Shown: positions 1 through 64,000 of the stretch, in pieces
Numbering within the stretch: position 1 is the stretch's first letter
How the letters are laid out: each line of letters opens with the position of its first letter
Source of the DNA: a virus
IMG/VR virus record: IMGVR_UViG_3300007539_000011
Location: 33,790-97,789 of that record
Strand: one strand, 5' to 3'
DNA length: 64,000 nucleotides
Notes under the pieces: model-generated
Database searches by the model: none
The model's input: the letters and a program-made list of their open reading frames with translations, nothing else
Told to the model about the DNA's origin: nothing
Made by a program: the position numbers and the translations under genes

Positions 1-176
1 AGGTTGTCTTCATCTCCCAGGCCTCTAAGGATAGAGTGAGCAGGTAGAGATAGACTGGCACTGGCGTACCCCCCTGCTTGCACAGACACGCTAGCAGAGC
101 TACAGGGTACTCTAACTCCATTTATGTATACTAAGAATCCGCCTAGAGTGGCGTCTCTTCCGTAGTCTGAAGCCAT
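1..176 (-). CDS. Unknown protein, N-terminal fragment (runs off left edge)
   Basis: The ATG at 176-174 overlaps the stop codon of the upstream gene (TAATG junction), typical translational coupling. The frame stays open for 58 codons to the window edge, so only the N-terminus is visible. It begins MASDYGRDATLGGFLVYING and continues with small and beta-prone residues. Its position downstream of the tape-measure block suggests a tail or baseplate component, but no family is recognised. Confidence 0.75.
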   Translation of the reverse strand, partial: MASDYGRDATLGGFLVYINGVRVPCSSASVSVQAGGYASASLSLPAHSILRGLGDEDN

Positions 177-691
177 TAGTTTACATCCATATATAGCAGT
201 ATAAGAGCAAGCGTTCTCAGTAAGTTAGGTATACCAGTGTGAGCTACATCCATGTTCTCGTGCATTGGAGACTGGAACTTGTTGTAGTAGCCACTCTTAC
301 TAAGAAGCGCTCTTGCTCGTTCGTACAATACTTGGTAAGACCCTTCGTCCTCCATTAGGCTAGACACTTTTACTACGTTAGGAAGCGCTGTACCTATAAT
401 AGTGTCCGTATTTGCAGCAAACATATGCTTTACCAAGTGTGCGCAGCCATTTGTTGCTAGTAGCTGTATGGCCCTATAGGCAGCTAGTCTTAGCTCAGGA
501 GTCCTTCCCTGGTCATCCTCAGACACGAGAGAGCCTAGAACTGAGTCCCTAAGTGAGTTTAGCTCTGGGACATCCCCGATGTGAGTAGCTATCCGTAGCG
601 CTACCTCCCCTAGAGGGGTTCCCTGAAGAGCGGCGTGGTGCTCCGTCTTGTAGTCGGGCAGGGATATGTCGTAGTCGTAGGCTAAAGTCAT
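176..691 (-). CDS. Unknown protein in tail gene block (171 aa)
   Basis: The 171-residue protein is soluble-looking and mainly helical, without membrane segments or recognised motifs. It starts with ATG four bases after the preceding gene ends and overlaps the next start codon, so it belongs to the minus-strand operon that contains the tape measure. A tail or baseplate assembly role is inferred from position only. Confidence 0.75.
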   Translation of the reverse strand: MTLAYDYDISLPDYKTEHHAALQGTPLGEVALRIATHIGDVPELNSLRDSVLGSLVSEDDQGRTPELRLAAYRAIQLLATNGCAHLVKHMFAANTDTIIGTALPNVVKVSSLMEDEGSYQVLYERARALLSKSGYYNKFQSPMHENMDVAHTGIPNLLRTLALILLYMDVN

Positions 692-695
692 CTAG

Positions 696-2036
696 CTACT
701 CCTGTTTTGGCTGCGGAGTTGGAGAAGACTCCTCAGAGGGGGAGGACTTTGTGTCTGCAGGAGGAGTCTTAGTGCCTGCTGCAACTGTAGAATTCAGCTT
801 TCTCAGTGCAGCAGTAGCCGCAGCCGTATCCACTTTAGTATCAAAGTTAGTTACTTCCTCAATACTCCTAAATCCTTCTCTCTGAAAGAGTGCATCCCTC
901 CTAGCCTTCTCGCCGGCTGTCAGGCCCGGTATCTCTGTCTGCCTGTAGGCAGCCCTAAGATCCCTAACTTCTGGCTCATTGTTCAGAAGATCTAGTCTCC
1001 TTCTTTTTTCTTCAGCAGAGAGGCTGCTATTGCTCTTTATTCTGTTTATCTTATCCTGGAGTGCTCGTCTCGTCTGGATAATAGAGTCACTGATATCGCA
1101 CTTTGAAGCCCTTGGACTTGACAGGAAAGTCCCAGCCTTGGGTGCAGTCCTAGCCGCGGCAGACCCGCCTCTAGCCCGCATGGCGGCCCTATTAACGCGG
1201 CAGTTAGGCTTTCTAACCCCCGAAGCTCTCCTAGGCCGAGGAGGCGGCTTTATTCTTGCTGTGTTCAAGTAATCGTCAAATGCAGGCAAGGCATCTATGC
1301 CCTCGACCTTATCAAAAGAGCTAAGGCTGCCTGTAAAGTACGCATTGTTATAGCTTAAAGCCTGCTTAGGCGTAAGTATAACCTCTTTACGCACAAGCAT
1401 AGAAAAGCCAAAGTTAACCATCATCTCATTCGACGCAGATAAGTTCTGAGATAGGTTAAGGATCCATCCAGATATTATTCTATTGTCGTAAACTACCTGG
1501 GTGAGTGTTCTATTCTTTGCCGCTGCAGTGCCCCTAAACAAGTAGTCATAGAGCTTAGTAAATATATCCCTGCACGCAGCATTCCTTGTATTGTACAAGA
1601 TGCCGGAGAAGCTGTAGGTCCTAGGACTCTCCCCATAGAAAGTAGCTACATAGTTGTCCCCATGAAGAGGCATAGTCTGTACTTTTTCTGACCTATTCTC
1701 GCTCACAGAGCTCAATAGGAATCCTACATACGCAGACCCAGAAGTTATATCTATTCCTGGTATCTGCTCTAAGACCTCTAGCCTGCTCTTAGAGGCCGGC
1801 TCAGTAAAGTACATTCGTGCCTGGGATACCTCTGCAGACTCTGACCCTTCCGTAATATTGTATCTAGGGAGGAGAGCTTCTACTGACTTTCTAGTAGCGT
1901 CTCCCAGCACTGTGTTGATGTACGGGTTTTCGCTACCATCTTCTGGAAGGTTACCCGGAGGTGGAAGGAACTTAGGGTCGCTGAGTACAGCGCCATTCCT
2001 GTAGTAGTTTACATGCTCTCTTATATCAGTCCCCAT
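696..2036 (-). CDS. Putative tail/baseplate structural protein (446 aa)
   Basis: Residues about 120-220 carry a pattern that I associate with contractile-tail proteins lying between the tape measure and the baseplate: GDNYVATFYGESPRTYSFSG, then a local Arg-Asp-Phe-Tyr helix ending FRGTAAA, then a beta segment beginning VVYDNRIISGWILNL. The C-terminal 170 residues are basic, low in complexity and rich in Pro, Ala and Ser (ending SSPTPQPKQE), probably disordered. The gene overlaps the small upstream gene by 11 bases. The structural role is an inference from pattern and context. Confidence 0.6.
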   Translation of the reverse strand: MGTDIREHVNYYRNGAVLSDPKFLPPPGNLPEDGSENPYINTVLGDATRKSVEALLPRYNITEGSESAEVSQARMYFTEPASKSRLEVLEQIPGIDITSGSAYVGFLLSSVSENRSEKVQTMPLHGDNYVATFYGESPRTYSFSGILYNTRNAACRDIFTKLYDYLFRGTAAAKNRTLTQVVYDNRIISGWILNLSQNLSASNEMMVNFGFSMLVRKEVILTPKQALSYNNAYFTGSLSSFDKVEGIDALPAFDDYLNTARIKPPPRPRRASGVRKPNCRVNRAAMRARGGSAAARTAPKAGTFLSSPRASKCDISDSIIQTRRALQDKINRIKSNSSLSAEEKRRRLDLLNNEPEVRDLRAAYRQTEIPGLTAGEKARRDALFQREGFRSIEEVTNFDTKVDTAAATAALRKLNSTVAAGTKTPPADTKSSPSEESSPTPQPKQE

Positions 2037-2253
2037 TTAAGATACCTCCGTCTCCCTTAAATGAAGCTACACTTACAAAAGAGTCCCCATAGGCAACTGC
2101 TGACATTCTGTCATAGTGCCCTGATGTCTCCATGACAAAAGAGCCTTTTTTCCTAAGGTCATTAACCATGAGGCTAAGGAGTGCTGTAAGCTGGCTCTCA
2201 GCTGTAGCAGGGTATGTCTTATAGTAGAGCAAGCTCTCTTCTGACTGTGCCAT
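2026..2253 (-). CDS. Small unknown protein downstream of tape measure (75 aa)
   Basis: A 75-residue protein sits between the tape measure (ends 2257) and the 446-residue tail protein, overlapping the latter by 11 bases. It has no membrane segment or recognisable motif. The tight packing supports a real gene, possibly a minor tail or chaperone factor. Confidence 0.65.
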   Translation of the reverse strand: MAQSEESLLYYKTYPATAESQLTALLSLMVNDLRKKGSFVMETSGHYDRMSAVAYGDSFVSVASFKGDGGILNGD

Positions 2254-2256
2254 GGC

Positions 2257-5200
2257 TTAGCCCCTTTTAGATATAGCTGCGGAGTTAGAAGGAGTAGCGA
2301 GAGTTGTTAACTTGCTCTTTATAGCTTCTAGGTTATCCCTAGCTGCCTTGGTGTCTTCTATGGCCAGAGCTTTTATGATACCTGCTGCGGCCTGTATGAG
2401 CATGTTGATCTTAGTTGCTGCTGCAGCTACCGACGTGTCCCCAGATGAGTCTTGTCCTGGTACCGGTGCGCTACCCATCATATTAAGCACGCCTTCTCTA
2501 AAGCGCTTAGACGCTTCTTTTACCTTCTCAGTATCCCCTTGCTGTAGGCCTGCAAAGGTCCTAGTAAAGAGCTCGCGTACTCGCTCCTGTACGTCCCCTG
2601 ATAATCCAGACATGCTTCCGCCTAGAGTTGACTCTATGCTCTCATCAATCTGCATCTGGCCTCCTGCAGATCTAAGAAGACTTATCTCTCCTCTTCTCAT
2701 GAACTTAAGGAAGTTACCAGTAGCGTCGTCTCTGTCTCCAAACAGCCCAGCTAGAGGATTATCCTGAAGCATCTCCTCTGCCATGCCCTGGCTCTTAGAT
2801 GCGGCCCCCGTAAGCCCTAGCTCGTTCATTTTAGCTGCGAACTGCTCGTCGTTCAACGCCCTATACTGCAGGTTTTCCTTAGTTGCCGGCCCCTCCCGTG
2901 TAGCCCCAGTAGCTGTAATTATATTTTTAAGGTGGGATTTAAGCTTTTCTTTCTCAGAGCTAGAAAGAGCGTCATACTTTTTCTTCTGCTCTGATGTCAG
3001 TTTAGTATTTATGAACCTTCTTACTGCTAGGTCTTCCTCGCCTACGTATAGCCTTCCCTCTTTTGTTATAAAGTTTCGCATTTGGGCTGACACCTGCCCA
3101 AGTGTTGATCCCAGTTTAGTGTATAGATCGCCAAAGCTTTCTAGTTTTGCTCTAAAGTTTGTTTCGGTCATCTCTGCAGAGGACCCTGTAAGCAAACTAA
3201 GAGTAGACACACTCCCAGTCTCTTTGCCTAGCTTGGCTGCTGCCTCTGCCGACATGTACGCTCTAGCTTGTATCTCATCCGGGGTTAGAGCCCGCTTATA
3301 CGTAACGGAGACTCCTTCTTCCATTAGCGCCTTGTAGGAAGCTTCCGAGCCTCCTCCGGCTTCTAGAAGAGCGAGACCTGTTAAGCCTACTCTTCCCACT
3401 TTACCTAAGAAAGTATTAAGGTTTCCGCCCTCATTCTCCCTCGCTGCAGCGTATACCCCTTCTGTAAGCCTCTTTACCTCGTCAGGAGAGAGGTCGTTGT
3501 ACTTAGCGGTAGCCTCCTCAATGGTCATACTAGGGTCTTCTCGCATAAAAGCTTGGATTAGGAAGTGCCTAGCCGTGGCCGTGGCATCGGATGCGATATC
3601 CCTACCTCCGGAAGGACCTTCTAGAGTTCTTTCTCCGGGCCCGAATATGCTTGTGCTTCCGGGGTTATTCGCAATGTGAAGGCTTGCGAGCCTCTCCGCC
3701 CTGTAGACTAGAGCTCTCTGCTCTGGGCTTAGGTTTAAGTTATCGAATTTAGCTCTAGTATATTTAGCAAAAGTGCCTGTGCCAGCAGCCACCCCTTCTA
3801 TAACAGTTTCATCAAATGCTCTTCTTACTTGCTCTTGGGTCGTGTCTAGAGAAAGGTTATCTCTTAGCTTGCTAATAGCTCCAGTGTCTCCTAAGGTTCC
3901 TAGCGCTCTTCTGGCTTGGCCTAAAGTTCGCTCAGTAAATCCTGCTTCAGCCATTCTCTCTATCTCAGCCAGCCTCTGCAGTCTTATGGCGCCAATATCG
4001 CGAGAACCTCTGCCGTACAGAGCAGTAGTCAGCCCCTCCACATACTCGTATCTGTCTCCACTGAACCCTTCGTTAAATAGATACTCGCCAATAGCTCCAC
4101 GGCCTTCATTCTCAAAGAAAGCTTGAGATCCTTTGCCAAAGAAGTCGTTGGCAAAAACACTCCGTAGTCGTTGAGCAGCAAGATTATCGTTCATCTGTCC
4201 GTAGCGGTAATCTTCTGAAGTGAAAGCATTGTACAACGTGTCAGTGAAGAATCCTCGTTCACTAATATCCCGAGTGTATATCCCACCCCTTCTGTTAGGT
4301 CTCAGCAAGCTTCTGCTTGAGTAGTCTGTTCCTCCTATTAACCCGAGGTAGTCGGCGCTACTGTACTGACCTGGGGTAGCCCCAAACCTATCTCTGGCTT
4401 CTCTCCTGAGCATATCTTCTCGTCCAGCAGCTCGATCTGCCTCCAGCCTACCTAGAGACTCAAAGTAGCCAGCTCTAGCTGTTTCTTGTATCTGCTCTGC
4501 GCTTGTAAAGTTTCGGAGAGCTAGTTGATCCAACTCTTGAAGCTGCTGGTTTCTAAACGCTTCTCTACGCCTAGACCTGCCTTGGCTGTAAGTCTGCAGC
4601 TGAGTAAGGACTGCTTTTCCAGACTCTCCGTATAGCTCACTAGCTACTGCATTTAGATCCAGATTGTTTGTGGATAGAGCTCTTTGCACTATCTCTTCGC
4701 CCATCATTCCAAGGCGAGTAGCAGGGTCCATAGAGTTAGCAGCTTCCCTGCTGAGCTTACCTATGTCTCGGCTCAGTACGCTCTGGACTAGGCTTCGAGT
4801 AGATCTGTCTCTTAGCAGCTTGTTAGCCTCAGGGCCTCTAATCAGCCGCATACCTCTCTTGTTCGCTTCCTCTGGGTTGAGCCCTAGCTCAACCATTCTC
4901 TGCAAAGCGCCCTGGTCAATCTTTAGTTGCCCTGATGCTGGGTCTAAGTAGTACGAGCCCATAGCAAGAGACTGGGCGTTCCTGGCTGCAAAAGATGCGT
5001 GTGCTTGTGTAAGGTTATTAGTATACGCTTCGGCAGACCCGCCTACAGCTGCTTGCTGTGCTGCTGACAAGAATCCGAACTGGGAGTTAGCAGTAACAGA
5101 GGAAAAGAGAGCTGACTCTACCCCTAGTTGGCCGCCTAAGCCCGCTCCAGCAGTAGTGCTGGCTGCAGCAGAGAGCGTCTGGTTTGTAGCTTCTAGCGTT

Positions 5201-6069
5201 TTGCCTGCTAACCTAGCAGCAGTCACTACCTGCCTAGAGATGTTAAGGGACTTAAACTTATCAAGCTTAACACCCATATTCTCTGTGAGCTGCTGCATCT
5301 GAAGGGCATCAGCCGGGGATATCCCTTCTCCTAGATCCATTATACTCTTTGTAAGAGTAGCAAGCTGCTTTACTCTGGATGCTATAGAAGAAGCACTGCC
5401 GGTATGACCCCGCATAAGGCCCATTTCACCGGCCATGCTATGTATCTGATAGACATCCTGCTTGGTGAAGCCAGAACCTTCAGCAGTAGAGTCGAGGGCA
5501 TTGACTATTCCCGCGGCGGCAGCGTTTGTCATTCTACCTGTGGTAGGGTCAATCATAGCCCCAGAGGTTATGCCCGAGTACATCTGACGAATGCCTCGAA
5601 TATCCCCCATACGGTTCTCGAAGCCTCTGTAGTACTCCGCCCCTGCGTCGAGGAATTTAGCACCCGCCGTGACTGCTAGTGTAGCAGGGTTAAACATGCC
5701 TAGGCCTAAGAGCATGCTAGCGCCTGCAGTGCCTACGCCTGCCGCTAAGCTTCCGTAGTTCAGTAGTTTAGCCGTGCTCCTAGCATCTAGCTCAGACTTG
5801 TAGGCAGAGTATATACCTGCGTCCATCGTCCTAGCATCATAATACCCAGGCTGATTAGTCTGGGGATTAGTCATAAATCTGACTGCAGCTTGCTGCGCTT
5901 GTGCAGAGAGATAGTCTGTACCTAGAGCTGGGTTGTAGATAGGCACATGCGCGGCAGGCGCTGAGATCTGCGGGGCAGCCCTGCCATTGTCCATTGGGGA
6001 GTATACGCTATTTACGTTGTAAAAGCTCTGGGCTGTAGTAGGGTATACTCCCTGTCCGGACTCATACAT
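2257..6069 (-). CDS. Putative tail tape measure protein (1270 aa)
   Basis: This very long protein follows the frameshifted chaperone pair at once, the conserved place for the tape measure. Residues about 105-140 form a hydrophobic segment rich in Gly and Ala (LNYGSLAAGVGTAGASMLLG). The rest is mostly helical, Ala/Gln/Arg/Glu rich and repetitive in texture, with further hydrophobic patches near residues 290-340. The start ATG overlaps the end of the chaperone frame. The length would set tail length if the family rule holds. No lytic or peptidase domain is apparent. The identification rests on size, composition and gene order. Confidence 0.75.
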   Translation of the reverse strand: MYESGQGVYPTTAQSFYNVNSVYSPMDNGRAAPQISAPAAHVPIYNPALGTDYLSAQAQQAAVRFMTNPQTNQPGYYDARTMDAGIYSAYKSELDARSTAKLLNYGSLAAGVGTAGASMLLGLGMFNPATLAVTAGAKFLDAGAEYYRGFENRMGDIRGIRQMYSGITSGAMIDPTTGRMTNAAAAGIVNALDSTAEGSGFTKQDVYQIHSMAGEMGLMRGHTGSASSIASRVKQLATLTKSIMDLGEGISPADALQMQQLTENMGVKLDKFKSLNISRQVVTAARLAGKTLEATNQTLSAAASTTAGAGLGGQLGVESALFSSVTANSQFGFLSAAQQAAVGGSAEAYTNNLTQAHASFAARNAQSLAMGSYYLDPASGQLKIDQGALQRMVELGLNPEEANKRGMRLIRGPEANKLLRDRSTRSLVQSVLSRDIGKLSREAANSMDPATRLGMMGEEIVQRALSTNNLDLNAVASELYGESGKAVLTQLQTYSQGRSRRREAFRNQQLQELDQLALRNFTSAEQIQETARAGYFESLGRLEADRAAGREDMLRREARDRFGATPGQYSSADYLGLIGGTDYSSRSLLRPNRRGGIYTRDISERGFFTDTLYNAFTSEDYRYGQMNDNLAAQRLRSVFANDFFGKGSQAFFENEGRGAIGEYLFNEGFSGDRYEYVEGLTTALYGRGSRDIGAIRLQRLAEIERMAEAGFTERTLGQARRALGTLGDTGAISKLRDNLSLDTTQEQVRRAFDETVIEGVAAGTGTFAKYTRAKFDNLNLSPEQRALVYRAERLASLHIANNPGSTSIFGPGERTLEGPSGGRDIASDATATARHFLIQAFMREDPSMTIEEATAKYNDLSPDEVKRLTEGVYAAARENEGGNLNTFLGKVGRVGLTGLALLEAGGGSEASYKALMEEGVSVTYKRALTPDEIQARAYMSAEAAAKLGKETGSVSTLSLLTGSSAEMTETNFRAKLESFGDLYTKLGSTLGQVSAQMRNFITKEGRLYVGEEDLAVRRFINTKLTSEQKKKYDALSSSEKEKLKSHLKNIITATGATREGPATKENLQYRALNDEQFAAKMNELGLTGAASKSQGMAEEMLQDNPLAGLFGDRDDATGNFLKFMRRGEISLLRSAGGQMQIDESIESTLGGSMSGLSGDVQERVRELFTRTFAGLQQGDTEKVKEASKRFREGVLNMMGSAPVPGQDSSGDTSVAAAATKINMLIQAAAGIIKALAIEDTKAARDNLEAIKSKLTTLATPSNSAAISKRG

Positions 6070-6424
6070 CAGGTATTTCCTCTAGCTTTTTAAGCATCTC
6101 TGCTGCGCTATCTGTAGATGAGCTCTGGGAGTCTCTAAACCTAGAGTTTCCGGTTACTCTTCCACTTAAATCGTAGGCGTTGGGGTTGTGTACTACCATG
6201 TTGTAGAACTCGGAGAGATTCTTAGTCACCTCGTCCACCATCTCAGGGCTCTTAGTGATCTGAGCTGCGAGGTTAAATATCTCTACTTGTAGCCTTTTCC
6301 ACGATCTAAGGCGCTCCCGATGTACCATCTCCTCCAATACTGCTGATCTTACTGAGCCTCTGGGAGGCAAGGTGACCCCTCGGAGAAGTAGCTCTGCCCT
6401 AGCGCTACCCCAAGGGGCGCTTAA
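6062..6424 (-). CDS. Tail assembly chaperone, -1 frameshift extension (GT-type)
   Basis: This frame has no good start codon of its own, and its first possible start is a TTG at 6370. It is open without a stop from the slippery site at 6424-6430, so a -1 slip at the end of the upstream gene yields a product of 207 plus 120 residues. That is the G/GT arrangement of tail assembly chaperones known from lambda and many tailed phages. The extension is helical (VLEEMVHRERLRSWKRLQV) and ends four codons inside the tape-measure start region. The first base listed is where the -1 codon TTA begins. Confidence 0.8.
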   Translation of the reverse strand, partial: LSAPWGSARAELLLRGVTLPPRGSVRSAVLEEMVHRERLRSWKRLQVEIFNLAAQITKSPEMVDEVTKNLSEFYNMVVHNPNAYDLSGRVTGNSRFRDSQSSSTDSAAEMLKKLEEIPDV

Positions 6425-7044
6425 AAATTTTCTAGTGCTCTCGCATCGCAGGCCAGGCGGACCTTAGTGTCAAACCGGTTCATAGTCTGAGCTAGAGCAA
6501 TGAACACCGGCTGAGGGAGAGATGAGATAAAGTCCCAGCGGTCCTTCCACTCCAGGTCTAGCTCTGCGCGATTGTCGTCGGATGGGTATGTATGCGGAAA
6601 AGTCTTATCCGCAAAGCTGGCTAGGCATGAAGCCAAGTTGATCCTCGATGCTAAGTGGGCGATCTCTGCGTCCGTGCGAGGTTGAATCTCACGCAGCATC
6701 TCAATTAGGCGGTCGCCGTCCACGGTAGTGCGAGTACGAATCTTAAATACTCGCCCTGCCATGCGGTAAGTCTCTTCGTAGAAACCGTTAGTCATAACGG
6801 TATCTAGGATCCTTGCTGCGTCTTTGAGGTCGAGATTATGATCCGAGCACTCCATCTTCCACATCTCTAGAGGAGTAGAGTACGTACTAGAGATAGCCTC
6901 AGCGAGTGCGTCCAGGTTCTCCTGCTCTGCCATCTCCTCAGGAGTTGGTTCTTCACTGACATCTTCTGTTGTGATAAACTTCTCTACGTCAATGGACTTC
7001 GAGCCTAGTTTGACGCTAGCGAGGTCCGTAATCTTACCTGACAT
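6421..7044 (-). CDS. Tail assembly chaperone (G-type, 207 aa)
   Basis: An acidic, helical 207-residue protein immediately upstream of the frameshift extension and the tape measure. The stop TAA at 6421-6423 directly follows the heptamer A AAT TTT, so most ribosomes should end here and a minority should continue into the -1 frame. The start ATG follows a CTAGGAG-like leader shared divergently with the plus-strand gene at 7067. Sequence alone is not diagnostic. Gene order plus the slippery site make the call. Confidence 0.8.
   Translation of the reverse strand: MSGKITDLASVKLGSKSIDVEKFITTEDVSEEPTPEEMAEQENLDALAEAISSTYSTPLEMWKMECSDHNLDLKDAARILDTVMTNGFYEETYRMAGRVFKIRTRTTVDGDRLIEMLREIQPRTDAEIAHLASRINLASCLASFADKTFPHTYPSDDNRAELDLEWKDRWDFISSLPQPVFIALAQTMNRFDTKVRLACDARALENF
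6424..6430 (-). promoter_or_regulatory. Programmed -1 ribosomal frameshift site (A AAT TTT)
   Basis: On the minus strand the last sense codons are GAA AAT TTT followed by TAA, giving a canonical X XXY YYZ heptamer in the zero frame. Three bases downstream lies a strong stem-loop, AGCGCCCC-TT-GGGG-TA-GCGCT (about 6397-6420), a plausible stimulatory structure. The -1 frame is open for 120 codons, which is the expected tail-chaperone arrangement. Confidence 0.8.
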
Positions 7045-7066
7045 GTATTTCTCCTAGGAGTATATG

Positions 7067-7228
7067 ATGATCCATTCCGACATGGATGACCGAGATAAGC
7101 GCCAGAAAGATCTAGAGGATCTTCTGGAGCCAGAGCTAAACATAGAAGATGGTGTTCCTACTGTCGAGGGTAAAAAGTTAGCGGACGAAATCATAGAGCC
7201 GCTAGAAGAGGTAGAGGTAGATCTCTAA
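7067..7228 (+). CDS. Small acidic unknown protein (53 aa)
   Basis: An ATG preceded by AGGAG at 7056-7060 opens a 53-residue, very acidic frame rich in Asp, Glu and Leu. Its stop overlaps the ATG of the kinase gene (TAATG). The ribosome site spacing favours the second of two adjacent ATGs (7067 rather than 7064). The charge suggests a small regulatory or DNA-mimic-like protein, but that is only a guess. Confidence 0.7.
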   Translation: MIHSDMDDRDKRQKDLEDLLEPELNIEDGVPTVEGKKLADEIIEPLEEVEVDL

Positions 7229-7740
7229 TGCCAGAAGTAATTAGTCCTAATACATTAATTAAGTCTTACAACCAGGGTGATAAGTTCCTTATTAACCCTA
7301 AGTTTACTGCACAAGCTTGGGAAGAAAGCTACGCTCGCCTTGGTGAGCTGCTTGCAGAAATAGACGACGGCAGAATGCTTATGGTAGTAGGCTTACCAAG
7401 TTCAGGTAAGACTACATTCATAGAGAACCACTCAGAAGAGTTGGAAGACTACGACGTTATCTTTGATGGAGGCTTTCCAAGTAAGATAGGCCGTAGCGCC
7501 GTAACTAATATAGCTAAGGGAGCGGGGTGGGAGGTAGATGCTCTTTACCTAGACACCCCGTATAACGTCTGCCGTAATCGAAACCATAGGAACGCAAACG
7601 GTCAGCGTATACCCTTTGAAGCTTTTAAGCTAGTGGCTAGAAGCTTTAGTGAACCTAAAAGCTTTGAAGGGTTTAACTCTATTCGCAGAGTTAGCGGAAC
7701 CAGCTCTAGACAGCGAGAGGTGGGCCTAGAGGCTGGCTAG
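7228..7740 (+). CDS. P-loop kinase, polynucleotide-kinase/zeta-like (170 aa)
   Basis: Residues about 53-62 contain a Walker A loop, GLPSSGKTT, after a beta strand (MLMVV). The C-terminal part has the lid-like segment CRNRNHRNANGQRIPFEAF, resembling the small AAA_33-type kinase domains of phage T4 Pnk, which phosphorylate nucleic-acid 5' ends or small substrates. The length of 170 residues fits a kinase domain alone, with no phosphatase or ligase partner. It is coupled to the 53-residue gene and its 3' end overlaps the convergent gene by 35 bases. The exact substrate is unknown. Confidence 0.7.
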   Translation: MPEVISPNTLIKSYNQGDKFLINPKFTAQAWEESYARLGELLAEIDDGRMLMVVGLPSSGKTTFIENHSEELEDYDVIFDGGFPSKIGRSAVTNIAKGAGWEVDALYLDTPYNVCRNRNHRNANGQRIPFEAFKLVARSFSEPKSFEGFNSIRRVSGTSSRQREVGLEAG

Positions 7741-8512
7741 GAGGAGTCTCGGCAAATGCACTTGGAACCCCAGAGTCGGAAAGCTGGTCGTAGCCTATAT
7801 ATCCAAGACCTAGAGCTGCTAACCCGCCGAGCCCTGCTCTCTGCATCTTAACGTTTTTGAGCTGCTTAGATAAGCCTGAGCCTATGCGCTGCTCAGCAGT
7901 CAACGCGCCTTTAGCTTCTGCGAGAGCTTTCTGCTCAGCAGCTAAAGCCTCCCTAGCTGCCGCTTGCTCAGCCTGCTGTGCTTCTCGAAGTGCTTGAATA
8001 TCACGTGTTAGTACCTCGGATTGTGTTCTATATGAGCGCATTTGTCTCTTTGCGGCTTGTTCTGCTTCTACAGCACGCTCTACTTTCATCATTTCCTTTG
8101 AAAGGTCTCTACTCGTATCTCTGAATCTGCCTCTGTAGTTTTCACCTATCCTTCGTGCCCTCTCAAGCTCACTTTCAAGTCCTTGGCGAGCTCTCAATTG
8201 ATCGGCGGCCCCGCTCCTCATGAGATTTATTTCTGATATAAGAGCCTCCCGAGCCGCTGCTTGCTCCGCTTTGAGGGCTTTCATCTGCTCTCGTAGCATT
8301 GGTGCTTCGGACCTAGTAGTGGCTAGTTCTTGCATTTGAGTAGGAGTCAGGTTACTTGCTCTAGCTTCTGCTGCAGAGGGAATAAAGCGCCTTTTTGAGG
8401 ACTCCTTAATAAGCACTTCAAGGGCAGTCTGACCGATGTCACTATCAATTGAAGCTGTCTTAAGGAAGTCTAGAGCTCCTTGTAAGTAAGAATCGTGAGC
8501 TAGCTTAGTCAT
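7706..8512 (-). CDS. Coiled-coil protein with KTAS motif, possible internal virion protein
   Basis: The 268-residue protein starts MTKLAHDSYLQGALDFLKTA, sharing the YLQG and KTAS features with other Ala-rich proteins here. Residues about 60-220 are a long Ala/Glu/Arg coiled coil (for example EQAAAREALAAEQKALAEAK). Near residue 230 a short Gly/Leu hydrophobic stretch (LGGLAALGLGYIGY) precedes a Pro-rich tail. A GGAGT ribosome site precedes the ATG. The function is unknown; association with the virion is inferred from the shared N-terminal signature. Confidence 0.65.
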   Translation of the reverse strand: MTKLAHDSYLQGALDFLKTASIDSDIGQTALEVLIKESSKRRFIPSAAEARASNLTPTQMQELATTRSEAPMLREQMKALKAEQAAAREALISEINLMRSGAADQLRARQGLESELERARRIGENYRGRFRDTSRDLSKEMMKVERAVEAEQAAKRQMRSYRTQSEVLTRDIQALREAQQAEQAAAREALAAEQKALAEAKGALTAEQRIGSGLSKQLKNVKMQRAGLGGLAALGLGYIGYDQLSDSGVPSAFAETPPSQPLGPPLAV

Positions 8513-8574
8513 TGGTGGTACTCCTGCTGAGATGGGTGAGGCCTATTTTCAGTAATTATAGTAAAAGCTAATCT

Positions 8575-8614
8575 AAAAAAAAAAACGCCCGAGTAGCGTA
8601 AAGCTGTAAGGGCG
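8575..8614 (-). terminator. Rho-independent terminator after the 185-aa gene
   Basis: Read on the minus strand, CGCCC and GGGCG arms (8610-8614 and 8586-8590) close a loop and are followed by a run of eleven T (8585-8575). It lies directly downstream of the gene ending at 8648. Confidence 0.8.
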
Positions 8615-8647
8615 CTTAATTCAAAAAACTCACTGGGAGTTTAGAGC

Positions 8648-9205
8648 TTAGCTTAGAGCTTTGTACGCCCCATAGCCGAGACCACTCAATGCTGCGGTAC
8701 CTCCGAGAGCGAGAGCGAGATTCCTCTGGCGCTCTGCAGCTGCTTCTTCCTCTGCTTGAGCAGCAGCGAGAGCCTGAGCCTGAGCTGCCGCGATCTCATC
8801 GCTGTCGTCGAGAGCAGAGGAGATTCCTAGGCCTGCTGCGGTAAGAGCTCCTGCGCCAACAGCTCCCAGACCAAGGTCGCCCAATCCTTGAGCTCTGCGT
8901 TCAGCCATTCGGCCAGCTGCCCCAAGAATACCACGATTTTTCATAGCGTCACGTAGGGCAGCGGCCTCGCCGCCGGCGAACGCGGGCATAGTTAGTGACT
9001 TCATTTTTAAAGCCTCTCGAGCTGCGCCCACATCCTTACCCAAGAGCTTGGCTGCGCCCCCCTCGACTAACTTCTTAGCGCCTGCCCTAAGGCCCTGAAG
9101 AGCGACCTTCTCCAGCTCATTGTAGCTAGCTACTTTGATCTGTGGGTCAACGTTTAGCTGAGAAAGAGTTTCTGCAACACCCTGTAAATATGCCTGATTA
9201 CTCAT
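8648..9205 (-). CDS. Ala-rich protein with YLQG and LEKVA motifs (185 aa)
   Basis: It starts MSNQAYLQGVAETLSQLNVD, like the 268-residue neighbour, and has LEKVALQGL at residues about 31-39, a variant of the recurring EKTA motif. The middle is helical and Ala/Gly rich. The C-terminus carries a hydrophobic Gly/Ala segment ending GYGAYKALS, the same style as the GYGGYRAYK spacers of the 2344-residue polyprotein. It is transcribed alone and terminated at 8575-8614. It is likely a member of the phage's family of virion-associated or membrane-contacting proteins; the biochemical role is unknown. Confidence 0.65.
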   Translation of the reverse strand: MSNQAYLQGVAETLSQLNVDPQIKVASYNELEKVALQGLRAGAKKLVEGGAAKLLGKDVGAAREALKMKSLTMPAFAGGEAAALRDAMKNRGILGAAGRMAERRAQGLGDLGLGAVGAGALTAAGLGISSALDDSDEIAAAQAQALAAAQAEEEAAAERQRNLALALGGTAALSGLGYGAYKALS

Positions 9206-9279
9206 TTTCTAACCCTTTCGTAAGTTAGGTTTAAAGCTCGGTACCAAGCCTGGCCGCGTAATAAATTAATCCAGGCTGT

Positions 9280-9289
9280 TATAAGTATA
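9280..9289 (+). promoter_or_regulatory. Late-type promoter motif TATAAGTATA
   Basis: TATAAGTATA lies about 27 bases upstream of the ATG at 9316. It is almost identical to the motif in the 59-bp repeats at 34-37 kb and resembles the T4 late promoter core. An AGCCTGG/CCAGGCT inverted repeat (9247-9277) precedes it. Confidence 0.55.
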
Positions 9290-9315
9290 TGTCTGCTGCC
9301 ACTTAGGAGTCCAGC

Positions 9316-9498
9316 ATGCTGAGAGAAATTCTCTCGTTTACTAAAACAATAGGCAAGTATTGCCTTTCTGCTCTAGAATTTCTAGGTAGTGCTACAGGCA
9401 TGGGTGCGCTAAGCTTCCTCAGCATAGTTTACAACCCCTTCATGCTAATTATTACTGTACCTGTAGGCATATACTTGTACGTAGAGGGTGAACGTTGA
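9316..9498 (+). CDS. Small membrane protein (60 aa)
   Basis: The 60-residue protein has a hydrophobic stretch from about residue 22 to 55 (ATGMGALSFLSIVYNPFMLI and beyond), enough for one or two membrane spans, and a charged C-terminus EGER. AGGAGTCCAGC precedes the ATG, and a TATAAGTATA promoter motif lies upstream. It is followed by the 9512 gene, suggesting a two-gene unit. The function is unknown; phage inner-membrane modulators often look like this. Confidence 0.7.
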   Translation: MLREILSFTKTIGKYCLSALEFLGSATGMGALSFLSIVYNPFMLIITVPVGIYLYVEGER

Positions 9499-9511
9499 CT
9501 GGAGATTAAAT

Positions 9512-10231
9512 ATGGAACTAAGTACAGAAGCACTAGAAGCTGCGTGCAAACTAGCATATGAACTAGGCCAGCAGCGTGCAAATAATGACTGGGACCTTCT
9601 TACGAAAGAAGCTAGCTGGAGGCAGCTGGGGTCTGAGTTCCTGGGGGGAGCTAAGGCTTTGGCTAACCGGCAGACATTCCAGTCAGGTAGGCAAGCAGCC
9701 AGAAGCGCTATGGAAAACCCAGCACTTACGGGCGCTGCTGGTGGGTTTAAAGACCTTGCTAGAACTGCCGGACAACAGATGGCTCAGCCTTTTAAGAATG
9801 TGTACCAGACATTTAGGGGTAAAGGGTACCAAGGAGCTGTATCCCGAGGAGACGCTAATGTAGAGGCGGCGGCTAAGAGGCTTCAGGCTGCTACTACCAC
9901 TGAAGCTAAGCAGATTGCCCAGAAAGAGCTGGCAGAAGCCCAGCGAGCGCTAGATACTCAACTCAAGAGCTTCGGCAGCTATGGTTTCTCTAGCCCTCAA
10001 GCGGCAAGAGCTGCAGGGTCTAGAAACTACTTTGGGGCAGGCGGAGCGCTAGAAGGCCAAGCGGGTAACGTCGCAGCTGCGGTTGGCGCTGGTGCTCTAG
10101 GTACAGCGGGAATATACGGTGCTGGGCAAATGGTCGCTGGGTCTCCGCAAAATACATACGTAACTAACGTGCAGTCTCAGCAGGCCCCGCATGAGTACTA
10201 CCTGAACCAGCTAAGCGGCATGTTCTCGTAG
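9512..10231 (+). CDS. Ala/Gly-rich protein, probable virion-associated (239 aa)
   Basis: I start at ATG 9512, which follows CTGGAGATTAAAT, rather than the in-frame ATG at 9488 that overlaps the previous gene and lacks a ribosome site. The protein begins with a helix and then LLTKEASWRQL (residues about 30-40), resembling the KTAS motif of its neighbours. The middle is helical with Gln/Ala repeats. Residues about 180-215 form a Gly/Ala hydrophobic segment (NVAAAVGAGALGTAGIYGAG). It probably belongs to the same internal-protein family. No enzymatic domain is visible. Confidence 0.65.
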   Translation: MELSTEALEAACKLAYELGQQRANNDWDLLTKEASWRQLGSEFLGGAKALANRQTFQSGRQAARSAMENPALTGAAGGFKDLARTAGQQMAQPFKNVYQTFRGKGYQGAVSRGDANVEAAAKRLQAATTTEAKQIAQKELAEAQRALDTQLKSFGSYGFSSPQAARAAGSRNYFGAGGALEGQAGNVAAAVGAGALGTAGIYGAGQMVAGSPQNTYVTNVQSQQAPHEYYLNQLSGMFS

Positions 10232-10257
10232 TGCGCAAAACAGAGGGTTCAGTCTGA

Positions 10258-10267
10258 CATAAGAATA
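10258..10267 (+). promoter_or_regulatory. Late-type promoter motif CATAAGAATA
   Basis: CATAAGAATATG lies 37 bases upstream of the ATG at 10304 and fits the YATAAGNAT consensus seen elsewhere in the window. It would drive the four-gene plus-strand unit that ends at the terminator at 11710-11730. Confidence 0.5.
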
Positions 10268-10303
10268 TGTCGGGGCATTATAGCCCATTATAAGGAGAAT
10301 CAG

Positions 10304-10717
10304 ATGGCACGTCTGACCTACCTTAATAAAGATCTCGCCGGTATTGGCGGGTCAAACGCGCTTACGCGCGTAAACATTGAGATCCATAAGCTTGGTCTCG
10401 ATGTAGAGTACCACCTCGATGCACTGCTCTCTGCCGAGCGGGACATTGAAGACGGGTACTCAGCCCTCGTTGGAGAGTGGCACTTCCACAACAAGTGGAT
10501 CAAAGTGCTTAGCTCCAGGCTCATTAAGCTAAAGGCTAAGGCGAAATCTATTCGTGAAAGCCTTGAGCGAGCAATCGAGGAGGAGCCTCCTGTTCGCACG
10601 GGTAGGCTTACTCGTGAGTGGCTTCGCTATGAGAGGGGTTGTGGCTCTAAGCCCGATCAAACTCGTAGCCGAGTTGCCCGCATTCGCTCCATCGAGCGCA
10701 GGGTGGTGCGTCGATGA
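10304..10717 (+). CDS. Unknown basic helical protein (137 aa)
   Basis: A well-formed site, AAGGAGAATCAG, precedes the ATG. The protein is helical, with charged segments through residue 90, and has a very basic C-terminus (RSRVARIRSIERRVVRR), suggesting nucleic-acid or membrane contact. The gene is visibly richer in G and C than the tail genes nearby, with different codon preference, hinting at separate acquisition. Its stop overlaps the next ATG (GATGAG). No family is recognised. Confidence 0.7.
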   Translation: MARLTYLNKDLAGIGGSNALTRVNIEIHKLGLDVEYHLDALLSAERDIEDGYSALVGEWHFHNKWIKVLSSRLIKLKAKAKSIRESLERAIEEEPPVRTGRLTREWLRYERGCGSKPDQTRSRVARIRSIERRVVRR

Positions 10718-11025
10718 GTGAGAGAGGGTGGGATCTCGAAACTCCCATCTTGGTCTTTCTAGTCGGGGTAGCCCTCGTTGGTCTTGGCATTGGCCTCCTC
10801 GGGATGGCTAAGGAAGACCAAGCTCCCTCGCAGCCGGCGGAGCCTCGCTTCTACGAGGTTCACTGCGAGGGTCCTGATGGGTGGGAGAAGTTCACCGTAG
10901 ACTTCAATGCTTACGGTAAGCCTCGCTCCTTTCGTCAGGGCGTGATGCGCTTTGAGACTACTCAAGGCGTTGAGGTGCATGGCAGTAACTGTATCGCCAA
11001 GCACCCAGCGGAGTGGCGTCGATGA
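10714..11025 (+). CDS. Membrane-anchored small protein (103 aa)
   Basis: One N-terminal membrane span at residues about 12-31 (ILVFLVGVALVGLGIGLLGM) is followed by a roughly 65-residue soluble domain with two cysteines and beta character (FYEVHCEGPDGWEKFTVDF). This would place a small domain outside the membrane or beneath it. It overlaps both neighbours by four bases, showing tight coupling in the plus-strand unit. The function is unknown. Confidence 0.7.
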   Translation: MSERGWDLETPILVFLVGVALVGLGIGLLGMAKEDQAPSQPAEPRFYEVHCEGPDGWEKFTVDFNAYGKPRSFRQGVMRFETTQGVEVHGSNCIAKHPAEWRR

Positions 11026-11414
11026 TCGGTGTTGCGGGTGCCGGAAAGACACAGGTTGTTAAAAGCCTCCAGGGGCAGCCTGTAGATTTCTCTCCGCCTC
11101 GTCAGCCCTTCTCTCGGGTATTTGTATCAGGAATACCAATGAGCGAGGAGGACACAGTTAGGCATGAGGACAATATGTGCCTCTCTAACTTCGACGAGGC
11201 GGAGGAGGAACTCCGGAAAGCGCTTATGCTCTTGGCCGAGGCTAAGAAGCTCGCGCAGGCCGGGGATCTTCCGGGAGCGAATGAATCTCTTCATCGGGTA
11301 AAGAGCCATGCTTCTGAAGCCAAAGAGTACGCTCAAGGCTGTAGGGAGTGGGTTCAGGGTGTGCCCTTGGGTACAGCTCTGCCCGAAGATATAGTTGACT
11401 ACGAGGACGCTTAG
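11022..11414 (+). CDS. Unknown protein with short P-loop-like start (130 aa)
   Basis: The ATGA overlap with the previous stop selects ATG 11022 over the upstream in-frame GTG at 11013. The N-terminus has GVAGAGKT, which looks like a Walker A loop, but the protein is too short and lacks a Walker B, so it may be coincidence. The second half is a helical hairpin rich in Glu, Ala and Leu. An internal ATG at 11140 after CAGGAAT could give a shorter protein made only of the helical part. Confidence 0.6.
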   Translation: MIGVAGAGKTQVVKSLQGQPVDFSPPRQPFSRVFVSGIPMSEEDTVRHEDNMCLSNFDEAEEELRKALMLLAEAKKLAQAGDLPGANESLHRVKSHASEAKEYAQGCREWVQGVPLGTALPEDIVDYEDA

Positions 11415-11711
11415 ATGCAGTTCGTAGTCTCTGTCTCTTGGAGAGAAAATCTCCGTAAGCTTATATCCGTCCTTGTTAACCTAGAAGAGGATAAGCTTGC
11501 GGAGAAAGAGGCCAAGGAGTTCGAGCTTGCTCACTTCTACCTCGAAGGCTTCTACAAGAAGCATCTGCCCTTCGCACTAGACACTATTCTAGATAAAAGT
11601 GAAGGGCAGGTACTGAAGTCCTACGTGTGGCGCGTAGAGGCTGCGAATCAAACCGCTGGGGTATGGGAAGTAGAAAAGGCTCTAGCAGCCCTTACTGGCC
11701 CCCTACCCTAG
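11415..11711 (+). CDS. Unknown helical protein (98 aa)
   Basis: The ATG follows the previous stop directly (TAGATG), so it is translationally coupled. The 98-residue protein is helical and acidic, with no membrane segment or known motif. It is the last gene of the plus-strand unit, and its 3' end reaches the terminator and overlaps the convergent DUF3310 gene by nine bases. Confidence 0.65.
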   Translation: MQFVVSVSWRENLRKLISVLVNLEEDKLAEKEAKEFELAHFYLEGFYKKHLPFALDTILDKSEGQVLKSYVWRVEAANQTAGVWEVEKALAALTGPLP

Positions 11712-11972
11712 CGGTTTGTCCGCTTTTTTTAGCTCTCGCTCTAAGTACCAGATGGCCTTACGTAGATCTTCTTTTTTTAGCTCAGGATTTTTGATTCCAG
11801 CTCTAAGGATATACTTAATAGCGTTTCCAAGAGAGAAGTTAAGGCCGAAGTCCTCGATGATATCGATCACTTCATACTTACCGCCCTGGTAATGGTCAGG
11901 ATGGTTTACCGTCTCCTTGGATTGCTGGAAGCTCACAGGCGTCTCCGTCGCAGAACTCGTCGTCTTTTTCAT
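11703..11972 (-). CDS. DUF3310 protein, nucleotide-kinase-like (T7 gp1.7 family)
   Basis: The core VNHPDHYQGGKYEVIDIIED followed by AIKYILRAGIKNP and DLRKAIWYLERE is the signature of DUF3310, the family that includes the T7 gp1.7 nucleotide kinase. The likely role is dNMP phosphorylation or nucleotide-pool control. The start is uncertain. ATG 11972 overlaps the end of the ribonucleotide reductase gene by 77 bases, and no ATG/GTG lies closer to the conserved core. Position directly after the reductase fits a deoxynucleotide operon ThyX-reductase-DUF3310. Confidence 0.8.
   Translation of the reverse strand: MKKTTSSATETPVSFQQSKETVNHPDHYQGGKYEVIDIIEDFGLNFSLGNAIKYILRAGIKNPELKKEDLRKAIWYLERELKKADKPLG
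11710..11730 (+). terminator. Rho-independent terminator of the 10.3-11.7 kb unit
   Basis: AGCGG-TTTGT-CCGCT followed by seven T closes the plus-strand unit. It lies inside the 3' coding end of the convergent DUF3310 gene, so the two units share the sequence. Confidence 0.75.
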
Positions 11973-13875
11973 GAGAACTAGTTTCGATTCGGAGGGGTTT
12001 GCAGTTGGCCTGTAGTGACTCATACTCTTCCTTTGTGATCTTGATGTATGGAGCCTGGGGGTAGATGGTGCCAGGATCAATCTTCAAGAAGCTAACGCTC
12101 TTCATGGAGTCTTCAAAGCACTCCAAGCAGAGCTTAATGTCCGCGGCTTCCTCAGGCTTAAAGGTCACCGTAATAGAGACTTGATTGTCAGCCCAGTAGC
12201 GCTGAATCTGAGCGGCGTTGTGCATCTGCTCCCAGATAGAGACATCTTCCTTGGCCTTCTCAAAGTGCTCTTCTTTGATTGGAAAGCTTACAACGTAGGT
12301 GTTGTTAGCGTACTGGTCTTTCTCTACAGGAAAGCCAGCCTCTTGTGCAATCCCTAGAAGAGGGCTCTCTTCATTCACACGGATATTACGGATGTAATAC
12401 TCGCTGTGTGGGTAGTGAATGCCCGGAGTTGCGCCTGCAAGAAGACTCACAGTACCGCTAGGCTTTACACTAGTAGTCTTCTTAGACCTAGGAACGCAGA
12501 GCCAGTCACTATACTGCGCGTCAAGCTGCTGCAGGTACTTGTACCCTCTATTACAGAGCTTGAGGTACGACCGCCTTCCGTACTTTGCGATTGCCTGGAC
12601 AATGCCGGACTGTGAGCATCCGATTCTACGGTTGCGCATCATCACAGCGTTAGTGCGCTTATTATGTGTAGGAATAAGAGTGACTGTCTTTGCGTAGAGA
12701 TATGCAAACTTCAGAGTTCGTAGATAGTCTTTCTCTGAATCGTGGTTAGCCGGGAAGGTCTCCACTAGGCAGCATAGCTCGAAGCTCTCAAGGCTCTGCT
12801 CGCCGCATGGGTTAGTTCCCTCTACAAGTGCATCCTTGTAGTCTGGGGCATCCGCCATCCGAGAGTAGTTACGAGCGTGGTCAATCCAGAACATGCCGAT
12901 GTCAGAGCCCTCGCCAATGCGCTTAGCGACATACTCATAGTCCATGCCCTCCCAGGCGCGGATAGAGTTGTTACTTGCCCAGCGATGGGACATGAGCATC
13001 TCTTGATCGTCTTTGAGCGTGATGAACTCTTGGTCGTCAGGATCGCCAAGCATAATCTCAGCCGTGCGGCGAATACCGCCTGCTACTACGCATTTTCCAA
13101 TGAGATTAAAGATGTCAACGATGGTTGCGCTACTGATCAGGTAGGGCTTCTCGTCCTTAGGCATAAGGAGCTTGGTCAGGTCACTGACGAGCAACTCCAG
13201 TGGCCCTGACCCAGAGCTAATACCTCCAAAGGTCTTGAGTGGCGTACCTTTAGGCCGAATACGAGAGTAGTCGATGCTCTTAGGGTACAAGCCATTACGG
13301 ACGAAGCTCTCAAGGATAGTCTTAATAAGCTCTACCCAGGACTCGCGCGTGTCTTCGACGATAAACTCTTCGGTGCTGTACTCAGGAGTAAAGATACTTA
13401 CAGTGCCTGCGCCGTTGGTGTCTCCACCTACGCCGACACCCAGCATGCTCATATCCATGAGAAAGCAGAAGGGTGCGCTGAAGTCACTCGCGAGGTTTTT
13501 AGTGCTTACAAAAGCGCAGTTATTAAGGCAGGCGCCTCCGACCTTTTCTAGAGCTTTGCTGCCCATTGACCAGAGGCCTCGCCCTGGGGGGAGGAACTTG
13601 AACTCCCACATCCTGCGGTACATCTCTTGAGCAGAGCGCTGAGCTTTGCTGTCGCTCCAAGGAAGCAGCAAGGACTGGCAGTGGTTCTTTTGTGTAGTAT
13701 ACACGCCCTCTACCACGCGCTTACAGGTCTGCCAGAACTCTTCAGAAGTTCCATCACCTAGATCTCGTGCGTAAGTGCGCTTGTAGGTAAAGTAGCCTAG
13801 AGGCCCCCATGCTGGCTGTGTGTCTTTAAACTCTTCGAGGAACTTATCATCTAAATGAAAGAGTGCTCTTTGCAT
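11896..13875 (-). CDS. nrdJ: Adenosylcobalamin-dependent ribonucleoside-triphosphate reductase (class II)
   Basis: This 659-residue enzyme makes dNTPs from rNTPs using coenzyme B12 and needs no second radical subunit. Motifs include the finger-loop NPCGEQ (radical Cys and Glu), CLNNCAFVST with the first redox cysteine, GGIRRTAEI, KPSGTVSLLAGATPGIHYP, and a C-terminal CDGDAC pair for re-reduction. It resembles the monomeric Lactobacillus leichmannii type. The ATG overlaps the end of thyX by 25 bases, so the two are co-transcribed. The host must make or import cobalamin for it to work. Confidence 0.95.
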   Translation of the reverse strand: MQRALFHLDDKFLEEFKDTQPAWGPLGYFTYKRTYARDLGDGTSEEFWQTCKRVVEGVYTTQKNHCQSLLLPWSDSKAQRSAQEMYRRMWEFKFLPPGRGLWSMGSKALEKVGGACLNNCAFVSTKNLASDFSAPFCFLMDMSMLGVGVGGDTNGAGTVSIFTPEYSTEEFIVEDTRESWVELIKTILESFVRNGLYPKSIDYSRIRPKGTPLKTFGGISSGSGPLELLVSDLTKLLMPKDEKPYLISSATIVDIFNLIGKCVVAGGIRRTAEIMLGDPDDQEFITLKDDQEMLMSHRWASNNSIRAWEGMDYEYVAKRIGEGSDIGMFWIDHARNYSRMADAPDYKDALVEGTNPCGEQSLESFELCCLVETFPANHDSEKDYLRTLKFAYLYAKTVTLIPTHNKRTNAVMMRNRRIGCSQSGIVQAIAKYGRRSYLKLCNRGYKYLQQLDAQYSDWLCVPRSKKTTSVKPSGTVSLLAGATPGIHYPHSEYYIRNIRVNEESPLLGIAQEAGFPVEKDQYANNTYVVSFPIKEEHFEKAKEDVSIWEQMHNAAQIQRYWADNQVSITVTFKPEEAADIKLCLECFEDSMKSVSFLKIDPGTIYPQAPYIKITKEEYESLQANCKPLRIETSSHEKDDEFCDGDACELPAIQGDGKPS

Positions 13876-14564
13876 ACTGCGTATGTCTCCGGAAACTTTT
13901 CCTGTACGTATTCGGCCATCGCTTCAGCCATGACTCGAATCTCCCACTGCGCATCTTCCGCTAAGCGTAGCTTTAAAAACTTGATTACATTCAGCAGGTT
14001 AGCGGTGGCCCAATACTCTGTGTACAGCGATTGTGGTAGGACCGACCTTGCTTGCTCTCTCGCCACCCCGGCGTCGAGAAGGTCGTGATACAATTTTAGA
14101 GATGCTTTAGAGTGGCTGGCAATGGCATCTGAAGCCCTTAAAGGCCAGATCATCGTAGCCCCGTGAATTGCATTGATTTCTGGGTCAAAGTTTTCTTTCT
14201 CAACACTCGCCTGTCGGTTGTTCTTGTGCTGCTCGCGAAAGACTTTGGGGTTATAGAACTCAATACTCTCTGAAGTATATCTTCTAGAAACCTCGTTGTA
14301 GCTCCAGGTCCTGTGCCTCATATGTTGCTTAGCGACATACATAGGCACTTTGATCTTAAAGCTCATGGTGCAATGCTCAAAAGGACTGGTGTGCTTATGT
14401 TCTGCTAGGTACCCGATGAGCTTTCTGTCTCGCGGACTGAGCTCCTCTAACTCTGGAGTGTCGCTCATGAAAGAGACTCTTGCAGCGTCTGCTACCACCT
14501 TGTCCACGCCCATGTGCTGAAGTAAACTTACGTAACCTATGTTATCGCCATAGATGAACTTCAC
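13851..14564 (-). CDS. thyX: Flavin-dependent thymidylate synthase ThyX
   Basis: This makes dTMP from dUMP with FAD and NADPH. The ThyX signature RHRTWSYNEVSRRY (residues about 81-94) is complete, and the flanking HTSPFEHCTMSFKI and the C-terminal ARSVLPQSLYTEY segment, which binds substrate and flavin, are present. The length of 237 residues is normal. It is the first gene of the minus-strand nucleotide operon and diverges from the fibre-like gene at 14598. GAAAGGGTAGAACGTG precedes the ATG. Confidence 0.95.
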   Translation of the reverse strand: MKFIYGDNIGYVSLLQHMGVDKVVADAARVSFMSDTPELEELSPRDRKLIGYLAEHKHTSPFEHCTMSFKIKVPMYVAKQHMRHRTWSYNEVSRRYTSESIEFYNPKVFREQHKNNRQASVEKENFDPEINAIHGATMIWPLRASDAIASHSKASLKLYHDLLDAGVAREQARSVLPQSLYTEYWATANLLNVIKFLKLRLAEDAQWEIRVMAEAMAEYVQEKFPETYAVCKEHSFI

Positions 14565-14597
14565 GTTCTACCCTTTCAGAAAGAGAGTCGCGAAACT

Positions 14598-16409
14598 ATG
14601 TCTGCTACCAAATTTAAAGTCAAGCAAGTCAAGAACGACTCTGAGACAGGGTTAGAAGCCTTCGTTGAGTTGCCCATTGACCAAGAAGAAACCACTCGCT
14701 TGATGCCCAGTGGAGGGAGCGTAGATATCGGGTCTAGCACCTTTAACTGGGGAGATGCCTACCTTGGGGACTTGGAGTGTGGCGTTATCTCGTGCCTATC
14801 GATTAACGCCTCTAACGGAGATATACCAATATCTACTAACCTAGACGTTCAAGGGTTCATAACTGCGTCAAGTACGATAAGTACGTCCGGTGTTCTGGTG
14901 TCGAATGAGCTAAGGGCGCAGGAAGGTTTTGGTATCAACATAACTTCGGATACGAACGTTATTGTTGATATCGACCATAATGACAATAGTCTTGGCGGTA
15001 ACTACTTTAAGGTTAGAAAAGACTTTGAAGACCCTAGCGGACCTGTTGATCTACTTACTCTCGCTGAGAGCGGTAACCTAGAGGTACTCGGAGACATAAG
15101 TGCTGCTAGCCTTAGCCTGACGGGAGAGGTAAGTGCAGCAGACCTATCCTTGTCTGGCAGTGTATCTACAGACTTATCTCTAGACGGAAAGCTAGAAGCT
15201 TCCGGAGAAGATCCTCTGATTATAGATGCTTCTAGTGTTGTAATAGAAAACTCCAAGACAGCTAATACGTCTTCAGTAACCCTGAGAGACAGTATTAACG
15301 CAAATAGCTCTATCTCTTTAATAGAGGGAGAGGGCCTATTCGGAGAAGCGAGTAACTATGGCTTCCAGTTAGAGTATAATGGAAGGCTCATGCCTAATAG
15401 CTTATCCCTAAGGAGTGGCTATGGGACTCTTACTGCCGATATCTTTACCGTTGTAAGAGATGTAAGCGGCGTTCCTTCATCCGATATAGAGTTCAAGGGT
15501 CTTATTACCTCAGATAATGATACGGCAGCAGAGCAAGGGGGCGTTCGGAGCACCTACTTCGGGGGAGGGCCTGGGTCGCAAAACGCTATACGGCTCACTA
15601 CAGTAGACGGGAATGGTAACTTTAACCCGCACACCACAGATACTGGCACTTTCTATGTAAATGGGCCCAAGGGTGACGACGGTAAGCTTTCCATAGAGGC
15701 TTTCGATATAGACCTAGTTACAGACGGGCACGTACGTGTAGCCCTGGATCACAATAGCAACGGGACTTTCCAGGTCAAGGATAGTAACAACGACATAGTG
15801 TTCAGGGCGAGAACTGGTACTGTGGATAGGCTTCTAGTGGAAAGCTCCCTAGAGACAGCCATAGATAATGCTACTGTATCGAATAATAATAGCCTTAGAC
15901 TGCTGGTGGTAGACCCTACGGGGCATATATACAAGAGTGATGAAAACTCGCACTTGCTACTTAACGCTCCTTTTACAGGAACCCATGTTTACGCTTCTGC
16001 CGACGAGTTACCTCTGGGCTCTAGTGTAAGTCTAGATGCGGGCACGCTTGCGCTAACTACAAGCGCATCCCAGGCTAACTGCGTAGGTATAGTACAGAGT
16101 AAAGAGCTGGCTACAGAGGATAGCCCACATACTACCTCTCTAGGAGAAGTAATTACCTCTGGCAACATCTACTACGTCGCAGCAGTAGGTGACTCCATCA
16201 AAGGAGGCTTGCGAGGCTTCAAAGTCTGCAACGAAGGCGGAGATATCTCTGCGGGCGACCTACTCGTTACTAGCTCTGTGTCGGGACGACTCATGAAGCA
16301 GGCTGATGATGTGGTCCGAGCGAGCACTGTTGGTAAAGCCATGCAGTCCGTAACCTTTAACGATCAAGGCCAGGCAGATAATGTCTACGGCTTTCTCTAC
16401 TGCGGGTGA
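14598..16409 (+). CDS. Fibre-like structural protein with beta repeats (603 aa)
   Basis: Residues about 60-230 hold repeating short beta motifs with a Ser/Asp/Gly/Leu rhythm (SLSLTGEVSAADLSLSGSVS), typical of tail fibres and head fibres in large phages. A C-terminal domain (about residues 480-603, with KELATEDSPHTTSLGEVITS and SGDLLV-like segments) resembles the terminal shaft or cap found in similar fibres. There is no chaperone or peptidase motif. Its place between nucleotide genes is unusual for a structural gene. Receptor binding is possible but unproven. Confidence 0.7.
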   Translation: MSATKFKVKQVKNDSETGLEAFVELPIDQEETTRLMPSGGSVDIGSSTFNWGDAYLGDLECGVISCLSINASNGDIPISTNLDVQGFITASSTISTSGVLVSNELRAQEGFGINITSDTNVIVDIDHNDNSLGGNYFKVRKDFEDPSGPVDLLTLAESGNLEVLGDISAASLSLTGEVSAADLSLSGSVSTDLSLDGKLEASGEDPLIIDASSVVIENSKTANTSSVTLRDSINANSSISLIEGEGLFGEASNYGFQLEYNGRLMPNSLSLRSGYGTLTADIFTVVRDVSGVPSSDIEFKGLITSDNDTAAEQGGVRSTYFGGGPGSQNAIRLTTVDGNGNFNPHTTDTGTFYVNGPKGDDGKLSIEAFDIDLVTDGHVRVALDHNSNGTFQVKDSNNDIVFRARTGTVDRLLVESSLETAIDNATVSNNNSLRLLVVDPTGHIYKSDENSHLLLNAPFTGTHVYASADELPLGSSVSLDAGTLALTTSASQANCVGIVQSKELATEDSPHTTSLGEVITSGNIYYVAAVGDSIKGGLRGFKVCNEGGDISAGDLLVTSSVSGRLMKQADDVVRASTVGKAMQSVTFNDQGQADNVYGFLYCG

Positions 16410-16413
16410 TGCT

Positions 16414-16980
16414 ATGAACTACATTGAAGATACTATAGGTGAAGAGCTAGAGAAGACTGCTCTGAAGGGGCTTAGGCAAGCTATAGCTAATAATAAAGGT
16501 AAATCGACATTAATCGGAGCTACCGTAGGTCTGCCTGTAGCTTACTCTCTGCTGCAGTCTGCTAGGGAGGCAGACAGAGAAGCTGGTGGAATCCCTCAAG
16601 CGCTAGATGACGCTATGGACGGAGTAGACTCCGGACTAGATGAGGTGGATCGGATTATAGATGAGGGCTTTTCAGATAAACAAAAAGCGCTAGCTGCTTT
16701 GGGAGCTTTGGGTCTCGCTGGGGTTGGCGGGTACAAAGCGTATAAGAGTCTGAGTGGAAGGGAGAAGGTGTCTAAGTTGAGTCCAGCAACTAAAGATGCC
16801 CTAAAAACTGTAGTTCCATTCTACCTTGGAGTGGGCGGCCTAGGCACCGCTGCCTACTATGGGACTAGGAGCCCAGGGGGTGACAGTCAAGGCGAAAAGA
16901 AGGAAAAAAAGAAGAAAGAGGATACCTTTAAGTTGCTTAAGGAATTAGCCAAAAAAGAGTTATATGCTCGGTTCTACTAA
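16414..16980 (+). CDS. Ala/Gly-rich protein with LEKTAL motif (188 aa)
   Basis: I start at ATG 16414, right after the fibre gene, rather than the upstream in-frame ATG at 16381 inside it. It begins MNYIEDTIGEELEKTALKGL, placing the recurring EKTA motif at residues 13-16. Two Gly/Ala hydrophobic segments follow (ALGALGLAGVGGYKAYKSL and LGVGGLGTAAYYG), then a Lys-rich segment and a short C-terminal helix. The pattern matches the other KTA-bearing proteins and the spacer segments of the 2344-residue polyprotein. It overlaps the deaminase gene by 17 bases. Confidence 0.65.
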   Translation: MNYIEDTIGEELEKTALKGLRQAIANNKGKSTLIGATVGLPVAYSLLQSAREADREAGGIPQALDDAMDGVDSGLDEVDRIIDEGFSDKQKALAALGALGLAGVGGYKAYKSLSGREKVSKLSPATKDALKTVVPFYLGVGGLGTAAYYGTRSPGGDSQGEKKEKKKKEDTFKLLKELAKKELYARFY

Positions 16981-17434
16981 TATTAAGTCTAAATACTTAA
17001 GTACAAGAGTTAGTCAGTGTGAGCTTCTCGCGGAGCAGAGCACCTGCCCTCGCCGTAAGATAGCTGCTATGCTCATAGACCCAGAGACTAACAGCATAGT
17101 TGCTGACGGGTACAATGGGCCTCCCAGGGGTGCAGGGTCCTTATGTGGGGAGACCGACTGCCTAAGAGAGACTATGCACGTTAAGTCGGGTACTTCCCTA
17201 GAGATAGGGTGTCACCATGCTGAGATGAACTGCATACTGAATGCAGCTCGCCAAGGGAACAAGACCTCTGGGCGAGTGATGATAGTTACTGCAGAGCCTT
17301 GTCTCATGTGCGCAAAGGCGATACACCACGCCGGAATAAGCGCAGTGTATCTAGTAGAAGGCGGGTACTCTGGGGCTATAAGAACTGGGGTAGAGTACCT
17401 GAGGCAGAACGGAGTAGAGGTAGTTAAGTACTGA
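16964..17434 (+). CDS. dCMP deaminase
   Basis: This converts dCMP to dUMP, the substrate of ThyX. The zinc site is clear: HAEMN (His and catalytic Glu) and PCLMC (two Cys), with the usual second zinc-binding CGETDC-type insertion seen in phage dCMP deaminases. The start DxYNGPPRG-like region (ADGYNGPPRGAG) binds substrate. The 156-residue length is typical. It overlaps the preceding gene, so it is translated from the fibre transcript rather than with thyX. Confidence 0.92.
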   Translation: MLGSTNIKSKYLSTRVSQCELLAEQSTCPRRKIAAMLIDPETNSIVADGYNGPPRGAGSLCGETDCLRETMHVKSGTSLEIGCHHAEMNCILNAARQGNKTSGRVMIVTAEPCLMCAKAIHHAGISAVYLVEGGYSGAIRTGVEYLRQNGVEVVKY

Positions 17435-17436
17435 CT

Positions 17437-19566
17437 CTACTTCTTTCTTTTAGCTTTGCCTTTGGACTTGCGCTCTAGGGCTGCGCGCAACGCTGGAATA
17501 CCTACAGCTGCAGCGCCGGTAGCTGCAAGAGCGCCTCCGACTGTATATGGGTTATCAACTGCGTAGTTGCTAGCGCTACGTAGGCCGCGCATAGCGCTAT
17601 CTCCTAGTGATGACCCAGTTGCGGCTAAGTACCTTCCAGCCTGGCCTAGTAGGTTAGCTTCATCAGAAAAAGGCGTAGTCAGTGTTTGCTGTACGCTCTC
17701 AGCTGCACTGTCTATTGGGCTTCTATCTCTGTTATAGAGGTATAGAGCTGTGCCTAGACCAGTAGCGCCTACTGCAGCTTTACCCGCATCGCCAGCGGCC
17801 GCGCGTAAGGCTTGCTCTTGAGCATCTAAAAGATCCCTAGAGTACTGCTCCTGGGCTGTATTGAACTGCTGGGTATACTCATCTTTGACCTGCTTTCGGG
17901 TGCTCTTGGTCTTTGCTTGACCCTTAAGCTCCTTTAGCTGTTGCTTCAAGAAATCTCTTCTAGACTGGTCACCAGCGGAGAGGGTTTTTTGGCTAACTAA
18001 GTCCTTAAGATCTTTCTCCATGCGCTGAACTTGCCTTGTAGCCTTATCCCTGCGCTTTACTACTTCTTCAGCTACTGCTTTAGTGTCTTCAGCTAGGTTC
18101 TTTGGGGCTGATTTCCCTGCTGCCCTTAGGCGGCCTGCAGCCGTATACCGCTTTGCTAGCATATCTAAGAGGCTAGCAGTCTTTGGCATCTCAGGGGCTA
18201 CAGGCTGAGAGATATTAACCTGGCCAAGTAGCTGAGGGGCAGCAGCCTGGGCTTCTTCAGCGCTGTACCCCATGTTAGTGAGGTAAGCCACGATCTCGTT
18301 GTAGCTCTGGTTGTAGGCTTCTAGCTGCTTGTCGTACTCAAGTTGCTCTGGAGTTTTATCCGGAATGGCTTCAACCTGAGGGGCCGCTGCTTCTGGGCTA
18401 GCATACATTTGGCTGTACGCTGAGTACACCTCTTCTGGGCTGTAACCCATGGAGATATAATCTTCTGGGCTGTAGGTTTGTACCTGAGGCTCGTAGCCCA
18501 TAGACGAGTAGCCCTGCTGGGTGTCGAAGGTAACCTCTGGCTCATAGCCCATAGAAGCGTACTGGTCTTGGGAGTAAGAGGGCTCTGCCTCGTAAGCCAT
18601 GTTGATGTAGTCTTCTGGGCTGTAAGTCTGAACCTCGGGCTCGTAACCCATAGTCTCATACTCTGAAGGAGCAGAGCTAAACATGTAGTTCTGCATAGTC
18701 TCTTTAGGTGCGTAGTAATTAGCCATGCCGTCGGCGGGCTCTGGCTGGTACTCCTCCAGATCTTCATTCTCGTACATGGGCTCGTAGTCAGAGACTGCGG
18801 CCAGCTTAAAGAGGTCTCTAGCGGACCGAAATCTGTTGCTACTACCCATAATAACTATCTCCATTGATGACTGCTTAATAAGTGAACTCGCAGCGAGGTT
18901 AAGGGCTCTCATGGCCTGAAGTCGTTGGTGATCCGCCTGCTCGGCAGCGTTAAGTACTCTGCCCATACGCTTCTCTAGGTACTCCCTGTCCGAGAGTAGC
19001 CGCTTATTCTTACGCCTAGAGACCCGCTCTACTATGTTTTTTATATCTCTGTACTCACCGACTCCTTGACCTAGGAGCCTTTGGTCTACGTACACGCTGG
19101 AGTTACGGTCCCACTTCTGATTGCCTAACTCAGCTGCGGCATATCCAGGGTCGTAAAACACACCGCCGCCAACTGATGGCGCGCGCCTATCAGCGGGGTC
19201 TGTCCAACCATGAGTTCGCAATGCTGCAGTTACAACCCTCGATTGAGTGCCTGGGACAGAGTACGTTTGGCTAATCCCCTGCTGTATCTGAGCGATGCCC
19301 TTGCCAGTAGCAGAGGGGGCTGCCGGAGGAGGAGTAAGGTTCTCCTTGAGAGGGGCTGGCTCAGGCTTTCCTAATGGTACCGCTACTTGAGGCTCTGGCT
19401 CTCCCATAGGTACTGGAGGTGCAAGCGCCTGGTTGGGTTGCGCGGGCATATCATCTTTGAGACCGGGCTCTTGCATCGCGCTATTATTCTGGCGCCCGAT
19501 CTCCTGAGCAAGTTTCTCATCCTGCTCATGATCATAAGGATCGCCGTCCATAGTAAGGTAAGGCAT
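17437..19566 (-). CDS. Tyr/Pro/Glu-repeat protein with KTAS motif, probable virion protein (709 aa)
   Basis: The N-terminal 130 residues are Pro/Gln rich and disordered. Residues about 260-400 hold five or so imperfect repeats around MGYEPEVQTYSPEDYI, giving a tyrosine-rich acidic region (nucleotides about 18370-18680). MPKTASLLDML near residue 465 carries the phage's KTAS motif. A coiled coil and two Ala/Gly hydrophobic stretches follow, with a Lys-rich end (KSKGKAKRKK). No enzyme domain is seen. The layout fits an internal or decoration protein. It is convergent with the dCMP deaminase and separated from it by two bases. Confidence 0.65.
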   Translation of the reverse strand: MPYLTMDGDPYDHEQDEKLAQEIGRQNNSAMQEPGLKDDMPAQPNQALAPPVPMGEPEPQVAVPLGKPEPAPLKENLTPPPAAPSATGKGIAQIQQGISQTYSVPGTQSRVVTAALRTHGWTDPADRRAPSVGGGVFYDPGYAAAELGNQKWDRNSSVYVDQRLLGQGVGEYRDIKNIVERVSRRKNKRLLSDREYLEKRMGRVLNAAEQADHQRLQAMRALNLAASSLIKQSSMEIVIMGSSNRFRSARDLFKLAAVSDYEPMYENEDLEEYQPEPADGMANYYAPKETMQNYMFSSAPSEYETMGYEPEVQTYSPEDYINMAYEAEPSYSQDQYASMGYEPEVTFDTQQGYSSMGYEPQVQTYSPEDYISMGYSPEEVYSAYSQMYASPEAAAPQVEAIPDKTPEQLEYDKQLEAYNQSYNEIVAYLTNMGYSAEEAQAAAPQLLGQVNISQPVAPEMPKTASLLDMLAKRYTAAGRLRAAGKSAPKNLAEDTKAVAEEVVKRRDKATRQVQRMEKDLKDLVSQKTLSAGDQSRRDFLKQQLKELKGQAKTKSTRKQVKDEYTQQFNTAQEQYSRDLLDAQEQALRAAAGDAGKAAVGATGLGTALYLYNRDRSPIDSAAESVQQTLTTPFSDEANLLGQAGRYLAATGSSLGDSAMRGLRSASNYAVDNPYTVGGALAATGAAAVGIPALRAALERKSKGKAKRKK
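18370..18690 (-). repeat. In-gene repeats encoding MGYEPEVQTYSPEDY units
   Basis: Repeated 60-90 base units such as the one giving YSPEDYISMGY recur within the 709-residue gene. The nucleotides are similar enough to suggest recent tandem duplication. Confidence 0.75.
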
Positions 19567-19584
19567 AGTAACTCCTGAGAGTAT

Positions 19585-19594
19585 GTCTTTATAA
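19585..19594 (-). promoter_or_regulatory. Late-type promoter motif TATAAAGACA
   Basis: On the minus strand TTTATAAAGACATAC lies about 20-30 bases upstream of the ATG at 19566 and is the closest match here to the T4 late promoter core TATAAATA. Confidence 0.45.
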
Positions 19595-19634
19595 ATGTTA
19601 TGAAGAAGGATAATAGCGGGAAAGTAAAGAGAGT

Positions 19635-19667
19635 GTCCTCCCTATAATTAGGCAAAGAGAGGAGGAC
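19635..19667 (+). promoter_or_regulatory. Inverted repeat that could hide the ribosome site of the holin-like gene
   Basis: GTCCTCC (19635-19641) can pair with GGAGGAC (19661-19667), which contains the Shine-Dalgarno sequence four bases before ATG 19671. A TATAAT-like hexamer lies between the arms, so the hairpin forms only if transcription starts farther upstream. Confidence 0.45.
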
Positions 19668-19670
19668 TGT

Positions 19671-20306
19671 ATGTGGTCTGATAAGGGTAAACGTTCGTGG
19701 CTGGCCAGCTTTGTGTTCCTGACACTCGTGGTTGGCCTTATATTCTTTCTAACCTTCCTAGAGGTTCCTGATAAAAATAAAGACCTCATCACCAGCATTA
19801 TAGGGATGATCGTCGGCAGCATCAGCACTGTGATCTCGATCTTTGTAGGTAGAGATCCGGATGATGTCAAAGACCTAAAAGAGGCTATACAAGAGCTTAA
19901 CAGTGACCGTAATGCGCTCATAGAGAGGCTGCGAGACGCCCAGCTAGATAAAGAGACTCTGCGCAAGCAGCTTGAGGCACTACAGACTCAGGTGATTGAG
20001 AGGCTCAGTATCTTTGTTGGAGAACACAGGCTAGCCGAAGTGGGCGGAGCAGACATACAGTTAAGCCCAGAGGTAGAGCGCTGGATGCCTAAGCCGCACG
20101 AGACGCCCATGCCTAACTCGGTAAGTCCGCTACCACGAAAGCATACTCAGCGCAACCCTACTCCTCCGGTGCCCTCTGGAGGCAGAGTCCCCTCAACGCA
20201 GCCTCCAGGGTCTAGCCCGGCGGTCCAGCCTCAAAAAGCTCCTAAGCCAGAGAAGCAAGAGCCCCTTGATGATTGGATGGATCTCTTTGGTAAGCCAGAG
20301 GACTAG
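19671..20306 (+). CDS. Holin-like membrane protein with coiled coil (211 aa)
   Basis: Two membrane spans lie near residues 9-28 (ASFVFLTLVVGLIFFLTFL) and 38-59 (ITSIIGMIVGSISTVISIFV), followed by a coiled coil (about 65-110) and a Pro/Lys-rich tail. This layout is common in phage holins and holin-like proteins, where the spans form the lesion. It has a strong GAGGAGGA ribosome site inside a possible hairpin. No lysin sits beside it, so the assignment is moderate. A membrane scaffold is an alternative. Confidence 0.5.
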   Translation: MWSDKGKRSWLASFVFLTLVVGLIFFLTFLEVPDKNKDLITSIIGMIVGSISTVISIFVGRDPDDVKDLKEAIQELNSDRNALIERLRDAQLDKETLRKQLEALQTQVIERLSIFVGEHRLAEVGGADIQLSPEVERWMPKPHETPMPNSVSPLPRKHTQRNPTPPVPSGGRVPSTQPPGSSPAVQPQKAPKPEKQEPLDDWMDLFGKPED

Positions 20307-20341
20307 CCTATCCTTTGGTCTTTAACCAGGGGAGGCTAATC

Positions 20342-20437
20342 ATGGATGTAATACTTCCAGTATCTGTACTGGCTGCCGCCTACTGCAGCATTATTCTAGA
20401 AGCTGTTAAAGAGTACCGTAGGCGGTCTGAAAGCTAA
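20342..20437 (+). CDS. Very small membrane protein (31 aa)
   Basis: The ATG follows CAGGGGAGGCTAATC. The 31 residues start with a hydrophobic span (VILPVSVLAAAYCSIILEAV) and end in a basic tail. It lies just downstream of the holin-like gene and could be a small lysis regulator. It is convergent with the ribbon-helix-helix-like gene. Confidence 0.55.
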   Translation: MDVILPVSVLAAAYCSIILEAVKEYRRRSES

Positions 20438-20446
20438 AAAATAGAG

Positions 20447-20929
20447 TTACTCCTCAGAAGAGTTAACTCTACTCATAATCTCTAGGTCCTCTGCGCTAAG
20501 AGAAGCTCTTAGGATCTTATGTAAGGCCTCCGAGTGGGGGCCTGGAACCTCCGGTTCCTGCGTCCACGCTAGCGGAGCGTCCTGAGCCTTTAATACTGGC
20601 TCTAAGTCTGGCTCTAAGCCTGTATCTAATATCTCAGGAAGAAAGTCCTCGGTATCCAGAGGAGTATCTTCCTCAGGTGTACTTTCCGGAATCCTTGCCG
20701 CGGATAATACGCCTGGGTTGAACTCACGTAATGCGATGTAGATGAGCGTACGTATAACCAGGCTAGGAGTGACCTTAAAGTCAGACTCTAACGCCAACGC
20801 ATCGGCTAGGTTACCCAGTTCTTCGCGCTGAGCGCGGGTTAATCGAAAAGAAGTGACGGTAATATCGCCGTGGGCCGTAAGTTTAAGCTGTCGGTCCATA
20901 TCTAACAATAGTTTTCTGGTTATCTTCAA
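20447..20929 (-). CDS. Ribbon-helix-helix-like DNA-binding protein (160 aa)
   Basis: Residues about 22-72 fit a ribbon-helix-helix fold: a strand (ITVTSFRLT), a helix (RAQREELGNLADALALE), a turn and a second helix (VTPSLVIRTLIYIALREF). The remaining 85 residues are acidic and Pro-rich, probably disordered. Such proteins bind palindromic or repeated DNA sites as repressors or as partition and replication factors. Its upstream region is the TACTTTCCG repeat block, which makes these repeats its likely targets. The fold is inferred from pattern only. Confidence 0.6.
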   Translation of the reverse strand: MKITRKLLLDMDRQLKLTAHGDITVTSFRLTRAQREELGNLADALALESDFKVTPSLVIRTLIYIALREFNPGVLSAARIPESTPEEDTPLDTEDFLPEILDTGLEPDLEPVLKAQDAPLAWTQEPEVPGPHSEALHKILRASLSAEDLEIMSRVNSSEE

Positions 20930-21890
20930 GGCTAGGAGCCTCCTCTCTCGTTTTGCATTATTGCAGTACTTTAAGTAGCAATATCAGATTGTATTATGTG
21001 TAGTTTAGCATACTTAAGTCTAAAATACAAAAGTTCAGTGTCGATACTTTCCGGAAAATAGATGTTCAGTAGTAAAATGCATTACGTAATGCATTTTTGC
21101 TACATCTAGGTTACACACACATGTAACTAAACGTCGTAGACTGTATACAATTTCTGCTACATCTATGTATACTTTCCGTTTTTCCGTTATACTTTCCGGA
21201 AAATAGGTCTGAATAATATCATACACTTAACTGTACTTTCCGTTTTTTCCGCCTATTTTCCGAAATGGATTTCCTTTTTAATATCATATAGTTACAGCGA
21301 AAAATGGCCTACTTTCCGTTTTTTTCGGAAAATACCTATATATAGGTACTGAGCCCTACTTTTTTTTTCACTCGCCAAAGGGGCCCGTGAGGGGTACTAA
21401 AAATAGTTTAATTTTTTTACTTCCTGTATAGGTGTTCAGGTGAGTATATATCGTACTACCTACTGTAATAACCCTTAGCTTTGGACTTAGGCTTAAGTTT
21501 GCATGTAAGGGCAGTAGTTGGACTCCAGAGTATACACAAAGAGTCAACAACTAACTTAAAAAACCAGTAATTCCCTCGCGCGTAACGTATATATAGGTAT
21601 ATAAGTATTTCCCTGAAAAAGAGGAAAATAGGGTAAAATAGGGGCTAACCCCATAGAATCACTGGGAAAATACTTTCCGGAAAGTATAAACAGAAAACGG
21701 AAAGTAGCCGTAAGTCTATGTAATTGTTAAGATCTATTTTCCGGAAAGTATGGACCAAAAACGGAAAGTATACATAGATGTATCTTTTGCTCAGCCTACT
21801 TTCCGGAAAGTAGAGCTAAAAAAACGGAAAGTATACATTCCAGTAGCAAAAGCAGCCTTCAACTACTTTCCGTAATACAAAACCCTCGGA
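20930..21890. repeat. AT-rich non-coding block of TACTTTCCG iterons; candidate origin or partition site
   Basis: About 17 copies of the half-site TACTTTCCG (or TATTTTCCG) and its complement lie between 21045 and 21872. Full palindromes TACTTTCCGGAAAGTA occur at 21671 and 21797, with close variants at 21045, 21190 and 21735. On the right side a unit of palindrome, spacer and CGGAAAGTA is repeated three times, starting at 21671, 21735 and 21797. The block is AT-rich with poly-T runs and has further short repeats (TGCTACATCTA near 21097 and 21154). The short open frames inside it are ordinary chance frames. Confidence 0.8.
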
Positions 21891-22901
21891 TCACCTAAAT
21901 ACAACGCTAAGAGTCCGGTTCCGTATGTTGGCCAGCCTGTCACAGTCATATACTGACAGCTCAACCCTGGAGGCTAGCCCATAGCCTCCAGCCTTCGACC
22001 AGATATCAAAGGCGTCCTCCGGATGCGGGTACTCGGTAGCGGTATGCAGTCGGCCTCTTACGACTTCATGCTCGCCCTCTAGCTTTGGCTCACCGTTGCA
22101 CAGCAGCTTATCTATTGTCATAGTGAAGACCTCCAGCAGCATGTTCCTCTTATGACGTTCGCTGCCGCCGCCAATCTTAGAGAAGTCATCTTCAGATATA
22201 CTGCCGTAGATCAGCTTACTGTAGTAGATAGAGTGAAAGAACTCTGAGCACGTACTTAAGGGTTTCTTCCAAAGTCTATCCTCTGAAGGTATATCCTCTA
22301 CAAACTCCCCGCCCTCTCTGTCGCACATATAGACTTTGATCTTTACGGTGTCAGTCTCTGCGTCCCAGAAAAGATCGGAGATTGTCTTACGACCCTCTAT
22401 GTAGCCCACACCCTTATTTACTGTGTAGAGTACGCTTCCATTCGGATATATATGAAAGACGCAGAACCTACTCTCTAGCTGAGGGAGCGCCTTGAGGCAC
22501 ACAGCTCTGCCGTAGGTATATACCGGAAGTTCATGCATCGGAGTCTCCCGGTAGTAAGGGGACACTGCAGGTACGTAATACAGTATGTTTCCGCACGGAT
22601 CATTAGAGTCCCTCTCATCCAGGTACTCTCCTACGTACTCATCTAGGTCCCACTCGTTACTAGGGTCGAACATAGCGATGTACTTAGGGTCGTCCGCAGC
22701 AGCCCAACCCGAGTAGATCGGATCTCTTAGCTCAGGCTTCCAGTAGCTTGCTTCCGCAGAGTAGACAGCACTCTTTACTGCTTTGATACTACTTCCACCT
22801 CTAACGTTATCTCTAGCGATAACTGGCATTCTATTATCTTGAGTAAACGCAAACCCATATAGGCTCGCCATAAAAGGGCTGAAATCAAATGGTCTTTTCA
22901 C
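21891..22901 (-). CDS. Unknown protein beside repeat block (336 aa)
   Basis: The frame is open upstream to ATG 22961, but GTG 22901 follows CGGAGAGTTAGCA, a much better ribosome site, and the upstream part overlaps the 3' end of the structured RNA. The protein has mixed alpha/beta composition with many aromatic and acidic residues, without transmembrane segments. No known motif was recognised. Neighbours are the iteron block downstream and the structured RNA upstream, so a replication or early function is possible. Confidence 0.65.
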   Translation of the reverse strand: MKRPFDFSPFMASLYGFAFTQDNRMPVIARDNVRGGSSIKAVKSAVYSAEASYWKPELRDPIYSGWAAADDPKYIAMFDPSNEWDLDEYVGEYLDERDSNDPCGNILYYVPAVSPYYRETPMHELPVYTYGRAVCLKALPQLESRFCVFHIYPNGSVLYTVNKGVGYIEGRKTISDLFWDAETDTVKIKVYMCDREGGEFVEDIPSEDRLWKKPLSTCSEFFHSIYYSKLIYGSISEDDFSKIGGGSERHKRNMLLEVFTMTIDKLLCNGEPKLEGEHEVVRGRLHTATEYPHPEDAFDIWSKAGGYGLASRVELSVYDCDRLANIRNRTLSVVFR

Positions 22902-22924
22902 TGCTAACTCTCCGTATATACTAA

Positions 22925-23950
22925 AAAAAAAGATCTCTCTAGGTGTAGCGTCCGGTGACATTCCCAGTCGTGGCGACTGGGAGATGTTGCCTAGCAGATA
23001 GAAAAGTTACGCCTAAGCGTCAGTTTTCTGTCTGAGCAAATGCGCCTGTTAGTACTTATAGCCGGAGTTACCCCGACCTAGCATCAGAGATCTTCTAAGT
23101 GTACGTGTGTACCTGTAGAGGTATTTTCTACGGGTCTCTTTCACTTTACCTAGCGGCGACGTACCTTCGCCATAACTCAAGATCCTCTAAGCGTAGCTTT
23201 CCCTGAGGACAGAGCTCGATTGCGCGAGCTCAGGCCGTAGGGGACGGGGCAACTACTACTCCAGGGTAGTGCCCCGCTCTGCTACTATACGAGCTTAAAC
23301 CAGTGGTTGATGTAACCTCAACCTGATTCTCAGGGTTCTCGAATTTAGTTTAGTGGACTGATTTTATCTCAGCAGTATTACAACAGAATCCTCTAGATGT
23401 AGCTGTTCGTGCCAGGTGGTCGTCTCTACCGACCAAAACCTGGAACAGACGGACATATGTCAATATGTCCGGGTGCCGAACGTACTGCCAATAACAGAGT
23501 GTCTGAAGTAGCTTCAGACTAACCTCAGGATTCTTACATCGCCCTCTAGTTGCTAGGTTTCTTATCCGGCGGTGGACACACGGGTCACCCGCCGGATAAG
23601 GCATCGTTCTTTCGTCCTCCGAAAAATGATGGAATCCTAACGCCTCGACTATAGCTATAGCTGAAGTGGCTCCAGCCTAATATCAGGGCGGGTGCCTCTA
23701 CTTTCTAGCTTAAATTTATTAATGGCTAATTAATAAATTTAGCAAGTAGTGAGCAGAGACCTGCACATTGTATTAGCCTCGGTGTGCCTCCGAGTTGTAC
23801 CTCAGGCAGCCGCCTACATGTCTAAGTAGACTAGCATTATATTGCGAGATCTTAGAACGACCTCCAGCAGGGGTAACCCCTGCCTGCATCGCGGCATAAA
23901 GTGGTACTAGCTTTACCGGGACGTGACCCCGGCGGCTCTATTAGTAAGGA
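22925..23950 (-). ncRNA. Large structured non-coding RNA candidate (about 1 kb)
   Basis: No convincing gene fills this kilobase, yet it is packed with long stem-loops. Clear hairpins lie at 22962-22982 (9 bp), 23212-23231, 23246-23275, 23412-23443, 23450-23471 (9 bp), 23501-23519 (8 bp), 23562-23599 (11 bp), 23711-23741 (13 bp) and 23867-23883. Both flanking genes are on the minus strand, and a nine-T run at 22931-22923 would end a minus-strand transcript, so that strand is favoured. Size, density of stems and a phage genome with tRNAs recall the ornate large RNAs GOLLD and ROOL, but I cannot match either consensus from memory. Confidence 0.65.
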
Positions 23951-23957
23951 GAGCCTG

Positions 23958-24632
23958 CTAGGTCCCTCCCTCTACTAACGAGAGAAGGATCTGCTCCGGG
24001 TGGACTACTACTCCGGAAGCAGAGAACTCAAGGGTAAGAGACCGGCCGTCCAGCCCATCGTCCCGAAGGTGATGGTACATGTCCTTGTCGATCTTTCTTC
24101 CTCGGTAGAAGTACTCTACCTTTAGCCCAGACAGCGGGTCAAGCTCTGATCGACCGGACCCGGCAACCTCCTCAGAAGCGGTTCCCTCCAGGCGAGAGAT
24201 GACGCTATTGCAGGCCTCAACAAGCTTAGGAGTCGCTCCCCACACGTAGGCTCCCATGTAGGTGAGGTACCCCTTCTTGCTGAGCCAAGAGAAGGCGTGA
24301 GTGCCGTCATGGCCAGCCGTCTCATTTCTATGCCTGTGAGAGCTATCGCAGAGAAACTCATCATTCAGCATCGGGAAGATCTCATCATCCACGTTCTGCC
24401 GGATCTGAGGCCCCATGTACCCTCTAGTACGTAGAAAGGTAGTCGCGCCATTGATCATCTGAATAAGGATACTGGCGAGACCTGTGGCTGCTGCCCAGGA
24501 CTGTGTGTTTGTGAACTCGTCACAAATGATATGGGCAATGACCTCTTCTTGTAGGATAGTGGAGTGCTCCTCATTACTCATATCGACTCTGATACCAGAG
24601 TTATTAAGAGATATAGGCTGTGCGTTAGGCAT
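23958..24632 (-). CDS. Unknown protein upstream of structured RNA (224 aa)
   Basis: The frame is open to a GTG at 24815, but ATG 24632 follows GGAGGAAAAAACGCT and is preferred. The far upstream part contains a hairpin (GCTGAGG/CCTCAGC) and looks like a leader. The protein starts MPNAQPISLNNSGIRVDMSN, has a central helical part and a His-rich stretch (SSHRHRNETAGHDGTHAF), and no recognised domain. It is driven by a TATAAGAATT motif at 24855-24864 and is followed directly by the structured RNA. Confidence 0.65.
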   Translation of the reverse strand: MPNAQPISLNNSGIRVDMSNEEHSTILQEEVIAHIICDEFTNTQSWAAATGLASILIQMINGATTFLRTRGYMGPQIRQNVDDEIFPMLNDEFLCDSSHRHRNETAGHDGTHAFSWLSKKGYLTYMGAYVWGATPKLVEACNSVISRLEGTASEEVAGSGRSELDPLSGLKVEYFYRGRKIDKDMYHHLRDDGLDGRSLTLEFSASGVVVHPEQILLSLVEGGT

Positions 24633-24854
24633 AGCGTTTTTTCCTCCAGCTGGAAGGATATAGGGTATAATCTCCCCTAGGTATAGTTGGCGGATCCTTC
24701 CGCGCGGAGGTTTGCGTAGGAATACGTAGTATTCTCGTAGCAACTCGTAGCTTCGGAGGGAGAGCTGACTGTACTGTGAAGTCAACGTTCCGGAAAGCTG
24801 AGGTAACCTCAGCACTATCTCGGGAGATTGACCTGAGCTAAGGCGCCCAGATCA

Positions 24855-24864
24855 AATTCTTATA
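24855..24864 (-). promoter_or_regulatory. Late-type promoter motif TATAAGAATT
   Basis: The minus strand reads GTTATAAGAATTTGAT upstream of the 23958-24632 gene and, beyond it, the structured RNA. It matches the YATAAGNAT consensus. Confidence 0.5.
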
Positions 24865-24869
24865 ACAAA

Positions 24870-25244
24870 TTAATCCTGATTTTTGCGCGCAGGCATCTTT
24901 GTCTTTGCGCCTACTTTTCTGTAAGCCTCATCAAGCACATCTACTCCGAGGGCAGACGACTTCCAGTAATGGTCCGGTGCGGTCAGAGCCCAAGCAATCA
25001 GGGTAGTTACTCTCTCTACGTACTCAGAGTCCTCAACCATCATATAGTAAGGGACAAGGATCTTCAGGTCCATGCCATCACCGTCCTCTGAGTCCCCATA
25101 GGTTACAACTAGGTCCTGCTTTGAGACTTGAGCTATGTTTGGGTCTACGGCACCCAATAGCTTTCTAAGGGTCTCTAATATCCTAAGAAAGAAAAGTATA
25201 ACTCTGAACTTAATTACTTTTATTACGCTTTCTTTTTCTGGCAC
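24870..25244 (-). CDS. Unknown protein (124 aa)
   Basis: GTG 25244 follows AAGGAGGCTAGGC, an excellent ribosome site, whereas the longer ATG at 25271 lacks one, so I start at the GTG. The N-terminus is hydrophobic and basic (VIKVIKFRVILFFLRILE). The rest is soluble with an acidic loop. It overlaps the upstream zinc-finger gene by 35 bases. No family recognised. Confidence 0.65.
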   Translation of the reverse strand: MPEKESVIKVIKFRVILFFLRILETLRKLLGAVDPNIAQVSKQDLVVTYGDSEDGDGMDLKILVPYYMMVEDSEYVERVTTLIAWALTAPDHYWKSSALGVDVLDEAYRKVGAKTKMPARKNQD

Positions 25245-25572
25245 GCCTAGCCTCCTTGTTCCTCTGCTCATAGTTCCATCTTGCGGACCTTAGCCTGCAC
25301 TGATCCCCACAGTATTTCCTGCCAGGAGCTTGAGGCAAGTCGCACTTAAAGAAAGAGCACACGGGAACCTCCGTAGGCTCACATACGGGCTCTGGGAGGG
25401 CTTCCTTGGGGGGCTCGGCCACGGGCTCAGGCTCAACGTAAGGGCCTCTGCCTGGGCAACCCAAAAAGAAGCACTCCTTAAACTTCCTTGGAAATCTAAA
25501 CTTTTGGAGCTGGTCCCTACAGATCCATTCCTCTCCGTACCAAATGACTTTGCAGGGTGGCTTTGTATTCAT
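25210..25572 (-). CDS. Zinc-finger-like small protein (120 aa)
   Basis: A Cys cluster, CSFFKCDLPQAPGRKYCGDQC (spacing C-x4-C-x10-C-x3-C; quoted only to show the cysteines), is followed by a basic helix, the look of a treble-clef or zinc-ribbon finger with RKYCGDQCRLRSARWNY. A Pro/Glu linker (residues about 45-72) separates it from an N-terminal part with two more Cys. The C-terminus is very basic (RRARKRKRNKSN), suggesting nucleic-acid binding. Confidence 0.65.
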   Translation of the reverse strand: MNTKPPCKVIWYGEEWICRDQLQKFRFPRKFKECFFLGCPGRGPYVEPEPVAEPPKEALPEPVCEPTEVPVCSFFKCDLPQAPGRKYCGDQCRLRSARWNYEQRNKEARRARKRKRNKSN

Positions 25573-25580
25573 ATGTGTAC

Positions 25581-26060
25581 CTACTCATAGTGGGGCACCT
25601 CTGTATCTTGGTGCTGTCCTGGAGTATCTTCTACCAGAATCTCCATTTCACTTCCCCCCAATACTGAATAGATGTCGCCCCCGTGCTCGTCCTTCCACTT
25701 ATTCTTTAGGTATTCTCTAAGCTTAGACTCTGCGCCCTCGGAGTACTCGAAGGGTATTGTATCCCTAAGATGACTAGTGTTGTACCACCAACCACCTTCT
25801 TCAGGCCCTCCGTAGTGGCGAGTAATTGTATATACAGATAGGTATTTTACTTTAGCCTCGCCCGAAGTGCTACAGAGCGGAGGGTCCTCTTGGTCTAGAA
25901 CCTCTAGCCCCATCCTATCTTTATACTTATACTCTAAGTAGTTAGTGATCTGAGAGGGGTCATCGTACTCGGCCTCGTAGGGAATAGCTTCTATTGGGGT
26001 CTTACTGCCCTGGGTATTACTGTATGCACATAGGTACCTGATGGCCACTGTTAGCTCCAC
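25581..26060 (-). CDS. Conserved phage protein of unknown function (159 aa)
   Basis: The central ITRHYGGPEEGGWWYNTSHL segment is a pattern I recognise from hypothetical proteins of many phages, whose role is unknown. The remaining sequence is acidic and mixed. It overlaps the upstream gene by ten bases within the early-type operon that runs from 27038 to 24870. Confidence 0.7.
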   Translation of the reverse strand: MELTVAIRYLCAYSNTQGSKTPIEAIPYEAEYDDPSQITNYLEYKYKDRMGLEVLDQEDPPLCSTSGEAKVKYLSVYTITRHYGGPEEGGWWYNTSHLRDTIPFEYSEGAESKLREYLKNKWKDEHGGDIYSVLGGSEMEILVEDTPGQHQDTEVPHYE

Positions 26061-26314
26061 TCTGCTTTGATCTTGCTGATCATAATTCTAGTCTCTTCTA
26101 GCGCGGCGTACTCCAGGGCACTTGCCATTGTCCCCGGATCTAGAGATAGCTTAATCTCTATTACACCGCAGGGGTACTGATCCCCATGCTCTTTATGGTG
26201 AGCCATGTACTCTTCGGCTTTTTCCCTTGCGTCGAAGTACTTAATAAACCAGAACTTATTGTTCCTATCTACCCTCAGCCTGTAGAGCCTTTGAGCTTCA
26301 GTTGCCACCAGCAA
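26051..26314 (-). CDS. Unknown small protein (87 aa)
   Basis: An 87-residue soluble protein with a WFIKYFDAREKAEEYMAHH segment, reminiscent of small phage proteins that convert sensor values, but with no known family. It overlaps both neighbours by 10-17 bases, which supports real translation. Confidence 0.65.
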   Translation of the reverse strand: MLVATEAQRLYRLRVDRNNKFWFIKYFDAREKAEEYMAHHKEHGDQYPCGVIEIKLSLDPGTMASALEYAALEETRIMISKIKAEWS

Positions 26315-26570
26315 CCTTCTCTAGGTAGCGCATGAAGCTTATCCAGCCGTATGCCGATATGTCAGGGCTGGCATCTTTAAGAAGAAGGGAAGTGTAGAAC
26401 TCTTCCTTAACCTCCTTCTTACCGATGATAGACCGCTGAGACTTATCCCAGAGCTTTTTGAAGTCCCCGTAAGTGTAGGCGGCGTTCCTGCAGGCAATCA
26501 GCAGGCATATCTCGGCGGGAGTGAAACCTTCTAGATCTACAGCCCACTCAGGCATGTCACTCCTCTTCAT
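26298..26570 (-). CDS. Small helical protein, paralogue of the 29316 gene (90 aa)
   Basis: The helical core FTPAEICLLIACRNAAYTYG followed by KLWDKSQ is similar to YTPAERALQLICAKAGLSYE and KLMEQSQ in the gene at 29316-29573, so the two are paralogues. The size and first helix resemble a small helix-turn-helix domain, but this is not certain. It overlaps the neighbours on both sides. Confidence 0.65.
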   Translation of the reverse strand: MKRSDMPEWAVDLEGFTPAEICLLIACRNAAYTYGDFKKLWDKSQRSIIGKKEVKEEFYTSLLLKDASPDISAYGWISFMRYLEKVAGGN

Positions 26571-26745
26571 TTCTAGAACTGATCACGCCGTCCATAAACG
26601 ATACAAAGGCTGCCTTTACTTGAGCATCTGTCCTCAGTAATTCTGCACCAATCTTACGAGTGAGCTCTAGCTCCGCCTTGATGTAGTGCTCAGGCGGAAG
26701 CTTCTCTTGGCTTTCTTTACTACGAGTACTTTCGTCTATAGCCAT
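26557..26745 (-). CDS. Unknown helical protein (62 aa)
   Basis: The frame is open up to 27042, but two small membrane genes with good ribosome sites occupy that stretch. ATG 26745 follows CTGGAGAATAAAT, so I start there (MAIDESTRSKESQEKLPPEH). The protein is helical and charged. No family is recognised. Confidence 0.65.
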   Translation of the reverse strand: MAIDESTRSKESQEKLPPEHYIKAELELTRKIGAELLRTDAQVKAAFVSFMDGVISSRNEEE

Positions 26746-26758
26746 ATTTATTCTCCAG

Positions 26759-26851
26759 CTAATATAAGTAAAGCAGAGTTGCAGCAGCTCCCAAGAGCAC
26801 TGCAAAAAGAACACAGCTGCCGTACATAGCGACTTTGTATACTGTTTCCAT
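26759..26851 (-). CDS. Very small membrane protein (30 aa)
   Basis: ATG 26851 follows AAGGAGCCCTTCCC and encodes METVYKVAMYGSCVLFAVLL, then a short hydrophobic end, a single membrane span. It lies in an alternate frame within a longer open frame, but the ribosome site and its spacing between two coupled genes support it. Confidence 0.6.
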   Translation of the reverse strand: METVYKVAMYGSCVLFAVLLGAAATLLYLY

Positions 26852-26870
26852 GGGAAGGGCTCCTTATCTG

Positions 26871-27038
26871 TCAAAGGGCCAAGCAGTACATGAGGGAAAT
26901 TCTTAGTGTAAGATAGACCACCGCATAAAACAATGTTGTAACCAACATATCCGATAGGCCTGTGTACACACTGATGTACGCATACGCGTAGCAGGTAACA
27001 AAGAGGGCGATAACGCCTGCGAGCACCATGCCGAACAT
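26871..27038 (-). CDS. Small membrane protein (55 aa)
   Basis: ATG 27038 follows AAAGGAGGAGTGC, one of the strongest ribosome sites in the window. The product has two hydrophobic spans (MFGMVLAGVIALFVTCYAYA and MLVTTLFYAVVYLTLRI). It is the first gene of the 27.0-24.9 kb operon. The role is unknown; phages often encode such proteins to alter the host membrane. Confidence 0.7.
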   Translation of the reverse strand: MFGMVLAGVIALFVTCYAYAYISVYTGLSDMLVTTLFYAVVYLTLRISLMYCLAL

Positions 27039-27147
27039 GCACTCCTCCTTTAAGCGTAAAGTAGTTGCGGCTGACTGTTACTCTTCTATGAGCACGCCAC
27101 CAGCCTGTACGATTTGAGCTGCTTCTTCACACCGTAGGCAACTATAC

Positions 27148-27219
27148 TGGGCCGCCCGGGACTCGAACCCGGAACCAATGGATTAAAAGTCCACTGCTCT
27201 ACCATTGAGCTAGCAGCCC
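27148..27219 (-). tRNA. tRNA-Lys (anticodon TTT)
   Basis: The minus strand folds into a full cloverleaf: acceptor GGGCTGC with GCGGCCC, anticodon loop CTTTTAA giving TTT, T-loop TTCGAGT, discriminator A. CCA is not encoded. Confidence 0.95.
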
Positions 27220-27242
27220 ATGCGCCCCTAGCGGGGCGCTGA

Positions 27243-28667
27243 CTAAAAGTCGTCTGTCAGCAAGACGTAGGAACTATACGCTGTTAGGGCCGACAATGCT
27301 AGGGTCGTTATACCAAGAATCTTATGGCCAGTAGGATATCTCTCCCCCCAGGTGGACAAGCCTCCATGCACAGAAAGATCCCCTGTGTTTAGGCAGAGGT
27401 TACCTTCTTGCTTATAGTCACGACCACAATCTCTGTAGTACTCACCCGCCAACCAGTTGCCCGCAGCTACCAAAGAGAGCAGGCCCCCTAGAACTACAAC
27501 AGGGTAGTTCCACTCCCCGGGCGCTTCACTGTAGTCCACCAGGCCCCTCGTTACGGCTATTCGGCCCGGCTCTACTTCGGAGTACCTATCGTATGAGCTA
27601 AGAGTGTGGATACCCAAGCCATCCTTAAGCACGTGAGTGTAGCCCCAGCCTGGAAGAGAGTCCTGTAGATATTCTCTTAGAGAATGCAGCTCAGCTTCTC
27701 TACTAGCCACCTCTCGAGTTTTCTCCGCTATGGCGGGAGACTCTACGTCTATACCGTAGGCCTCTATCTCTTCATCAAGGTACTCTTGATATCCGAATAG
27801 CTGTAGGTGCTCTAGGACTGCAGCCTTCAGAGTAGCCCCGGACACGCTATCGAAGCCCTGTACCTCTCGCAGCGCGGCTAGGTGTGATTCTCTGCCGATA
27901 GGCTCAACCCTGGGAGAGTTAAGTATCTCAAGAAATCTACTATACTTCCTAGAGTAGTCCCTCAGGTACAGCTTGTAGTGCTGTACTTTACGCAGGGCGA
28001 GATCAGAGTAGTCTGGGTACTGAATTAAATTGTCCCATAACCTGAGGCGCTCGCTAGCGCTTATACTCGGGTCAGAGTCAGATTGGGTAGCGTTCTCCAG
28101 AGCTCTCATAGCCTCCAGGTCCATAGACCGAGAAGCCCTTAGCTCTGCTACTCTAGTTGCATCAAGTAATAACCCTTCTCTTCCCTGGCGAGAGAAGCTA
28201 ACAGGCGCCTCCCCTTCCCTGGTAGTAGCGTTTAGCTTCAGAAAGAAAGCGAGCCTTCTAGACAGCTCACCAGTGTTACCTATAGAAGAAGACTCGCTGA
28301 AGACACTTGTGCCTTCTAGTGATCTAAAAACCTCTAAAGATAACCTTCCAGCTAAAAGCCTGCCTGCCACTACCCAGTCTGCCCCGACAGTTCTGCCTAT
28401 ATTTACAGAGCACATGTCGGAGCAGTCTTCTAGCTCAGTGCCTTCAGGCAGCAAAGCCTCTACGTTCTCACTACTGAGAGTCCTATAGGCGGCAGGGTCC
28501 GAGATAGTCCTGCGCACTTGCCCAGTGAGATCTATCGCAGCAGTATCTCCCTGTATATTTAGAACTAGTACACGTGGAAGGCTAGAGGACCTCTCTACTG
28601 GCTTGGGCCCTGCGCCACAGCCAAGCAGAAAAGATAAACTAGTAATGCCTACGAATAAGTATCGCAA
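27243..28667 (-). CDS. Predicted lipoprotein of unknown function (about 474 aa)
   Basis: A lipoprotein signal ends at a lipobox, SFLLGC, followed by GAGPKP, predicting export and lipid attachment at the Cys. The frame extends to ATG 28709, but TTG 28667 (giving LRYLFVGITSLSFLLGC) is a better-sized signal peptide; the start is uncertain. Residues about 45-140 resemble periplasmic-type domains. A helical middle and two hydrophobic segments near residues 395-420 and 455-480 follow. It overlaps the superinfection gene. A surface or periplasmic role after infection is likely. Confidence 0.6.
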   Translation of the reverse strand: MRYLFVGITSLSFLLGCGAGPKPVERSSSLPRVLVLNIQGDTAAIDLTGQVRRTISDPAAYRTLSSENVEALLPEGTELEDCSDMCSVNIGRTVGADWVVAGRLLAGRLSLEVFRSLEGTSVFSESSSIGNTGELSRRLAFFLKLNATTREGEAPVSFSRQGREGLLLDATRVAELRASRSMDLEAMRALENATQSDSDPSISASERLRLWDNLIQYPDYSDLALRKVQHYKLYLRDYSRKYSRFLEILNSPRVEPIGRESHLAALREVQGFDSVSGATLKAAVLEHLQLFGYQEYLDEEIEAYGIDVESPAIAEKTREVASREAELHSLREYLQDSLPGWGYTHVLKDGLGIHTLSSYDRYSEVEPGRIAVTRGLVDYSEAPGEWNYPVVVLGGLLSLVAAGNWLAGEYYRDCGRDYKQEGNLCLNTGDLSVHGGLSTWGERYPTGHKILGITTLALSALTAYSSYVLLTDDF

Positions 28668-28827
28668 AGCCAAGCAACAAGAACCAGCCAATGCCCGTCC
28701 ACCCTGCAAAGATATTAAGCAGGAAGATACCGGGGGTACGGCGCAGCTTACGGGAGCTAGCGATTATACTCGGTAGGAAGTAGGCTACAGTTATACCAAA
28801 GCCGATTACTAGAGCTTCAACGCTCAT
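28639..28827 (-). CDS. Superinfection immunity protein, T4 Imm-like (62 aa)
   Basis: Two membrane spans are arranged as in T4 Imm: a first span with FLPSIIA, then basic residues (SSRKLRRTPG), then IFLLNIFAGWTGIGWFLLLG. The family blocks DNA entry by a second phage, acting at the inner membrane. The length of 62 residues fits the family core. The ATG overlaps the end of the 53-residue gene upstream, and its 3' end overlaps the lipoprotein start. Confidence 0.8.
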   Translation of the reverse strand: MSVEALVIGFGITVAYFLPSIIASSRKLRRTPGIFLLNIFAGWTGIGWFLLLGFAILIRRHY

Positions 28828-28978
28828 CGCGCTTATTCCTCAATTGCTTGAGTGCCCACTTCGGAGGGTTCTTCATAAGATAAACCTTTTGAAGAAACTC
28901 CAAAGGATCTTTATATTCTGACTGGTTACTCCAGTTGCTTAGTACTTCAGGGTGCAACCCTTTGTGCGTCTCTTTCAT
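28817..28978 (-). CDS. Small basic protein (53 aa)
   Basis: ATG 28978 follows AAAGGAGGAACT. The frame of 53 codons encodes a soluble, Lys/Leu-rich protein (KNPPKWALKQLRNKRDER at the end). It ends inside the start of the Imm-like gene, so the two are coupled. No family recognised. Confidence 0.65.
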   Translation of the reverse strand: MKETHKGLHPEVLSNWSNQSEYKDPLEFLQKVYLMKNPPKWALKQLRNKRDER

Positions 28979-29001
28979 AGTTCCTCCTTTGAAGAGACAA
29001 G

Positions 29002-29075
29002 CGTACCAGGCAGGGCTCGAACCTGCGACCCTCGGCTTAGGAGGCCGATGCTCTATCCATCTGAGCTACTGGTAC
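29002..29075 (-). tRNA. tRNA-Arg (anticodon CCT)
   Basis: Complete cloverleaf on the minus strand: acceptor GTACCAG with CTGGTAC, anticodon loop CTCCTAA giving CCT, T-loop TTCGAGC, discriminator G. CCA is not encoded. Confidence 0.95.
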
Positions 29076-29134
29076 CTATGTCCGGGTTTACCGGACTGAG
29101 GGCACTTAGTCCAGAACTTCTACTAGCTCAAGAC

Positions 29135-29335
29135 TTACTCCTCCGTATACCCATCGAACCAAGGCCCAAACCTCTTAGTTCTACGCACAGCCTCAGGACT
29201 GGTAGCTGTGCGGCTACTTGTCTCTGGGTCCCTGCAGTGAGCCTGAGCTTCTTCCTCAGTGAGCCCTGTCTGCCCGTAGTCTCTACGAGAAGAGTCCCTG
29301 TAGAAGCGAACTATTTTATAAGTCGCCACTACCAT
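29135..29335 (-). CDS. Conserved small phage protein (66 aa)
   Basis: The sequence YKIVRFYRDSSRRDY then TGLTEEEAQAHCRDPETSS and ending WFDGYTEE is a pattern I recognise from small proteins of unknown role in many phages. ATG 29335 (MVVATYKIV) is chosen, overlapping the previous gene by 20 bases; the longer start at 29389 has no support. It lies between tRNA genes. Confidence 0.75.
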   Translation of the reverse strand: MVVATYKIVRFYRDSSRRDYGQTGLTEEEAQAHCRDPETSSRTATSPEAVRRTKRFGPWFDGYTEE

Positions 29336-29573
29336 ACCCGCTCTTAGGCCCACGCACATGATCGAGCATAGCTTCCCAGTCCTCAGCAAATGTCACTAAG
29401 TCTGATAGATAGTTCTCTTGAACCATCTTATACGAATTCCTAGGGGACACCCTAGGCTCCTTACCCTGAGACTGCTCCATAAGCTTGGAGAACTCTTCGT
29501 AGCTAAGTCCAGCTTTAGCGCAGATCAACTGAAGCGCTCTTTCTGCCGGAGTATAGTTTCGACCTCTAGCCAT
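29316..29573 (-). CDS. Small helical protein, paralogue of the 26298 gene (85 aa)
   Basis: YTPAERALQLICAKAGLSYE and the following KLMEQSQ match the gene at 26298-26570, so they share ancestry. The C-terminal half differs. The ribosome site is weak, and a short frame (29527-29622) with a good site precedes and overlaps it, possibly coupling translation. Function unknown. Confidence 0.65.
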   Translation of the reverse strand: MARGRNYTPAERALQLICAKAGLSYEEFSKLMEQSQGKEPRVSPRNSYKMVQENYLSDLVTFAEDWEAMLDHVRGPKSGYGSGDL

Positions 29574-29622
29574 AACACACGATACCCGTGCTTTTGTAGC
29601 ATCTACTGCTTTCGTTGTTCAT
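29527..29622 (-). CDS. Possible 31-aa leader peptide
   Basis: ATG 29622 follows GGAGGTAAAGC and encodes 31 residues that overlap the start of the next gene by 47 bases. It could be a real tiny protein or a coupling leader. Only the ribosome site supports it. Confidence 0.35.
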
Positions 29623-29647
29623 GCTTTACCTCCATGAACAGAGTGAG

Positions 29648-29721
29648 TACTCGGAGTGGGACTTGAACCCACGACCCCCGGTATGTAAGACCGGTGCTCT
29701 AACCAACTGAGCTACCCGAGT
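29648..29721 (-). tRNA. tRNA-Val (anticodon TAC)
   Basis: Full cloverleaf on the minus strand: acceptor ACTCGGG with TCCGAGT, anticodon loop CTTACAT giving TAC, T-loop TTCAAGT, discriminator A. CCA is not encoded. Confidence 0.95.
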
Positions 29722-29781
29722 ATAGATTCCCCACCTCAATGGAGCTTAGTGCAGTAATATTAATAAACGAGGCGGGGAAAG

Positions 29782-29854
29782 TGCTGGAAGAGGGACTTGA
29801 ACCCCCGGCCGGCTGATTACAAATCAGCAGCTCTACCAACTGAGCTATTCCAGC
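29782..29854 (-). tRNA. tRNA-Thr (anticodon TGT)
   Basis: Full cloverleaf on the minus strand: acceptor GCTGGAA with TTCCAGC, anticodon stem GCTGA/TCAGC with loop TTTGTAA giving TGT, T-loop TTCAAGT, discriminator A. CCA is not encoded. Confidence 0.93.
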
Positions 29855-29972
29855 TTAGGTCCCGCAGTACTAGGCTACCCTGCGGAGCGGTAATGGGCAA
29901 AAGGAGGAAAATCCCAAGACCCTTTGGCTTAAACTGCTCACCACAAACAATATGCACCTCCGAATCGCCTAC

Positions 29973-30054
29973 TGCCCCGGGCCGGACTCGAACCGGCACG
30001 CCTCTCGGCGGGAGATTTTAAGTCTCCTGTGTCTACCGGTTCCACCACCAGGGC
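29973..30054 (-). tRNA. tRNA-Leu (anticodon TAA)
   Basis: A type II tRNA with a long variable arm: acceptor GCCCTGG with CCGGGGC, anticodon stem GGAGA/TCTCC with loop CTTAAAA giving TAA, T-loop TTCGAGT. Confidence 0.95.
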
Positions 30055-30093
30055 ATATCCTTCCTTTCCTAGTATCAATGGCGTATATGCGCG

Positions 30094-30285
30094 TCAACAC
30101 ATTTCTGCAAGCCAAGACTCTCCTGAGGGAGTAACTCGCCAAGTGGCATCGCCCATAGTAACAATGGCGTAGGTTTCTGAAGGCTTCGATACTACTTTGA
30201 AGCCCCACTTGTTATCTTTAGAGTCTTTCGTAAGAAACTCGACGCCCTTAAGGACGATATCTACATTCTTTCTTCTATTTTTCAT
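30094..30285 (-). CDS. Unknown small protein (63 aa)
   Basis: A 63-residue basic beta-rich protein (MKNRRKNVDIVLKGVEFLTK) whose start overlaps the end of the next gene upstream by 11 bases. No family recognised; coupling supports a real gene. Confidence 0.65.
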   Translation of the reverse strand: MKNRRKNVDIVLKGVEFLTKDSKDNKWGFKVVSKPSETYAIVTMGDATWRVTPSGESWLAEMC

Positions 30286-30835
30286 CTATATCCTTTGGCC
30301 ACCAATAAGGAGGCTCCGCGTTAGTCCAAGTGGCAAACTTAGCTTTGTCTGCTACGTAGAACTTCCTATAAGACCCCACAGGGTCACTAGGATCTTTAAG
30401 ATGCTCAAGCTCAGGCCCGAATGCTAGATAAGGGGGCGTAACCTTATCCTGCCTAGGGAACAAGCACCTTCCCTCTAACCTAAGCCCTAGAGCAAACCTA
30501 AAGGCCAACTTAGCTACGCGGTAACTCTTATGCTGAGTACCGAATCTAAGCCTCTGCTGGCTACTCATGCCTATAGAATGCCTGTAAGCCCATTTAAAAT
30601 TAGGCCAGCTCTCTCCTACCCAGATCGTGCACCCATGCTTATGGTGTGCCGTCTTATAGAGGAACTTAAGCCCCTCTGGGAGCTGCTCTCTAGGGACGTT
30701 TATTAGCCCCATGCGCATCCTTACAGCTGTACACAGCATTTGAGCTGTCTCTAGCTGCATTAAAGTGACGTGTTGATCGCACAACCACCCTGCTGCTTTG
30801 AGAGGATTATGGTCCAGATAAAATACGTTCAACAT
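30275..30835 (-). CDS. Conserved phage protein, tandem copy 2 (186 aa)
   Basis: The N-terminus MLNVFYLDHNPLKAAGWLCD followed by QHVTLMQLETAQMLCTA, and the end FATWTNAEPPYWWPKD, define a family widespread in phages but of unknown function. It is a paralogue of the next gene upstream, similar throughout. In this copy several conserved positions differ (KMILE has become LMQLE), hinting at divergence of function. The two overlap by seven bases. Confidence 0.8.
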   Translation of the reverse strand: MLNVFYLDHNPLKAAGWLCDQHVTLMQLETAQMLCTAVRMRMGLINVPREQLPEGLKFLYKTAHHKHGCTIWVGESWPNFKWAYRHSIGMSSQQRLRFGTQHKSYRVAKLAFRFALGLRLEGRCLFPRQDKVTPPYLAFGPELEHLKDPSDPVGSYRKFYVADKAKFATWTNAEPPYWWPKDIDEK

Positions 30836-31380
30836 TTTTCTTTAGGCCACCAGGGTGGCGGCTCAGAGTTAGTCCAGGTGGCAAACTTAGCTTTGTCTGC
30901 TATGTAGAACCTCCTGTATGACCCCGCCGGGTCCATCGGGTTCTTTAGGTGCTCTAGTGCTGGACCGAATGCCATATAGGGAGGAGTAGTAGTCATAGAC
31001 TCAGGGAGAATAAAGTTATGCTCCTTTCTCTCTTTATGCAGGAACAACCAAGCATCCTTAGCGACCCGAAAGCTTTTATGCCTCGTACCAAATCGCTGCT
31101 TGTGTTGCGCGTGCATTTGAATAACGTGCATAAACAGCCATTGAAAGTTACTAAAGCACTCTCCCACCCATTTAGTACTGCCGTGCTTAGGATGAGCCGT
31201 CTTGTAGAGAAACTTAAGCTCGTCGGGAAGCTCTTCTCTTGGAGTATCCTCCAGGCTCATGTGAACTCTAATAGCCGTACACATCATCTGTGCAGACTCT
31301 AGAATCATCTTAGAGACATGTTGATCACACAGCCAAGTAGCGGCTATAACTGGGTCGTCATCAAGGTAGAATACGTTCAC
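30829..31380 (-). CDS. Conserved phage protein, tandem copy 1 (183 aa)
   Basis: MNVFYLDDDPVIAATWLCDQ, then HVSKMILESAQMMCTAIRVH, is the standard N-terminal pattern of a widespread phage family. KFLYKTAHPKHGSTKWVGE and the end FATWTNSEPPPWWPKEKC are shared with the downstream copy, so the pair arose by tandem duplication. Conserved His, Asp and Lys suggest an enzyme, but none is established. The start overlaps the end of the 121-residue gene. Confidence 0.8.
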   Translation of the reverse strand: MNVFYLDDDPVIAATWLCDQHVSKMILESAQMMCTAIRVHMSLEDTPREELPDELKFLYKTAHPKHGSTKWVGECFSNFQWLFMHVIQMHAQHKQRFGTRHKSFRVAKDAWLFLHKERKEHNFILPESMTTTPPYMAFGPALEHLKNPMDPAGSYRRFYIADKAKFATWTNSEPPPWWPKEKC

Positions 31381-31745
31381 TAGAACTTCTTGAGAACTCG
31401 GTGCACTTCGTAGTAGCTAAGGGCTCCGCGCTCTTCTATATCTGTGATTTCGTCTCCCAGACGTATAAACTGGTAAGACGTGTCCAGGCCTTGAGAGTCT
31501 AGCCATCTAAGGTAGTAGACTACTCTGTCTATCTTAGGATTGTCACAGAACTCGTACCACCTGGTATTCACAGAGGAGAACTCAACCAACTCTTCTTCCT
31601 CTTGCATGGTACAAAAGACGAACTTAAGCGTGTCAAGGATAGAGTCTTTACCCTCTCCTGTAACCCAAAGCTCATACTCTTCAGTCTTTCTAGAAAGCTC
31701 TTCGCTAGTAGAGAAGACCAGGGTAACATCGCTTCTATAGCTCAT
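31380..31745 (-). CDS. Unknown protein (121 aa)
   Basis: A soluble, acidic 121-residue protein starting MSYRSDVTLVFSTSEELSRK, with mixed strands and helices. The start MSYRSDV is a pattern I associate with small phage proteins of unknown role. It is the first gene after tRNA-Leu (TAG), so it may share that transcript. Confidence 0.65.
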   Translation of the reverse strand: MSYRSDVTLVFSTSEELSRKTEEYELWVTGEGKDSILDTLKFVFCTMQEEEELVEFSSVNTRWYEFCDNPKIDRVVYYLRWLDSQGLDTSYQFIRLGDEITDIEERGALSYYEVHRVLKKF

Positions 31746-31750
31746 CTAAA

Positions 31751-31832
31751 TGCCCAGGGAGGGAATCGAACCCTCACGCCCGAAGGCACAGGAACCTAAA
31801 TCCTGCGCGTCTACCAATTCCGCCACCTGGGC
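31751..31832 (-). tRNA. tRNA-Leu (anticodon TAG)
   Basis: A type II tRNA: acceptor GCCCAGG with CCTGGGC, anticodon stem CAGGA/TCCTG with loop TTTAGGT giving TAG, long variable arm, T-loop TTCGATT, discriminator A. Confidence 0.95.
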
Positions 31833-31885
31833 AGGCCCAAGCACATTGGCAGCTTTGACTCTAAAGGTCAATAGGCTCGTATAGA

Positions 31886-31895
31886 GCTTCTTATA
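31886..31895 (-). promoter_or_regulatory. Late-type promoter motif TATAAGAAGC upstream of tRNA unit
   Basis: The minus strand reads CTATTATAAGAAGC 54 bases before tRNA-Leu (TAG). It would start the tRNA and small-gene unit. Confidence 0.45.
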
Positions 31896-31992
31896 ATAGA
31901 GTTCAGCATAGCACATGCTCATCTCCTAAAAGACATTAGCAAAAGCTTATGACAGCAAACTAATAGCTTTTGCTATTGATTAGTCATAGCTA

Positions 31993-32019
31993 AAAGAAAA
32001 GTTCCTTAGGCTTTTCTTT
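31993..32019 (-). terminator. Hairpin terminator, copy 1 (minus strand)
   Basis: On the minus strand AAAGAAAAG and CTTTTCTTT pair around CCTAAGGAA and end in T residues. It follows the 69-residue gene directly. The same sequence, extending into AGCTATGAC, reappears on the plus strand at 36733-36770 and nearly so at 37434-37460. Confidence 0.75.
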
Positions 32020-32028
32020 AAACTAGAT

Positions 32029-32238
32029 TTATTCCTTACTGTACCACCCTACCCAGACAAAGCCGAACAGGGGTGATATGAACATTGGGATTGCGATCAC
32101 ATCAGGGATCCATGGAGAACCCTTAATCGCAATACAGCTCGCTGCCAAGCAGCCCAGGAGTACCTGGATTTCCCGGTTGAAGAGCTGCTTGAGTATCTCT
32201 CCCCAGCTCATCTCGGGCTCGTGCTCGGGCTCGCTCAA
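32029..32238 (-). CDS. Membrane protein (69 aa)
   Basis: After an acidic N-terminus, two hydrophobic spans (VLLGCLAASCIAI and VIAIPMFISPLFGFVWVGWY) separated by a Pro-containing turn predict a small two-span membrane protein. The start overlaps the nucleotidyltransferase-like gene by four bases. Function unknown. Confidence 0.7.
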   Translation of the reverse strand: MSEPEHEPEMSWGEILKQLFNREIQVLLGCLAASCIAIKGSPWIPDVIAIPMFISPLFGFVWVGWYSKE

Positions 32239-33353
32239 CTCTCGCCACCTTCCTTAGCTGCGAGCTTAGCGTGGATCCGGGCGTGGATCCGGGCGATCTT
32301 GAGGACACTCTCGGTATCCTCCATCGCCTCGAATGGATCCCCAGGTAGATCCAAGGTGAAGGCCCACGCCTTCTCCGAGCACCTGCTCCCTCGGCCCTTG
32401 TAGAAGCGAGCCTTCTCAGCAAGCTCAGGAAACTCCTTCTCAAGGATGAGCATCGTCTCGCGGTGACGAATGCTCTGCCGAGCGGCTGGGTCCGCGCTCA
32501 CGTAGAGGTTGACCTCTCGGTCGTACCCTGGGATAGAGAAGAGCCTGCGTGCACACCCATCTTTATTTTCCCAGGACCCCTTAGGGAGGTACTTAACCTC
32601 ACCCTCAGAGATCTCCCTTGGCAGGAGAATGTCAACATCCGATAGGCCATTAGCGTCAGCTAGGCCACCAGATACGTGGACACACCCGAAGGGTAGTTCT
32701 CCGACAACATCGTCAAAGATGTCGTCCTGGGTCTGAAAGCTCGCACCCCACTTCAGGAGCCTCTTGCGATACTCACGGATCCAGCCGTAGCTGGCTCCGC
32801 GCCTCTCCAAGTGGCCGGGAGCCAAAAGCACCATCCAGGAGCGGACATTATGAAGGCGGTCCCGCCTCCAGTCTACTTCCCGGTGGATCCTCCGGTACTC
32901 CTCGAAGGCTTCAAGCACCTTCCCAGAGGTACCCATAGCTCTCAGGACATTGAGAGCTGTGTCCACCTCCTGGACCTCCATCGAACGCCACCAGAAGTCA
33001 GCGTTGAAGCAGGGCCCAACCGCCTCACCGAGGCTGCGGATCGCCTGACGAAGATCCACCTGAAACCCAGCAAGCTTGGTCTCCAGAGAGTACTCTTCGT
33101 CTTGGCAATTGATGAGCGCTCGGACCATCTCGTCACAGAGGCTCTCACTCTCGTCGCCGCCTTCAGAGAGCAGCTGATCTACGAGCACCTCAACCCAGGA
33201 GCGCTCTTCGACCTCGCAGGCACCTTCGCCTGCTTTGAGGACAGTACCGTCCTCTAAGTCTTGCTGGTAGATCTTGTCGAGATCCCAGCCCTGACCTGCA
33301 ACGCCAATACGGGCGTTCTTTTTAGTATCTGAGGTTCCCCCAGTTGCAGACAT
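32235..33353 (-). CDS. Nucleotidyltransferase-like protein (372 aa)
   Basis: In the C-terminal half, VSGGLADANGLSDVDILLPR matches a nucleotidyltransferase-fold motif (Gly-Gly, then Ser-Asp-x-Asp), and a third acid may be in REVNLYV about 40 residues later. The N-terminal 200 residues are helical with no known domain. The gene is clearly more GC-rich than its neighbours. Toxin-type or tRNA-modifying nucleotidyltransferases are possible, but substrate and activity are unknown. A TATAAGAAAT motif precedes it. Confidence 0.55.
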   Translation of the reverse strand: MSATGGTSDTKKNARIGVAGQGWDLDKIYQQDLEDGTVLKAGEGACEVEERSWVEVLVDQLLSEGGDESESLCDEMVRALINCQDEEYSLETKLAGFQVDLRQAIRSLGEAVGPCFNADFWWRSMEVQEVDTALNVLRAMGTSGKVLEAFEEYRRIHREVDWRRDRLHNVRSWMVLLAPGHLERRGASYGWIREYRKRLLKWGASFQTQDDIFDDVVGELPFGCVHVSGGLADANGLSDVDILLPREISEGEVKYLPKGSWENKDGCARRLFSIPGYDREVNLYVSADPAARQSIRHRETMLILEKEFPELAEKARFYKGRGSRCSEKAWAFTLDLPGDPFEAMEDTESVLKIARIHARIHAKLAAKEGGES

Positions 33354-33377
33354 AATGACCTCCTAAAGCCATGTCCA

Positions 33378-33387
33378 ATTTCTTATA
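33378..33387 (-). promoter_or_regulatory. Late-type promoter motif TATAAGAAAT
   Basis: GGTATAAGAAATTGG on the minus strand lies 25 bases before ATG 33353, with TAGGAGGTC as the ribosome site between. Confidence 0.5.
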
Positions 33388-33432
33388 CCAGATCCAACCC
33401 TAAGATTTGTGTGTACGGTAATGGAGGGTAGC

Positions 33433-34293
33433 ATGCTTACTTTTAGTGAGTTGGAAGTTTCGCCTAGTGAGATCGACGACCTTTACGACAGGGGATTTGC
33501 TAAGAATACCAAACACTTAGAATCAGGCTTCTATGCTTTCAAGTCTGGCAATCAGTCAGCTCTTGTTCATTGCAGAGGAGACTACATCGACCTCATAGAG
33601 TCAAAGGGGCTCACCTTCCAAGGAGTAAAGCCAAGGGACTCTAAGCAAACTTGCATGATGTTCTCTATGGCTAACTACCCGCTCACTGTAGCTATGGGCG
33701 CAGCTGGAACAGGTAAGACAACGCTAGCGTGCGCCTTTGCCCTTCACTCCCACTTTAAGAAAGACAATAACATAGTACTACTGAAGCCTACTTCTTTTAC
33801 TACAAAGATGAGCAACGCCATAGCACCTATACCCGGAGACCATCGTGAGAAGATGGCTGGGTACATAGATTCATACTTATTTGCTATGAACAATATACTA
33901 GGTGAAAACTTTGAGCATTACCTCTTTCAGCTGGAAGAAGAGAAGAAGCTAGTCTACCAACCCCTTGAACTTGTTAGGGGAATGAACTTTGATAAGAGTA
34001 CTATCATCATCGATGAAGCCCAGAATACTACACCCCATGAGTTACTTACTGTTATATCCCGTGTAGCAGAATCAAGTAAGATCATAGTGATGGGTGACCT
34101 ACAGCAAATAGACATAGGTCTAGAGCCAGAAGAGACAGGGCTAGGCTGCCTTCTAGACTCAGACCTATTTTGGGACAGCCCTCACTGCGGAGCCATAGAG
34201 CTAGACTCTCAGTACCGAGGCCCACTGGCAGAACTAGCGGGAGAAATACTAAAGGATCTCTACGCGCAAAAAGAACCCATCAAAATGGCATAA
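33433..34293 (+). CDS. phoH: PhoH-family ATPase
   Basis: A Walker A loop GAAGTGKTT and a Walker B IIIDEAQN belong to the PhoH family, ATPases with an RNA-helicase-like fold that are common in phages and of uncertain role, possibly in RNA or phosphate stress. Sensor-like motifs GDLQQIDIG and SQYRG follow. The start is ATG 33433 after TGGAGGGTAGC; an upstream GTG is less likely. The last codons coincide with the start of the repeated promoter element at 34281-34300. Confidence 0.9.
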   Translation: MLTFSELEVSPSEIDDLYDRGFAKNTKHLESGFYAFKSGNQSALVHCRGDYIDLIESKGLTFQGVKPRDSKQTCMMFSMANYPLTVAMGAAGTGKTTLACAFALHSHFKKDNNIVLLKPTSFTTKMSNAIAPIPGDHREKMAGYIDSYLFAMNNILGENFEHYLFQLEEEKKLVYQPLELVRGMNFDKSTIIIDEAQNTTPHELLTVISRVAESSKIIVMGDLQQIDIGLEPEETGLGCLLDSDLFWDSPHCGAIELDSQYRGPLAELAGEILKDLYAQKEPIKMA

Positions 34294-34300
34294 GTATATG
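34281..34300 (+). repeat. Partial copy of the 59-bp cassette repeat (promoter part)
   Basis: AAAATGGCATAAGTATATGA overlaps the end of phoH and matches the 3' third of the full copies at 34963, 35712 and 36761. It contains CATAAGTATA at 34289-34298 and lies at the 5' end of the structured RNA. Confidence 0.75.
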
Positions 34301-34945
34301 AGTGAAGCATTTATGTAGTGTAGCGGCCTACCGGTTGCGCATGGACTTCACTTTTGCTGTGCTGCGAAGCATAGCGCGACGGCCACACCTGCAGCAGATT
34401 CGTCTGTGGCGTTCAGCAGGGAAAAGCTCAGAGGTCTGCCGAAGACTATCTACCTGGGCTGGGGCTTGGTATCCCTATTTAACAAAATTACCAGGCGGTG
34501 CGCTGAGGAGTGCACTGGAGCTTGACGTAGTCACGTAAAGCTATAGCCTGGCAGCTTCGGCTGTCAGCAGTTCGAGAGGACTGAGCGGGGGAGAGGGTCT
34601 CGCTGCAAAACAAAAGACACTCTACGATCAGCTTAAGTGACATTTGCTGAGCGTTTTCCAGTGTAGTGGTGCGGCACTCACAATGGATAAGTAATGGGAA
34701 AACTTCGGGCTCGTCCCGGAGTTCCGTGCAATAGGCGAAAGCCTACCCACGTCGGGGACAATAACAAGCAAAACCGGCGGCTAGAAGAGAAAGGTGCGCA
34801 CCTTATATAGGGCAATCCGAATATCTTAGCAGAGCCTCGGCAGGCCATTGGTAACTGTCGGGTAGATGCCTCTCGGTGGAGGCTGCTCTAAAGGAAGGTT
34901 GAAGCGCTAAGAACTGGCTCACTTTGGTGGGTCTTTCTCTGACGC
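34301..34945 (+). ncRNA. Large structured non-coding RNA candidate (about 650 nt)
   Basis: This stretch has no plausible gene but folds into many hairpins on the plus strand. They include 34356-34375 with a GCGA tetraloop, 34548-34567 with a C(UUCG)G tetraloop, 34702-34722, 34732-34745 with a GAAA loop, 34835-34862 and 34868-34883. The first 7 bases (AGTGAAG) pair with CTTCACT at 34346-34352. GNRA and UUCG loops are typical of large structured RNAs. It has its own promoter-like motif (34289-34298) and ends before the repeat at 34963. Size and tRNA proximity recall ROOL or GOLLD RNAs, without proof. Confidence 0.7.
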
Positions 34946-34962
34946 GTGGAGGCCTTTTCTTT

Positions 34963-35021
34963 AGCTCTTACACCTGATGATAGACGTAAATTGGTACCTC
35001 CAAATTGGCATAAGCATCTGA
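34963..35021 (+). repeat. 59-bp cassette repeat, copy A
   Basis: It begins AGCTCTTACACCTGATGATA and ends GGCATAAGCATCTGA. It is preceded by a T-rich tract (CCTTTTCTTT). The promoter-like core is degenerate (CATAAGCATC). Confidence 0.85.
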
Positions 35022-35080
35022 ACCAAAAAAAGGGCTTACACAGCCCACTTCTACGCAGGCCTAAGGCCGAGGAGAGAGAT

Positions 35081-35665
35081 ATGTCTGACTATCTTTTTAG
35101 TGGGTACTTTAATAATCAGAATCTACTAAGCGGGTCCGCTACGGGACTCTTCGACAACCGACACCTCCAGGACCTCCTGGAGGAGGGCCTAGAGCCCACG
35201 GAGGTTGACTGGGGAGGGGACTCCCGTCGCTGCTGGGCCTGGTGCCCAGAGGAGGTAGCCACTAGAAATCCAGGCTTCGGAAGACCAGTAAGATGGCGCA
35301 GGGGCCGCGGAGCCCCAGAAGCAATCACTTTCGGAGGGGCGGTGTTTACCTCCCGCGAGTGGAAGAAAAGCACAGTCGCGAGGAGGAGAGCCGGTGCGCG
35401 CTCAAGAAAGTGGGAGGAGCCTCAGCAGAGGCCCTCGTTCACTTTTCTGCTGCGCAGGCGCGCAGAGGAAAAGAGCTGTAGTGTAGCCAAGCTACTACTC
35501 CAGCAACTGCGCATAGAAAGGCTGACCCACCTGCCGCGGTGGGACGGGGGGCTAGAGCCTCTCCGGAAGGCTATTATGGCCGCCGAGTGGCAAGGGCTGC
35601 CATACGGCCACAGCTTCCAGAGTTTCTGGGAGTGGTGGGCAGTCCACATCCACCCCAGGCTCTAG
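35081..35665 (+). CDS. Unknown GC-rich cassette gene (194 aa)
   Basis: ATG 35081 follows CGAGGAGAGAGAT, so the upstream in-frame part that runs through the repeat is leader. The protein starts MSDYLFSGYFNNQNLLSGSA, with DRHLQDLLEEG-type helices, then a Trp/Arg/Gly-rich middle and a C-terminus with FWEWWAVHIHPRL. GC-rich codons differ sharply from phoH beside it. No family recognised. It is a lone cargo with its own terminator at 35671-35711. Confidence 0.65.
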   Translation: MSDYLFSGYFNNQNLLSGSATGLFDNRHLQDLLEEGLEPTEVDWGGDSRRCWAWCPEEVATRNPGFGRPVRWRRGRGAPEAITFGGAVFTSREWKKSTVARRRAGARSRKWEEPQQRPSFTFLLRRRAEEKSCSVAKLLLQQLRIERLTHLPRWDGGLEPLRKAIMAAEWQGLPYGHSFQSFWEWWAVHIHPRL

Positions 35666-35670
35666 GCCCG

Positions 35671-35711
35671 GGGCGGGGCCTGAACCCGCTCTCGGAGCCC
35701 TGCCCTTTTTT
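35671..35711 (+). terminator. Rho-independent terminator of cassette 2
   Basis: GGGCGGGGC pairs with GCCCTGCCC over a 17-base loop and is followed by six T, directly before repeat copy B. Confidence 0.8.
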
Positions 35712-35770
35712 AGCTCTTACATCCGATGATAGACGCAAAACAGGGGTAGCAAATTGGCATAAGTATATGA
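35712..35770 (+). repeat. 59-bp cassette repeat, copy B
   Basis: It runs from AGCTCTTACATCCGATGATA to GCATAAGTATATGA. The promoter-like core CATAAGTATA is at 35758-35767, leaving about 40 bases of leader before the next gene's start. Confidence 0.85.
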
Positions 35771-35805
35771 AGCGATTGTTTAACAGCACACAAAGGAGTT
35801 TCAAA

Positions 35806-36339
35806 GTGCTGAATTTCTTCAAGAACCTCTTTCGCCCTGCCCTCCCTCCCGTCACCTCCGGGAACATTCTCTACGGGGATTTCCCCGGGTACAAGACCTG
35901 GTTCTGTTCTAACGAGATTCCGGTCGAGATCGGGGAGCGCGTTCACGCGATCACCAACCACCGCTGCGACGAGCTCTCGCTGGAGAGCGAGGCGCTGGCG
36001 GCGAGGGACGCAGGGCAGCCCCTGGTTCCAGTAACCCTCAAGACCCCTCGCGGGGACCTACGAGGATTCTGCTGGCACCACTCAGGCTGTAACGGCCGCG
36101 ACAGCATCGCGGCCCTACTGACCTTCGGGTCAGTCGAGGACCTTCTCGTTCAGATCGCGGAGCGAAAGCTCCTCAATCATTTCGAGTGGGAGGGCAAGCT
36201 GTATTCAATCACTTCAAGCGATTGGACCCAAGAGCACGTCGTGCGGGCCGCGAGGCCTCTCACCGACCGAGAGCGGCGGAAGCCCACTGAGGCGGAAGCG
36301 GAGCTGGTGTGGGACGTGAGCTACACGAGGAGCATGTAA
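35806..36339 (+). CDS. Unknown GC-rich cassette gene (177 aa)
   Basis: GTG 35806 is preceded by AAAGGAGTTTCAAA, whereas the in-frame ATG at 35767 sits inside the repeat with no site, so the GTG is chosen. The protein starts VLNFFKNLFRPALPPVTSGN, then a mixed soluble domain with WHHSGCNGRDSIAALLTFGS and several Cys/His. It is GC-rich. No family recognised. Three tiny membrane genes follow in the same cassette. Confidence 0.65.
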   Translation: MLNFFKNLFRPALPPVTSGNILYGDFPGYKTWFCSNEIPVEIGERVHAITNHRCDELSLESEALAARDAGQPLVPVTLKTPRGDLRGFCWHHSGCNGRDSIAALLTFGSVEDLLVQIAERKLLNHFEWEGKLYSITSSDWTQEHVVRAARPLTDRERRKPTEAEAELVWDVSYTRSM

Positions 36340-36341
36340 TA

Positions 36342-36461
36342 ATGTTAGGGACGTGGATCTTTTTGGGGTGGAGCTTCGCCGTCTACTGGCGTCTCTACGA
36401 AATGTTCAACCAGCTCCGTAAGGGGGAGCGCGAGTGGAAGGAGAGAGAAAATGAGATTTAA
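36342..36461 (+). CDS. Very small membrane protein (39 aa)
   Basis: ATG 36342 follows the previous stop by two bases. A hydrophobic N-terminal half (MLGTWIFLGWSFAVYWRLYE) and a charged C-terminal half predict one membrane span. It overlaps the next start by 11 bases, a coupled arrangement. Confidence 0.6.
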   Translation: MLGTWIFLGWSFAVYWRLYEMFNQLRKGEREWKERENEI

Positions 36462-36633
36462 AGAGTGGCTCCGTAAAACGGGATTAAAGGCAGGCATCGT
36501 TTGCCTGCTGTGCGTAATCTTATGCCGACTCCTAGGGAGCACAGCGATGGGGAGCCTGCTATCTGGCGGGTGGCTATTCGGAAGCATCTATTTTATCGAT
36601 GATTACTTCTATAGAATTAAGGAGAATGGGTAA
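36451..36633 (+). CDS. Small membrane protein (60 aa)
   Basis: The ATG follows GGAAGGAGAGAGAAA. Two hydrophobic segments (AGIVCLLCVILCRLLG and GSLLSGGWLFGSIYFI) flanked by charged ends predict a two-span protein. It is coupled to neighbours on both sides. Function unknown. Confidence 0.7.
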   Translation: MRFKEWLRKTGLKAGIVCLLCVILCRLLGSTAMGSLLSGGWLFGSIYFIDDYFYRIKENG

Positions 36634-36713
36634 TGATTGCGTATGTACTGATTAAGATTATTGTCGGCGTTAGCCTCCTCGTCGGAGGACTCATTATTGC
36701 CGACAAGCTCTAA
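36633..36713 (+). CDS. Very small membrane protein (26 aa)
   Basis: The ATG overlaps the previous stop (TAATG), with GGAGAATGGG before it. Nearly the whole peptide is one membrane span (VLIKIIVGVSLLVGGLIIAD). Confidence 0.55.
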   Translation: MIAYVLIKIIVGVSLLVGGLIIADKL

Positions 36714-36732
36714 AAACCCACAACCACCCAAC

Positions 36733-36760
36733 AAAGAAAAGCCTAAGGAACTTTTCTTTT
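36733..36760 (+). terminator. Hairpin terminator, copy 2
   Basis: AAAGAAAAG-CCTAAGGAA-CTTTTCTTTT closes cassette 3. Apart from strand it is identical to the minus-strand copy at 31993-32019. Confidence 0.8.
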
Positions 36761-36819
36761 AGCTATGACGCCTGACGATAGACGCAAAACAGGGGTAGCA
36801 AAATGGCATAAGTATATGA
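36761..36819 (+). repeat. 59-bp cassette repeat, copy C
   Basis: It runs from AGCTATGACGCCTGACGATA to GCATAAGTATATGA, with promoter core CATAAGTATA at 36807-36816. Confidence 0.85.
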
Positions 36820-36871
36820 TCCGGGGAATTTCTCCCCGAAAAGACCCGGGGATAACCCCGGAGAAAGGGTA

Positions 36872-37306
36872 ATGCGTATGAACGCTGCCCAACTCGCTGA
36901 GATTTTCTTTTATTGTTCCTGTGGCGCATTTGTCGCCACCATGGCGCTCACCCACACGATCTCATTCTTCTCCCGCAGATCGCTACGGCTGAAGTCACTC
37001 CACCGACAGGTGGCAGAATACAAGGGTCTAGCAAATGACTATGAAGCACGAGTCAGGGAGCTCACTAAAGAGCTACAAGGCACCGCTAGAGAGCTGTACC
37101 ATGTGAAGCGTGAATACTCCGAGAGCGTGCGCTCCCACGAGGCAAGGTTCGTCCTTCTGGGGGAGGTAGAAGAGAAGAATGCCAATCTCAACGGGACTGT
37201 AAAGACTCTGTCCGAGCGTCTCAAGGTGCTCTCCTCTCAATACCAAAAGCTACTTAAAAATCATATGGCAAACGGGGGAACCCGAATAATGGGAGAGGCA
37301 AAATGA
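36872..37306 (+). CDS. Membrane-anchored coiled-coil protein (144 aa)
   Basis: ATG 36872 follows GGAGAAAGGGTA. One N-terminal span (AEIFFYCSCGAFVATMALTH) is followed by a long coiled coil (about residues 38-130), a layout seen in i-spanins and in membrane scaffolds. The stop overlaps the start of the 30-residue gene. It lacks an obvious lipoprotein partner, so lysis is only a possibility. Confidence 0.65.
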   Translation: MRMNAAQLAEIFFYCSCGAFVATMALTHTISFFSRRSLRLKSLHRQVAEYKGLANDYEARVRELTKELQGTARELYHVKREYSESVRSHEARFVLLGEVEEKNANLNGTVKTLSERLKVLSSQYQKLLKNHMANGGTRIMGEAK

Positions 37307-37395
37307 TTATTACCATAGCATGGGTTTTCTCTAAGTTGATAGCGGGATGCCTGATCTTAATCCTAATGTTGGCAGTCCATGACCGCCTAACCTAA
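37303..37395 (+). CDS. Very small membrane protein (30 aa)
   Basis: ATG 37303 overlaps the previous stop (ATGA). Most of the peptide is one span (FSKLIAGCLILILMLAV). A terminator follows 39 bases downstream. Confidence 0.55.
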   Translation: MIITIAWVFSKLIAGCLILILMLAVHDRLT

Positions 37396-37433
37396 CCCCC
37401 CAACCCCCAAAGCCCTGACAAGGCTGCGGGGTT

Positions 37434-37460
37434 AAAGAGAAGCCTAAGGAACTTTTCTTT
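37434..37460. terminator. Hairpin terminator, copy 3 (bidirectional position)
   Basis: AAAGAGAAG-CCTAAGGAA-CTTTTCTTT lies between the plus-strand cassette 4 and the convergent minus-strand gene ending at 37476, and could stop both. It is followed by AGCTATCAA, the first bases of the cassette repeat only. Confidence 0.75.
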
Positions 37461-37475
37461 AGCTATCAAAGCTAC

Positions 37476-37700
37476 TTAGACTTTCTCTAAGCACCCCATG
37501 CACATATACCCAAAGGCTGTCTCTACGCCTTCATCTAAGCCAGTCGCAGCTTCTTTAAGTCCACCTGCAACGGCTTCTTCTTCAGTAGTCTCTACCAGAG
37601 TCTCAGGCGCAGCGGTGTCGTCCCCGCATACTTCGCACTCATAAATCTCACAAGAGAATACTAGACCTGTAGCTTCTTCTTTAAAGAAGTGCGAGTTCAT
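37476..37700 (-). CDS. Zinc-ribbon-like small protein (74 aa)
   Basis: Two Cys pairs, CEVC near residue 21 and CMGC near the C-terminus, bracket an acidic Ala/Glu stretch and could bind zinc. The start overlaps the preceding gene by four bases. No family recognised. Confidence 0.65.
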   Translation of the reverse strand: MNSHFFKEEATGLVFSCEIYECEVCGDDTAAPETLVETTEEEAVAGGLKEAATGLDEGVETAFGYMCMGCLEKV

Positions 37701-37936
37701 AGCTCAACGACGGTATTGGGATTAGGGAAGTTCTTATTGCAGTGAGGGCACTCAAGCTTATGCTCTTCCGGTACCTCTTCCAGGGCCTCCATACTCCAGC
37801 TAGACACTCCGCCCTTTTCCATAGGAGTCTCGATGAAGGCTCTCTCCGCAGCCTTCTCGTCTTCTGTAATATAGATGCGCTCAACCGACATGCCTAAACC
37901 TGTGGTGCCAGTTGCCTTTACGCACTTAGTAGTCAT
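37697..37936 (-). CDS. Small protein with CPHC finger (79 aa)
   Basis: The C-terminus LECPHCNKNFPNPN carries one Cys pair typical of a half zinc finger. The rest is acidic. It overlaps the 74-residue gene and follows the 115-residue gene, forming a three-gene minus-strand unit from 38292. Confidence 0.6.
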   Translation of the reverse strand: MTTKCVKATGTTGLGMSVERIYITEDEKAAERAFIETPMEKGGVSSWSMEALEEVPEEHKLECPHCNKNFPNPNTVVEL

Positions 37937-37944
37937 CGTTACCT

Positions 37945-38292
37945 CTAGTCGTTAAAGGGCTCTCTAAAAGCCACTGTCCAGTTACGGAACCCTACGCTTT
38001 CTTTTAGCTTAGAGTTCAGCTCCTCTAGCTTCAAGTACAAGTGCTTCTTGCGTATGTACTCACCAGAGAAGTATATACCTCTTTTGTTTATATACAGGAT
38101 AGCCCTGCTAGATGGCAAGGGAAACCAGTTACTTCCAAAGCCCTTGTTTCGAGCATTGAAGTAGTTCTTAAGCATGTCAAGGATCAAGTGGTTATCCCTG
38201 TCAGGCTCCAAGACTTCTAAGCATTCCAGCAGCCCAGCCTTAAACTCGCTATCTTTAACTATCTTAAGTATATTGTGATGCCAGCACCGCAT
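37945..38292 (-). CDS. Unknown protein (115 aa)
   Basis: ATG 38292 follows TAAGGAGGTACA, an excellent site. A soluble mixed alpha/beta protein (ILKIVKDSEFKAGLLECLEV) without known motifs. It is the first gene of the unit under the TATAAGTGCA promoter motif. Confidence 0.65.
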   Translation of the reverse strand: MRCWHHNILKIVKDSEFKAGLLECLEVLEPDRDNHLILDMLKNYFNARNKGFGSNWFPLPSSRAILYINKRGIYFSGEYIRKKHLYLKLEELNSKLKESVGFRNWTVAFREPFND

Positions 38293-38325
38293 TGTACCTC
38301 CTTAGATTTTTTGCAGTGTAGCAAA

Positions 38326-38335
38326 TGCACTTATA
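38326..38335 (-). promoter_or_regulatory. Late-type promoter motif TATAAGTGCA
   Basis: The minus strand reads AAATTATAAGTGCATTTG about 35 bases before ATG 38292. The same AT-rich spot could serve the divergent plus-strand gene at 38367. Confidence 0.45.
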
Positions 38336-38366
38336 ATTTAGTACCCTCCTAGAAAGGCCAAGCCAA

Positions 38367-38729
38367 ATGAATATTAGTATAAGGTTGGAGACTGTGTTTA
38401 AGTCTCTAGCAGGCGCAGTACTGCCGCTAGCTCTTTGGCTTATAAATCTCAACCTAGAGGTGTCGGAACTTACAAGCACCGTATCTAGGCTAGAAAAAAC
38501 ACAGGTGCCAGCAGTAACGCAGGTAACCAAGCAAGTAGCCACGCTAGAGTCTGACGTGTCTAGACTTAAAGAGAAAGTATCCGGGTTAAAGGTAGACTAC
38601 GAAAAAGTGAGCGCCCGGGCTGCAGAGAATACTACAACAATCACTGAAATGCGTGTAAGCCTCAAGTATATTGAAGAGGGCATAAGGATCATCAAATCAA
38701 GGGTCCTTGGACCCTCTTCTTCTGACTAG
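38367..38729 (+). CDS. Membrane-anchored coiled-coil protein (120 aa)
   Basis: An N-terminal span (LAGAVLPLALWLINLNL) precedes a heptad-rich region (about residues 30-110). This is the outline of an i-spanin or of a membrane scaffold. It pairs with the following 100-residue membrane protein in one unit. No diagnostic motif. Confidence 0.6.
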   Translation: MNISIRLETVFKSLAGAVLPLALWLINLNLEVSELTSTVSRLEKTQVPAVTQVTKQVATLESDVSRLKEKVSGLKVDYEKVSARAAENTTTITEMRVSLKYIEEGIRIIKSRVLGPSSSD

Positions 38730-38740
38730 ACGAGGACCGC

Positions 38741-39043
38741 ATGGAAAAGAGAACCTACGACTCAGCAATCATAGTTATCTTGGCCTTTGTGCTTACTACT
38801 CTAGTAGCTAGCTTTGGGGCCAGTAACCCTCACGCAGAAAGCTCTCTTTACAGAGTGTACCCGCCAATCGTCCAAGACTACGGGTCCCCCTCGATAGAGC
38901 CAAAGCCTGCTACTCCCTCTAACGAAGAGCTTATAGACGCGCTTAAAGAGCGCAATCTAGAGATGGCTAGAGCGAGGGAAGCAGCTCTTCTGCTGGAAGC
39001 AGAAGTACGAGAGATGGTGGAGACCATGGAGATGGCCCCCTAG
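38741..39043 (+). CDS. Membrane protein with helical tail (100 aa)
   Basis: One span near residues 8-26 (AIIVILAFVLTTLVASFGAS), a Pro-rich linker and a C-terminal Glu/Ala/Arg helix. ATG 38741 lies 12 bases after the upstream stop. Function unknown. Confidence 0.6.
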   Translation: MEKRTYDSAIIVILAFVLTTLVASFGASNPHAESSLYRVYPPIVQDYGSPSIEPKPATPSNEELIDALKERNLEMARAREAALLLEAEVREMVETMEMAP

Positions 39044-39044
39044 A

Positions 39045-40427
39045 TCACCTGTACTGAGGCGGCCCGTAAGCAGGCATCTGCTGATACGCGCCTTGAGCGC
39101 CTCCACCTAAGTATCCCATTTGCTGAGCGGCACCTACGGCTTGGTTGACGTAAGGCATAGCCTGATTTACGTAGTTACCCGCTTGAGCGATGTAATTACT
39201 GTAGCTGTCCTGAGGCTCTTCTGAGCTGCCTAGGAACTTGTTTAATAAGTACCCGCCACCGAGAAGACCTAGACCTGCAATACCACCCTTTAGGTACCTA
39301 CCAGACCTAAGGGCCCTGGCCTCCGCCTGAGTAGCTCTGGTTTCTGCCGCTGTTAGCTTACCCGCAGCGGCAGCTTCTCTCTCTGCTGCCTTTCTTTCCG
39401 CCAGCGCCATGCGCCTCTTGTAGGCGGCCTCCTGCTTAGCTAGTGCCTCCTGTTGTTGGGCCGTATACTGATCTTTAAGCCTGGCTCTAGTCTCAGCAGT
39501 AGCATCCCGTACCGCTGTATTCTGCCTCTGCGTTCTTCTAGAAGGACCTCTTGATTGTTGCCTGGCCGGAGCTTGCTGCTGCGGCTGCACTGGCTGCTGC
39601 ACTGGAGCAGCTGGCTGCGCTGGAGCTGCTGGTCTTGTACTTGTAGCCGTAGGCGCGTTATTTTGGCGGCCCATAAAGTCTTTATAAATCCTATTACCAG
39701 AGCGCGACCCGACCATCCGCGCCCTTTCTCTTCCGCTCATGTTATTTATATTAGTATACTCTGCAGGACCTAACCCAAAGAAGCCCCTGCGGGCTACTCT
39801 TCCTGTGCCGCTATCCGCCATACTGTACTGATTAAAGCTCATAGCCGCAGTCTTAGCGCCTTCTAGAGTATCAAAGGTGCCGTAGGTATACGCGCCGGTT
39901 TTATCATAGGTAGTATACCTACCCTGATCCTCTACGACTACGCATCCGTTATCTAGGGTAAGCCTACCTAAAGTATGCCCCGAGACCTTCTCCATGATGG
40001 CAAGGTCATTGAGGGACATAGAAGCCTTTTTCTTTTGGCTGCTAGGTGGAGCCTCGCTGGCATACTTATTCTGAAGATATTCAGGGCTTTGTGAGTAATA
40101 GTCTTGCCACATCTCGTCACCATAATCCATCATCTGTTGAGGTAAGTAGACTTCGTCCCCTCGTCCTTGACCTAGAGTTTCCCGCACGTCGGCCTGAGCG
40201 CTGGATATTCCACCAGCTCCTCCCAGTATAGCCGCCGTCCTGTTGCCTCCTCGCAGTAGGGCTGAAGATCCTCCGCCTATAAGAGCACCAGTAATAGCTG
40301 CTCTACCTATGTCACGAGAGTCAAGGCCGCTAGAAAGAATTTCAGATGCGGCCCCAGAGGCTGCGCCTACGCCTGAACCTATGGCTCCGCTAAGCAGAGC
40401 CCTTCTTAAGTCTGACTGTTTACGCAT
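39045..40427 (-). CDS. Ala/Gly/Gln-rich protein, probable virion-associated (460 aa)
   Basis: The N-terminus is Gly/Ala/Ser rich and hydrophobic (residues 10-80). A small beta domain near residues 145-200 follows the basic KKKASMSLNDLAIMEKVSG, reminiscent of the recurring motif. Residues about 260-300 are Pro/Gln/Ala repeats. A coiled coil and a Gly-rich hydrophobic segment (GGIAGLGLLGGGYLLN) close the protein. No enzymatic motif. It follows the methyltransferase in the same minus-strand block. Confidence 0.6.
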   Translation of the reverse strand: MRKQSDLRRALLSGAIGSGVGAASGAASEILSSGLDSRDIGRAAITGALIGGGSSALLRGGNRTAAILGGAGGISSAQADVRETLGQGRGDEVYLPQQMMDYGDEMWQDYYSQSPEYLQNKYASEAPPSSQKKKASMSLNDLAIMEKVSGHTLGRLTLDNGCVVVEDQGRYTTYDKTGAYTYGTFDTLEGAKTAAMSFNQYSMADSGTGRVARRGFFGLGPAEYTNINNMSGRERARMVGSRSGNRIYKDFMGRQNNAPTATSTRPAAPAQPAAPVQQPVQPQQQAPARQQSRGPSRRTQRQNTAVRDATAETRARLKDQYTAQQQEALAKQEAAYKRRMALAERKAAEREAAAAGKLTAAETRATQAEARALRSGRYLKGGIAGLGLLGGGYLLNKFLGSSEEPQDSYSNYIAQAGNYVNQAMPYVNQAVGAAQQMGYLGGGAQGAYQQMPAYGPPQYR

Positions 40428-40433
40428 ATTTCC

Positions 40434-41252
40434 TCACAGCTGCCTAATGCTAGACTGCATCATCTTGGTAAAGTTTAGGTTTGTTTTACCAGTAAGCTCA
40501 ATGGCTCTGATGCCTGACTCTAGAGATACTACCTCATCACTGGGAGTATCTGTGCCGCATAGCGCATATTGGTAAGTACCTTGGTTAGTTAGCTTAAATA
40601 CATTACCAAAAATGTTCTTGTGATACTTAGTAATATTCCCGGCCTTTATAGCGTGCTCTCCTCCATCCCATATGTTTGAGCAAGAGATACCGCCTACAGC
40701 AAGGCAGCCCTTAACATCGTTCCAGAAGTATTGATTATTCTGGATATCTGCGGGGCCCTCCATATAGATATCTACATAGATTATATCGTATTTTTCTCCT
40801 GCCTTGTTCGCCTTCTGCAGGAACTTATTAGCGTCTTCCCCGACTAAACGAGTGTTAGCGTCAGGCATGAACTCAAAGTGCTCCTGGGCTACCTGGAACA
40901 TGAGCGGGCGAAGGTCTACTATAGTCTTCTGCACTTCTGGAAAGTTATCTATCCAGAACTTAGGAAGGCTGCCTCCGCCCATTCCCAAGAATAATACTTT
41001 CTTAGGACTAGGGTGAAGCGCCGACATAAAGCACATCTTTTGGATGTACTCTAGCTCAGGTATATTAGGGCTAGATAAATTAAGCCGGGATTGTACCCCG
41101 GTAGCGTTCTTCTTAGTGAACTGTATATCTTTGAAGATCCCGTCCCTAAGAAGCACAAAGACTTTGCCGTGAGAGTCTTCGTACTCATCTAGGTACTCTT
41201 CTTCTGCGTAGTACGCTACCTTAGTCTGGTAGTTAGGTTCTGCTCTAACTAG
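40434..41252 (-). CDS. Spermidine-synthase-like methyltransferase domain, likely made by -1 frameshift
   Basis: The domain has the Rossmann motif VLFLGMGGGSLPKFW, an acidic strand end (TIVDLRPLMFQVA), a DANKFL-like step and IIYVDIY, as in spermidine synthases and related methyltransferases. No ATG with a ribosome site begins the domain; the first GTG (41156) cuts off a good N-terminal part. The frame is open upstream to the heptamer A AAA AAC at the end of the 320-residue gene. A -1 slip would fuse 272 residues (starting LVRAEPNYQTKVAYYAEEEY) to it. Which amine or substrate is used is unknown. Confidence 0.7.
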   Translation of the reverse strand, partial: LVRAEPNYQTKVAYYAEEEYLDEYEDSHGKVFVLLRDGIFKDIQFTKKNATGVQSRLNLSSPNIPELEYIQKMCFMSALHPSPKKVLFLGMGGGSLPKFWIDNFPEVQKTIVDLRPLMFQVAQEHFEFMPDANTRLVGEDANKFLQKANKAGEKYDIIYVDIYMEGPADIQNNQYFWNDVKGCLAVGGISCSNIWDGGEHAIKAGNITKYHKNIFGNVFKLTNQGTYQYALCGTDTPSDEVVSLESGIRAIELTGKTNLNFTKMMQSSIRQL

Positions 41253-42211
41253 TTTTTTTTTAAGTTGGATTTCTTAGTAAAGTTATTTACTAGAGCAGCG
41301 GCTAGTGCGGCTACCCCCGCTGGAAGAGCCACGTTCTTGCCGATTGAAGACATCAAGTCCTGCGCGGGATCTCCAGTAGGGGCGGGGAACACAATATTGT
41401 TAGACACTGCTGCCCCGCTAGAAGCACCTGGGGACATAGAGACTGGAAGTTGGTTAACCGAGTGAGCTGCTTGCTGCCTAGCCTGCTCCTGCTGAGCAAG
41501 TAAAGTGTCAAGCTTAGTTCCTAGCCTGTCTACTTTGGCCATCGCAGACTCGGCGTTAAACCCGCTCTGCCTTCTAATCTGAGCGCGCTGCATGTGCCTG
41601 GGAATAGAAGGCTTATCCCTCATAGTAGCTACAGCAAGATCATTAATTTGATCCTGAAGGTACTGCAAGTTTAAGCCACCGTCCATTTGAGCTGTTTTCT
41701 TCCTAGCGCTGCCGTCAGCTTTCTGGTTCTTAGGCCAAAGCTCTCGGCGCGACCAGTAGTTAGCACTGAACTTATCGTCCTTGCCTTTGATCCCCGCACT
41801 ACGAGCAAGGTAGCTCTTCTTCGCCTTTGCAGAGTAGTTATGCTTATATCCGCGAGCACCAAAGTTAACTACTTTGACCTTGTCGCCCTTTTTAGCCAGC
41901 ACTCGCTTTTTGTACTTGCTACCCTTAGGTGCTGCCTTTGGCTTGTTGTACCCGGGAAAGATCTCGTCCCTGTATTTTAGCTTACCAGAGGGAAGCCGCT
42001 CTACTCCTTCTGGGGCTGCGGTTTTCTCTACTATTGAGCTTTCAGGAATACCTCTTTGCTCTGCTAAAACGCTCTTCCACTTACTTCCATACCTCTTTTT
42101 AAGGCTAAGTATATTCTTGTTATTTGGGTCATAACTCATGCCGCGGAGGGAAGCCTCCGCGGTCTTCTCAAGCAGATTCTGTAGTAGCCTAACACTAGGG
42201 TCGGTGCTCAT
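41249..42211 (-). CDS. Probable virion protein with N-terminal EKTA site (320 aa)
   Basis: It starts MSTDPSVRLLQNLLEKTAEA, so an L-L-E-K-T-A motif sits at residues 13-18, like a short targeting leader. A second, SIVEKTAAPEG, and KKTAQMDGG follow. Residues about 100-165 contain VVNFGARGYKHNYSAKAKKS and the NYWSRRELWP segment seen in hypothetical phage proteins. A Met/Gln coiled region and a hydrophobic C-terminus (VALPAGVAALAAALV) end the zero-frame form. Its 3' end carries the frameshift site. Confidence 0.7.
   Translation of the reverse strand: MSTDPSVRLLQNLLEKTAEASLRGMSYDPNNKNILSLKKRYGSKWKSVLAEQRGIPESSIVEKTAAPEGVERLPSGKLKYRDEIFPGYNKPKAAPKGSKYKKRVLAKKGDKVKVVNFGARGYKHNYSAKAKKSYLARSAGIKGKDDKFSANYWSRRELWPKNQKADGSARKKTAQMDGGLNLQYLQDQINDLAVATMRDKPSIPRHMQRAQIRRQSGFNAESAMAKVDRLGTKLDTLLAQQEQARQQAAHSVNQLPVSMSPGASSGAAVSNNIVFPAPTGDPAQDLMSSIGKNVALPAGVAALAAALVNNFTKKSNLKKN
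41252..41258 (-). promoter_or_regulatory. Candidate -1 frameshift site (A AAA AAC)
   Basis: The zero frame reads TTA AAA AAA AAC TAG, so the classical slippery heptamer ends at the stop. Downstream AGTTAG and CTAACT can form a small stem. A nine-A run also allows transcriptional slippage or a sequencing error. Confidence 0.65.
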
Positions 42212-42250
42212 AAGTACTCCTGTCTCTTTACTAATACTAATTATATAGAC

Positions 42251-45200
42251 TCAGTCGCCCAACTTGCTGCGCTTTTTACCTTTGTGCAAGCCGTGATCTG
42301 CGTGCTGCTCGCCTTCACGAGTAGCTTTGTTCTTCTTACGAATCGCCGCCTTTAGCTTATTGCGACCCTTCTTAGAAGACTTTAGCGCGTCTATAGACTT
42401 AGCTGGTAGGTAGACCCCTTTGCTCTTGGCTTCTTTAGTGGTTAGATCTTGCTTGCTGCGCATAGCTCTAGCTACCTGTAGTAGCTTAGCTGCGTTTTCG
42501 TTAGCTCTAGACACTATACCAGGATCCATCTCTCCTGTTTCTACGTTAAATTCATCCCCAGCAACCTGGACCCCGCCCCCTATACCGATGCCTTTAATCT
42601 CAGTATCCAGCTGGTTAGCCAGACCACCAAGTGCTAAAGCAGACCTGGGTGTGCCCGCACCAGATAGGAGAGCGTAAGGCTTGTACTGCTGGTTCTCTTT
42701 ATCTAGTGTCCTGTGAAGGAACTGCATTACTCTACCACTGGGACCATAGTTAAATACGGGGGTAGACAGAACCATAGCGTCTGCGTCGGTTAATCTTTTC
42801 TTATAATCATCGTACCAGTCTGTATCCCAGTCGTAGGTATCAGGCATGTCCCCCATATCACGCATGTCCATCCAGTCAACTTCGGCACCTTGGCTCTCCA
42901 GATAGTCCCTGTAAGTTTCTGCAAGTGCGCGAGACCTAGACAGCTCCTCAGGGTCGTTACCTGTGGAGCCGCTTAGGATAGCCACCCTAAGCCTGTTTTT
43001 TGCTGCCTCTGAGGCTAAAGATTTTGCAGCAGCAAGCTTTTTCAAATCAGATGCATATGTCATAGAACCCTCCTTTTTACGCTCACCGCTCCACTGCCAG
43101 TCTTGCTTAGTCCATTTCTTAAGCTTGTTATTCTTAGCAGTGGGCTTTTTGCCTTTGTACCTTCCGCCTGAGTCTTTATAGTACTTTACAGCTAGCTGAG
43201 CTGCACGAGCAGACCACTTGCCGCCCATCTTAGCCTTTGCCCGTGCCTTAGCTGCAGCCCACTTCTTAGGGTCTCGCTTAGTAGCGGTGCCTTTGGGCTT
43301 TTTGGCTTTGGAGGTCTTCTCGGAGCCGCCCATAGCGTATAACCCAGCAGCCCCTAATCCTGCGACGGGGATACCTAGCATTAAGGCTCTTCTTAGTTCC
43401 GGGTTGTTAGCAGCTGCAGCCGCGACTTCCTCTGCTGCAGAAGCCATTGTAGGCTGGCTAGCAACAGCTTCTCTTAGGGACTCTGTAGCCTGAGTACTTG
43501 GAGGAGGAGATACCTTAGAAAGAGCTGTGTCCACAGGCTGCATTCGCTGCTGTCTTTGCACTACCCTCTCAAGGGGGGTAGGCGTAACTACTGGAGTAGG
43601 GGCAACTACTGGGGTAGGAGCGACTGGAGCCCTGGAAACTGGAGTAGGAGCAACTACTGGGGTAGGCGTAACTACTGGAGTAGGGGAGACTGGAGCCCTG
43701 GAAACTGGAGTAGGAGCAACTACTGGGGTAGGCGTAACTACTGGAGTAGGGGCAACTACTGGAGTAGGCTTAGGCCTAACCACCGGAGCACTAAAGTCTA
43801 GCGCTAGTTGCTCACTTCTAGGGGCGACAGCCGCGGACTCCGCAGACGCAGAGACCCTCCGCACAGGGCCAGCTGCAGGCTCAAATAAGAATCTTTGCCC
43901 CCTCTCAGTTGTCTGAGTAGGCAGTACCACAGGAGCTGGGGCGGGGGCGGCAAGCTGTGCTTGGACCTGAGCTTTAGCTCTTTCTTGAGCTCTAGCCTTA
44001 TCTCTCCGTAGCCTGCGTATACGGTTGTCTTCCTTTACTCTGCGCATAGCCTCAGCTCTGGCACCCTCCGCAGCCTGGTACTCTCTCCTTAGTTGACCTA
44101 AGCTATCAGGAGATAAAGGCTTGAGGTTATGTTCCCACATATGGTTTATACCTAGTGGATCTTTGCTACTAAAGGTGAGCTCATTCCACCTCTGGTATAG
44201 AGGGTCCTGCTTTTGGACGTACATCTCTATTTCTCTCTGAAGAGGATGCGCTGCCCCTATTTGAGAGCTATGAATTCTTTCAGAACCTACGCGGCCCATA
44301 TTCAGCTCATTCTCTAGAATCTTAAGCCCTCCACCACCACTTCTACCCTTATTAAGAGAGTTGACTACGCTAGAGGTTATCTGCTCTGCTGATGCCTGAG
44401 GGTTAGCTGCCTTTGCGCCCTCAACGAGGCGCTGAACAGTCTCTAGCGCATTACCTTTGAGCTTAGCTTGCTTAGTTACACTGGCGTTCTTCTGCATAGA
44501 AGACGCTATAGCACTAGATAGTTTATAGTTATTTTTCATAGCAGTACCGTCTCCTCCCGCAAACACGGAGGCCGCTACCCCGCCCCCAGCCATACCTGTA
44601 CCAACGAGGGCATTCATCCAGTTAGCCCCAGTAGAACCTAGATCTTTGTACCGACTGTTTATGTACTTACGGCCTCCAGCCCCAAGAGCCAAGCCGCCGA
44701 TAGCTCCTGCGAGTGCTCCCTGAGCACCCTTGTTTTCTCCAGAGGCTGCGTACCCGGCGAGGGCCCCCGTAGCAGCGTCGAAAGCTCTGAACTTCATAGA
44801 AGCAGACTTGCGCATAACAGACTCCATCGGTGCTTGGCTATACAGCCTTTTAGGGGCTCCTCCAGTGCTTTTAGGGCCAAACCTCATAGTAGCCCCAAGT
44901 AGAGCACCTCGTGCCTTTTGCTTAGCTCCTTGAACTCGCTTCTCTATAGAGGCAGCTAGCCGGCCGCTAATAGTATTCTCCCGGTTCCATTGCCTACGCT
45001 GCTCCGGAGTCATACTCCTAAGCCTGTTTCTCTCGGCTATAGCTAGACTAGACCTAGTCCTAAGTTCTCTACCTAGACCAGCCTCTACTGCGCCAACAGA
45101 CGGAATTAAGGTCTGAGCTTTTTGGGCTACTTGATCAGTAAGGGTGGTCCCCCTCCGTATAGCCCCATCTTGGAGGGCATTCAGCACCTCTCGATGGCCT

Positions 45201-48200
45201 GCAGCTACTCCTTTATTCGCATAAGCGTCAATAGCCCTCTGGGTATCTTTAGCTACGTAGGACAAGTCATCTACCTTATCTATAGCTTGCCTGGCCCTAT
45301 TTGCTATATCTTTATGTACTGTTTGCCAGCCCCTAGGATCTAGTGTTCTGCCTAAGCGACTTCCTATATTTTCTAGGTTAAGAAGCAATCCCGGTAGCTC
45401 CGCCACTGCAAGGGTACCCTGAGGGCTAAGAGGCGCAGCCAAAGGGTTATACATAGCCATTACGTTAGCGGCAGTCTCAGATAAAGACGCATGCTGACTA
45501 AAAGGGTTTACGGCCCTAGACACCTCTCTTTGTATATTTTTAACTTTTCTAGGAGCCTGAGCAGTCTCCCAGAGTATCCTACCCAAGGCTTGCCTACGGG
45601 TAAGGTTATCCGTCTTCTGAACAAATGGCGTTATATCCTTAACGTGCCCGGCGCCTATCAGGCTGAGGTAAGCCTGCTCTAGAGTCTCTAAGTTTTTTTG
45701 CTTTATGTAGTTTCCTAGTACTCCCGCCGTTTTTGATCTGAGGCCTTTTTCTACTATAGCTTTTTTTAGGCGAGACCCCGCGTCCTCCCTAGCCATAACA
45801 AACTCCACTATCTGCTTGGAGTACAGGTTGTCGCTGGGGAAGTGTAGGCCAGCCTGAAGCCTGCTGTGCTGTATAGTGTGCCCTAGCTTCTCCCATAACT
45901 CCGAGTACTCAGGGTACTTCTCAGTGTAGAAGGCTTGTAGTCCGTAACCCATCATCGCATGGCCTGAAGGGTAGCTAGGTGTATCTGAGCTAGGAGGAGG
46001 CATTACATTTAGATTTACGCCATGGTACTCAGCGAGAGACCAAGGCCTAGGCCGCAGGAAGATGTACTTAAGGTCAAAGGCTATCTTGTTAAAGTCTTCG
46101 TAGATACCTTCCGCTTGGTCTTTGAGCGGATCGATACCTAGTTCTTCGCAGACTATGTAGAATAGCTGCTCTGGCTCTCGATCACACATCATCATAGTAG
46201 GTTCATCTATGATGGGGTTGTCCATGTGATACTTAACTTCTAGCAACTCTTCTCTAGTAGCCTCAGAGTCGTTAGGCGGATAGTCGGGCTTAGGTAGATA
46301 CTCGGTAGGTATAGTAAGAACTTTGCGCTTCTGCTTGATGTAGGGCTGGAAGTCCGGGGCTACTTCTGTGGTGTACTTTAGGTTGGCTATAGCACTAGCT
46401 AGCCCTGCGGTTTTTAGGGCACCACTAAACATTTCGGGCGTGTAACCAGATGAACTGTATGCTCCCTCGCGCATACCGGCATGGTACTTTTTTAGCCCTT
46501 CTTCCAGCGTTTTATTTTCTACTAGCTTGATTAGAGGCACATCCCCGTAAGAAACAGGGCCCCTAGTAATTACCATATCCGGGTTAGCCTTTAGTCCCTG
46601 TTTGAGCCACCCCTGCGACGCAACAGCAGATCTAGAAGCCATCAATTTCTCGGCTTGCTTGCGTGGTATGCCAGTTACAGAGATAGGGTATACACTAATA
46701 GCTGCAAAATCATTTAATGAGTGCGGTGTGCTCGCGGTAGGGGCTCGCCCAAGGCCTCCCCATCTAATCTGTTGTGGGCCAGGTGCAAAGGCAGGGTTTT
46801 GCACCCCCCTAGCAGTTATAGATCTCGCGCCCATTCCCATTGATGACTCTTGGAGTATTGCGTTTAGCTCCTCCAGGCCCAGCTTATATTCTTTACCTAG
46901 AGCTTCTGCCGAGGCAGAGGCGGGGTTGATCCCTCTGTTCTTTAGGTATCCCTCCAATTTCTCAGGAGATATAGTAAACATAGCATGAAAATCCACCAGG
47001 TCATCAGCACTCTGGGTAGGTGCAGTAGCTGGTGCGGGGGCATGAGCGGGAGCCGGCTTTGGTGGCGGTGGAGGAGGACCGGCAGGCTTTTTCTTTATAG
47101 CGCTAGCTAAGCCTTTTAGCTTACCCCTGCCTAGGTACGCTCCGGCAGCAGTTAAACCAGCTCCAGCTAACCAAGGTGCCCAAGAAGACTCTTGCGGTTG
47201 GGCAGGGCTGTAAGCCTTAGGCTGGCTAGTATTATTGCCCCTGTAAGCCTTGTAAGCCCTGTAACCTCCGTAACCAAGTGCTCCGGCAGCGGCAGCTCCT
47301 GCTGCGTAAGCACCTAGGCCTGGGCCTTGGTTAGTAGTTTGGGCGCTAGCTGTTTTCTCAATTATAGCACTAGCTAGCCCTGCGGTTTTTAGGTGAGCAG
47401 GTAGTCCTGCAAGGAAACTATCTATCCTACCTGCCACTCCTTTCTGACCTTGCTGCATTAAGTAGGGAATAACATTGTCCTGTAATCCTAGGCTATCTTG
47501 CCACTCAGTATGCCCTCTTTTACGCAGAGTTTCCCTGAGCACCCTCTTATGGTACAGGCCCGTTTTACCCGGGTTTACGGCTGCCATAGCAGAATTTGCA
47601 ATATGAGGAATTGCGCCTTGCCTGCCATACAGAGCCGCGTACGCATCCTGCACTGGAAAGCTAGCGTCTCGGTTTCTAAGGGCGCCTAAGCCATAATATG
47701 CTTCAAACTCTTTTTGCTTGGCATCTAAGACTTTTCCTAGCGCCTCTTGGTCCTGAGAAAACCTTTTTGCAGAAGCATCCGCTTTAGCTTGGTCAAACTT
47801 AAATGGGTCCTTACCCCTTACGTAAGAGCTAGCTTGTTCTTCAGTGTAGCCCATGCGCTTAGTAAGATGCTGGTGCAGCTTCTGAGAATCCGACATGGCA
47901 GCAGTGCCAGCAGTGCCAGCAGTGCCAGCAGGCTTCTTCTTTATAGCGCTAGCTAAGCCTTTTAGCTTACCTCTACCTAAGTAAGCTCCGGCAGCAGTTA
48001 GGCCAGCCCCAGCTAACCAAGGTGCCCAAGAAGACTCTTGCGGTTGGGCAGGGCTGTAAGCCTTAGGCTGGCTAGTATTATTGCCTCTGTAAGCCTTGTA
48101 AGCCCTGTAACCTCCGTAACCAAGTGCTCCGGCAGCGGCAGCTCCTGCTGCGTAAGCACCTAGACCTGGTCCTTGGTTAGTAGTTTGGGCGCTAGCTGTT

Positions 48201-49285
48201 TTCTCGTACTTCTCCACATCAACTCCCCAGTTCCTCAGAGCAGCAGCTCTACGCTTAGTAGGGTTCTTTAAGTACTGAGCTAAGTGCCTAGCCTTAAAGC
48301 TCTTCCAGCGCTTGATCTGCCTCTCATCATCGTCTGTACGGCGTCCCCTTGAGTACCTCTCGTACCACTGCAACCAGCCCTTAGGGTCTTGCTTATTGAT
48401 CCAGTGCTCAGGCCACTCCTTCATGGAAGCTTCACTCGGAGCGTCACCGTACACTTGGTCGTAGACTCCTAGCTCCTTTAGTTGCTCTGGAGATAAGTCT
48501 GGGGTGAAGTCGGATTCACTAGCACTCTTCTCCAGTATGGCCCTATGTAGCTTAAGCCTACCAGCAGCTTCTTCTGCAAGCAGTGCCTCATATACATCTA
48601 GCTCTTCAGAGCCAAGAACCTCAGGAGCTTCTTTAGAGATAAACTCGCTACGCATTAGCTGAGGCCCCCACTCAAAATTAGAGGGATCAAGCTCGTATAA
48701 GTGACCCTTGCGTCCTTTGTAGACCTTCTCAAAAGCCCCTGGGTACTGCTCCGTCATATGAAGAGTAGGATCACCATTATAGGTACTTTGCTCAAAATCG
48801 GAGTCTCTCCAAGGTGCCATAAATGAGATAGCTTGTGCTCTACTAGGGGTACCAAACACTACAGGCTCATCTTCTGCTAAGTAGTGAGGCCTAGCTTCAA
48901 ACTTATCTATCTTATTCTGACTTCCGTGGTAGATACGAGAAGGGGCTTCAGGGGCATCAAATTGTTTTTGATACTCTATTTTTTCCTGCACGGCTTTTCT
49001 AAGTGCGTTCGCCTCTTCTTCAGACATATCTGAGTAGGTAGCAGAGGTCTTCTCGGCTATAGCCTCAGCCAGCTTATCCTTCTTGCTTCTATTAGTATCC
49101 CTACTGACTACTCGCCAGTTGCTAGGGTCGTTACTACCACCTCGGCTCAAAGGCACTTTGTGGTCTACTTCTTGGCCAGGCTTAGTGTCAGAGTTTCTAT
49201 TAGCCTTGTTACGCATGGCTCTGCGCTTCTTTTGCTCTGGCTTAGAATGATACTCTTTGTATTCTTTCTTGTAGTCTCTAGCCAT
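42251..49285 (-). CDS. Giant modular polyprotein: HNH, ADP-ribosyltransferase-like, PAP2 and FMN-reductase-like modules (2344 aa)
   Basis: Domains in order: HNH nuclease (residues about 38-66, EVDHKVPLSRGGSNDPSNW); ADP-ribosyltransferase-like (117-215, IYHGSQN, FGTPSRAQAISF, GHLYELDP); a module with DPKGWLQWYERYSRGRR and DDERQIKRW (265-358); Gly/Tyr spacer copies at 361-450 and 644-733 around an unknown module; a PAP2 phosphatase (1070-1165) with KYIFLRPRP, YPSGH and SRLQAGLHFPSD; Pro/Thr-Val repeats (about 1836-1905); an SARAAQLAVKYY/KWTKQDW module (about 2030-2070); and an NADPH-dependent FMN-reductase-like flavodoxin fold (from about 2095, VAILSGSTGND, STPVFNYGPSG). Modules are separated by AI-x-E-K-T/S-A motifs, candidate cleavage points. 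ATG follows CGGAGGAACC. Confidence 0.75.
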   Translation of the reverse strand: MARDYKKEYKEYHSKPEQKKRRAMRNKANRNSDTKPGQEVDHKVPLSRGGSNDPSNWRVVSRDTNRSKKDKLAEAIAEKTSATYSDMSEEEANALRKAVQEKIEYQKQFDAPEAPSRIYHGSQNKIDKFEARPHYLAEDEPVVFGTPSRAQAISFMAPWRDSDFEQSTYNGDPTLHMTEQYPGAFEKVYKGRKGHLYELDPSNFEWGPQLMRSEFISKEAPEVLGSEELDVYEALLAEEAAGRLKLHRAILEKSASESDFTPDLSPEQLKELGVYDQVYGDAPSEASMKEWPEHWINKQDPKGWLQWYERYSRGRRTDDDERQIKRWKSFKARHLAQYLKNPTKRRAAALRNWGVDVEKYEKTASAQTTNQGPGLGAYAAGAAAAGALGYGGYRAYKAYRGNNTSQPKAYSPAQPQESSWAPWLAGAGLTAAGAYLGRGKLKGLASAIKKKPAGTAGTAGTAAMSDSQKLHQHLTKRMGYTEEQASSYVRGKDPFKFDQAKADASAKRFSQDQEALGKVLDAKQKEFEAYYGLGALRNRDASFPVQDAYAALYGRQGAIPHIANSAMAAVNPGKTGLYHKRVLRETLRKRGHTEWQDSLGLQDNVIPYLMQQGQKGVAGRIDSFLAGLPAHLKTAGLASAIIEKTASAQTTNQGPGLGAYAAGAAAAGALGYGGYRAYKAYRGNNTSQPKAYSPAQPQESSWAPWLAGAGLTAAGAYLGRGKLKGLASAIKKKPAGPPPPPPKPAPAHAPAPATAPTQSADDLVDFHAMFTISPEKLEGYLKNRGINPASASAEALGKEYKLGLEELNAILQESSMGMGARSITARGVQNPAFAPGPQQIRWGGLGRAPTASTPHSLNDFAAISVYPISVTGIPRKQAEKLMASRSAVASQGWLKQGLKANPDMVITRGPVSYGDVPLIKLVENKTLEEGLKKYHAGMREGAYSSSGYTPEMFSGALKTAGLASAIANLKYTTEVAPDFQPYIKQKRKVLTIPTEYLPKPDYPPNDSEATREELLEVKYHMDNPIIDEPTMMMCDREPEQLFYIVCEELGIDPLKDQAEGIYEDFNKIAFDLKYIFLRPRPWSLAEYHGVNLNVMPPPSSDTPSYPSGHAMMGYGLQAFYTEKYPEYSELWEKLGHTIQHSRLQAGLHFPSDNLYSKQIVEFVMAREDAGSRLKKAIVEKGLRSKTAGVLGNYIKQKNLETLEQAYLSLIGAGHVKDITPFVQKTDNLTRRQALGRILWETAQAPRKVKNIQREVSRAVNPFSQHASLSETAANVMAMYNPLAAPLSPQGTLAVAELPGLLLNLENIGSRLGRTLDPRGWQTVHKDIANRARQAIDKVDDLSYVAKDTQRAIDAYANKGVAAGHREVLNALQDGAIRRGTTLTDQVAQKAQTLIPSVGAVEAGLGRELRTRSSLAIAERNRLRSMTPEQRRQWNRENTISGRLAASIEKRVQGAKQKARGALLGATMRFGPKSTGGAPKRLYSQAPMESVMRKSASMKFRAFDAATGALAGYAASGENKGAQGALAGAIGGLALGAGGRKYINSRYKDLGSTGANWMNALVGTGMAGGGVAASVFAGGDGTAMKNNYKLSSAIASSMQKNASVTKQAKLKGNALETVQRLVEGAKAANPQASAEQITSSVVNSLNKGRSGGGGLKILENELNMGRVGSERIHSSQIGAAHPLQREIEMYVQKQDPLYQRWNELTFSSKDPLGINHMWEHNLKPLSPDSLGQLRREYQAAEGARAEAMRRVKEDNRIRRLRRDKARAQERAKAQVQAQLAAPAPAPVVLPTQTTERGQRFLFEPAAGPVRRVSASAESAAVAPRSEQLALDFSAPVVRPKPTPVVAPTPVVTPTPVVAPTPVSRAPVSPTPVVTPTPVVAPTPVSRAPVAPTPVVAPTPVVTPTPLERVVQRQQRMQPVDTALSKVSPPPSTQATESLREAVASQPTMASAAEEVAAAAANNPELRRALMLGIPVAGLGAAGLYAMGGSEKTSKAKKPKGTATKRDPKKWAAAKARAKAKMGGKWSARAAQLAVKYYKDSGGRYKGKKPTAKNNKLKKWTKQDWQWSGERKKEGSMTYASDLKKLAAAKSLASEAAKNRLRVAILSGSTGNDPEELSRSRALAETYRDYLESQGAEVDWMDMRDMGDMPDTYDWDTDWYDDYKKRLTDADAMVLSTPVFNYGPSGRVMQFLHRTLDKENQQYKPYALLSGAGTPRSALALGGLANQLDTEIKGIGIGGGVQVAGDEFNVETGEMDPGIVSRANENAAKLLQVARAMRSKQDLTTKEAKSKGVYLPAKSIDALKSSKKGRNKLKAAIRKKNKATREGEQHADHGLHKGKKRSKLGD
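43570..43780 (-). repeat. Pro-Thr-Pro-Val-Val tandem repeats in polyprotein gene
   Basis: Units encoding VAPTPVVTPTPV and SRAPV recur about a dozen times, with near-identical nucleotide copies of 36 and 72 bases, forming a flexible linker. Confidence 0.85.
47087..47356 (-). repeat. Spacer module copy 2 in polyprotein gene
   Basis: About 270 bases encoding EKTASAQTTNQGPGLGAYAA through GLASAIKKKPAG are nearly identical to 47936-48205. The product includes a Gly/Ala hydrophobic segment and a Tyr-Lys step (GYGGYRAYKAYRG). Confidence 0.9.
47936..48205 (-). repeat. Spacer module copy 1 in polyprotein gene
   Basis: First copy of the 270-base direct repeat (see 47087-47356), followed at 47899-47935 by a 9-base tandem repeat coding for Ala-Gly-Thr. 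Confidence 0.9.
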
Positions 49286-49305
49286 GGTTCCTCCGGGTTA
49301 AGCAC

Positions 49306-49360
49306 TATAAGTATACGCCTAATAGTACACCAAAAAACTCGTTCTTATGTCATAAGAATC
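49306..49360 (+). promoter_or_regulatory. Two late-type promoter motifs (TATAAGTATA and CATAAGAATC)
   Basis: TATAAGTATA at 49306-49315 and CATAAGAATC at 49351-49360 precede the plus-strand gene at 49385. The second sits in an inverted repeat, GTTCTTATG/CATAAGAAT. Confidence 0.5.
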
Positions 49361-49384
49361 TAGACATGCCCTTTAGGAGGTAAC

Positions 49385-49876
49385 ATGCGCCAGTCTGATG
49401 CAGACTACCTTACTATGCTCAGCGCTATTGCTGACTACGTCAGAAGTAATCCTCAAGACTATTACAATACCCAGAAGATCGCAGGGTATATCCGTAGCGT
49501 GATGGGTGAGGAGAAACTTCCAAAGGAAAGAAGCGGAAGGATCTTCTCCGAGCTCTACGCTCGTAAAATATTCACTAGGAACAAGTATATGACTAGCGGA
49601 AAGCTGAAGAGCTACTTGGTCTATGTAGACCTCCGCAGTATCGAAAGGACTCTTGCACTTGCAGAAGAGAGCCCCGTAAAAGAGGCCAAGAAGGCTGTAA
49701 GGTCAGAGATTAGAGTATCTTACACTCTAGGGGGAGAGCCCGTTTCGGCTGAGTTCTATAAAAAGTTCTCAAGTCGATTTACAGAAGAAGAGAAAGGTGC
49801 TAGCTACACCTTTAGAGGATCTAGCATCCCCGGAGGCCTCAACGCCCTTATTGAGTCTGTTCTTGAAGCCGACTAG
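49385..49876 (+). CDS. Unknown protein, possible winged-helix (163 aa)
   Basis: ATG 49385 follows TTAGGAGGTAAC. Residues about 5-75 (LSAIADYVRSNPQDYYNTQK, a helix, RIFSELYARKIFTR, then a strand) look like a winged-helix DNA-binding domain, but this is only a pattern guess. The tail is mixed. tRNA-Met lies 17 bases downstream in the same direction, so they may be co-transcribed. Confidence 0.6.
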   Translation: MRQSDADYLTMLSAIADYVRSNPQDYYNTQKIAGYIRSVMGEEKLPKERSGRIFSELYARKIFTRNKYMTSGKLKSYLVYVDLRSIERTLALAEESPVKEAKKAVRSEIRVSYTLGGEPVSAEFYKKFSSRFTEEEKGASYTFRGSSIPGGLNALIESVLEAD

Positions 49877-49893
49877 ATAAGGAGGCCTTCCTT

Positions 49894-49966
49894 GGGCTTG
49901 TAGCTCAGTGGTCAGAGCGACCGTCTCATAAACGGTTGGTCGTGGGTTCAATCCCCACCGAGCCCA
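49894..49966 (+). tRNA. tRNA with CAT anticodon (elongator Met or Ile2)
   Basis: Full cloverleaf: acceptor GGGCTTG with CGAGCCC, anticodon stem ACCGT/ACGGT with loop CTCATAA giving CAT, T-loop TTCAATC, discriminator A. The paired 1-72 position argues against an initiator tRNA. A modified CAT reading Ile-ATA is possible. Confidence 0.93.
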
Positions 49967-50131
49967 TTATTTTTTTAGATCAGAGTACTTATCGTATTTT
50001 CCGTAGTCTTTGTCTTTTACCCAAGAGGGCAGAGGGAACTCTTCATCCTTTTTTTTAGCTTCCTTCTCAAAGCTTCCCTTGATGTCTTTATCGTAGTCAA
50101 CGTACTTATCATCTGTTCCGTATTTAACCAC
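49967..50131 (-). CDS. Small charged protein (54 aa)
   Basis: GTG 50131 follows CCGGAGAATACCT and is preferred to an upstream ATG (50167) inside the previous gene. The product is rich in Lys, Asp and Tyr (SWVKDKDYGKYDKYSDLKK). It abuts the tRNA on the opposite strand. Confidence 0.55.
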   Translation of the reverse strand: MVKYGTDDKYVDYDKDIKGSFEKEAKKKDEEFPLPSWVKDKDYGKYDKYSDLKK

Positions 50132-52223
50132 AGGTATTCTCCGGAGATTGTAGGTGCTCAGATGCATCTAGTCCCTCTAGAGCATCTGAAAACATTGAGA
50201 AGGAGCTTCCAGAAGAGATAGCTCCCGTAGAGATATTAGCAGTATTACTTAAAGAGGAATCCACCGACAACTGATCCGAGGGGTTAGACCCGCTTTCAGA
50301 GCTAAACAAAAGACTAAACGCAGAGAATAGTCTCTCTATAATCTCAGCTGTTTCTGAGGTAGCAACAAGCACAGCTCCGCAGACAGACTCACCGTTAGCA
50401 AACCAAGCGTAGTCAGAGGTATCAGCTTCGTTAGCAACCGCAGCTTCGTAGCCTGCTTTCTGCGTGTTTAAGTAGTCCTCTACGGCTTTCTTGATACCAG
50501 CAGCACCGCCGTTAGACGTGAAAGTGACTACACTCGCACCCAGTTCTAAGTTAAGAAGTTTCTCTATGAGGTAGTTAACATTAAGCAGTACCTGCAGTAC
50601 ACCTCTAAGCTTATCAATGAGCCGTATGTAGAGATTAATAATCTGCTGAATAGCATTACTGGCTGTACTTAAGAAGGATCTCAAGTACTCTACTAACTTG
50701 TTGAAGTACACTTTTAGATCATCAAAGACCGGAAAAGTCCAGTCCTTGCCGTACTTTAGCCAGTTGGGCGGAACACCCTCTGAGATTAAGGGTCTAGCAG
50801 ATAGGTTAGGGTTCACCGGTATTCTTATAGATACTGGAGATGAGTACCTAACGATCTCTTCATCAGGGTTGTTTAAGACGTAAGCCCCGTCTTCTAGGAA
50901 GTATCTATTGTACTTAACCCTGAGCTTTAAACTGTATGTCGACCCTTGAAGCAAGAATTGGCCAGAGGAGTCAGAGCTTATAGTCTCCTGACTAGAGTTT
51001 ATTGCCAGCTCTAGCGCAGAGGCGTTACCAAAAGTAGGAAAACCTCCGGAGGCTACTGGGTCTAGGCCTTCAAAGTTATTATCTCTGTACTTATCAAATG
51101 GCTGGAAAAGCTGGGCTTTCTGCGTAGGATCGGCAACTGTAGAAGGGTCCTGAACTACGTAGAGATCGTAAGTCTCTCCTGCATACTTAACCAAAGACGG
51201 GTACAGATCAGTACCTTCTAAGGCTCCGGAAGGATTATTGAGATCCACAAAGAGATCAGCGCTTGCCAAGGCGTCGTCATACCCTACGACTTTCACTCTA
51301 GAGATAGCAGGCTTGGCCGGGGATAGCTGAGGGTCGTCATCAAAGAACTTGCTGTACCCCGAGATTAGGAGCTTTTGTATCTGCTCCCAGGTAGTTAGTA
51401 CTTCCTGGGCCGAGGGGAACCCAGCCTTTACGAGGAGCCCTGCAGACCAACCCAAAGTCTCTGTAGGCCTGTTAAAGTCCTTTTCGTCACTGAAGCTCTT
51501 GCTAAAGGTATCCAAGAAGGTAGCAGAGCCTTGCATGTTTCGGCCGGACTGGCTGAAGCCCACGAGCTGATCACGCAGATTTTCCCTAGTAAGGAAGCCG
51601 GGCAGACTACCATCGGACCCATCTGCGGCTACAAAAGCTTTATCCACTACCTTAGCAAAGCCGTTAACTATGCTGGTGTCTATATCACTAGGCCCTACTG
51701 TGCTTCCATTCGGGCTTGGGATAATTGGAGGTATAGCAAGGACTCTAACCTTAGCGTCTACCTTAAATATATTAAGTATACTAGTAATCCTGTTAAGGAC
51801 TTCTTCGAGCAGGATCTTTAGCGCATCTTCTAGGCTTATAACTAGGGCCCTGAGGGCTTCCAGGATAGTCTTGGCAGTCTCTAGAGCAGAGACAATCTTC
51901 TCTAAGGTAGCACCGATACCTGAGACGGTATCTTTTACTGCCTCGGGGATACCGACTTTTAGAGTAAGTGGGCCTTGGTAGCTGATGCTTAAGTCTTCCA
52001 GGCTCTGCGAGCCTAAAACCTGCTCTAACGTATTGTTTATGCTAGATAACTTACTTATTGGGCTGGTAGCTCCGATAGTAGATACTAGGTTCTGTGTCTT
52101 ACTTGTTATGCTTACTCCAAGCTGAGGCTCAAGGGAGTCAGTAAACCCAGTAAGAGTCCTATTAAGTCCGGCCACAGCCTGAGTCGGAGTGGTCCCAGTG
52201 TCGTACTTAGTTGATCTTGCCAC
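50124..52223 (-). CDS. Baseplate-region structural protein (699 aa)
   Basis: GTG 52223 follows GGAGCGGTCTC. The protein has an N-terminal helical part with hydrophobic heptads (about residues 60-150), a central beta-rich region with DP and GF turns (about 280-480), and a C-terminal helical and Ser-rich part. It lies between the spike and the accessory genes in the tail operon, so a baseplate or wedge role is probable. No motif identifies it. Confidence 0.6.
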   Translation of the reverse strand: MARSTKYDTGTTPTQAVAGLNRTLTGFTDSLEPQLGVSITSKTQNLVSTIGATSPISKLSSINNTLEQVLGSQSLEDLSISYQGPLTLKVGIPEAVKDTVSGIGATLEKIVSALETAKTILEALRALVISLEDALKILLEEVLNRITSILNIFKVDAKVRVLAIPPIIPSPNGSTVGPSDIDTSIVNGFAKVVDKAFVAADGSDGSLPGFLTRENLRDQLVGFSQSGRNMQGSATFLDTFSKSFSDEKDFNRPTETLGWSAGLLVKAGFPSAQEVLTTWEQIQKLLISGYSKFFDDDPQLSPAKPAISRVKVVGYDDALASADLFVDLNNPSGALEGTDLYPSLVKYAGETYDLYVVQDPSTVADPTQKAQLFQPFDKYRDNNFEGLDPVASGGFPTFGNASALELAINSSQETISSDSSGQFLLQGSTYSLKLRVKYNRYFLEDGAYVLNNPDEEIVRYSSPVSIRIPVNPNLSARPLISEGVPPNWLKYGKDWTFPVFDDLKVYFNKLVEYLRSFLSTASNAIQQIINLYIRLIDKLRGVLQVLLNVNYLIEKLLNLELGASVVTFTSNGGAAGIKKAVEDYLNTQKAGYEAAVANEADTSDYAWFANGESVCGAVLVATSETAEIIERLFSAFSLLFSSESGSNPSDQLSVDSSLSNTANISTGAISSGSSFSMFSDALEGLDASEHLQSPENTCG

Positions 52224-52359
52224 GAGACCGCTCCAGTTCGTCTACTATCTTTTTTAGCTCTTTAGCCTGCTCTCGCATAAAACCCTCCACTATTTTTGGA
52301 AGGGCATCTTTGATAAATTCTAAGTCTTCCCTAAGTTTCTGCTCCCTAGTCCTAGACAT
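52207..52359 (-). CDS. Small helical protein (50 aa)
   Basis: ATG 52359 overlaps the stop of the spike gene (TGATG). The 50 residues are a charged helix (MREQAKELKKIVDELERSRG). Its stop lies just inside the next gene. The coupling at both ends supports a real gene, possibly a structural accessory. Confidence 0.65.
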   Translation of the reverse strand: MSRTREQKLREDLEFIKDALPKIVEGFMREQAKELKKIVDELERSRGKIN

Positions 52360-53900
52360 CACAGGCCTCCTAGAATAGTAGTCTGGCTCTCTATAGATGG
52401 GATAAGCCCAGACATAGTCCCGACAAAGTATCCGCCAGGGGCTGTAGGCTTAGGAGGATCCCCAGGAGCAGCATGAGTGTGAGAGTCCAAAGCCAGAAGT
52501 AGGGCCTGCAAAAAAGCGGCCATCGTCCCGTACTTGCACGCACCGGATAGCACTGGATTCTGTACTGCAGGGACATGAGGGGTGAATGACCAAGGGTCCG
52601 GGGTCCCGGGTATAAGGCTAGGCGGCACTGCTGGAAAGTTACCTACTAGAACTTTAGGGGAGTTAACAACCGTAGAGTACGCTCCACCTGTAAGAGTAGG
52701 GAAAACTGGGTTACTTATTACTGTAGCCCCGTTTAAGGAGGGGTTTATACCAAGAGCTGGAGTAGTCTCTAAGCGTATATCTCCGCCTACAGTGTTCACT
52801 AGGAACTTACCGCCAGCACTAAGGTGAGTGCCAACTCTAACCACATGTGAACCAGCAGAGGTTATGTCTTCTCTGCTAGCAACGTTAGCAGGGGAGGCAG
52901 CTACTACAGGGTTCTGGAAAACAGTAGGTCCAGTAACTGTAGTATTTTTGTAACCGCCCACGCTAGTCGAGTCAGTGCCAGATACATTTACTTCTCGCTC
53001 CCCAAGTATATTAGTAGAGCTAGAATTATATGCAGTTGTGGAGATAGAACTAGCCTCTATGGCTACTTCCCCAGGAGCCTCTATCCTTTGGTTCTCTGAA
53101 GAAGACTGAGGCCCGAGGTTACGTATAGCGCCGTCAGGAGTCTGTAGGCTTACGCTTGTACCTCTAAGGAGTATATCCCCGTCCGGGTCTATGGTTATGC
53201 CGTGGCCATTAGCTGAAACTACTTCTAAGTTATTACCCAACCTCAGCTTTATAGGCTTATCCCTGGCTCCTTCTGACTGAGTAATAGGGCTAGAGTGCTC
53301 TAACCTAGTGGACCCGCTAAACTCCAGCGCAAACTCACCGTTATCATCAGGGGTAATAGTCAGACTACCCATAGCTGTAGAGAGCCTGAAGCTAGAGCAG
53401 TCTAGAGCCACTTCTCCAGTGAGCTTATTAGTTGTTACCTTAGCAGTCTCTGAGTCTAGAACATTGATGCCGCCCTTAAGGATCTTAAGAGAGTTTCCGC
53501 CTTCGGCTCTGTATATGTAATCCCCAGGAAGCGCTTCTGCTGGAGTAAGGGCTCTGTGAGAGTCAGAGCCTCTTCTCACATAGTTAAGATCAGCGAGATG
53601 CCTAGATAGTTCGGTGTTGTCTACTTCTACTTCGCTGGATCCTAGAGCTAAAAGATCCCCAGGCACCTGCCGAGTGTAGCTTCCAGGGACACACCCCAGA
53701 ATTATATACTCGTCAAACTCACCTTTTAGTAGGGCGACCTGGGAGCCAGGCCTATACATGGAGATCTGAGAGCTAGCTCCATCTGGGCCTGTGTACTGAG
53801 ATAGCGCCTTAGCCGGCACTATGTTTCCATCCGCCAGCTCTATCTGAAAGCTGTGCGTATTAGGAGAGCACTCGCTGACCTCTCCAGTGTATACAAACAT
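52359..53900 (-). CDS. Baseplate central spike-like protein (513 aa)
   Basis: The N-terminal 80 residues fit an OB-like domain (GSQVALLKGEFDEYIILGCV), and residues about 150-350 show short beta repeats with Gly, Asp and Ser (GEVAIEASSISTTAYNSSS). The C-terminus has a TSAGSHVVRVG segment and HTHAAPGDPP, the pattern of spikes such as gpV/gp45-like proteins whose His residues coordinate iron at the tip. It follows the amidase and precedes the 699-residue protein. Role: membrane-piercing spike below the tube. Confidence 0.75.
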   Translation of the reverse strand: MFVYTGEVSECSPNTHSFQIELADGNIVPAKALSQYTGPDGASSQISMYRPGSQVALLKGEFDEYIILGCVPGSYTRQVPGDLLALGSSEVEVDNTELSRHLADLNYVRRGSDSHRALTPAEALPGDYIYRAEGGNSLKILKGGINVLDSETAKVTTNKLTGEVALDCSSFRLSTAMGSLTITPDDNGEFALEFSGSTRLEHSSPITQSEGARDKPIKLRLGNNLEVVSANGHGITIDPDGDILLRGTSVSLQTPDGAIRNLGPQSSSENQRIEAPGEVAIEASSISTTAYNSSSTNILGEREVNVSGTDSTSVGGYKNTTVTGPTVFQNPVVAASPANVASREDITSAGSHVVRVGTHLSAGGKFLVNTVGGDIRLETTPALGINPSLNGATVISNPVFPTLTGGAYSTVVNSPKVLVGNFPAVPPSLIPGTPDPWSFTPHVPAVQNPVLSGACKYGTMAAFLQALLLALDSHTHAAPGDPPKPTAPGGYFVGTMSGLIPSIESQTTILGGL

Positions 53901-53965
53901 GTAGTCACCTCGAACCTATTTGAGATACCGCTAAAGTATATAGGCCGAGGCGCTACAATGTCTAT

Positions 53966-54655
53966 CTAATCTAGAGTAAGCTTGTCCGGATCGAAGAAGC
54001 TACTCACTGCCTTGCGAAGCTCGCCCATAGGGCAGGCTGGGCCAGGGTCAGACTTAGTGCTTTTAATATCTGAGTGACCGACTATACACTCAGGCGTCTC
54101 TACCAGCTCAGGCACGTGAGTGCTGATGTGGTATATGAGCCTTTGCATAGCTGTGATGCTCTCAGGAGAGTATGGCTCCCAGTAAGTCTCTTTACCCTTT
54201 TCGTCTACATGCACGAAAGGTTCTGGACCCTGGTAAAGACTAAACTTCTTACCCTTCTTGTAAGCAGAGTACCCGTAGGTATCTACCCAACCTTCAGGGA
54301 TCTTGTAGAGCATACCTACATTGTCGAAGTCGAGCCCAATGGACCTAAAGTTAATACCCTTTAGCTCCGAGCCATCCTGACGCACAAGCCTACTTCCGCC
54401 AGCGTGCCAAGTACGCTCATCTAGGCCAGCGGCCTGAATGACTGTGCCGTCCCGCAGGACAGTAAAGTGAGTACTGGACTCTCGGCCGAGGCCTTTCATC
54501 CAGCTAGTTATCCGCCTACGGTTACTCCCCCCGTGCTTAACACTATAAGGGGAAGCAGTATAGTGTATAACTAGAAGCTCCACAGGCTTTACGCGCCTGT
54601 CGGAGGCTTTATACCTATACGGGGTCGAGACCCTCGTAACTTCAAGGTCCTTCAT
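53966..54655 (-). CDS. N-acetylmuramoyl-L-alanine amidase (Amidase_2)
   Basis: The zinc ligands are visible: His in VIHYTAS, His in RTWHAGG, and the final VGHSDIKSTKSDPGPACP, with catalytic Glu or Tyr positions between. The length fits a single amidase domain (about residues 25-215), with no cell-wall binding domain. It sits between the tail tube gene and the spike, so it may be virion-associated and cut peptidoglycan at entry, rather than act only in lysis. The start overlaps the tube stop. Confidence 0.9.
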   Translation of the reverse strand: MKDLEVTRVSTPYRYKASDRRVKPVELLVIHYTASPYSVKHGGSNRRRITSWMKGLGRESSTHFTVLRDGTVIQAAGLDERTWHAGGSRLVRQDGSELKGINFRSIGLDFDNVGMLYKIPEGWVDTYGYSAYKKGKKFSLYQGPEPFVHVDEKGKETYWEPYSPESITAMQRLIYHISTHVPELVETPECIVGHSDIKSTKSDPGPACPMGELRKAVSSFFDPDKLTLD

Positions 54656-55380
54656 TAGGACTGAATCCCATCGTTAGGTACGCCAAATACTGCCTGAGTA
54701 AGGTCAGTACTAGAGAGGCTACCTTGAACCTGGGATGCACCTGTGGGGAACCCGCCTTGAGTCTCAGTACGGTTAGCCCTTACAGAGAAGAGCCTATCTG
54801 CTAGACCAGCAACGTTTTCCATCATGACGTTCTGCCCGGCGGCAAGACCCATGTTGTAGCTGTTGATCATGCAGTTCTCTAGGTATACCGCACCAAGGCT
54901 ATTATTAGCCTTGTCCCTGAACATAACCTGAAGCCCGAAGGGGATCAGGAAGAGCTCAGAGTCAAGGTTAATAGCGAAGTCGGAGGTGCCCTCAGAGACA
55001 GGCCTCTCTCCAAACTTAGCTAGGTCAACCCCAGCTGTCTCGGCGTTCTTATAGAGGGCCTTTAACAGGTTAGGGCCTTTAGCGAAGAGACGGCCAATAT
55101 TGAACTGAACCATGCTCTTACCCGTGGTGAAGTACGCACGGCCCGACCCAATGGTTTGCATAGGCGCAACCTGGCGGCTCTGGCTGAAAGTAAATTGCTG
55201 CAGGAGGCCTACTGGATACAGGTTAGAGTCGTTCTGGCTCTGCGAGTACCGTGGGGGCCCAACCATGACGAGAGCGTCGTCCGGGTTTGCACTGGTATAG
55301 GGAATGTTATCAGTAAGACGCTCTACGCAGTTCTCCTGAACATTCCAGTTTCCTATTGCGGTAGTAGTTCCTAGAGACAT
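54655..55380 (-). CDS. Tail tube protein (241 aa)
   Basis: It follows the sheath gene directly, the usual order. The beta-rich sequence (FNIGRLFAKGPNLLKALY and SYNMGLAAGQNVMMENV) with regular short strands fits the tube fold that polymerises into hexameric rings. Its length is typical of larger tube proteins. No motif is exclusive, so gene order carries the call. Confidence 0.8.
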   Translation of the reverse strand: MSLGTTTAIGNWNVQENCVERLTDNIPYTSANPDDALVMVGPPRYSQSQNDSNLYPVGLLQQFTFSQSRQVAPMQTIGSGRAYFTTGKSMVQFNIGRLFAKGPNLLKALYKNAETAGVDLAKFGERPVSEGTSDFAINLDSELFLIPFGLQVMFRDKANNSLGAVYLENCMINSYNMGLAAGQNVMMENVAGLADRLFSVRANRTETQGGFPTGASQVQGSLSSTDLTQAVFGVPNDGIQS

Positions 55381-55390
55381 TTAGAACTCC

Positions 55391-57793
55391 TTACTGGGAC
55401 TCAAGGGTGATCTGGATCTTATTAAGAACCTTTGGTAGCGATACATTTAAAAGTATAACCACCGTACCCGCATCACTGGGAGACTCTTCGACAGAAATAA
55501 TGTCAGCGTCTCGCAGGGGCGCACCGATGCGATCAACGACCCTAGCCCTTAGGCTGAGGATAGCTGAGTCGAGGGAGCTTGCGATAGAGGCGAGGGCCTG
55601 CGGAATAACATTCCAGGTTCCGACGTAGGGAGTAAGGGTATTCTTAAAGACCTTGCTCACATAGTCAAAGTTATTAACAACGCTAAGCTCCGAGAACTCT
55701 TGGGTCCCAGCGAAGTCACGGTAAGCGCATGTTACCTGGTGCACGCAGAATGGGAGTCCACCGGTTGTCTCCTGAACGAAAACAAAGTATCCGTTGTCCG
55801 AGAGAGAATCGATCTGATCATCATTAAAGTAGCCGAGGTTAGACGCAGCTAAGTTATCAATGCCAGAGATAGCAATGTTATTCTTCGGACGATGAGGCTC
55901 GAATGCGGCAAGCATCCCGCCTAGCGCGGCACCCAGGTAGTAGCCCGGCTGTCCAGACTCTCCAAGAACAGTACATGACCCAGGGTAGACCATTACTAGG
56001 CGCTTCTGCGAGCTGAAGGTAGAGATCCTGTCGTTAAGGACAGCGACCTGCTCAGCCTTGTTAGAGCTAATATCAGCGTAGCCGATGAACTTGATAGCTC
56101 CAACTGCAGCAATGTTGCCCTCAGTGAGTGTAAGCTGAAGGGTAGAGTTACTGCTTACGGATGTAACCGTGGCTTTAAGTAGAACATCAGCGTCCGAATC
56201 GAAGTAGAACTCTACAAGATCGCCGTCGCTCACGCTTGCTAGGAAGCTGGCATCTGCGTCAAGCAACTCAGCGGTAGTAGTTTGGCCCTGCTGCTCAAAG
56301 GAAGAGATCCTCCCCGAGAGGTATTCAGAGTCAGACCCTGCCCAGTACTTGCGGAGGGGTGCACCCTCGCTTGCACCGATTACGATCCGGAAGTTATACT
56401 TCTGCTCAGAGCTAACAACAGCGTCTGTTACGAGGCTATTAATCACGCTAAGATCTGTAGTTAGAGGAATAATAGCGTAAGCGTCAGGGTCAGCGTTGAT
56501 ATACGAGCGAGCGTCGAGGTACCCCTGAGAAGAATCTTCCGCTAAGCGAAGAACCTTAACAGTGCTTGAGCCCGAGTTTTGCAGCGCAATGCTCGCTGCG
56601 AGACTTAGAGGGTTGTAAACCGAGGGCTCTCCAAGTACGTCTTGGAAGTCATTGCTGCTGACCGTAAGCGCCAGTGCACTGCTTTGCGTATTAAGAGTCC
56701 TTGTACGCAGGTACAGGTCTCCCCGAGTGATGGTAGACTCAGATAGGTTGGCCGCCCCAGGAATGTTAGTATCCTCTAGGAGGATGATTCCCTGCATGTT
56801 AAGGTCACCGCCGTCGATTGCCCACTCAGAGCTAGCGATCTCCAGGCCTGCAAGAGGAATGTCGTACTCAGCGGATACTAGCCGCTCGATACGAACCGAA
56901 AGACCACGAACTGCGTCATCGGCAGCATCTCCGCCACCTAGGCAAAGCTGCCTAGGAATGTCAGCCAGCTGTAGAGTGGACCCCTGCGCAGACGCCTCAA
57001 CCACCGTAGTGATCTGGTCTTCTGGGATAGCTAGAGTTCCCTGTACATAGCTGTGGTTCCCTTCGGCATCAGTAAGCCTAAGAGTGACCTCGGTGCCCGC
57101 AGGATAGGATAAGGTTGCGGGGTCAGCACCATCAGTCTTACTAAAGAATGAGTCTTTAGTTTTGTCCGAGAGCAGGAGCTCAGAAGCACTGCCTAGTCCG
57201 TGCTGCGCCTCAGAGTAAAAGAGATCTACCTGAGACCCGTCAAACGCGGCTGCCTCTACGTGATTTGGCAAGATAGAGACACTAGCAGGAGACCGGTATG
57301 CCTCTCCGATTTCTACCCCCGCGCTAGCCACGAAGCGCGATGCCTGCTTAAAGCTAATAACCACTTTGTCATTAGGCAGAACTGAGTACCCACCGACGGA
57401 GTTTAGGTTCTCAGGGAACGATAGCTGGGTGCGAAGAGCGCCCACGTTAGCGTCGCTGTTAGCAGCAGGAGCAACTACGCTTGTCCCGCCGCCTACCTGA
57501 AAGTATGCGTTTGTTAGATATACTTTAGCAGCATACTCTGAGCCTGCGGCAGTATCTACGCTACCCCTGTCGCTGATATCTATATCAAAATTATAGGGAT
57601 TTCCTGTATTAAAGTCCATTACACTGGTTCCAGTGTACGGGTTATACTCAGCGAGAGCGCTCCCTGGGTTATCCCGGTCAAAAGCAGTAAGGTCGTACTG
57701 CGGACCAACAAGAAGGACGCTCTGCTCGGGATCGTTTACCGTAGTCGTAATATTGGCTACGGTCTGTAAGACTTCAACTATTGGTCTAGGCAT
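55391..57793 (-). CDS. Tail sheath protein (800 aa)
   Basis: The 800-residue beta-rich protein has an N-terminal strand-rich domain, a large middle insertion and a C-terminal segment (residues about 690-800) with AYRDFAG, NDFDYVSKVFKNTLTPYVG-like and RDADIISVEESPSDAG, as in contractile sheaths. The C-terminal domain in known sheaths contacts the tube and neighbouring subunits. It lies between neck and tube genes. The start ATG follows AGGAGCTGGTT. Confidence 0.85.
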   Translation of the reverse strand: MPRPIVEVLQTVANITTTVNDPEQSVLLVGPQYDLTAFDRDNPGSALAEYNPYTGTSVMDFNTGNPYNFDIDISDRGSVDTAAGSEYAAKVYLTNAYFQVGGGTSVVAPAANSDANVGALRTQLSFPENLNSVGGYSVLPNDKVVISFKQASRFVASAGVEIGEAYRSPASVSILPNHVEAAAFDGSQVDLFYSEAQHGLGSASELLLSDKTKDSFFSKTDGADPATLSYPAGTEVTLRLTDAEGNHSYVQGTLAIPEDQITTVVEASAQGSTLQLADIPRQLCLGGGDAADDAVRGLSVRIERLVSAEYDIPLAGLEIASSEWAIDGGDLNMQGIILLEDTNIPGAANLSESTITRGDLYLRTRTLNTQSSALALTVSSNDFQDVLGEPSVYNPLSLAASIALQNSGSSTVKVLRLAEDSSQGYLDARSYINADPDAYAIIPLTTDLSVINSLVTDAVVSSEQKYNFRIVIGASEGAPLRKYWAGSDSEYLSGRISSFEQQGQTTTAELLDADASFLASVSDGDLVEFYFDSDADVLLKATVTSVSSNSTLQLTLTEGNIAAVGAIKFIGYADISSNKAEQVAVLNDRISTFSSQKRLVMVYPGSCTVLGESGQPGYYLGAALGGMLAAFEPHRPKNNIAISGIDNLAASNLGYFNDDQIDSLSDNGYFVFVQETTGGLPFCVHQVTCAYRDFAGTQEFSELSVVNNFDYVSKVFKNTLTPYVGTWNVIPQALASIASSLDSAILSLRARVVDRIGAPLRDADIISVEESPSDAGTVVILLNVSLPKVLNKIQITLESQ

Positions 57794-57829
57794 AACCAGC
57801 TCCTTAGTAACTTCCCACTAAGTATGGGT

Positions 57830-58483
57830 TTAGCTTTGGGTATCAGCAATATTCATGCTGATGAGGGCCGAATCACCAAAAGTATAGGTTCTTGCCTGTT
57901 CTTTATCAGTCTGAAAGGTAACGTATCGCGCAACCTTCTTTTGATCCGGTATATTAGCCCACGCTATATCGTAGGTAAATTCTGTCTGAACCCTGGTTAA
58001 AAAGCACCTATCGTCTTTCTCCCAGGGCTGGGTTGGCATAAGAGTAACGGGCGTAACAGCCTTAAAGTCGAATTGCCGCATGAGTATATTAGCGCTCATC
58101 ACCATGTGCTGAGCGACTGTGTCTCCTAGTAAGGCGCTTTCCCCCTTAGACTGAGAGACGCAATCCATGGTCATACCGCCGGTAGCATGCGTGTAGAACA
58201 GCTCTCCGCCTGTAGTAAGGTGGGAAGCAGCCCTATCTCCTATGACTACCTTAGGAAATACGATGGCCCCTCGGTCTACAAAGACTCCCGGCCTAGAGTC
58301 CTTGGCCTGTAAATACGGGTTAGAAGCAGCTTCTATAACTATGCGAGATTTCTTATCATCTGCGTTCCACTGCCAGGGGAACTTAGGATTATCAGGCTGA
58401 ACGAACCTGCTTCTTACCATCTCTAAGAACATGCCGATTACGTCTAGAGATGACTTATTGTAAACATACCCGTGCTTCTGCAT
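57830..58483 (-). CDS. Probable neck/tail-terminator protein (217 aa)
   Basis: It sits between the sheath and the Fn3-zinc protein. The mixed alpha/beta sequence (FPWQWNADDKKSRIVIEAAS and FLTRVQTEFTYDIAWAN) is compatible with a tail terminator or neck subunit. The start overlaps the upstream gene by one base. The assignment is positional. Confidence 0.6.
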   Translation of the reverse strand: MQKHGYVYNKSSLDVIGMFLEMVRSRFVQPDNPKFPWQWNADDKKSRIVIEAASNPYLQAKDSRPGVFVDRGAIVFPKVVIGDRAASHLTTGGELFYTHATGGMTMDCVSQSKGESALLGDTVAQHMVMSANILMRQFDFKAVTPVTLMPTQPWEKDDRCFLTRVQTEFTYDIAWANIPDQKKVARYVTFQTDKEQARTYTFGDSALISMNIADTQS

Positions 58484-59262
58484 CAGTTAAACTCCAGAGG
58501 TATATTATACTCTACGGCGCTTCTAGAAAGCTCTGACACCTGGAGATCCTGATGCACTAGAACACGAGAGCTCTCCGTAACCATTCTACGAAGAACTTTA
58601 AACCTGCGATTAGTCCGCAACTCTACGATTACGTCTTCGTTATCCACCTCAGGATAGTCTACTATTGTTAGCCCAGTCACGGCACTCTCAGATATGCCAG
58701 AGGTACCTAGAGTGGGCTGAATAACTACAGGGTCTAGCTTGCCGTATACCTTGATGGGCTCATGGTAGCCGCCCTCGTAAGTGGTCCCGAAGCAAGTATT
58801 GCAGTTGGAGAATACAGACTCGCCAGTAGCGAGGTTGTAGCACTCGGGACACCTTGGCCCGAACCGCTTCTTCTTAATCACAAGCAGAGGAACTCCATTG
58901 AGCTTCTCCAGCTGAACTCTTAGATCACGCCTAGCTTTTCTCGCTATCTTAGCGCGGTGCCCTTCAAGGGCGTACTCCACTGTTTTAGGCTCGCTAATAA
59001 CCTTCTCAGAAGGGTTGATAGAGCTAGTAGCTCTTACCGCATACCAGTACCGAGTAGTAAACCCGTGAAGAGCCGCTTCTGTGTCGTGGTAGGTAAATAT
59101 CCTAGAGGTTAGCCCGGAGGCTATCTCTTGAAAAGTACCATCAGGAGTGGTGGCCCTGAGTATATCTACGGAACCTAGGTGCCCTTCGCGATCATCCACA
59201 GTCCACTGAATATGCATGTACTGAGGGTAGACAGGAAGAACCTGAGTAATAACCGGGGTCAT
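58483..59262 (-). CDS. Neck protein with Fn3-like domain and zinc ribbon (259 aa)
   Basis: Residues about 1-95 resemble a fibronectin type III domain (YPQYMHIQWTVDDREGHLGS, then TRYWYAVRATS). After a basic helix, CPEC and CNTC pairs (residues about 135-160) form a zinc ribbon. The C-terminal part is beta-rich. It overlaps both neighbours by 1-4 bases. A structural role at the head-tail junction is inferred from context. Confidence 0.7.
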   Translation of the reverse strand: MTPVITQVLPVYPQYMHIQWTVDDREGHLGSVDILRATTPDGTFQEIASGLTSRIFTYHDTEAALHGFTTRYWYAVRATSSINPSEKVISEPKTVEYALEGHRAKIARKARRDLRVQLEKLNGVPLLVIKKKRFGPRCPECYNLATGESVFSNCNTCFGTTYEGGYHEPIKVYGKLDPVVIQPTLGTSGISESAVTGLTIVDYPEVDNEDVIVELRTNRRFKVLRRMVTESSRVLVHQDLQVSELSRSAVEYNIPLEFN

Positions 59263-59720
59263 GGCCTAAAGAACCTCCTGCCAAGGGGTGATCTTGAGCC
59301 ACGTATGGGTAGGTTACTTGTAACTTTTATATTATTCACATGCTGCGTGAACTCTTGCTGCATCATCTGAGAGAGCTGTATGTAATTACCGCTCTTCTCA
59401 TCCATGCCAACACCCTGGATATTACCGTCTTGAAACTGGGCCTGGTTGCGCAGCTGGCGCATAGCTTCAGACTTAAATAGGTGAGACACCGCGCCAAGCT
59501 TAAGCACGTAGTCGTTTGGAAAGTTACTAGAAGTATAATTAGTAGGCCGCCCAATCACATTAGCGTGCTTTACTGCCTGGTCTATAGCCACGTTAAGTTC
59601 TTCATCTGAGAACTCAACATCGTCGTGGAGGGGGTTCATATCAAAGTAGTCTCGCATGAAGAACCTTAGGTCTCCTGCTAGAGAGCTAGTGGCGTTTACT
59701 GGTGTAGCGACTACAGCCAT
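59259..59720 (-). CDS. Head-tail connector-like protein (153 aa)
   Basis: The N-terminal helical part (LRFFMRDYFDMN, DEELNVAIDQAVKHANV) resembles adaptor proteins that bind the portal, with a C-terminal basic tail (SPLGRRFFRP). The length and place between a beta-sandwich protein and the Fn3-zinc protein fit a head completion role. Confidence 0.7.
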   Translation of the reverse strand: MAVVATPVNATSSLAGDLRFFMRDYFDMNPLHDDVEFSDEELNVAIDQAVKHANVIGRPTNYTSSNFPNDYVLKLGAVSHLFKSEAMRQLRNQAQFQDGNIQGVGMDEKSGNYIQLSQMMQQEFTQHVNNIKVTSNLPIRGSRSPLGRRFFRP

Positions 59721-60649
59721 TAGACTACTACCTCCTGTACATCAGGGCCATAATGGCCTTCTTTCTGGAAAGTAACCTTATAAGTACGACCAGCTGGAAC
59801 GCGTATAGGGTCTGTCCAACGGCCATCAGGCCTAGTAAGAGTACTGCCGAAAGGGCTATCGAAGTTTCCCTGATCGTAGTCAGCAGCTAGGTACACAACT
59901 ACTTTAGCCCCACTAACACCCTGGTTAGCTGATGTAATATAACGAAGGTTATCCTCACCTCCGGTACTCTCAGATATCGCTACCGTATCAAAGATAACGC
60001 CTACTTGCTCTCGGTTATCTTGGATCTGTATTACGGCGGGAAGCCCTGCCTGCAGCTCTACATTATTCGAGAGCTGATAGGTAAAGACCTCATAGTTCCC
60101 GTTATCAAAGAGGTTAGCATCAAGAGTAAGAGAGTACTCCCCAGGGGTATTCTCTCTGTAAGCTATTCTGTACGGTTCTCGTACGGCTACTGCGGCTCCA
60201 CTAAGGTCTAGGTAGCTAAAAGAGCTATCGGCCTCCTTAAAGAACAGGCCAGTAGATAGCTGCTTGAGGTAGATAAATAGAGTAAGACCAGGGAGAGTCT
60301 CTATCCTAAGATCTACGTCAGAGCTTTGAACTGCACCTTCTATAACTTTAAAGGTCTCTACCTTAACGTTATCATACTCTACTTCGTTAGATAGCTCCCT
60401 AGACTGGTAGCTATAATCTCCGCTCTGTAGAGTATCTGTGGTTAGCTGCCAAGAGTAGCTACCGGGAGCTCGCTCCTCATAAGGAATCCTATACGGCTCA
60501 CGAGCAGCGCCCTGTAAGTCACTGAGGAAAACGCCCTCATCAAAAGAGCCAGTACTATAGTTATAGAGAGCCCTATCAGCGTCTCTAACTAAGTAGGAAA
60601 TAAAAACCCTTCCAGCTGGGTATGCAAGGGTAGATACAAACTCTGCCAT
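59720..60649 (-). CDS. Tandem beta-sandwich structural protein (309 aa)
   Basis: Two similar units, AREPYRIPYEERAPGSYSWQ and VREPYRIAYRENTPGEYSLT, show an internal duplication of about 110 residues, and a third domain follows near residue 230. The pattern fits repeated Ig-like or carbohydrate-contact domains. It is the first gene of the minus-strand neck and tail operon. A head or neck decoration role is possible. Confidence 0.7.
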   Translation of the reverse strand: MAEFVSTLAYPAGRVFISYLVRDADRALYNYSTGSFDEGVFLSDLQGAAREPYRIPYEERAPGSYSWQLTTDTLQSGDYSYQSRELSNEVEYDNVKVETFKVIEGAVQSSDVDLRIETLPGLTLFIYLKQLSTGLFFKEADSSFSYLDLSGAAVAVREPYRIAYRENTPGEYSLTLDANLFDNGNYEVFTYQLSNNVELQAGLPAVIQIQDNREQVGVIFDTVAISESTGGEDNLRYITSANQGVSGAKVVVYLAADYDQGNFDSPFGSTLTRPDGRWTDPIRVPAGRTYKVTFQKEGHYGPDVQEVVV

Positions 60650-60684
60650 GGCGCCCTCCCATTGAAATTATATGAATATCCTGA

Positions 60685-60694
60685 CATAAGCATA
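60685..60694 (+). promoter_or_regulatory. Late-type promoter motif CATAAGCATA
   Basis: CTGACATAAGCATAAGCC lies 35-40 bases before ATG 60729. The same intergenic region also has a minus-strand CATATAATT element for the neck operon. Confidence 0.45.
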
Positions 60695-60728
60695 AGCCTC
60701 TACCGGTTTACCAAGGAAAGGAGGAACT

Positions 60729-61247
60729 ATGTTTCCCTTGGTGATTACGAACTTGCTACTGGGCGCAATTAACTGCGCGCTCACAATAGATGAGCTACAT
60801 GAAAACAACCGAACTCCGAGAGGCTATAAGTCTCGGCTACAGATTTGCTCTCGCATATACACAGAGAGCAGTGAGCAAGGGCTTAGGCCCGAGCTCGCAA
60901 TGGCTGTAGGCTGGCTAGAAAGCCGCTACAGCAATGCTAAGGGCCGCTGGCTCACTACTAGAGGCGGGCGTAAGGTGCGCGCCGAGGGCCCTATGCAGAT
61001 CCTTAAGATCTACCACTGCAAGCGAAACCCCCGGTGTGATACCCTCTCAACCGGTGTTCGCCTTCTTGCAAGGCTCGTGCACGAGCACGGTGAGCTGCAT
61101 GGGTTGGCTATGTACGGGGGCGGCTCTATTAACAGAAAGAGCCTAAGGTACGCCAGAATTGCTATCAGGACCAGCCGGGAGATTAAAGAGCTGCTCCTGG
61201 AGAACAATGTTAGTCTTCCAGACTTTCTAGATCTAAGTCTAGACTAG
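60729..61247 (+). CDS. Secreted lytic transglycosylase/lysozyme-like protein (172 aa)
   Basis: An N-terminal signal-like hydrophobic segment (MFPLVITNLLLGAINCALTI) is followed by AMAVGWLESRYSNAKGRW, with Glu in the ESR motif as probable catalytic acid, and AEGPMQILKIYH, the GxMQI motif of soluble lytic transglycosylases. It lacks a wall-binding domain. It would cut the glycan during lysis. AAGGAGGAACT is the ribosome site. Its 3' end overlaps the convergent lipoprotein gene by 38 bases. Confidence 0.85.
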   Translation: MFPLVITNLLLGAINCALTIDELHENNRTPRGYKSRLQICSRIYTESSEQGLRPELAMAVGWLESRYSNAKGRWLTTRGGRKVRAEGPMQILKIYHCKRNPRCDTLSTGVRLLARLVHEHGELHGLAMYGGGSINRKSLRYARIAIRTSREIKELLLENNVSLPDFLDLSLD

Positions 61248-61446
61248 CGTCTAACCCAAGGTCAGACTGATCTGCACCGCTATCCAGACTAAAATCAAAG
61301 ACCTGGACGGGGGTACCAGCTTCTGTCTCAGTATAGTACATATCTACTGACAGGGGCTTTGCATCCCCGGTGCCTCGGTGGACAACCTCTGCAGACTCGC
61401 AAGAGATTGTAAACAAAGGTAGAATGAGGTAAAAAAAGAGCTTCAT
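61210..61446 (-). CDS. Small lipoprotein, candidate o-spanin (78 aa)
   Basis: MKLFFYLILPLFTISCESAE is a lipoprotein signal with Cys at residue 16. The mature protein is short and very acidic (LDASLDLDLESLED), without the Pro-rich stretch usual in Rz1. Position beside a transglycosylase and membrane genes makes an outer-membrane spanin possible, but not proven. Confidence 0.6.
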   Translation of the reverse strand: MKLFFYLILPLFTISCESAEVVHRGTGDAKPLSVDMYYTETEAGTPVQVFDFSLDSGADQSDLGLDASLDLDLESLED

Positions 61447-61507
61447 ATTATCCTCCTGTTCGGTAACTCGGCCAGAAGTATAGAGCTCTTTTTTTTAGAT
61501 TCAACAG

Positions 61508-61867
61508 CTAGAGCCTGTACCGAAGCCAGTTATACCTTTTCCTATTTTTTAGGTAGGAAGGGTCGTTCTGATGCTCGTAGGCTTCCTGCTCGAACTTAAT
61601 CCTCTTGTAGGCTTCTCTGCTGTAGCCGTAGGTGTAGCAAGCGCATAGAAAGTACCAGAGGTAAAGCACTAAGAAGCCTATAAACCCAGTTTCTAAATAC
61701 TGTTGGTAGTGTATAGTCTCGTGCCTTCTAGTTCTTTCTGAGATCTTGCCTCGGCTGATAACTACAGGCCCAAGAGTGATCGCGCTTATGTTTATAGGCG
61801 CGAACTTAGAGAGGATCACTGGAATCCTAGAGTTCTCTATAAACTTAGGCTCCCAGTGCCTCATCAC
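61508..61867 (-). CDS. HExxH-motif membrane protein (119 aa)
   Basis: RRHETIHYQQYLETGFIGFL carries HETIH, a zinc-metallopeptidase motif, within a membrane-embedded stretch (LVLYLWYFLCACYTYGY). Glu in KFEQEAYEHQNDP may be a third ligand. Similar HETIHYQQ proteins occur in many large phages with unknown function. The start overlaps the upstream gene by four bases. Confidence 0.7.
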   Translation of the reverse strand: MMRHWEPKFIENSRIPVILSKFAPINISAITLGPVVISRGKISERTRRHETIHYQQYLETGFIGFLVLYLWYFLCACYTYGYSREAYKRIKFEQEAYEHQNDPSYLKNRKRYNWLRYRL

Positions 61868-62163
61868 ATTCCCTCATCCATGCTGCCGAGCATGTAGCCA
61901 AGAACGCTCTGGAAGTCTTTAGACGAGTTGTAGATCTTAGCTTCTGCCCAGCTAGGCACAGGCTCGCACCCGCAGATAAGGCGCTCAAGGATCTGAGTAG
62001 TACGTCGAATGCTCCTTAGACTAGTAAGAACCATTTCTACGTCGTGATCGCCTTTTGGCTGAGACATCATCATAGGCATAGAGCTCATAGAACTCTTTAG
62101 ATCTGCGACTAGCCCCGGGTCTACGGCACCCTTCATACCAGGCTTTTTTACTACTGCAATCAT
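61864..62163 (-). CDS. Unknown protein (99 aa)
   Basis: A 99-residue protein with a Met/Ser-rich centre (SSMSSMPMMMSQPKG) and a helical second half with CGCEPVPSWAEAKI. It is within the coupled membrane and lysis block. No family recognised. Confidence 0.6.
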   Translation of the reverse strand: MIAVVKKPGMKGAVDPGLVADLKSSMSSMPMMMSQPKGDHDVEMVLTSLRSIRRTTQILERLICGCEPVPSWAEAKIYNSSKDFQSVLGYMLGSMDEGM

Positions 62164-62171
62164 TCTAGTAC

Positions 62172-62603
62172 CTACTTTGTTATGGCAAGATAGCCCACAG
62201 CCGAAACCAGGACTCCTGCAGTAATATAAGACATAAGTCGAAAGGTCTTACCTCTGTGGACCTCAGCCTTAAGCTGAGTATCTAGGTAATCCCTTTCTAG
62301 CTGTAGCTCATCAATTCTGACTACATAGTCAGCTACTCGCCTCTCCTGGCGTTGCTGAGTTTCTAAAAGAAATCCATCAGCTGCCTCTTGGATAGCTGTG
62401 AGCCTTTTATCACAGGAGGCATTCGCTGTACTAAGCTCAGCCCTAATGTGAGCGAGATCTCCCTTGCGAAGAAGGAAGCCCCGGTGGGGTGCAGCTTGCT
62501 GTGCTTTCAGCAAGGGGACATTCAGAGTAAGAGTCGGGCTGAGTGGAATCTCTCTGTAGTCAAGACCAGAAGACGCCAGTGTAAGTAGAAGAGAGCAGAA
62601 CAT
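62172..62603 (-). CDS. Membrane protein with coiled coil (143 aa)
   Basis: A hydrophobic N-terminus (MFCSLLLTLASSG) may be a signal, a coiled coil spans about residues 45-110, and a C-terminal span (YITAGVLVSAVGYLAI) follows. The next gene starts one base after its end. This is plausible for a spanin-like or envelope-spanning protein. Confidence 0.6.
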   Translation of the reverse strand: MFCSLLLTLASSGLDYREIPLSPTLTLNVPLLKAQQAAPHRGFLLRKGDLAHIRAELSTANASCDKRLTAIQEAADGFLLETQQRQERRVADYVVRIDELQLERDYLDTQLKAEVHRGKTFRLMSYITAGVLVSAVGYLAITK

Positions 62604-62604
62604 A

Positions 62605-62913
62605 CTAGCGGCCTCCGCAAATAGAGCAATGCAGCTCTTCGCAGGCTACCTTGAACTCTTCAAGCTTATGAGTGCAGATCTCTTGCTCCGTCTCTTTACA
62701 AGACTGAACCGCCGCTAGGATCTTACCCTGAACGCTACTCTCTAAGTCCGCAATCTGTTGCTCCAGTACCTTTACGTGCTGGATCTCAGGCGCACACTCT
62801 ACAGAGTGGGGAGTCGTGCCTACGCTGGCCCTCCCTCCTAGAAATGAAAGCAACGCTGCCAGCGCTGGAATCAGATACTGCTGGTTGCTCAGAAGAAGGG
62901 CCTTGTAGTCCAT
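62605..62913 (-). CDS. Membrane-anchored Cys-rich coiled-coil protein (102 aa)
   Basis: One span near residues 14-28 (YLIPALAALLSFLGGRA), then a coiled coil with five cysteines, ending CEELHCSICGGR. A membrane-tethered soluble domain, maybe disulphide-linked if exported, fits an i-spanin-like partner of the nearby lipoprotein. Confidence 0.55.
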   Translation of the reverse strand: MDYKALLLSNQQYLIPALAALLSFLGGRASVGTTPHSVECAPEIQHVKVLEQQIADLESSVQGKILAAVQSCKETEQEICTHKLEEFKVACEELHCSICGGR

Positions 62914-62914
62914 T

Positions 62915-63172
62915 TTACTCTCCGTCTTTGTTGTTATCCCTATCTAGCAGCTGGCCGCTGACCTGAACGTACTTATCCAGGCTGGCCTGCCCAAGGATAT
63001 AACCTACCTGTAAGAACCCACTAATAATGATAATAGTCATAAGCAGGGTCAACACATAGAAGTCAATCTCTCCAGCATTACGCCAGAGGACTGCTCCAAT
63101 GGTAAACTTCCACCCAAGCTCTCCGAGCAGGTAGGCCACGAACTTCTTAGACTTGAGTGGTAGTTTATCCAT
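62915..63172 (-). CDS. Two-span membrane protein, holin-like (85 aa)
   Basis: ATG 63172 overlaps the stop of the fibre gene (TAATG). Two hydrophobic segments (FTIGAVLWRNAGEIDFYVLT and LLMTIIIISGFLQVGYILG) and a charged tail fit a small holin or pinholin. It is the first gene of the membrane block next to the transglycosylase, which supports a lysis role. Confidence 0.6.
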   Translation of the reverse strand: MDKLPLKSKKFVAYLLGELGWKFTIGAVLWRNAGEIDFYVLTLLMTIIIISGFLQVGYILGQASLDKYVQVSGQLLDRDNNKDGE

Positions 63173-64000
63173 TATACGGCGTACCAATCAGTTCCATTAA
63201 AAATTACTCTCAGGCTAGAGCGAGACCCTAGATTATTACCAGAGATATTCGACCCCCCGCTGTAAATAGCCCCGCCATTTGCGGTCACGGTAATAGAGTT
63301 AGTCTCGTTGGTATTTACCACTACTATCTCTCGACCAGCAGTCTGAAACGCTGAGTTAGGGAGGGTAACGTTACCTGTACAGAAAACTACGTGATCTGTA
63401 GAAGCAACCGAGGTATTGCTACTTTCTTTGTAGACCAAAGCTCCGTCGAAGTCGATACCTTGGTCACCGCCTATAATCTTTCCAGCTACATTTATGTCAC
63501 CAGAAACCTGAACCACTTCGCTCCCGCCAGTGGGGTTTAAAGTTAAGTTGCCGGTGCTAGTAATGCTAGTGCTGTTGATCGTTAGATCGTCAACTACTAG
63601 AGATGTAAAGCCTGTAGCGGCACCTCCAGTAATAGACGCAGTACCATCTGTTACCGTAGTAGCAGTAAGAGTCCCAGTAACATCAGCTCCTGAGCTTGTA
63701 ACACTCAGTATCTCAGTATTATTTACGAACGTGTTAACCTCATTAGCGGTTCCAAAAGTAATATACTCTTGGTCTCCTGCGGTACCGAGCTTTGTAAAGC
63801 CCGAATTTATAATAGAGGTAAGCCCAGTGGCTTCTGGGGTTGTAGAAAGAACTCCGTTAGTTGCGGTAAGACCAGTACCAGCCGTAGCTGAGACAACGTC
63901 AGCAATAGCCTCTAGCTTAGTAGAGCTATCGGTAGCGTCAACAATAGCAATGCTGTCTGCAGAAACGTCTACAGCTGCACCTGCAAGACCATTTAGGTCG
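63172..64000 (-). CDS. Fibre-like structural protein, C-terminal part (runs off right edge)
   Basis: The minus-strand frame is open from the right edge to the stop at 63172-63174. It has short Ser/Thr/Gly/Ala beta repeats (for example DDLTINSTSITSTGNLTLNP) and ends with a compact domain, NLGSRSSLRVIFNGTDWYAV, common at the ends of phage fibre or structural proteins. A sequence beginning SEVVQVSGDI crosses an internal ATG at 63516, which is not the real start. Confidence 0.8.
   Translation of the reverse strand, partial: DLNGLAGAAVDVSADSIAIVDATDSSTKLEAIADVVSATAGTGLTATNGVLSTTPEATGLTSIINSGFTKLGTAGDQEYITFGTANEVNTFVNNTEILSVTSSGADVTGTLTATTVTDGTASITGGAATGFTSLVVDDLTINSTSITSTGNLTLNPTGGSEVVQVSGDINVAGKIIGGDQGIDFDGALVYKESSNTSVASTDHVVFCTGNVTLPNSAFQTAGREIVVVNTNETNSITVTANGGAIYSGGSNISGNNLGSRSSLRVIFNGTDWYAV

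What the first reader, a model, noticed from the sequence alone, without database searches (positions are those of the whole stretch)
42251..49285. A 2344-residue polyprotein that strings enzymes together
One gene joins an HNH nuclease, an ADP-ribosyltransferase-like domain, a DPxGW module, a PAP2 phosphatase and an FMN-reductase-like domain through repeated Gly/Ala spacers and Pro-Thr linkers. Modules are bounded by motifs such as AIAEKT (residues 75-80), AILEKS (249-254), AIIEKT (640-645) and AIVEK (1176-1180). The I-x-E part matches the (L/I)-x-E rule of the T4 prohead protease, which trims packaged internal proteins including the ADP-ribosyltransferase Alt. A packaged, cleaved cargo set injected with DNA is the inference. 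No such chain is known to me.
Basis: partly seen in the sequence, partly recalled or inferred. Interest (0 to 1): 0.9.

Follow-up and report, generated by a model that had tools for sequence, protein, structure and literature searches.

The report
Phage enzyme chain cut at KxAS sites
A virus of bacteria encodes one 2344-residue protein that strings several unrelated enzymes together, punctuated by the same short K-x-A-S motif that the virus's capsid-maturation protease carries at its own likely self-processing site, which suggests that the chain is cut apart in the virus head and delivered with the DNA.

Summary
The 2344-aa ORF is real, and an identical gene lies in a longer contig of the same phage. 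HNH, PAP2 (all three catalytic motifs) and FMN-reductase modules are confirmed; the ADP-ribosyltransferase call is not.

The boundary rule needs correcting. T4's (L/I)-x-E is not enriched at module junctions. The recurring motif is K-x-A/S-(S/G). I found the phage's head maturation protease outside the window. Across 36 diverse relatives the K of this motif is an invariant column, just where a disordered N-terminal arm meets the catalytic fold. The motif recurs in the scaffold-like protein and near the N-terminus of 30 of 32 major capsid proteins. It is enriched about 11-fold in head genes and 4-5-fold in cargo genes, but not significantly in tail or replication genes or in T4.

A distant relative has a different chain (PAP2, unknown, NUDIX, kinase-like, YHGS, DPxGW) punctuated the same way. 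Several modules occur elsewhere as separate genes carrying the motif.

Best reading: a polyvalent protein that works as a polyprotein, cut by the head protease and packaged as cargo. Cutting and packaging are inferred, not shown. It is a new variant of a known kind.

The parts
42251..49285 (-). Whole enzyme chain, 2344 aa, single ORF
   Evidence: identical in G001
49049..49285 (-). Module 1, res 1-79: HNH nuclease, ends at site AIAEK-TSA (K79)
   Evidence: Pfam HNH 8.8e-6, phrog_4590 1.5e-15
48527..49048 (-). Module 2, res 80-253: YHGS module (ART-like in motif only), ends at AILEK-SAS (K253)
   Evidence: 25-27% identical to YHGS modules of the G002 chain; no HMM or fold support
48200..48526 (-). 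Module 3, res 254-362: DPxGW module, ends at KYEK-TAS (K362)
   Evidence: 77-87% identical in G002 and G003; preceded by NK-QAS in G002; a lone gene in Cobetia phage Carin-5
47387..48199 (-). Res 363-633: Gly/Ala spacer copy 1 plus unknown module, ends at HLK-TAG (K633)
   Evidence: 94-aa duplication; no family
46412..47386 (-). Res 634-958: 11-aa linker TAGLASAIIEK (634-644), Gly/Ala spacer copy 2 and unknown module, ends at ALK-TAG (K958)
   Evidence: site scores; duplication
45731..46411 (-). Res 959-1185: PAP2 / acid phosphatase module, ends at RSK-TAG (K1185)
   Evidence: Pfam PAP2 6.4e-8, catalytic motifs, PDB 7f18, first module of the G002 chain
44807..45730 (-). Res 1186-1493: unknown module, ends at VMRK-SAS (K1493)
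   Evidence: site score 10.9
44489..44806 (-). Res 1494-1599: Gly-rich module, ends at SMQK-NAS (K1599)
   Evidence: site score 9.3
43316..44488 (-). Res 1600-1990: unknown module with Pro-Thr-Val linker and hydrophobic tail, ends at SEK-TSK
   Evidence: phrog_15511 weak
43037..43315 (-). Res 1991-2083: KWSAR module, ends at DLKK-LAA (K2083); in-frame ATG (M2075) behind AGGAGG, a possible relic or internal start
   Evidence: 93% identical to separate genes L003:3576-4157 and L004:224-799
42434..43036 (-). Res 2084-2284: FMN-reductase module, ends near TTK-EAK (K2284)
   Evidence: Pfam FMN_red 4.2e-14
42251..42433 (-). Res 2285-2344 and stop: small basic C-terminal module
   Evidence: 69-79% identical to the end of separate genes in G002 and G003
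41249..42211 (-). Next gene, 320 aa, with sites LLEK-TAE and IVEK-TAA
   Evidence: phrog_220 'minor head protein and DNA pilot' 1.9e-20
39045..40427 (-). 460-aa Gly/Ala-rich protein of the same block with sites QNK-YAS and IMEK-VSG

Best explanation
The gene encodes a polyvalent protein that works as a polyprotein. About a dozen modules (HNH nuclease, YHGS module, DPxGW module, PAP2 phosphatase, a basic KWSAR module, an FMN reductase and others), with Gly/Ala spacers, are made as one late product. The chain is drawn into the prohead together with the scaffold. The phage's head maturation protease then cuts it at K-x-A/S-(S/G) sites, releasing separate enzymes that stay in the capsid and enter the cell with the DNA. 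Shown by sequence: the chain, its confirmed modules, the sites, the protease and the shared motif. Inferred: that the motif is the cleavage site, that the chain is packaged, and that the products act early in the host. The exact scissile bond (after K or after A) is not known.
For: (1) Head maturation protease in the same phage (phrog_18299 2.6e-12) beside the major capsid gene. (2) In 36 diverse relatives the motif K is invariant and the A at least 90% conserved, outside the catalytic domain; 41 of 41 non-redundant proteases have K-x-A/S 33-43 residues before the NxNGDxF motif, while such windows hold one 21% of the time elsewhere in these proteins. (3) In the predicted structure residues 1-39 are of very low confidence and the fold begins at about 41, right at K38-V-A-S41. 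(4) The same motif is near the N-terminus of 30 of 32 capsid proteins and recurs about 13 times in a 206-aa scaffold-like protein. (5) K-x-A-S is enriched 12.5-fold in head genes and 4.9-fold in the cargo block, with no significant excess in tail, replication or T4 genes. (6) A site matrix built only from other phages' proteases finds 8 strong sites in this chain (1.3 expected, 0 of 400 shuffles) and 5 in part A of the G002 chain (0.6 expected, 0 of 400). (7) Sites fall at homology-defined junctions: 6 of 10 within 15 aa, p=0.003. (8) Modules are exchanged between chains and stand-alone genes, with a K-x-A motif at the edge. (9) The cultured relative Arash, with a 49%-identical protease, has RNA polymerase subunits and the protease in purified virions by MS.
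Against: No cleavage has been observed for any member. The motif is short, so single matches may be chance; part B of the G002 chain alone is weak. With the stricter site threshold the junction test is not significant (3 of 10, p=0.1). The KWSAR start and C-terminal module sites score low. The Arash proteome lists 116 proteins, so some may be carry-over, as its authors say. The chain itself has no capsid-targeting N-terminus that I could recognise. None of 46 other protease-bearing records, many of them fragments, holds this chain's enzyme modules.
Confidence: 0.68

Rival explanations
1. A polyvalent protein that is packaged and injected whole; K-x-A-S elements are only inter-domain linkers left over when separate cargo genes, each with its own processed N-terminus, were fused.
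For: Two internal in-frame ATGs behind Shine-Dalgarno-like sequences (M1491, M2075) lie just before K-x-A sites, and several modules are separate genes elsewhere, so fusion did happen. Phage N4 virion RNAP is packaged unprocessed (PMC5512222).
Against: Sites remain close to the consensus in both chains; pure relics should decay. The head protease is present in the same genome.
Confidence: 0.15
2. The K-x-A motif is a docking or packaging tag for the scaffold or protease, not a cut site, and the chain is retained in the head by many tags.
For: Would equally explain enrichment in head and cargo proteins.
Against: One copy sits at the disordered-to-folded boundary of the protease and one near the capsid N-terminus, where maturation cuts occur in T4, SPN3US and HK97 type phages; a 206-aa scaffold-like protein with about 13 copies fits degradation better than tagging.
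Confidence: 0.1
3. An ordinary multienzyme made in the cell late in infection and not packaged; module order is accidental gene fusion.
For: HNH, PAP2 and FMN reductase can serve intracellular roles; the DPxGW homologue in a Cobetia phage is a lone gene among small hypothetical genes.
Against: K-x-A-S is not significantly enriched in replication genes; the neighbour gene matches a minor head / DNA pilot family.
Confidence: 0.07

Closest known systems
Polyvalent proteins (Iyer et al. 2017, PMC5512222)
   Same: 2-15 biochemically unrelated domains in one phage-encoded polypeptide, predicted to be injected with DNA; some processed before packaging (P1 DdrB, DarA); the authors draw the analogy to polyproteins.
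   Different: There processing is assigned to peptidase domains embedded in the chain (zincins, or an assemblin-like peptidase at the C-terminus). Here no peptidase family was detected in the chain; likely sites of the separate head maturation protease sit between modules. PAP2 is not mentioned in that paper's main text.
T4 internal proteins and Alt, cut by gp21
   Same: Head-packaged proteins processed by an assemblin-fold prohead protease and injected.
   Different: T4 uses an (L/I)-x-E rule and single proteins; here K-x-A-S and a multi-enzyme chain.
SPN3US ejection proteins and protease gp245 (PMC10052503)
   Same: Ejected proteins, capsid and portal cut by a self-cleaving prohead protease; long propeptides removed by several cuts.
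   Different: Cut C-terminal to A-x-E; cuts remove propeptides, not modules of a polyprotein.
Salmonella phage Arash (PMC10585845)
   Same: Cultured relative: about 49% identical protease with LTKQAA in its N-terminal arm, K-E-A near the capsid N-terminus, RNA polymerase subunits in the virion.
   Different: No comparable chain was recognised in the parts of the genome examined; cleavage is not discussed in the paper.

Membership tests
Polyvalent proteins | Several disparate enzymatic domains in one phage polypeptide | tested here: met
   HNH, PAP2, FMN_red confirmed; NUDIX and P-loop domains in the G002 chain
Polyvalent proteins | Typical domain repertoire (ART, zincin peptidase, ArdC-N, ParB-like and so on) | tested here: inconclusive
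   YHGS module may be ART but has no HMM or fold support; no peptidase family detected in the chain
Polyvalent proteins | Injected with the DNA | not testable with these tools
   needs virion proteomics and an ejection assay
T4 prohead protease substrates | (L/I)-x-E cleavage rule at boundaries | tested here: not met
   4 of 10 junctions, p=0.74; [ILVM].EK 40 vs 40.1 expected
SPN3US/phiKZ-type substrates | A-x-E or S-x-E cleavage rule | not tested
   not counted; the motif conserved in these proteases is K-x-A-S
Head maturation proteases (assemblin-like superfamily) | Homology to an annotated head maturation protease and gene position by the capsid gene | tested here: met
   phrog_18299 2.6e-12; capsid gene (phrog_2522) close by
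Head maturation proteases (assemblin-like superfamily) | Assemblin fold with conserved Ser/His | tested here: inconclusive
   invariant H101 and S152; fold match to T4 gp21 5jbl (prob 0.87, E 0.064) and HCMV protease (prob 0.80) does not reach E 0.001 and is mixed with MlaD hits
K-x-A-S protease substrates (proposed here) | Motif shared with the protease's own N-terminal site | tested here: met
   site matrix from other phages, 8 hits vs 1.3 expected
K-x-A-S protease substrates (proposed here) | Actual cleavage | not testable with these tools
   needs a protease assay or N-terminomics

The most novel reading that the evidence does not exclude
A large clade of tailed phages has a head maturation protease with a K-x-A-S specificity that I did not find described in the papers I could search, and some members use it to run a true polyprotein strategy: a set of enzymes is encoded as one swappable chain, imported into the prohead as a unit, and released by the same protease that matures the capsid, so that many different effectors are packaged in fixed stoichiometry.
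Probability: 0.5. Interest if true: 0.85.

Novelty: new variant of a known kind. Interest (0 to 1): 0.72.

Why it matters
How phages load many different enzymes into a capsid is poorly understood. A chain cut by the capsid protease would explain fixed-ratio loading and easy module exchange, and gives a sequence rule (K-x-A-S) that predicts processed head and cargo proteins across a wide group of uncultured phages, starting with the cultured phage Arash. It turns many unknown genes of these phages into predicted packaged, processed effectors.

Tried and rejected
T4 (L/I)-x-E as boundary rule: not enriched. A first 12-column site matrix was overfitted, so I used a 6-column one. ART identification by HMM, PDB sequence and AlphaFold with three sequences: no support. 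Cellular genomes: no relative. Phage records: no DNA match; only the DPxGW module matches. 46 other protease-bearing records: none of the chain's modules except one weak hit to the low-complexity part. Scan of 7 close and 2 more distant relatives for other multi-enzyme chains with sites: only proteins that look like head proteins, RNA polymerase, replication or other single-function proteins came up. PDB sequence search with the protease profile: nothing.

Full report
The observation. The ORF at 42251-49285 (-) is open over 2344 codons and begins with ATG behind GGAGG. The window is the last 64 kb of a 97.8 kb virus record. The same phage is held as a 133 kb contig, G001 (IMGVR_UViG_3300025674_000019), identical over the window, so the gene is not peculiar to one contig, though the two could share reads. 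FMN_red, PAP2 and HNH modules are supported by Pfam. The PAP2 module keeps all three catalytic motifs and is closest to acid phosphatases in the PDB. The DPxGW module is strongly conserved but matches no Pfam or PHROG family. The ADP-ribosyltransferase call rests only on a YHGS motif; HMMs and a low-confidence model give no support.

The boundary motif. In the whole proteome of the phage [ILVM].EK occurs as often as expected (40 vs 40.1), while EK[TV][AS] (21 vs 3.0) and K[TVLEIQN]AS (37 vs 7.7, sd 2.6) are far in excess. At ten homology-defined module edges [LI].E is at chance level (p=0.74), whereas K-x-A sites fall within 15 residues of six (p=0.003). These edges are not fully independent (the KWSAR end and FMN_red start share one site) and the result depends on threshold (3 of 10 at the stricter one, p=0.1), so I treat this as moderate evidence on its own.

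The protease. In G001 the gene at L027:14273-15757, outside the window and beyond the end of its record, matches a head maturation protease family (phrog_18299, 2.6e-12) and lies near the major capsid gene (phrog_2522, 3.3e-5). A scan of IMG/VR with it and its G002 homologue gave 57 loci. In an alignment of 36 of these the only invariant residue before the catalytic domain is the K of K-x-A-S; its A is at least 90% conserved. In 41 of 41 non-redundant proteases the motif lies 33-43 residues before the NxNGDxF motif, against a 21% chance level for a window of that size. The predicted structure is of very low confidence for residues 1-39 and ordered from about 41, so the motif K38-V-A-S41 is at the joint of a propeptide-like arm and the enzyme. 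Fold comparison gives T4 gp21 (prob 0.87) and herpesvirus proteases among weak hits, none below E 0.001. The invariant H101 and S152 fit the catalytic pair of that superfamily (inference).

Other carriers of the motif. K-x-A or K-x-S lies near the N-terminus of 30 of 32 capsid proteins of these phages, for example GRVKEA, FLEKVS, HLDKVA, NVKLAQ. A 206-aa scaffold-like protein between protease and capsid genes has about 13 copies. By gene group, K-x-A-S is enriched 12.5-fold in the G001 head cluster, 10.7-fold in that of G002, 11.9-fold in that of Arash, 4.9-fold and 3.8-fold in the cargo regions of G001 and G002, but only 1.6-1.7-fold (not significant) in tail and replication genes, and not significantly in the T4 late region. 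This is the pattern expected of a site read inside the prohead.

The chain under this rule. A site matrix built from the proteases of other phages, with those of G001 and G002 left out, finds eight strong sites in the chain (1.3 expected, none of 400 shuffles reached it). Together with weaker ones they divide it into HNH, YHGS module, DPxGW, spacer plus unknown, spacer plus unknown, PAP2, unknown, Gly-rich, unknown with Pro-Thr linker, KWSAR, FMN reductase and a C-terminal module.

Comparative evidence. The distant relative G002 (147 kb; IMGVR 3300037631_006232) has another chain, interrupted by the contig ends: at least 1502 aa at one end (PAP2, unknown, NUDIX, three Walker A kinase-like domains, YHGS) and 582 aa at the other (kinase-like, YHGS, NUDIX, DPxGW). 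Its part A has five strong sites (0.6 expected, 0 of 400), and the NUDIX and kinase-like domains begin shortly after such sites. The second module of that chain is a separate gene in G003 that begins MNDRHLSQKTAG and has KTSS after the module. The KWSAR and C-terminal modules are one separate gene in G002 and G003 with K-x-A before each. Thus modules move between chains and single genes and carry the motif at their edge in both settings. The exact duplication of a 94-aa spacer, and an in-frame ATG behind AGGAGG just before the FMN module, point to growth of the chain by duplication and fusion.

Packaging. This is inferred. Support: the neighbouring gene, also with K-T-A sites, matches a minor head and DNA pilot family. 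The cultured relative Arash, whose protease is about 49% identical over the catalytic region, carries RNA polymerase beta (its most abundant protein by spectra) and beta' subunits and the protease in purified virions (PMC10585845), although its list of 116 proteins may include carry-over, as its authors say.

What is known. Polyvalent proteins (PMC5512222) are the right class: many enzymes in one phage protein, thought to be injected, some processed before packaging, with an explicit comparison to polyproteins. In that work processing is ascribed to peptidase domains within the chain. SPN3US shows ejection proteins cut by a prohead protease after A-x-E, removing propeptides (PMC10052503). A chain with sites of a separate head protease between enzyme modules, and a K-x-A-S rule, I did not find in the searched literature; most subscription papers are not in that library.

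Verdict. Real and unusual; a new variant of polyvalent proteins. Cleavage, packaging and function in the host remain to be tested.

Noticed in passing
L028:8573-12940 (-) and L028:5766-7529 (-) in G001; Arash gp206, gp216: The phage encodes a split multi-subunit RNA polymerase: a 1455-aa protein with Rpb2 (beta) domains followed by Rpb1 domains 1-2 (beta' N-terminal half), and a 587-aa protein with a further RNA polymerase match, next to the head genes.
   Followed up: partly
L088, L089, L090 protease genes: Three protease genes appear to be interrupted by an intein-like insertion directly after the active-site SMGC/SMAC motif (e.g. SMGCFIAGTLITMADG).
   Followed up: no
L003:3011-3541, L015:6642-7498, L004:3338-3898: Small G002/G003 proteins share an N-terminus like YYxLGxQxALEEAGLxKxA, ending in K-x-A; looks like a capsid-targeting propeptide.
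   Followed up: no
window 40434-41156 (-): Spermidine synthase-like gene inside the cargo block (Pfam Spermine_synth 4.6e-5).
   Followed up: no
L003:5087-6559: A G002 gene with two NUDIX-like modules separated by QQKTASDK, and NKTSSHT after the second: a second, smaller chain of the same type.
   Followed up: partly
L133:6016-9726 (Mycobacterium phage Tonenili): In this mycobacteriophage the homologous protease is the N-terminal part of a 1236-aa protein just before the capsid gene.
   Followed up: no
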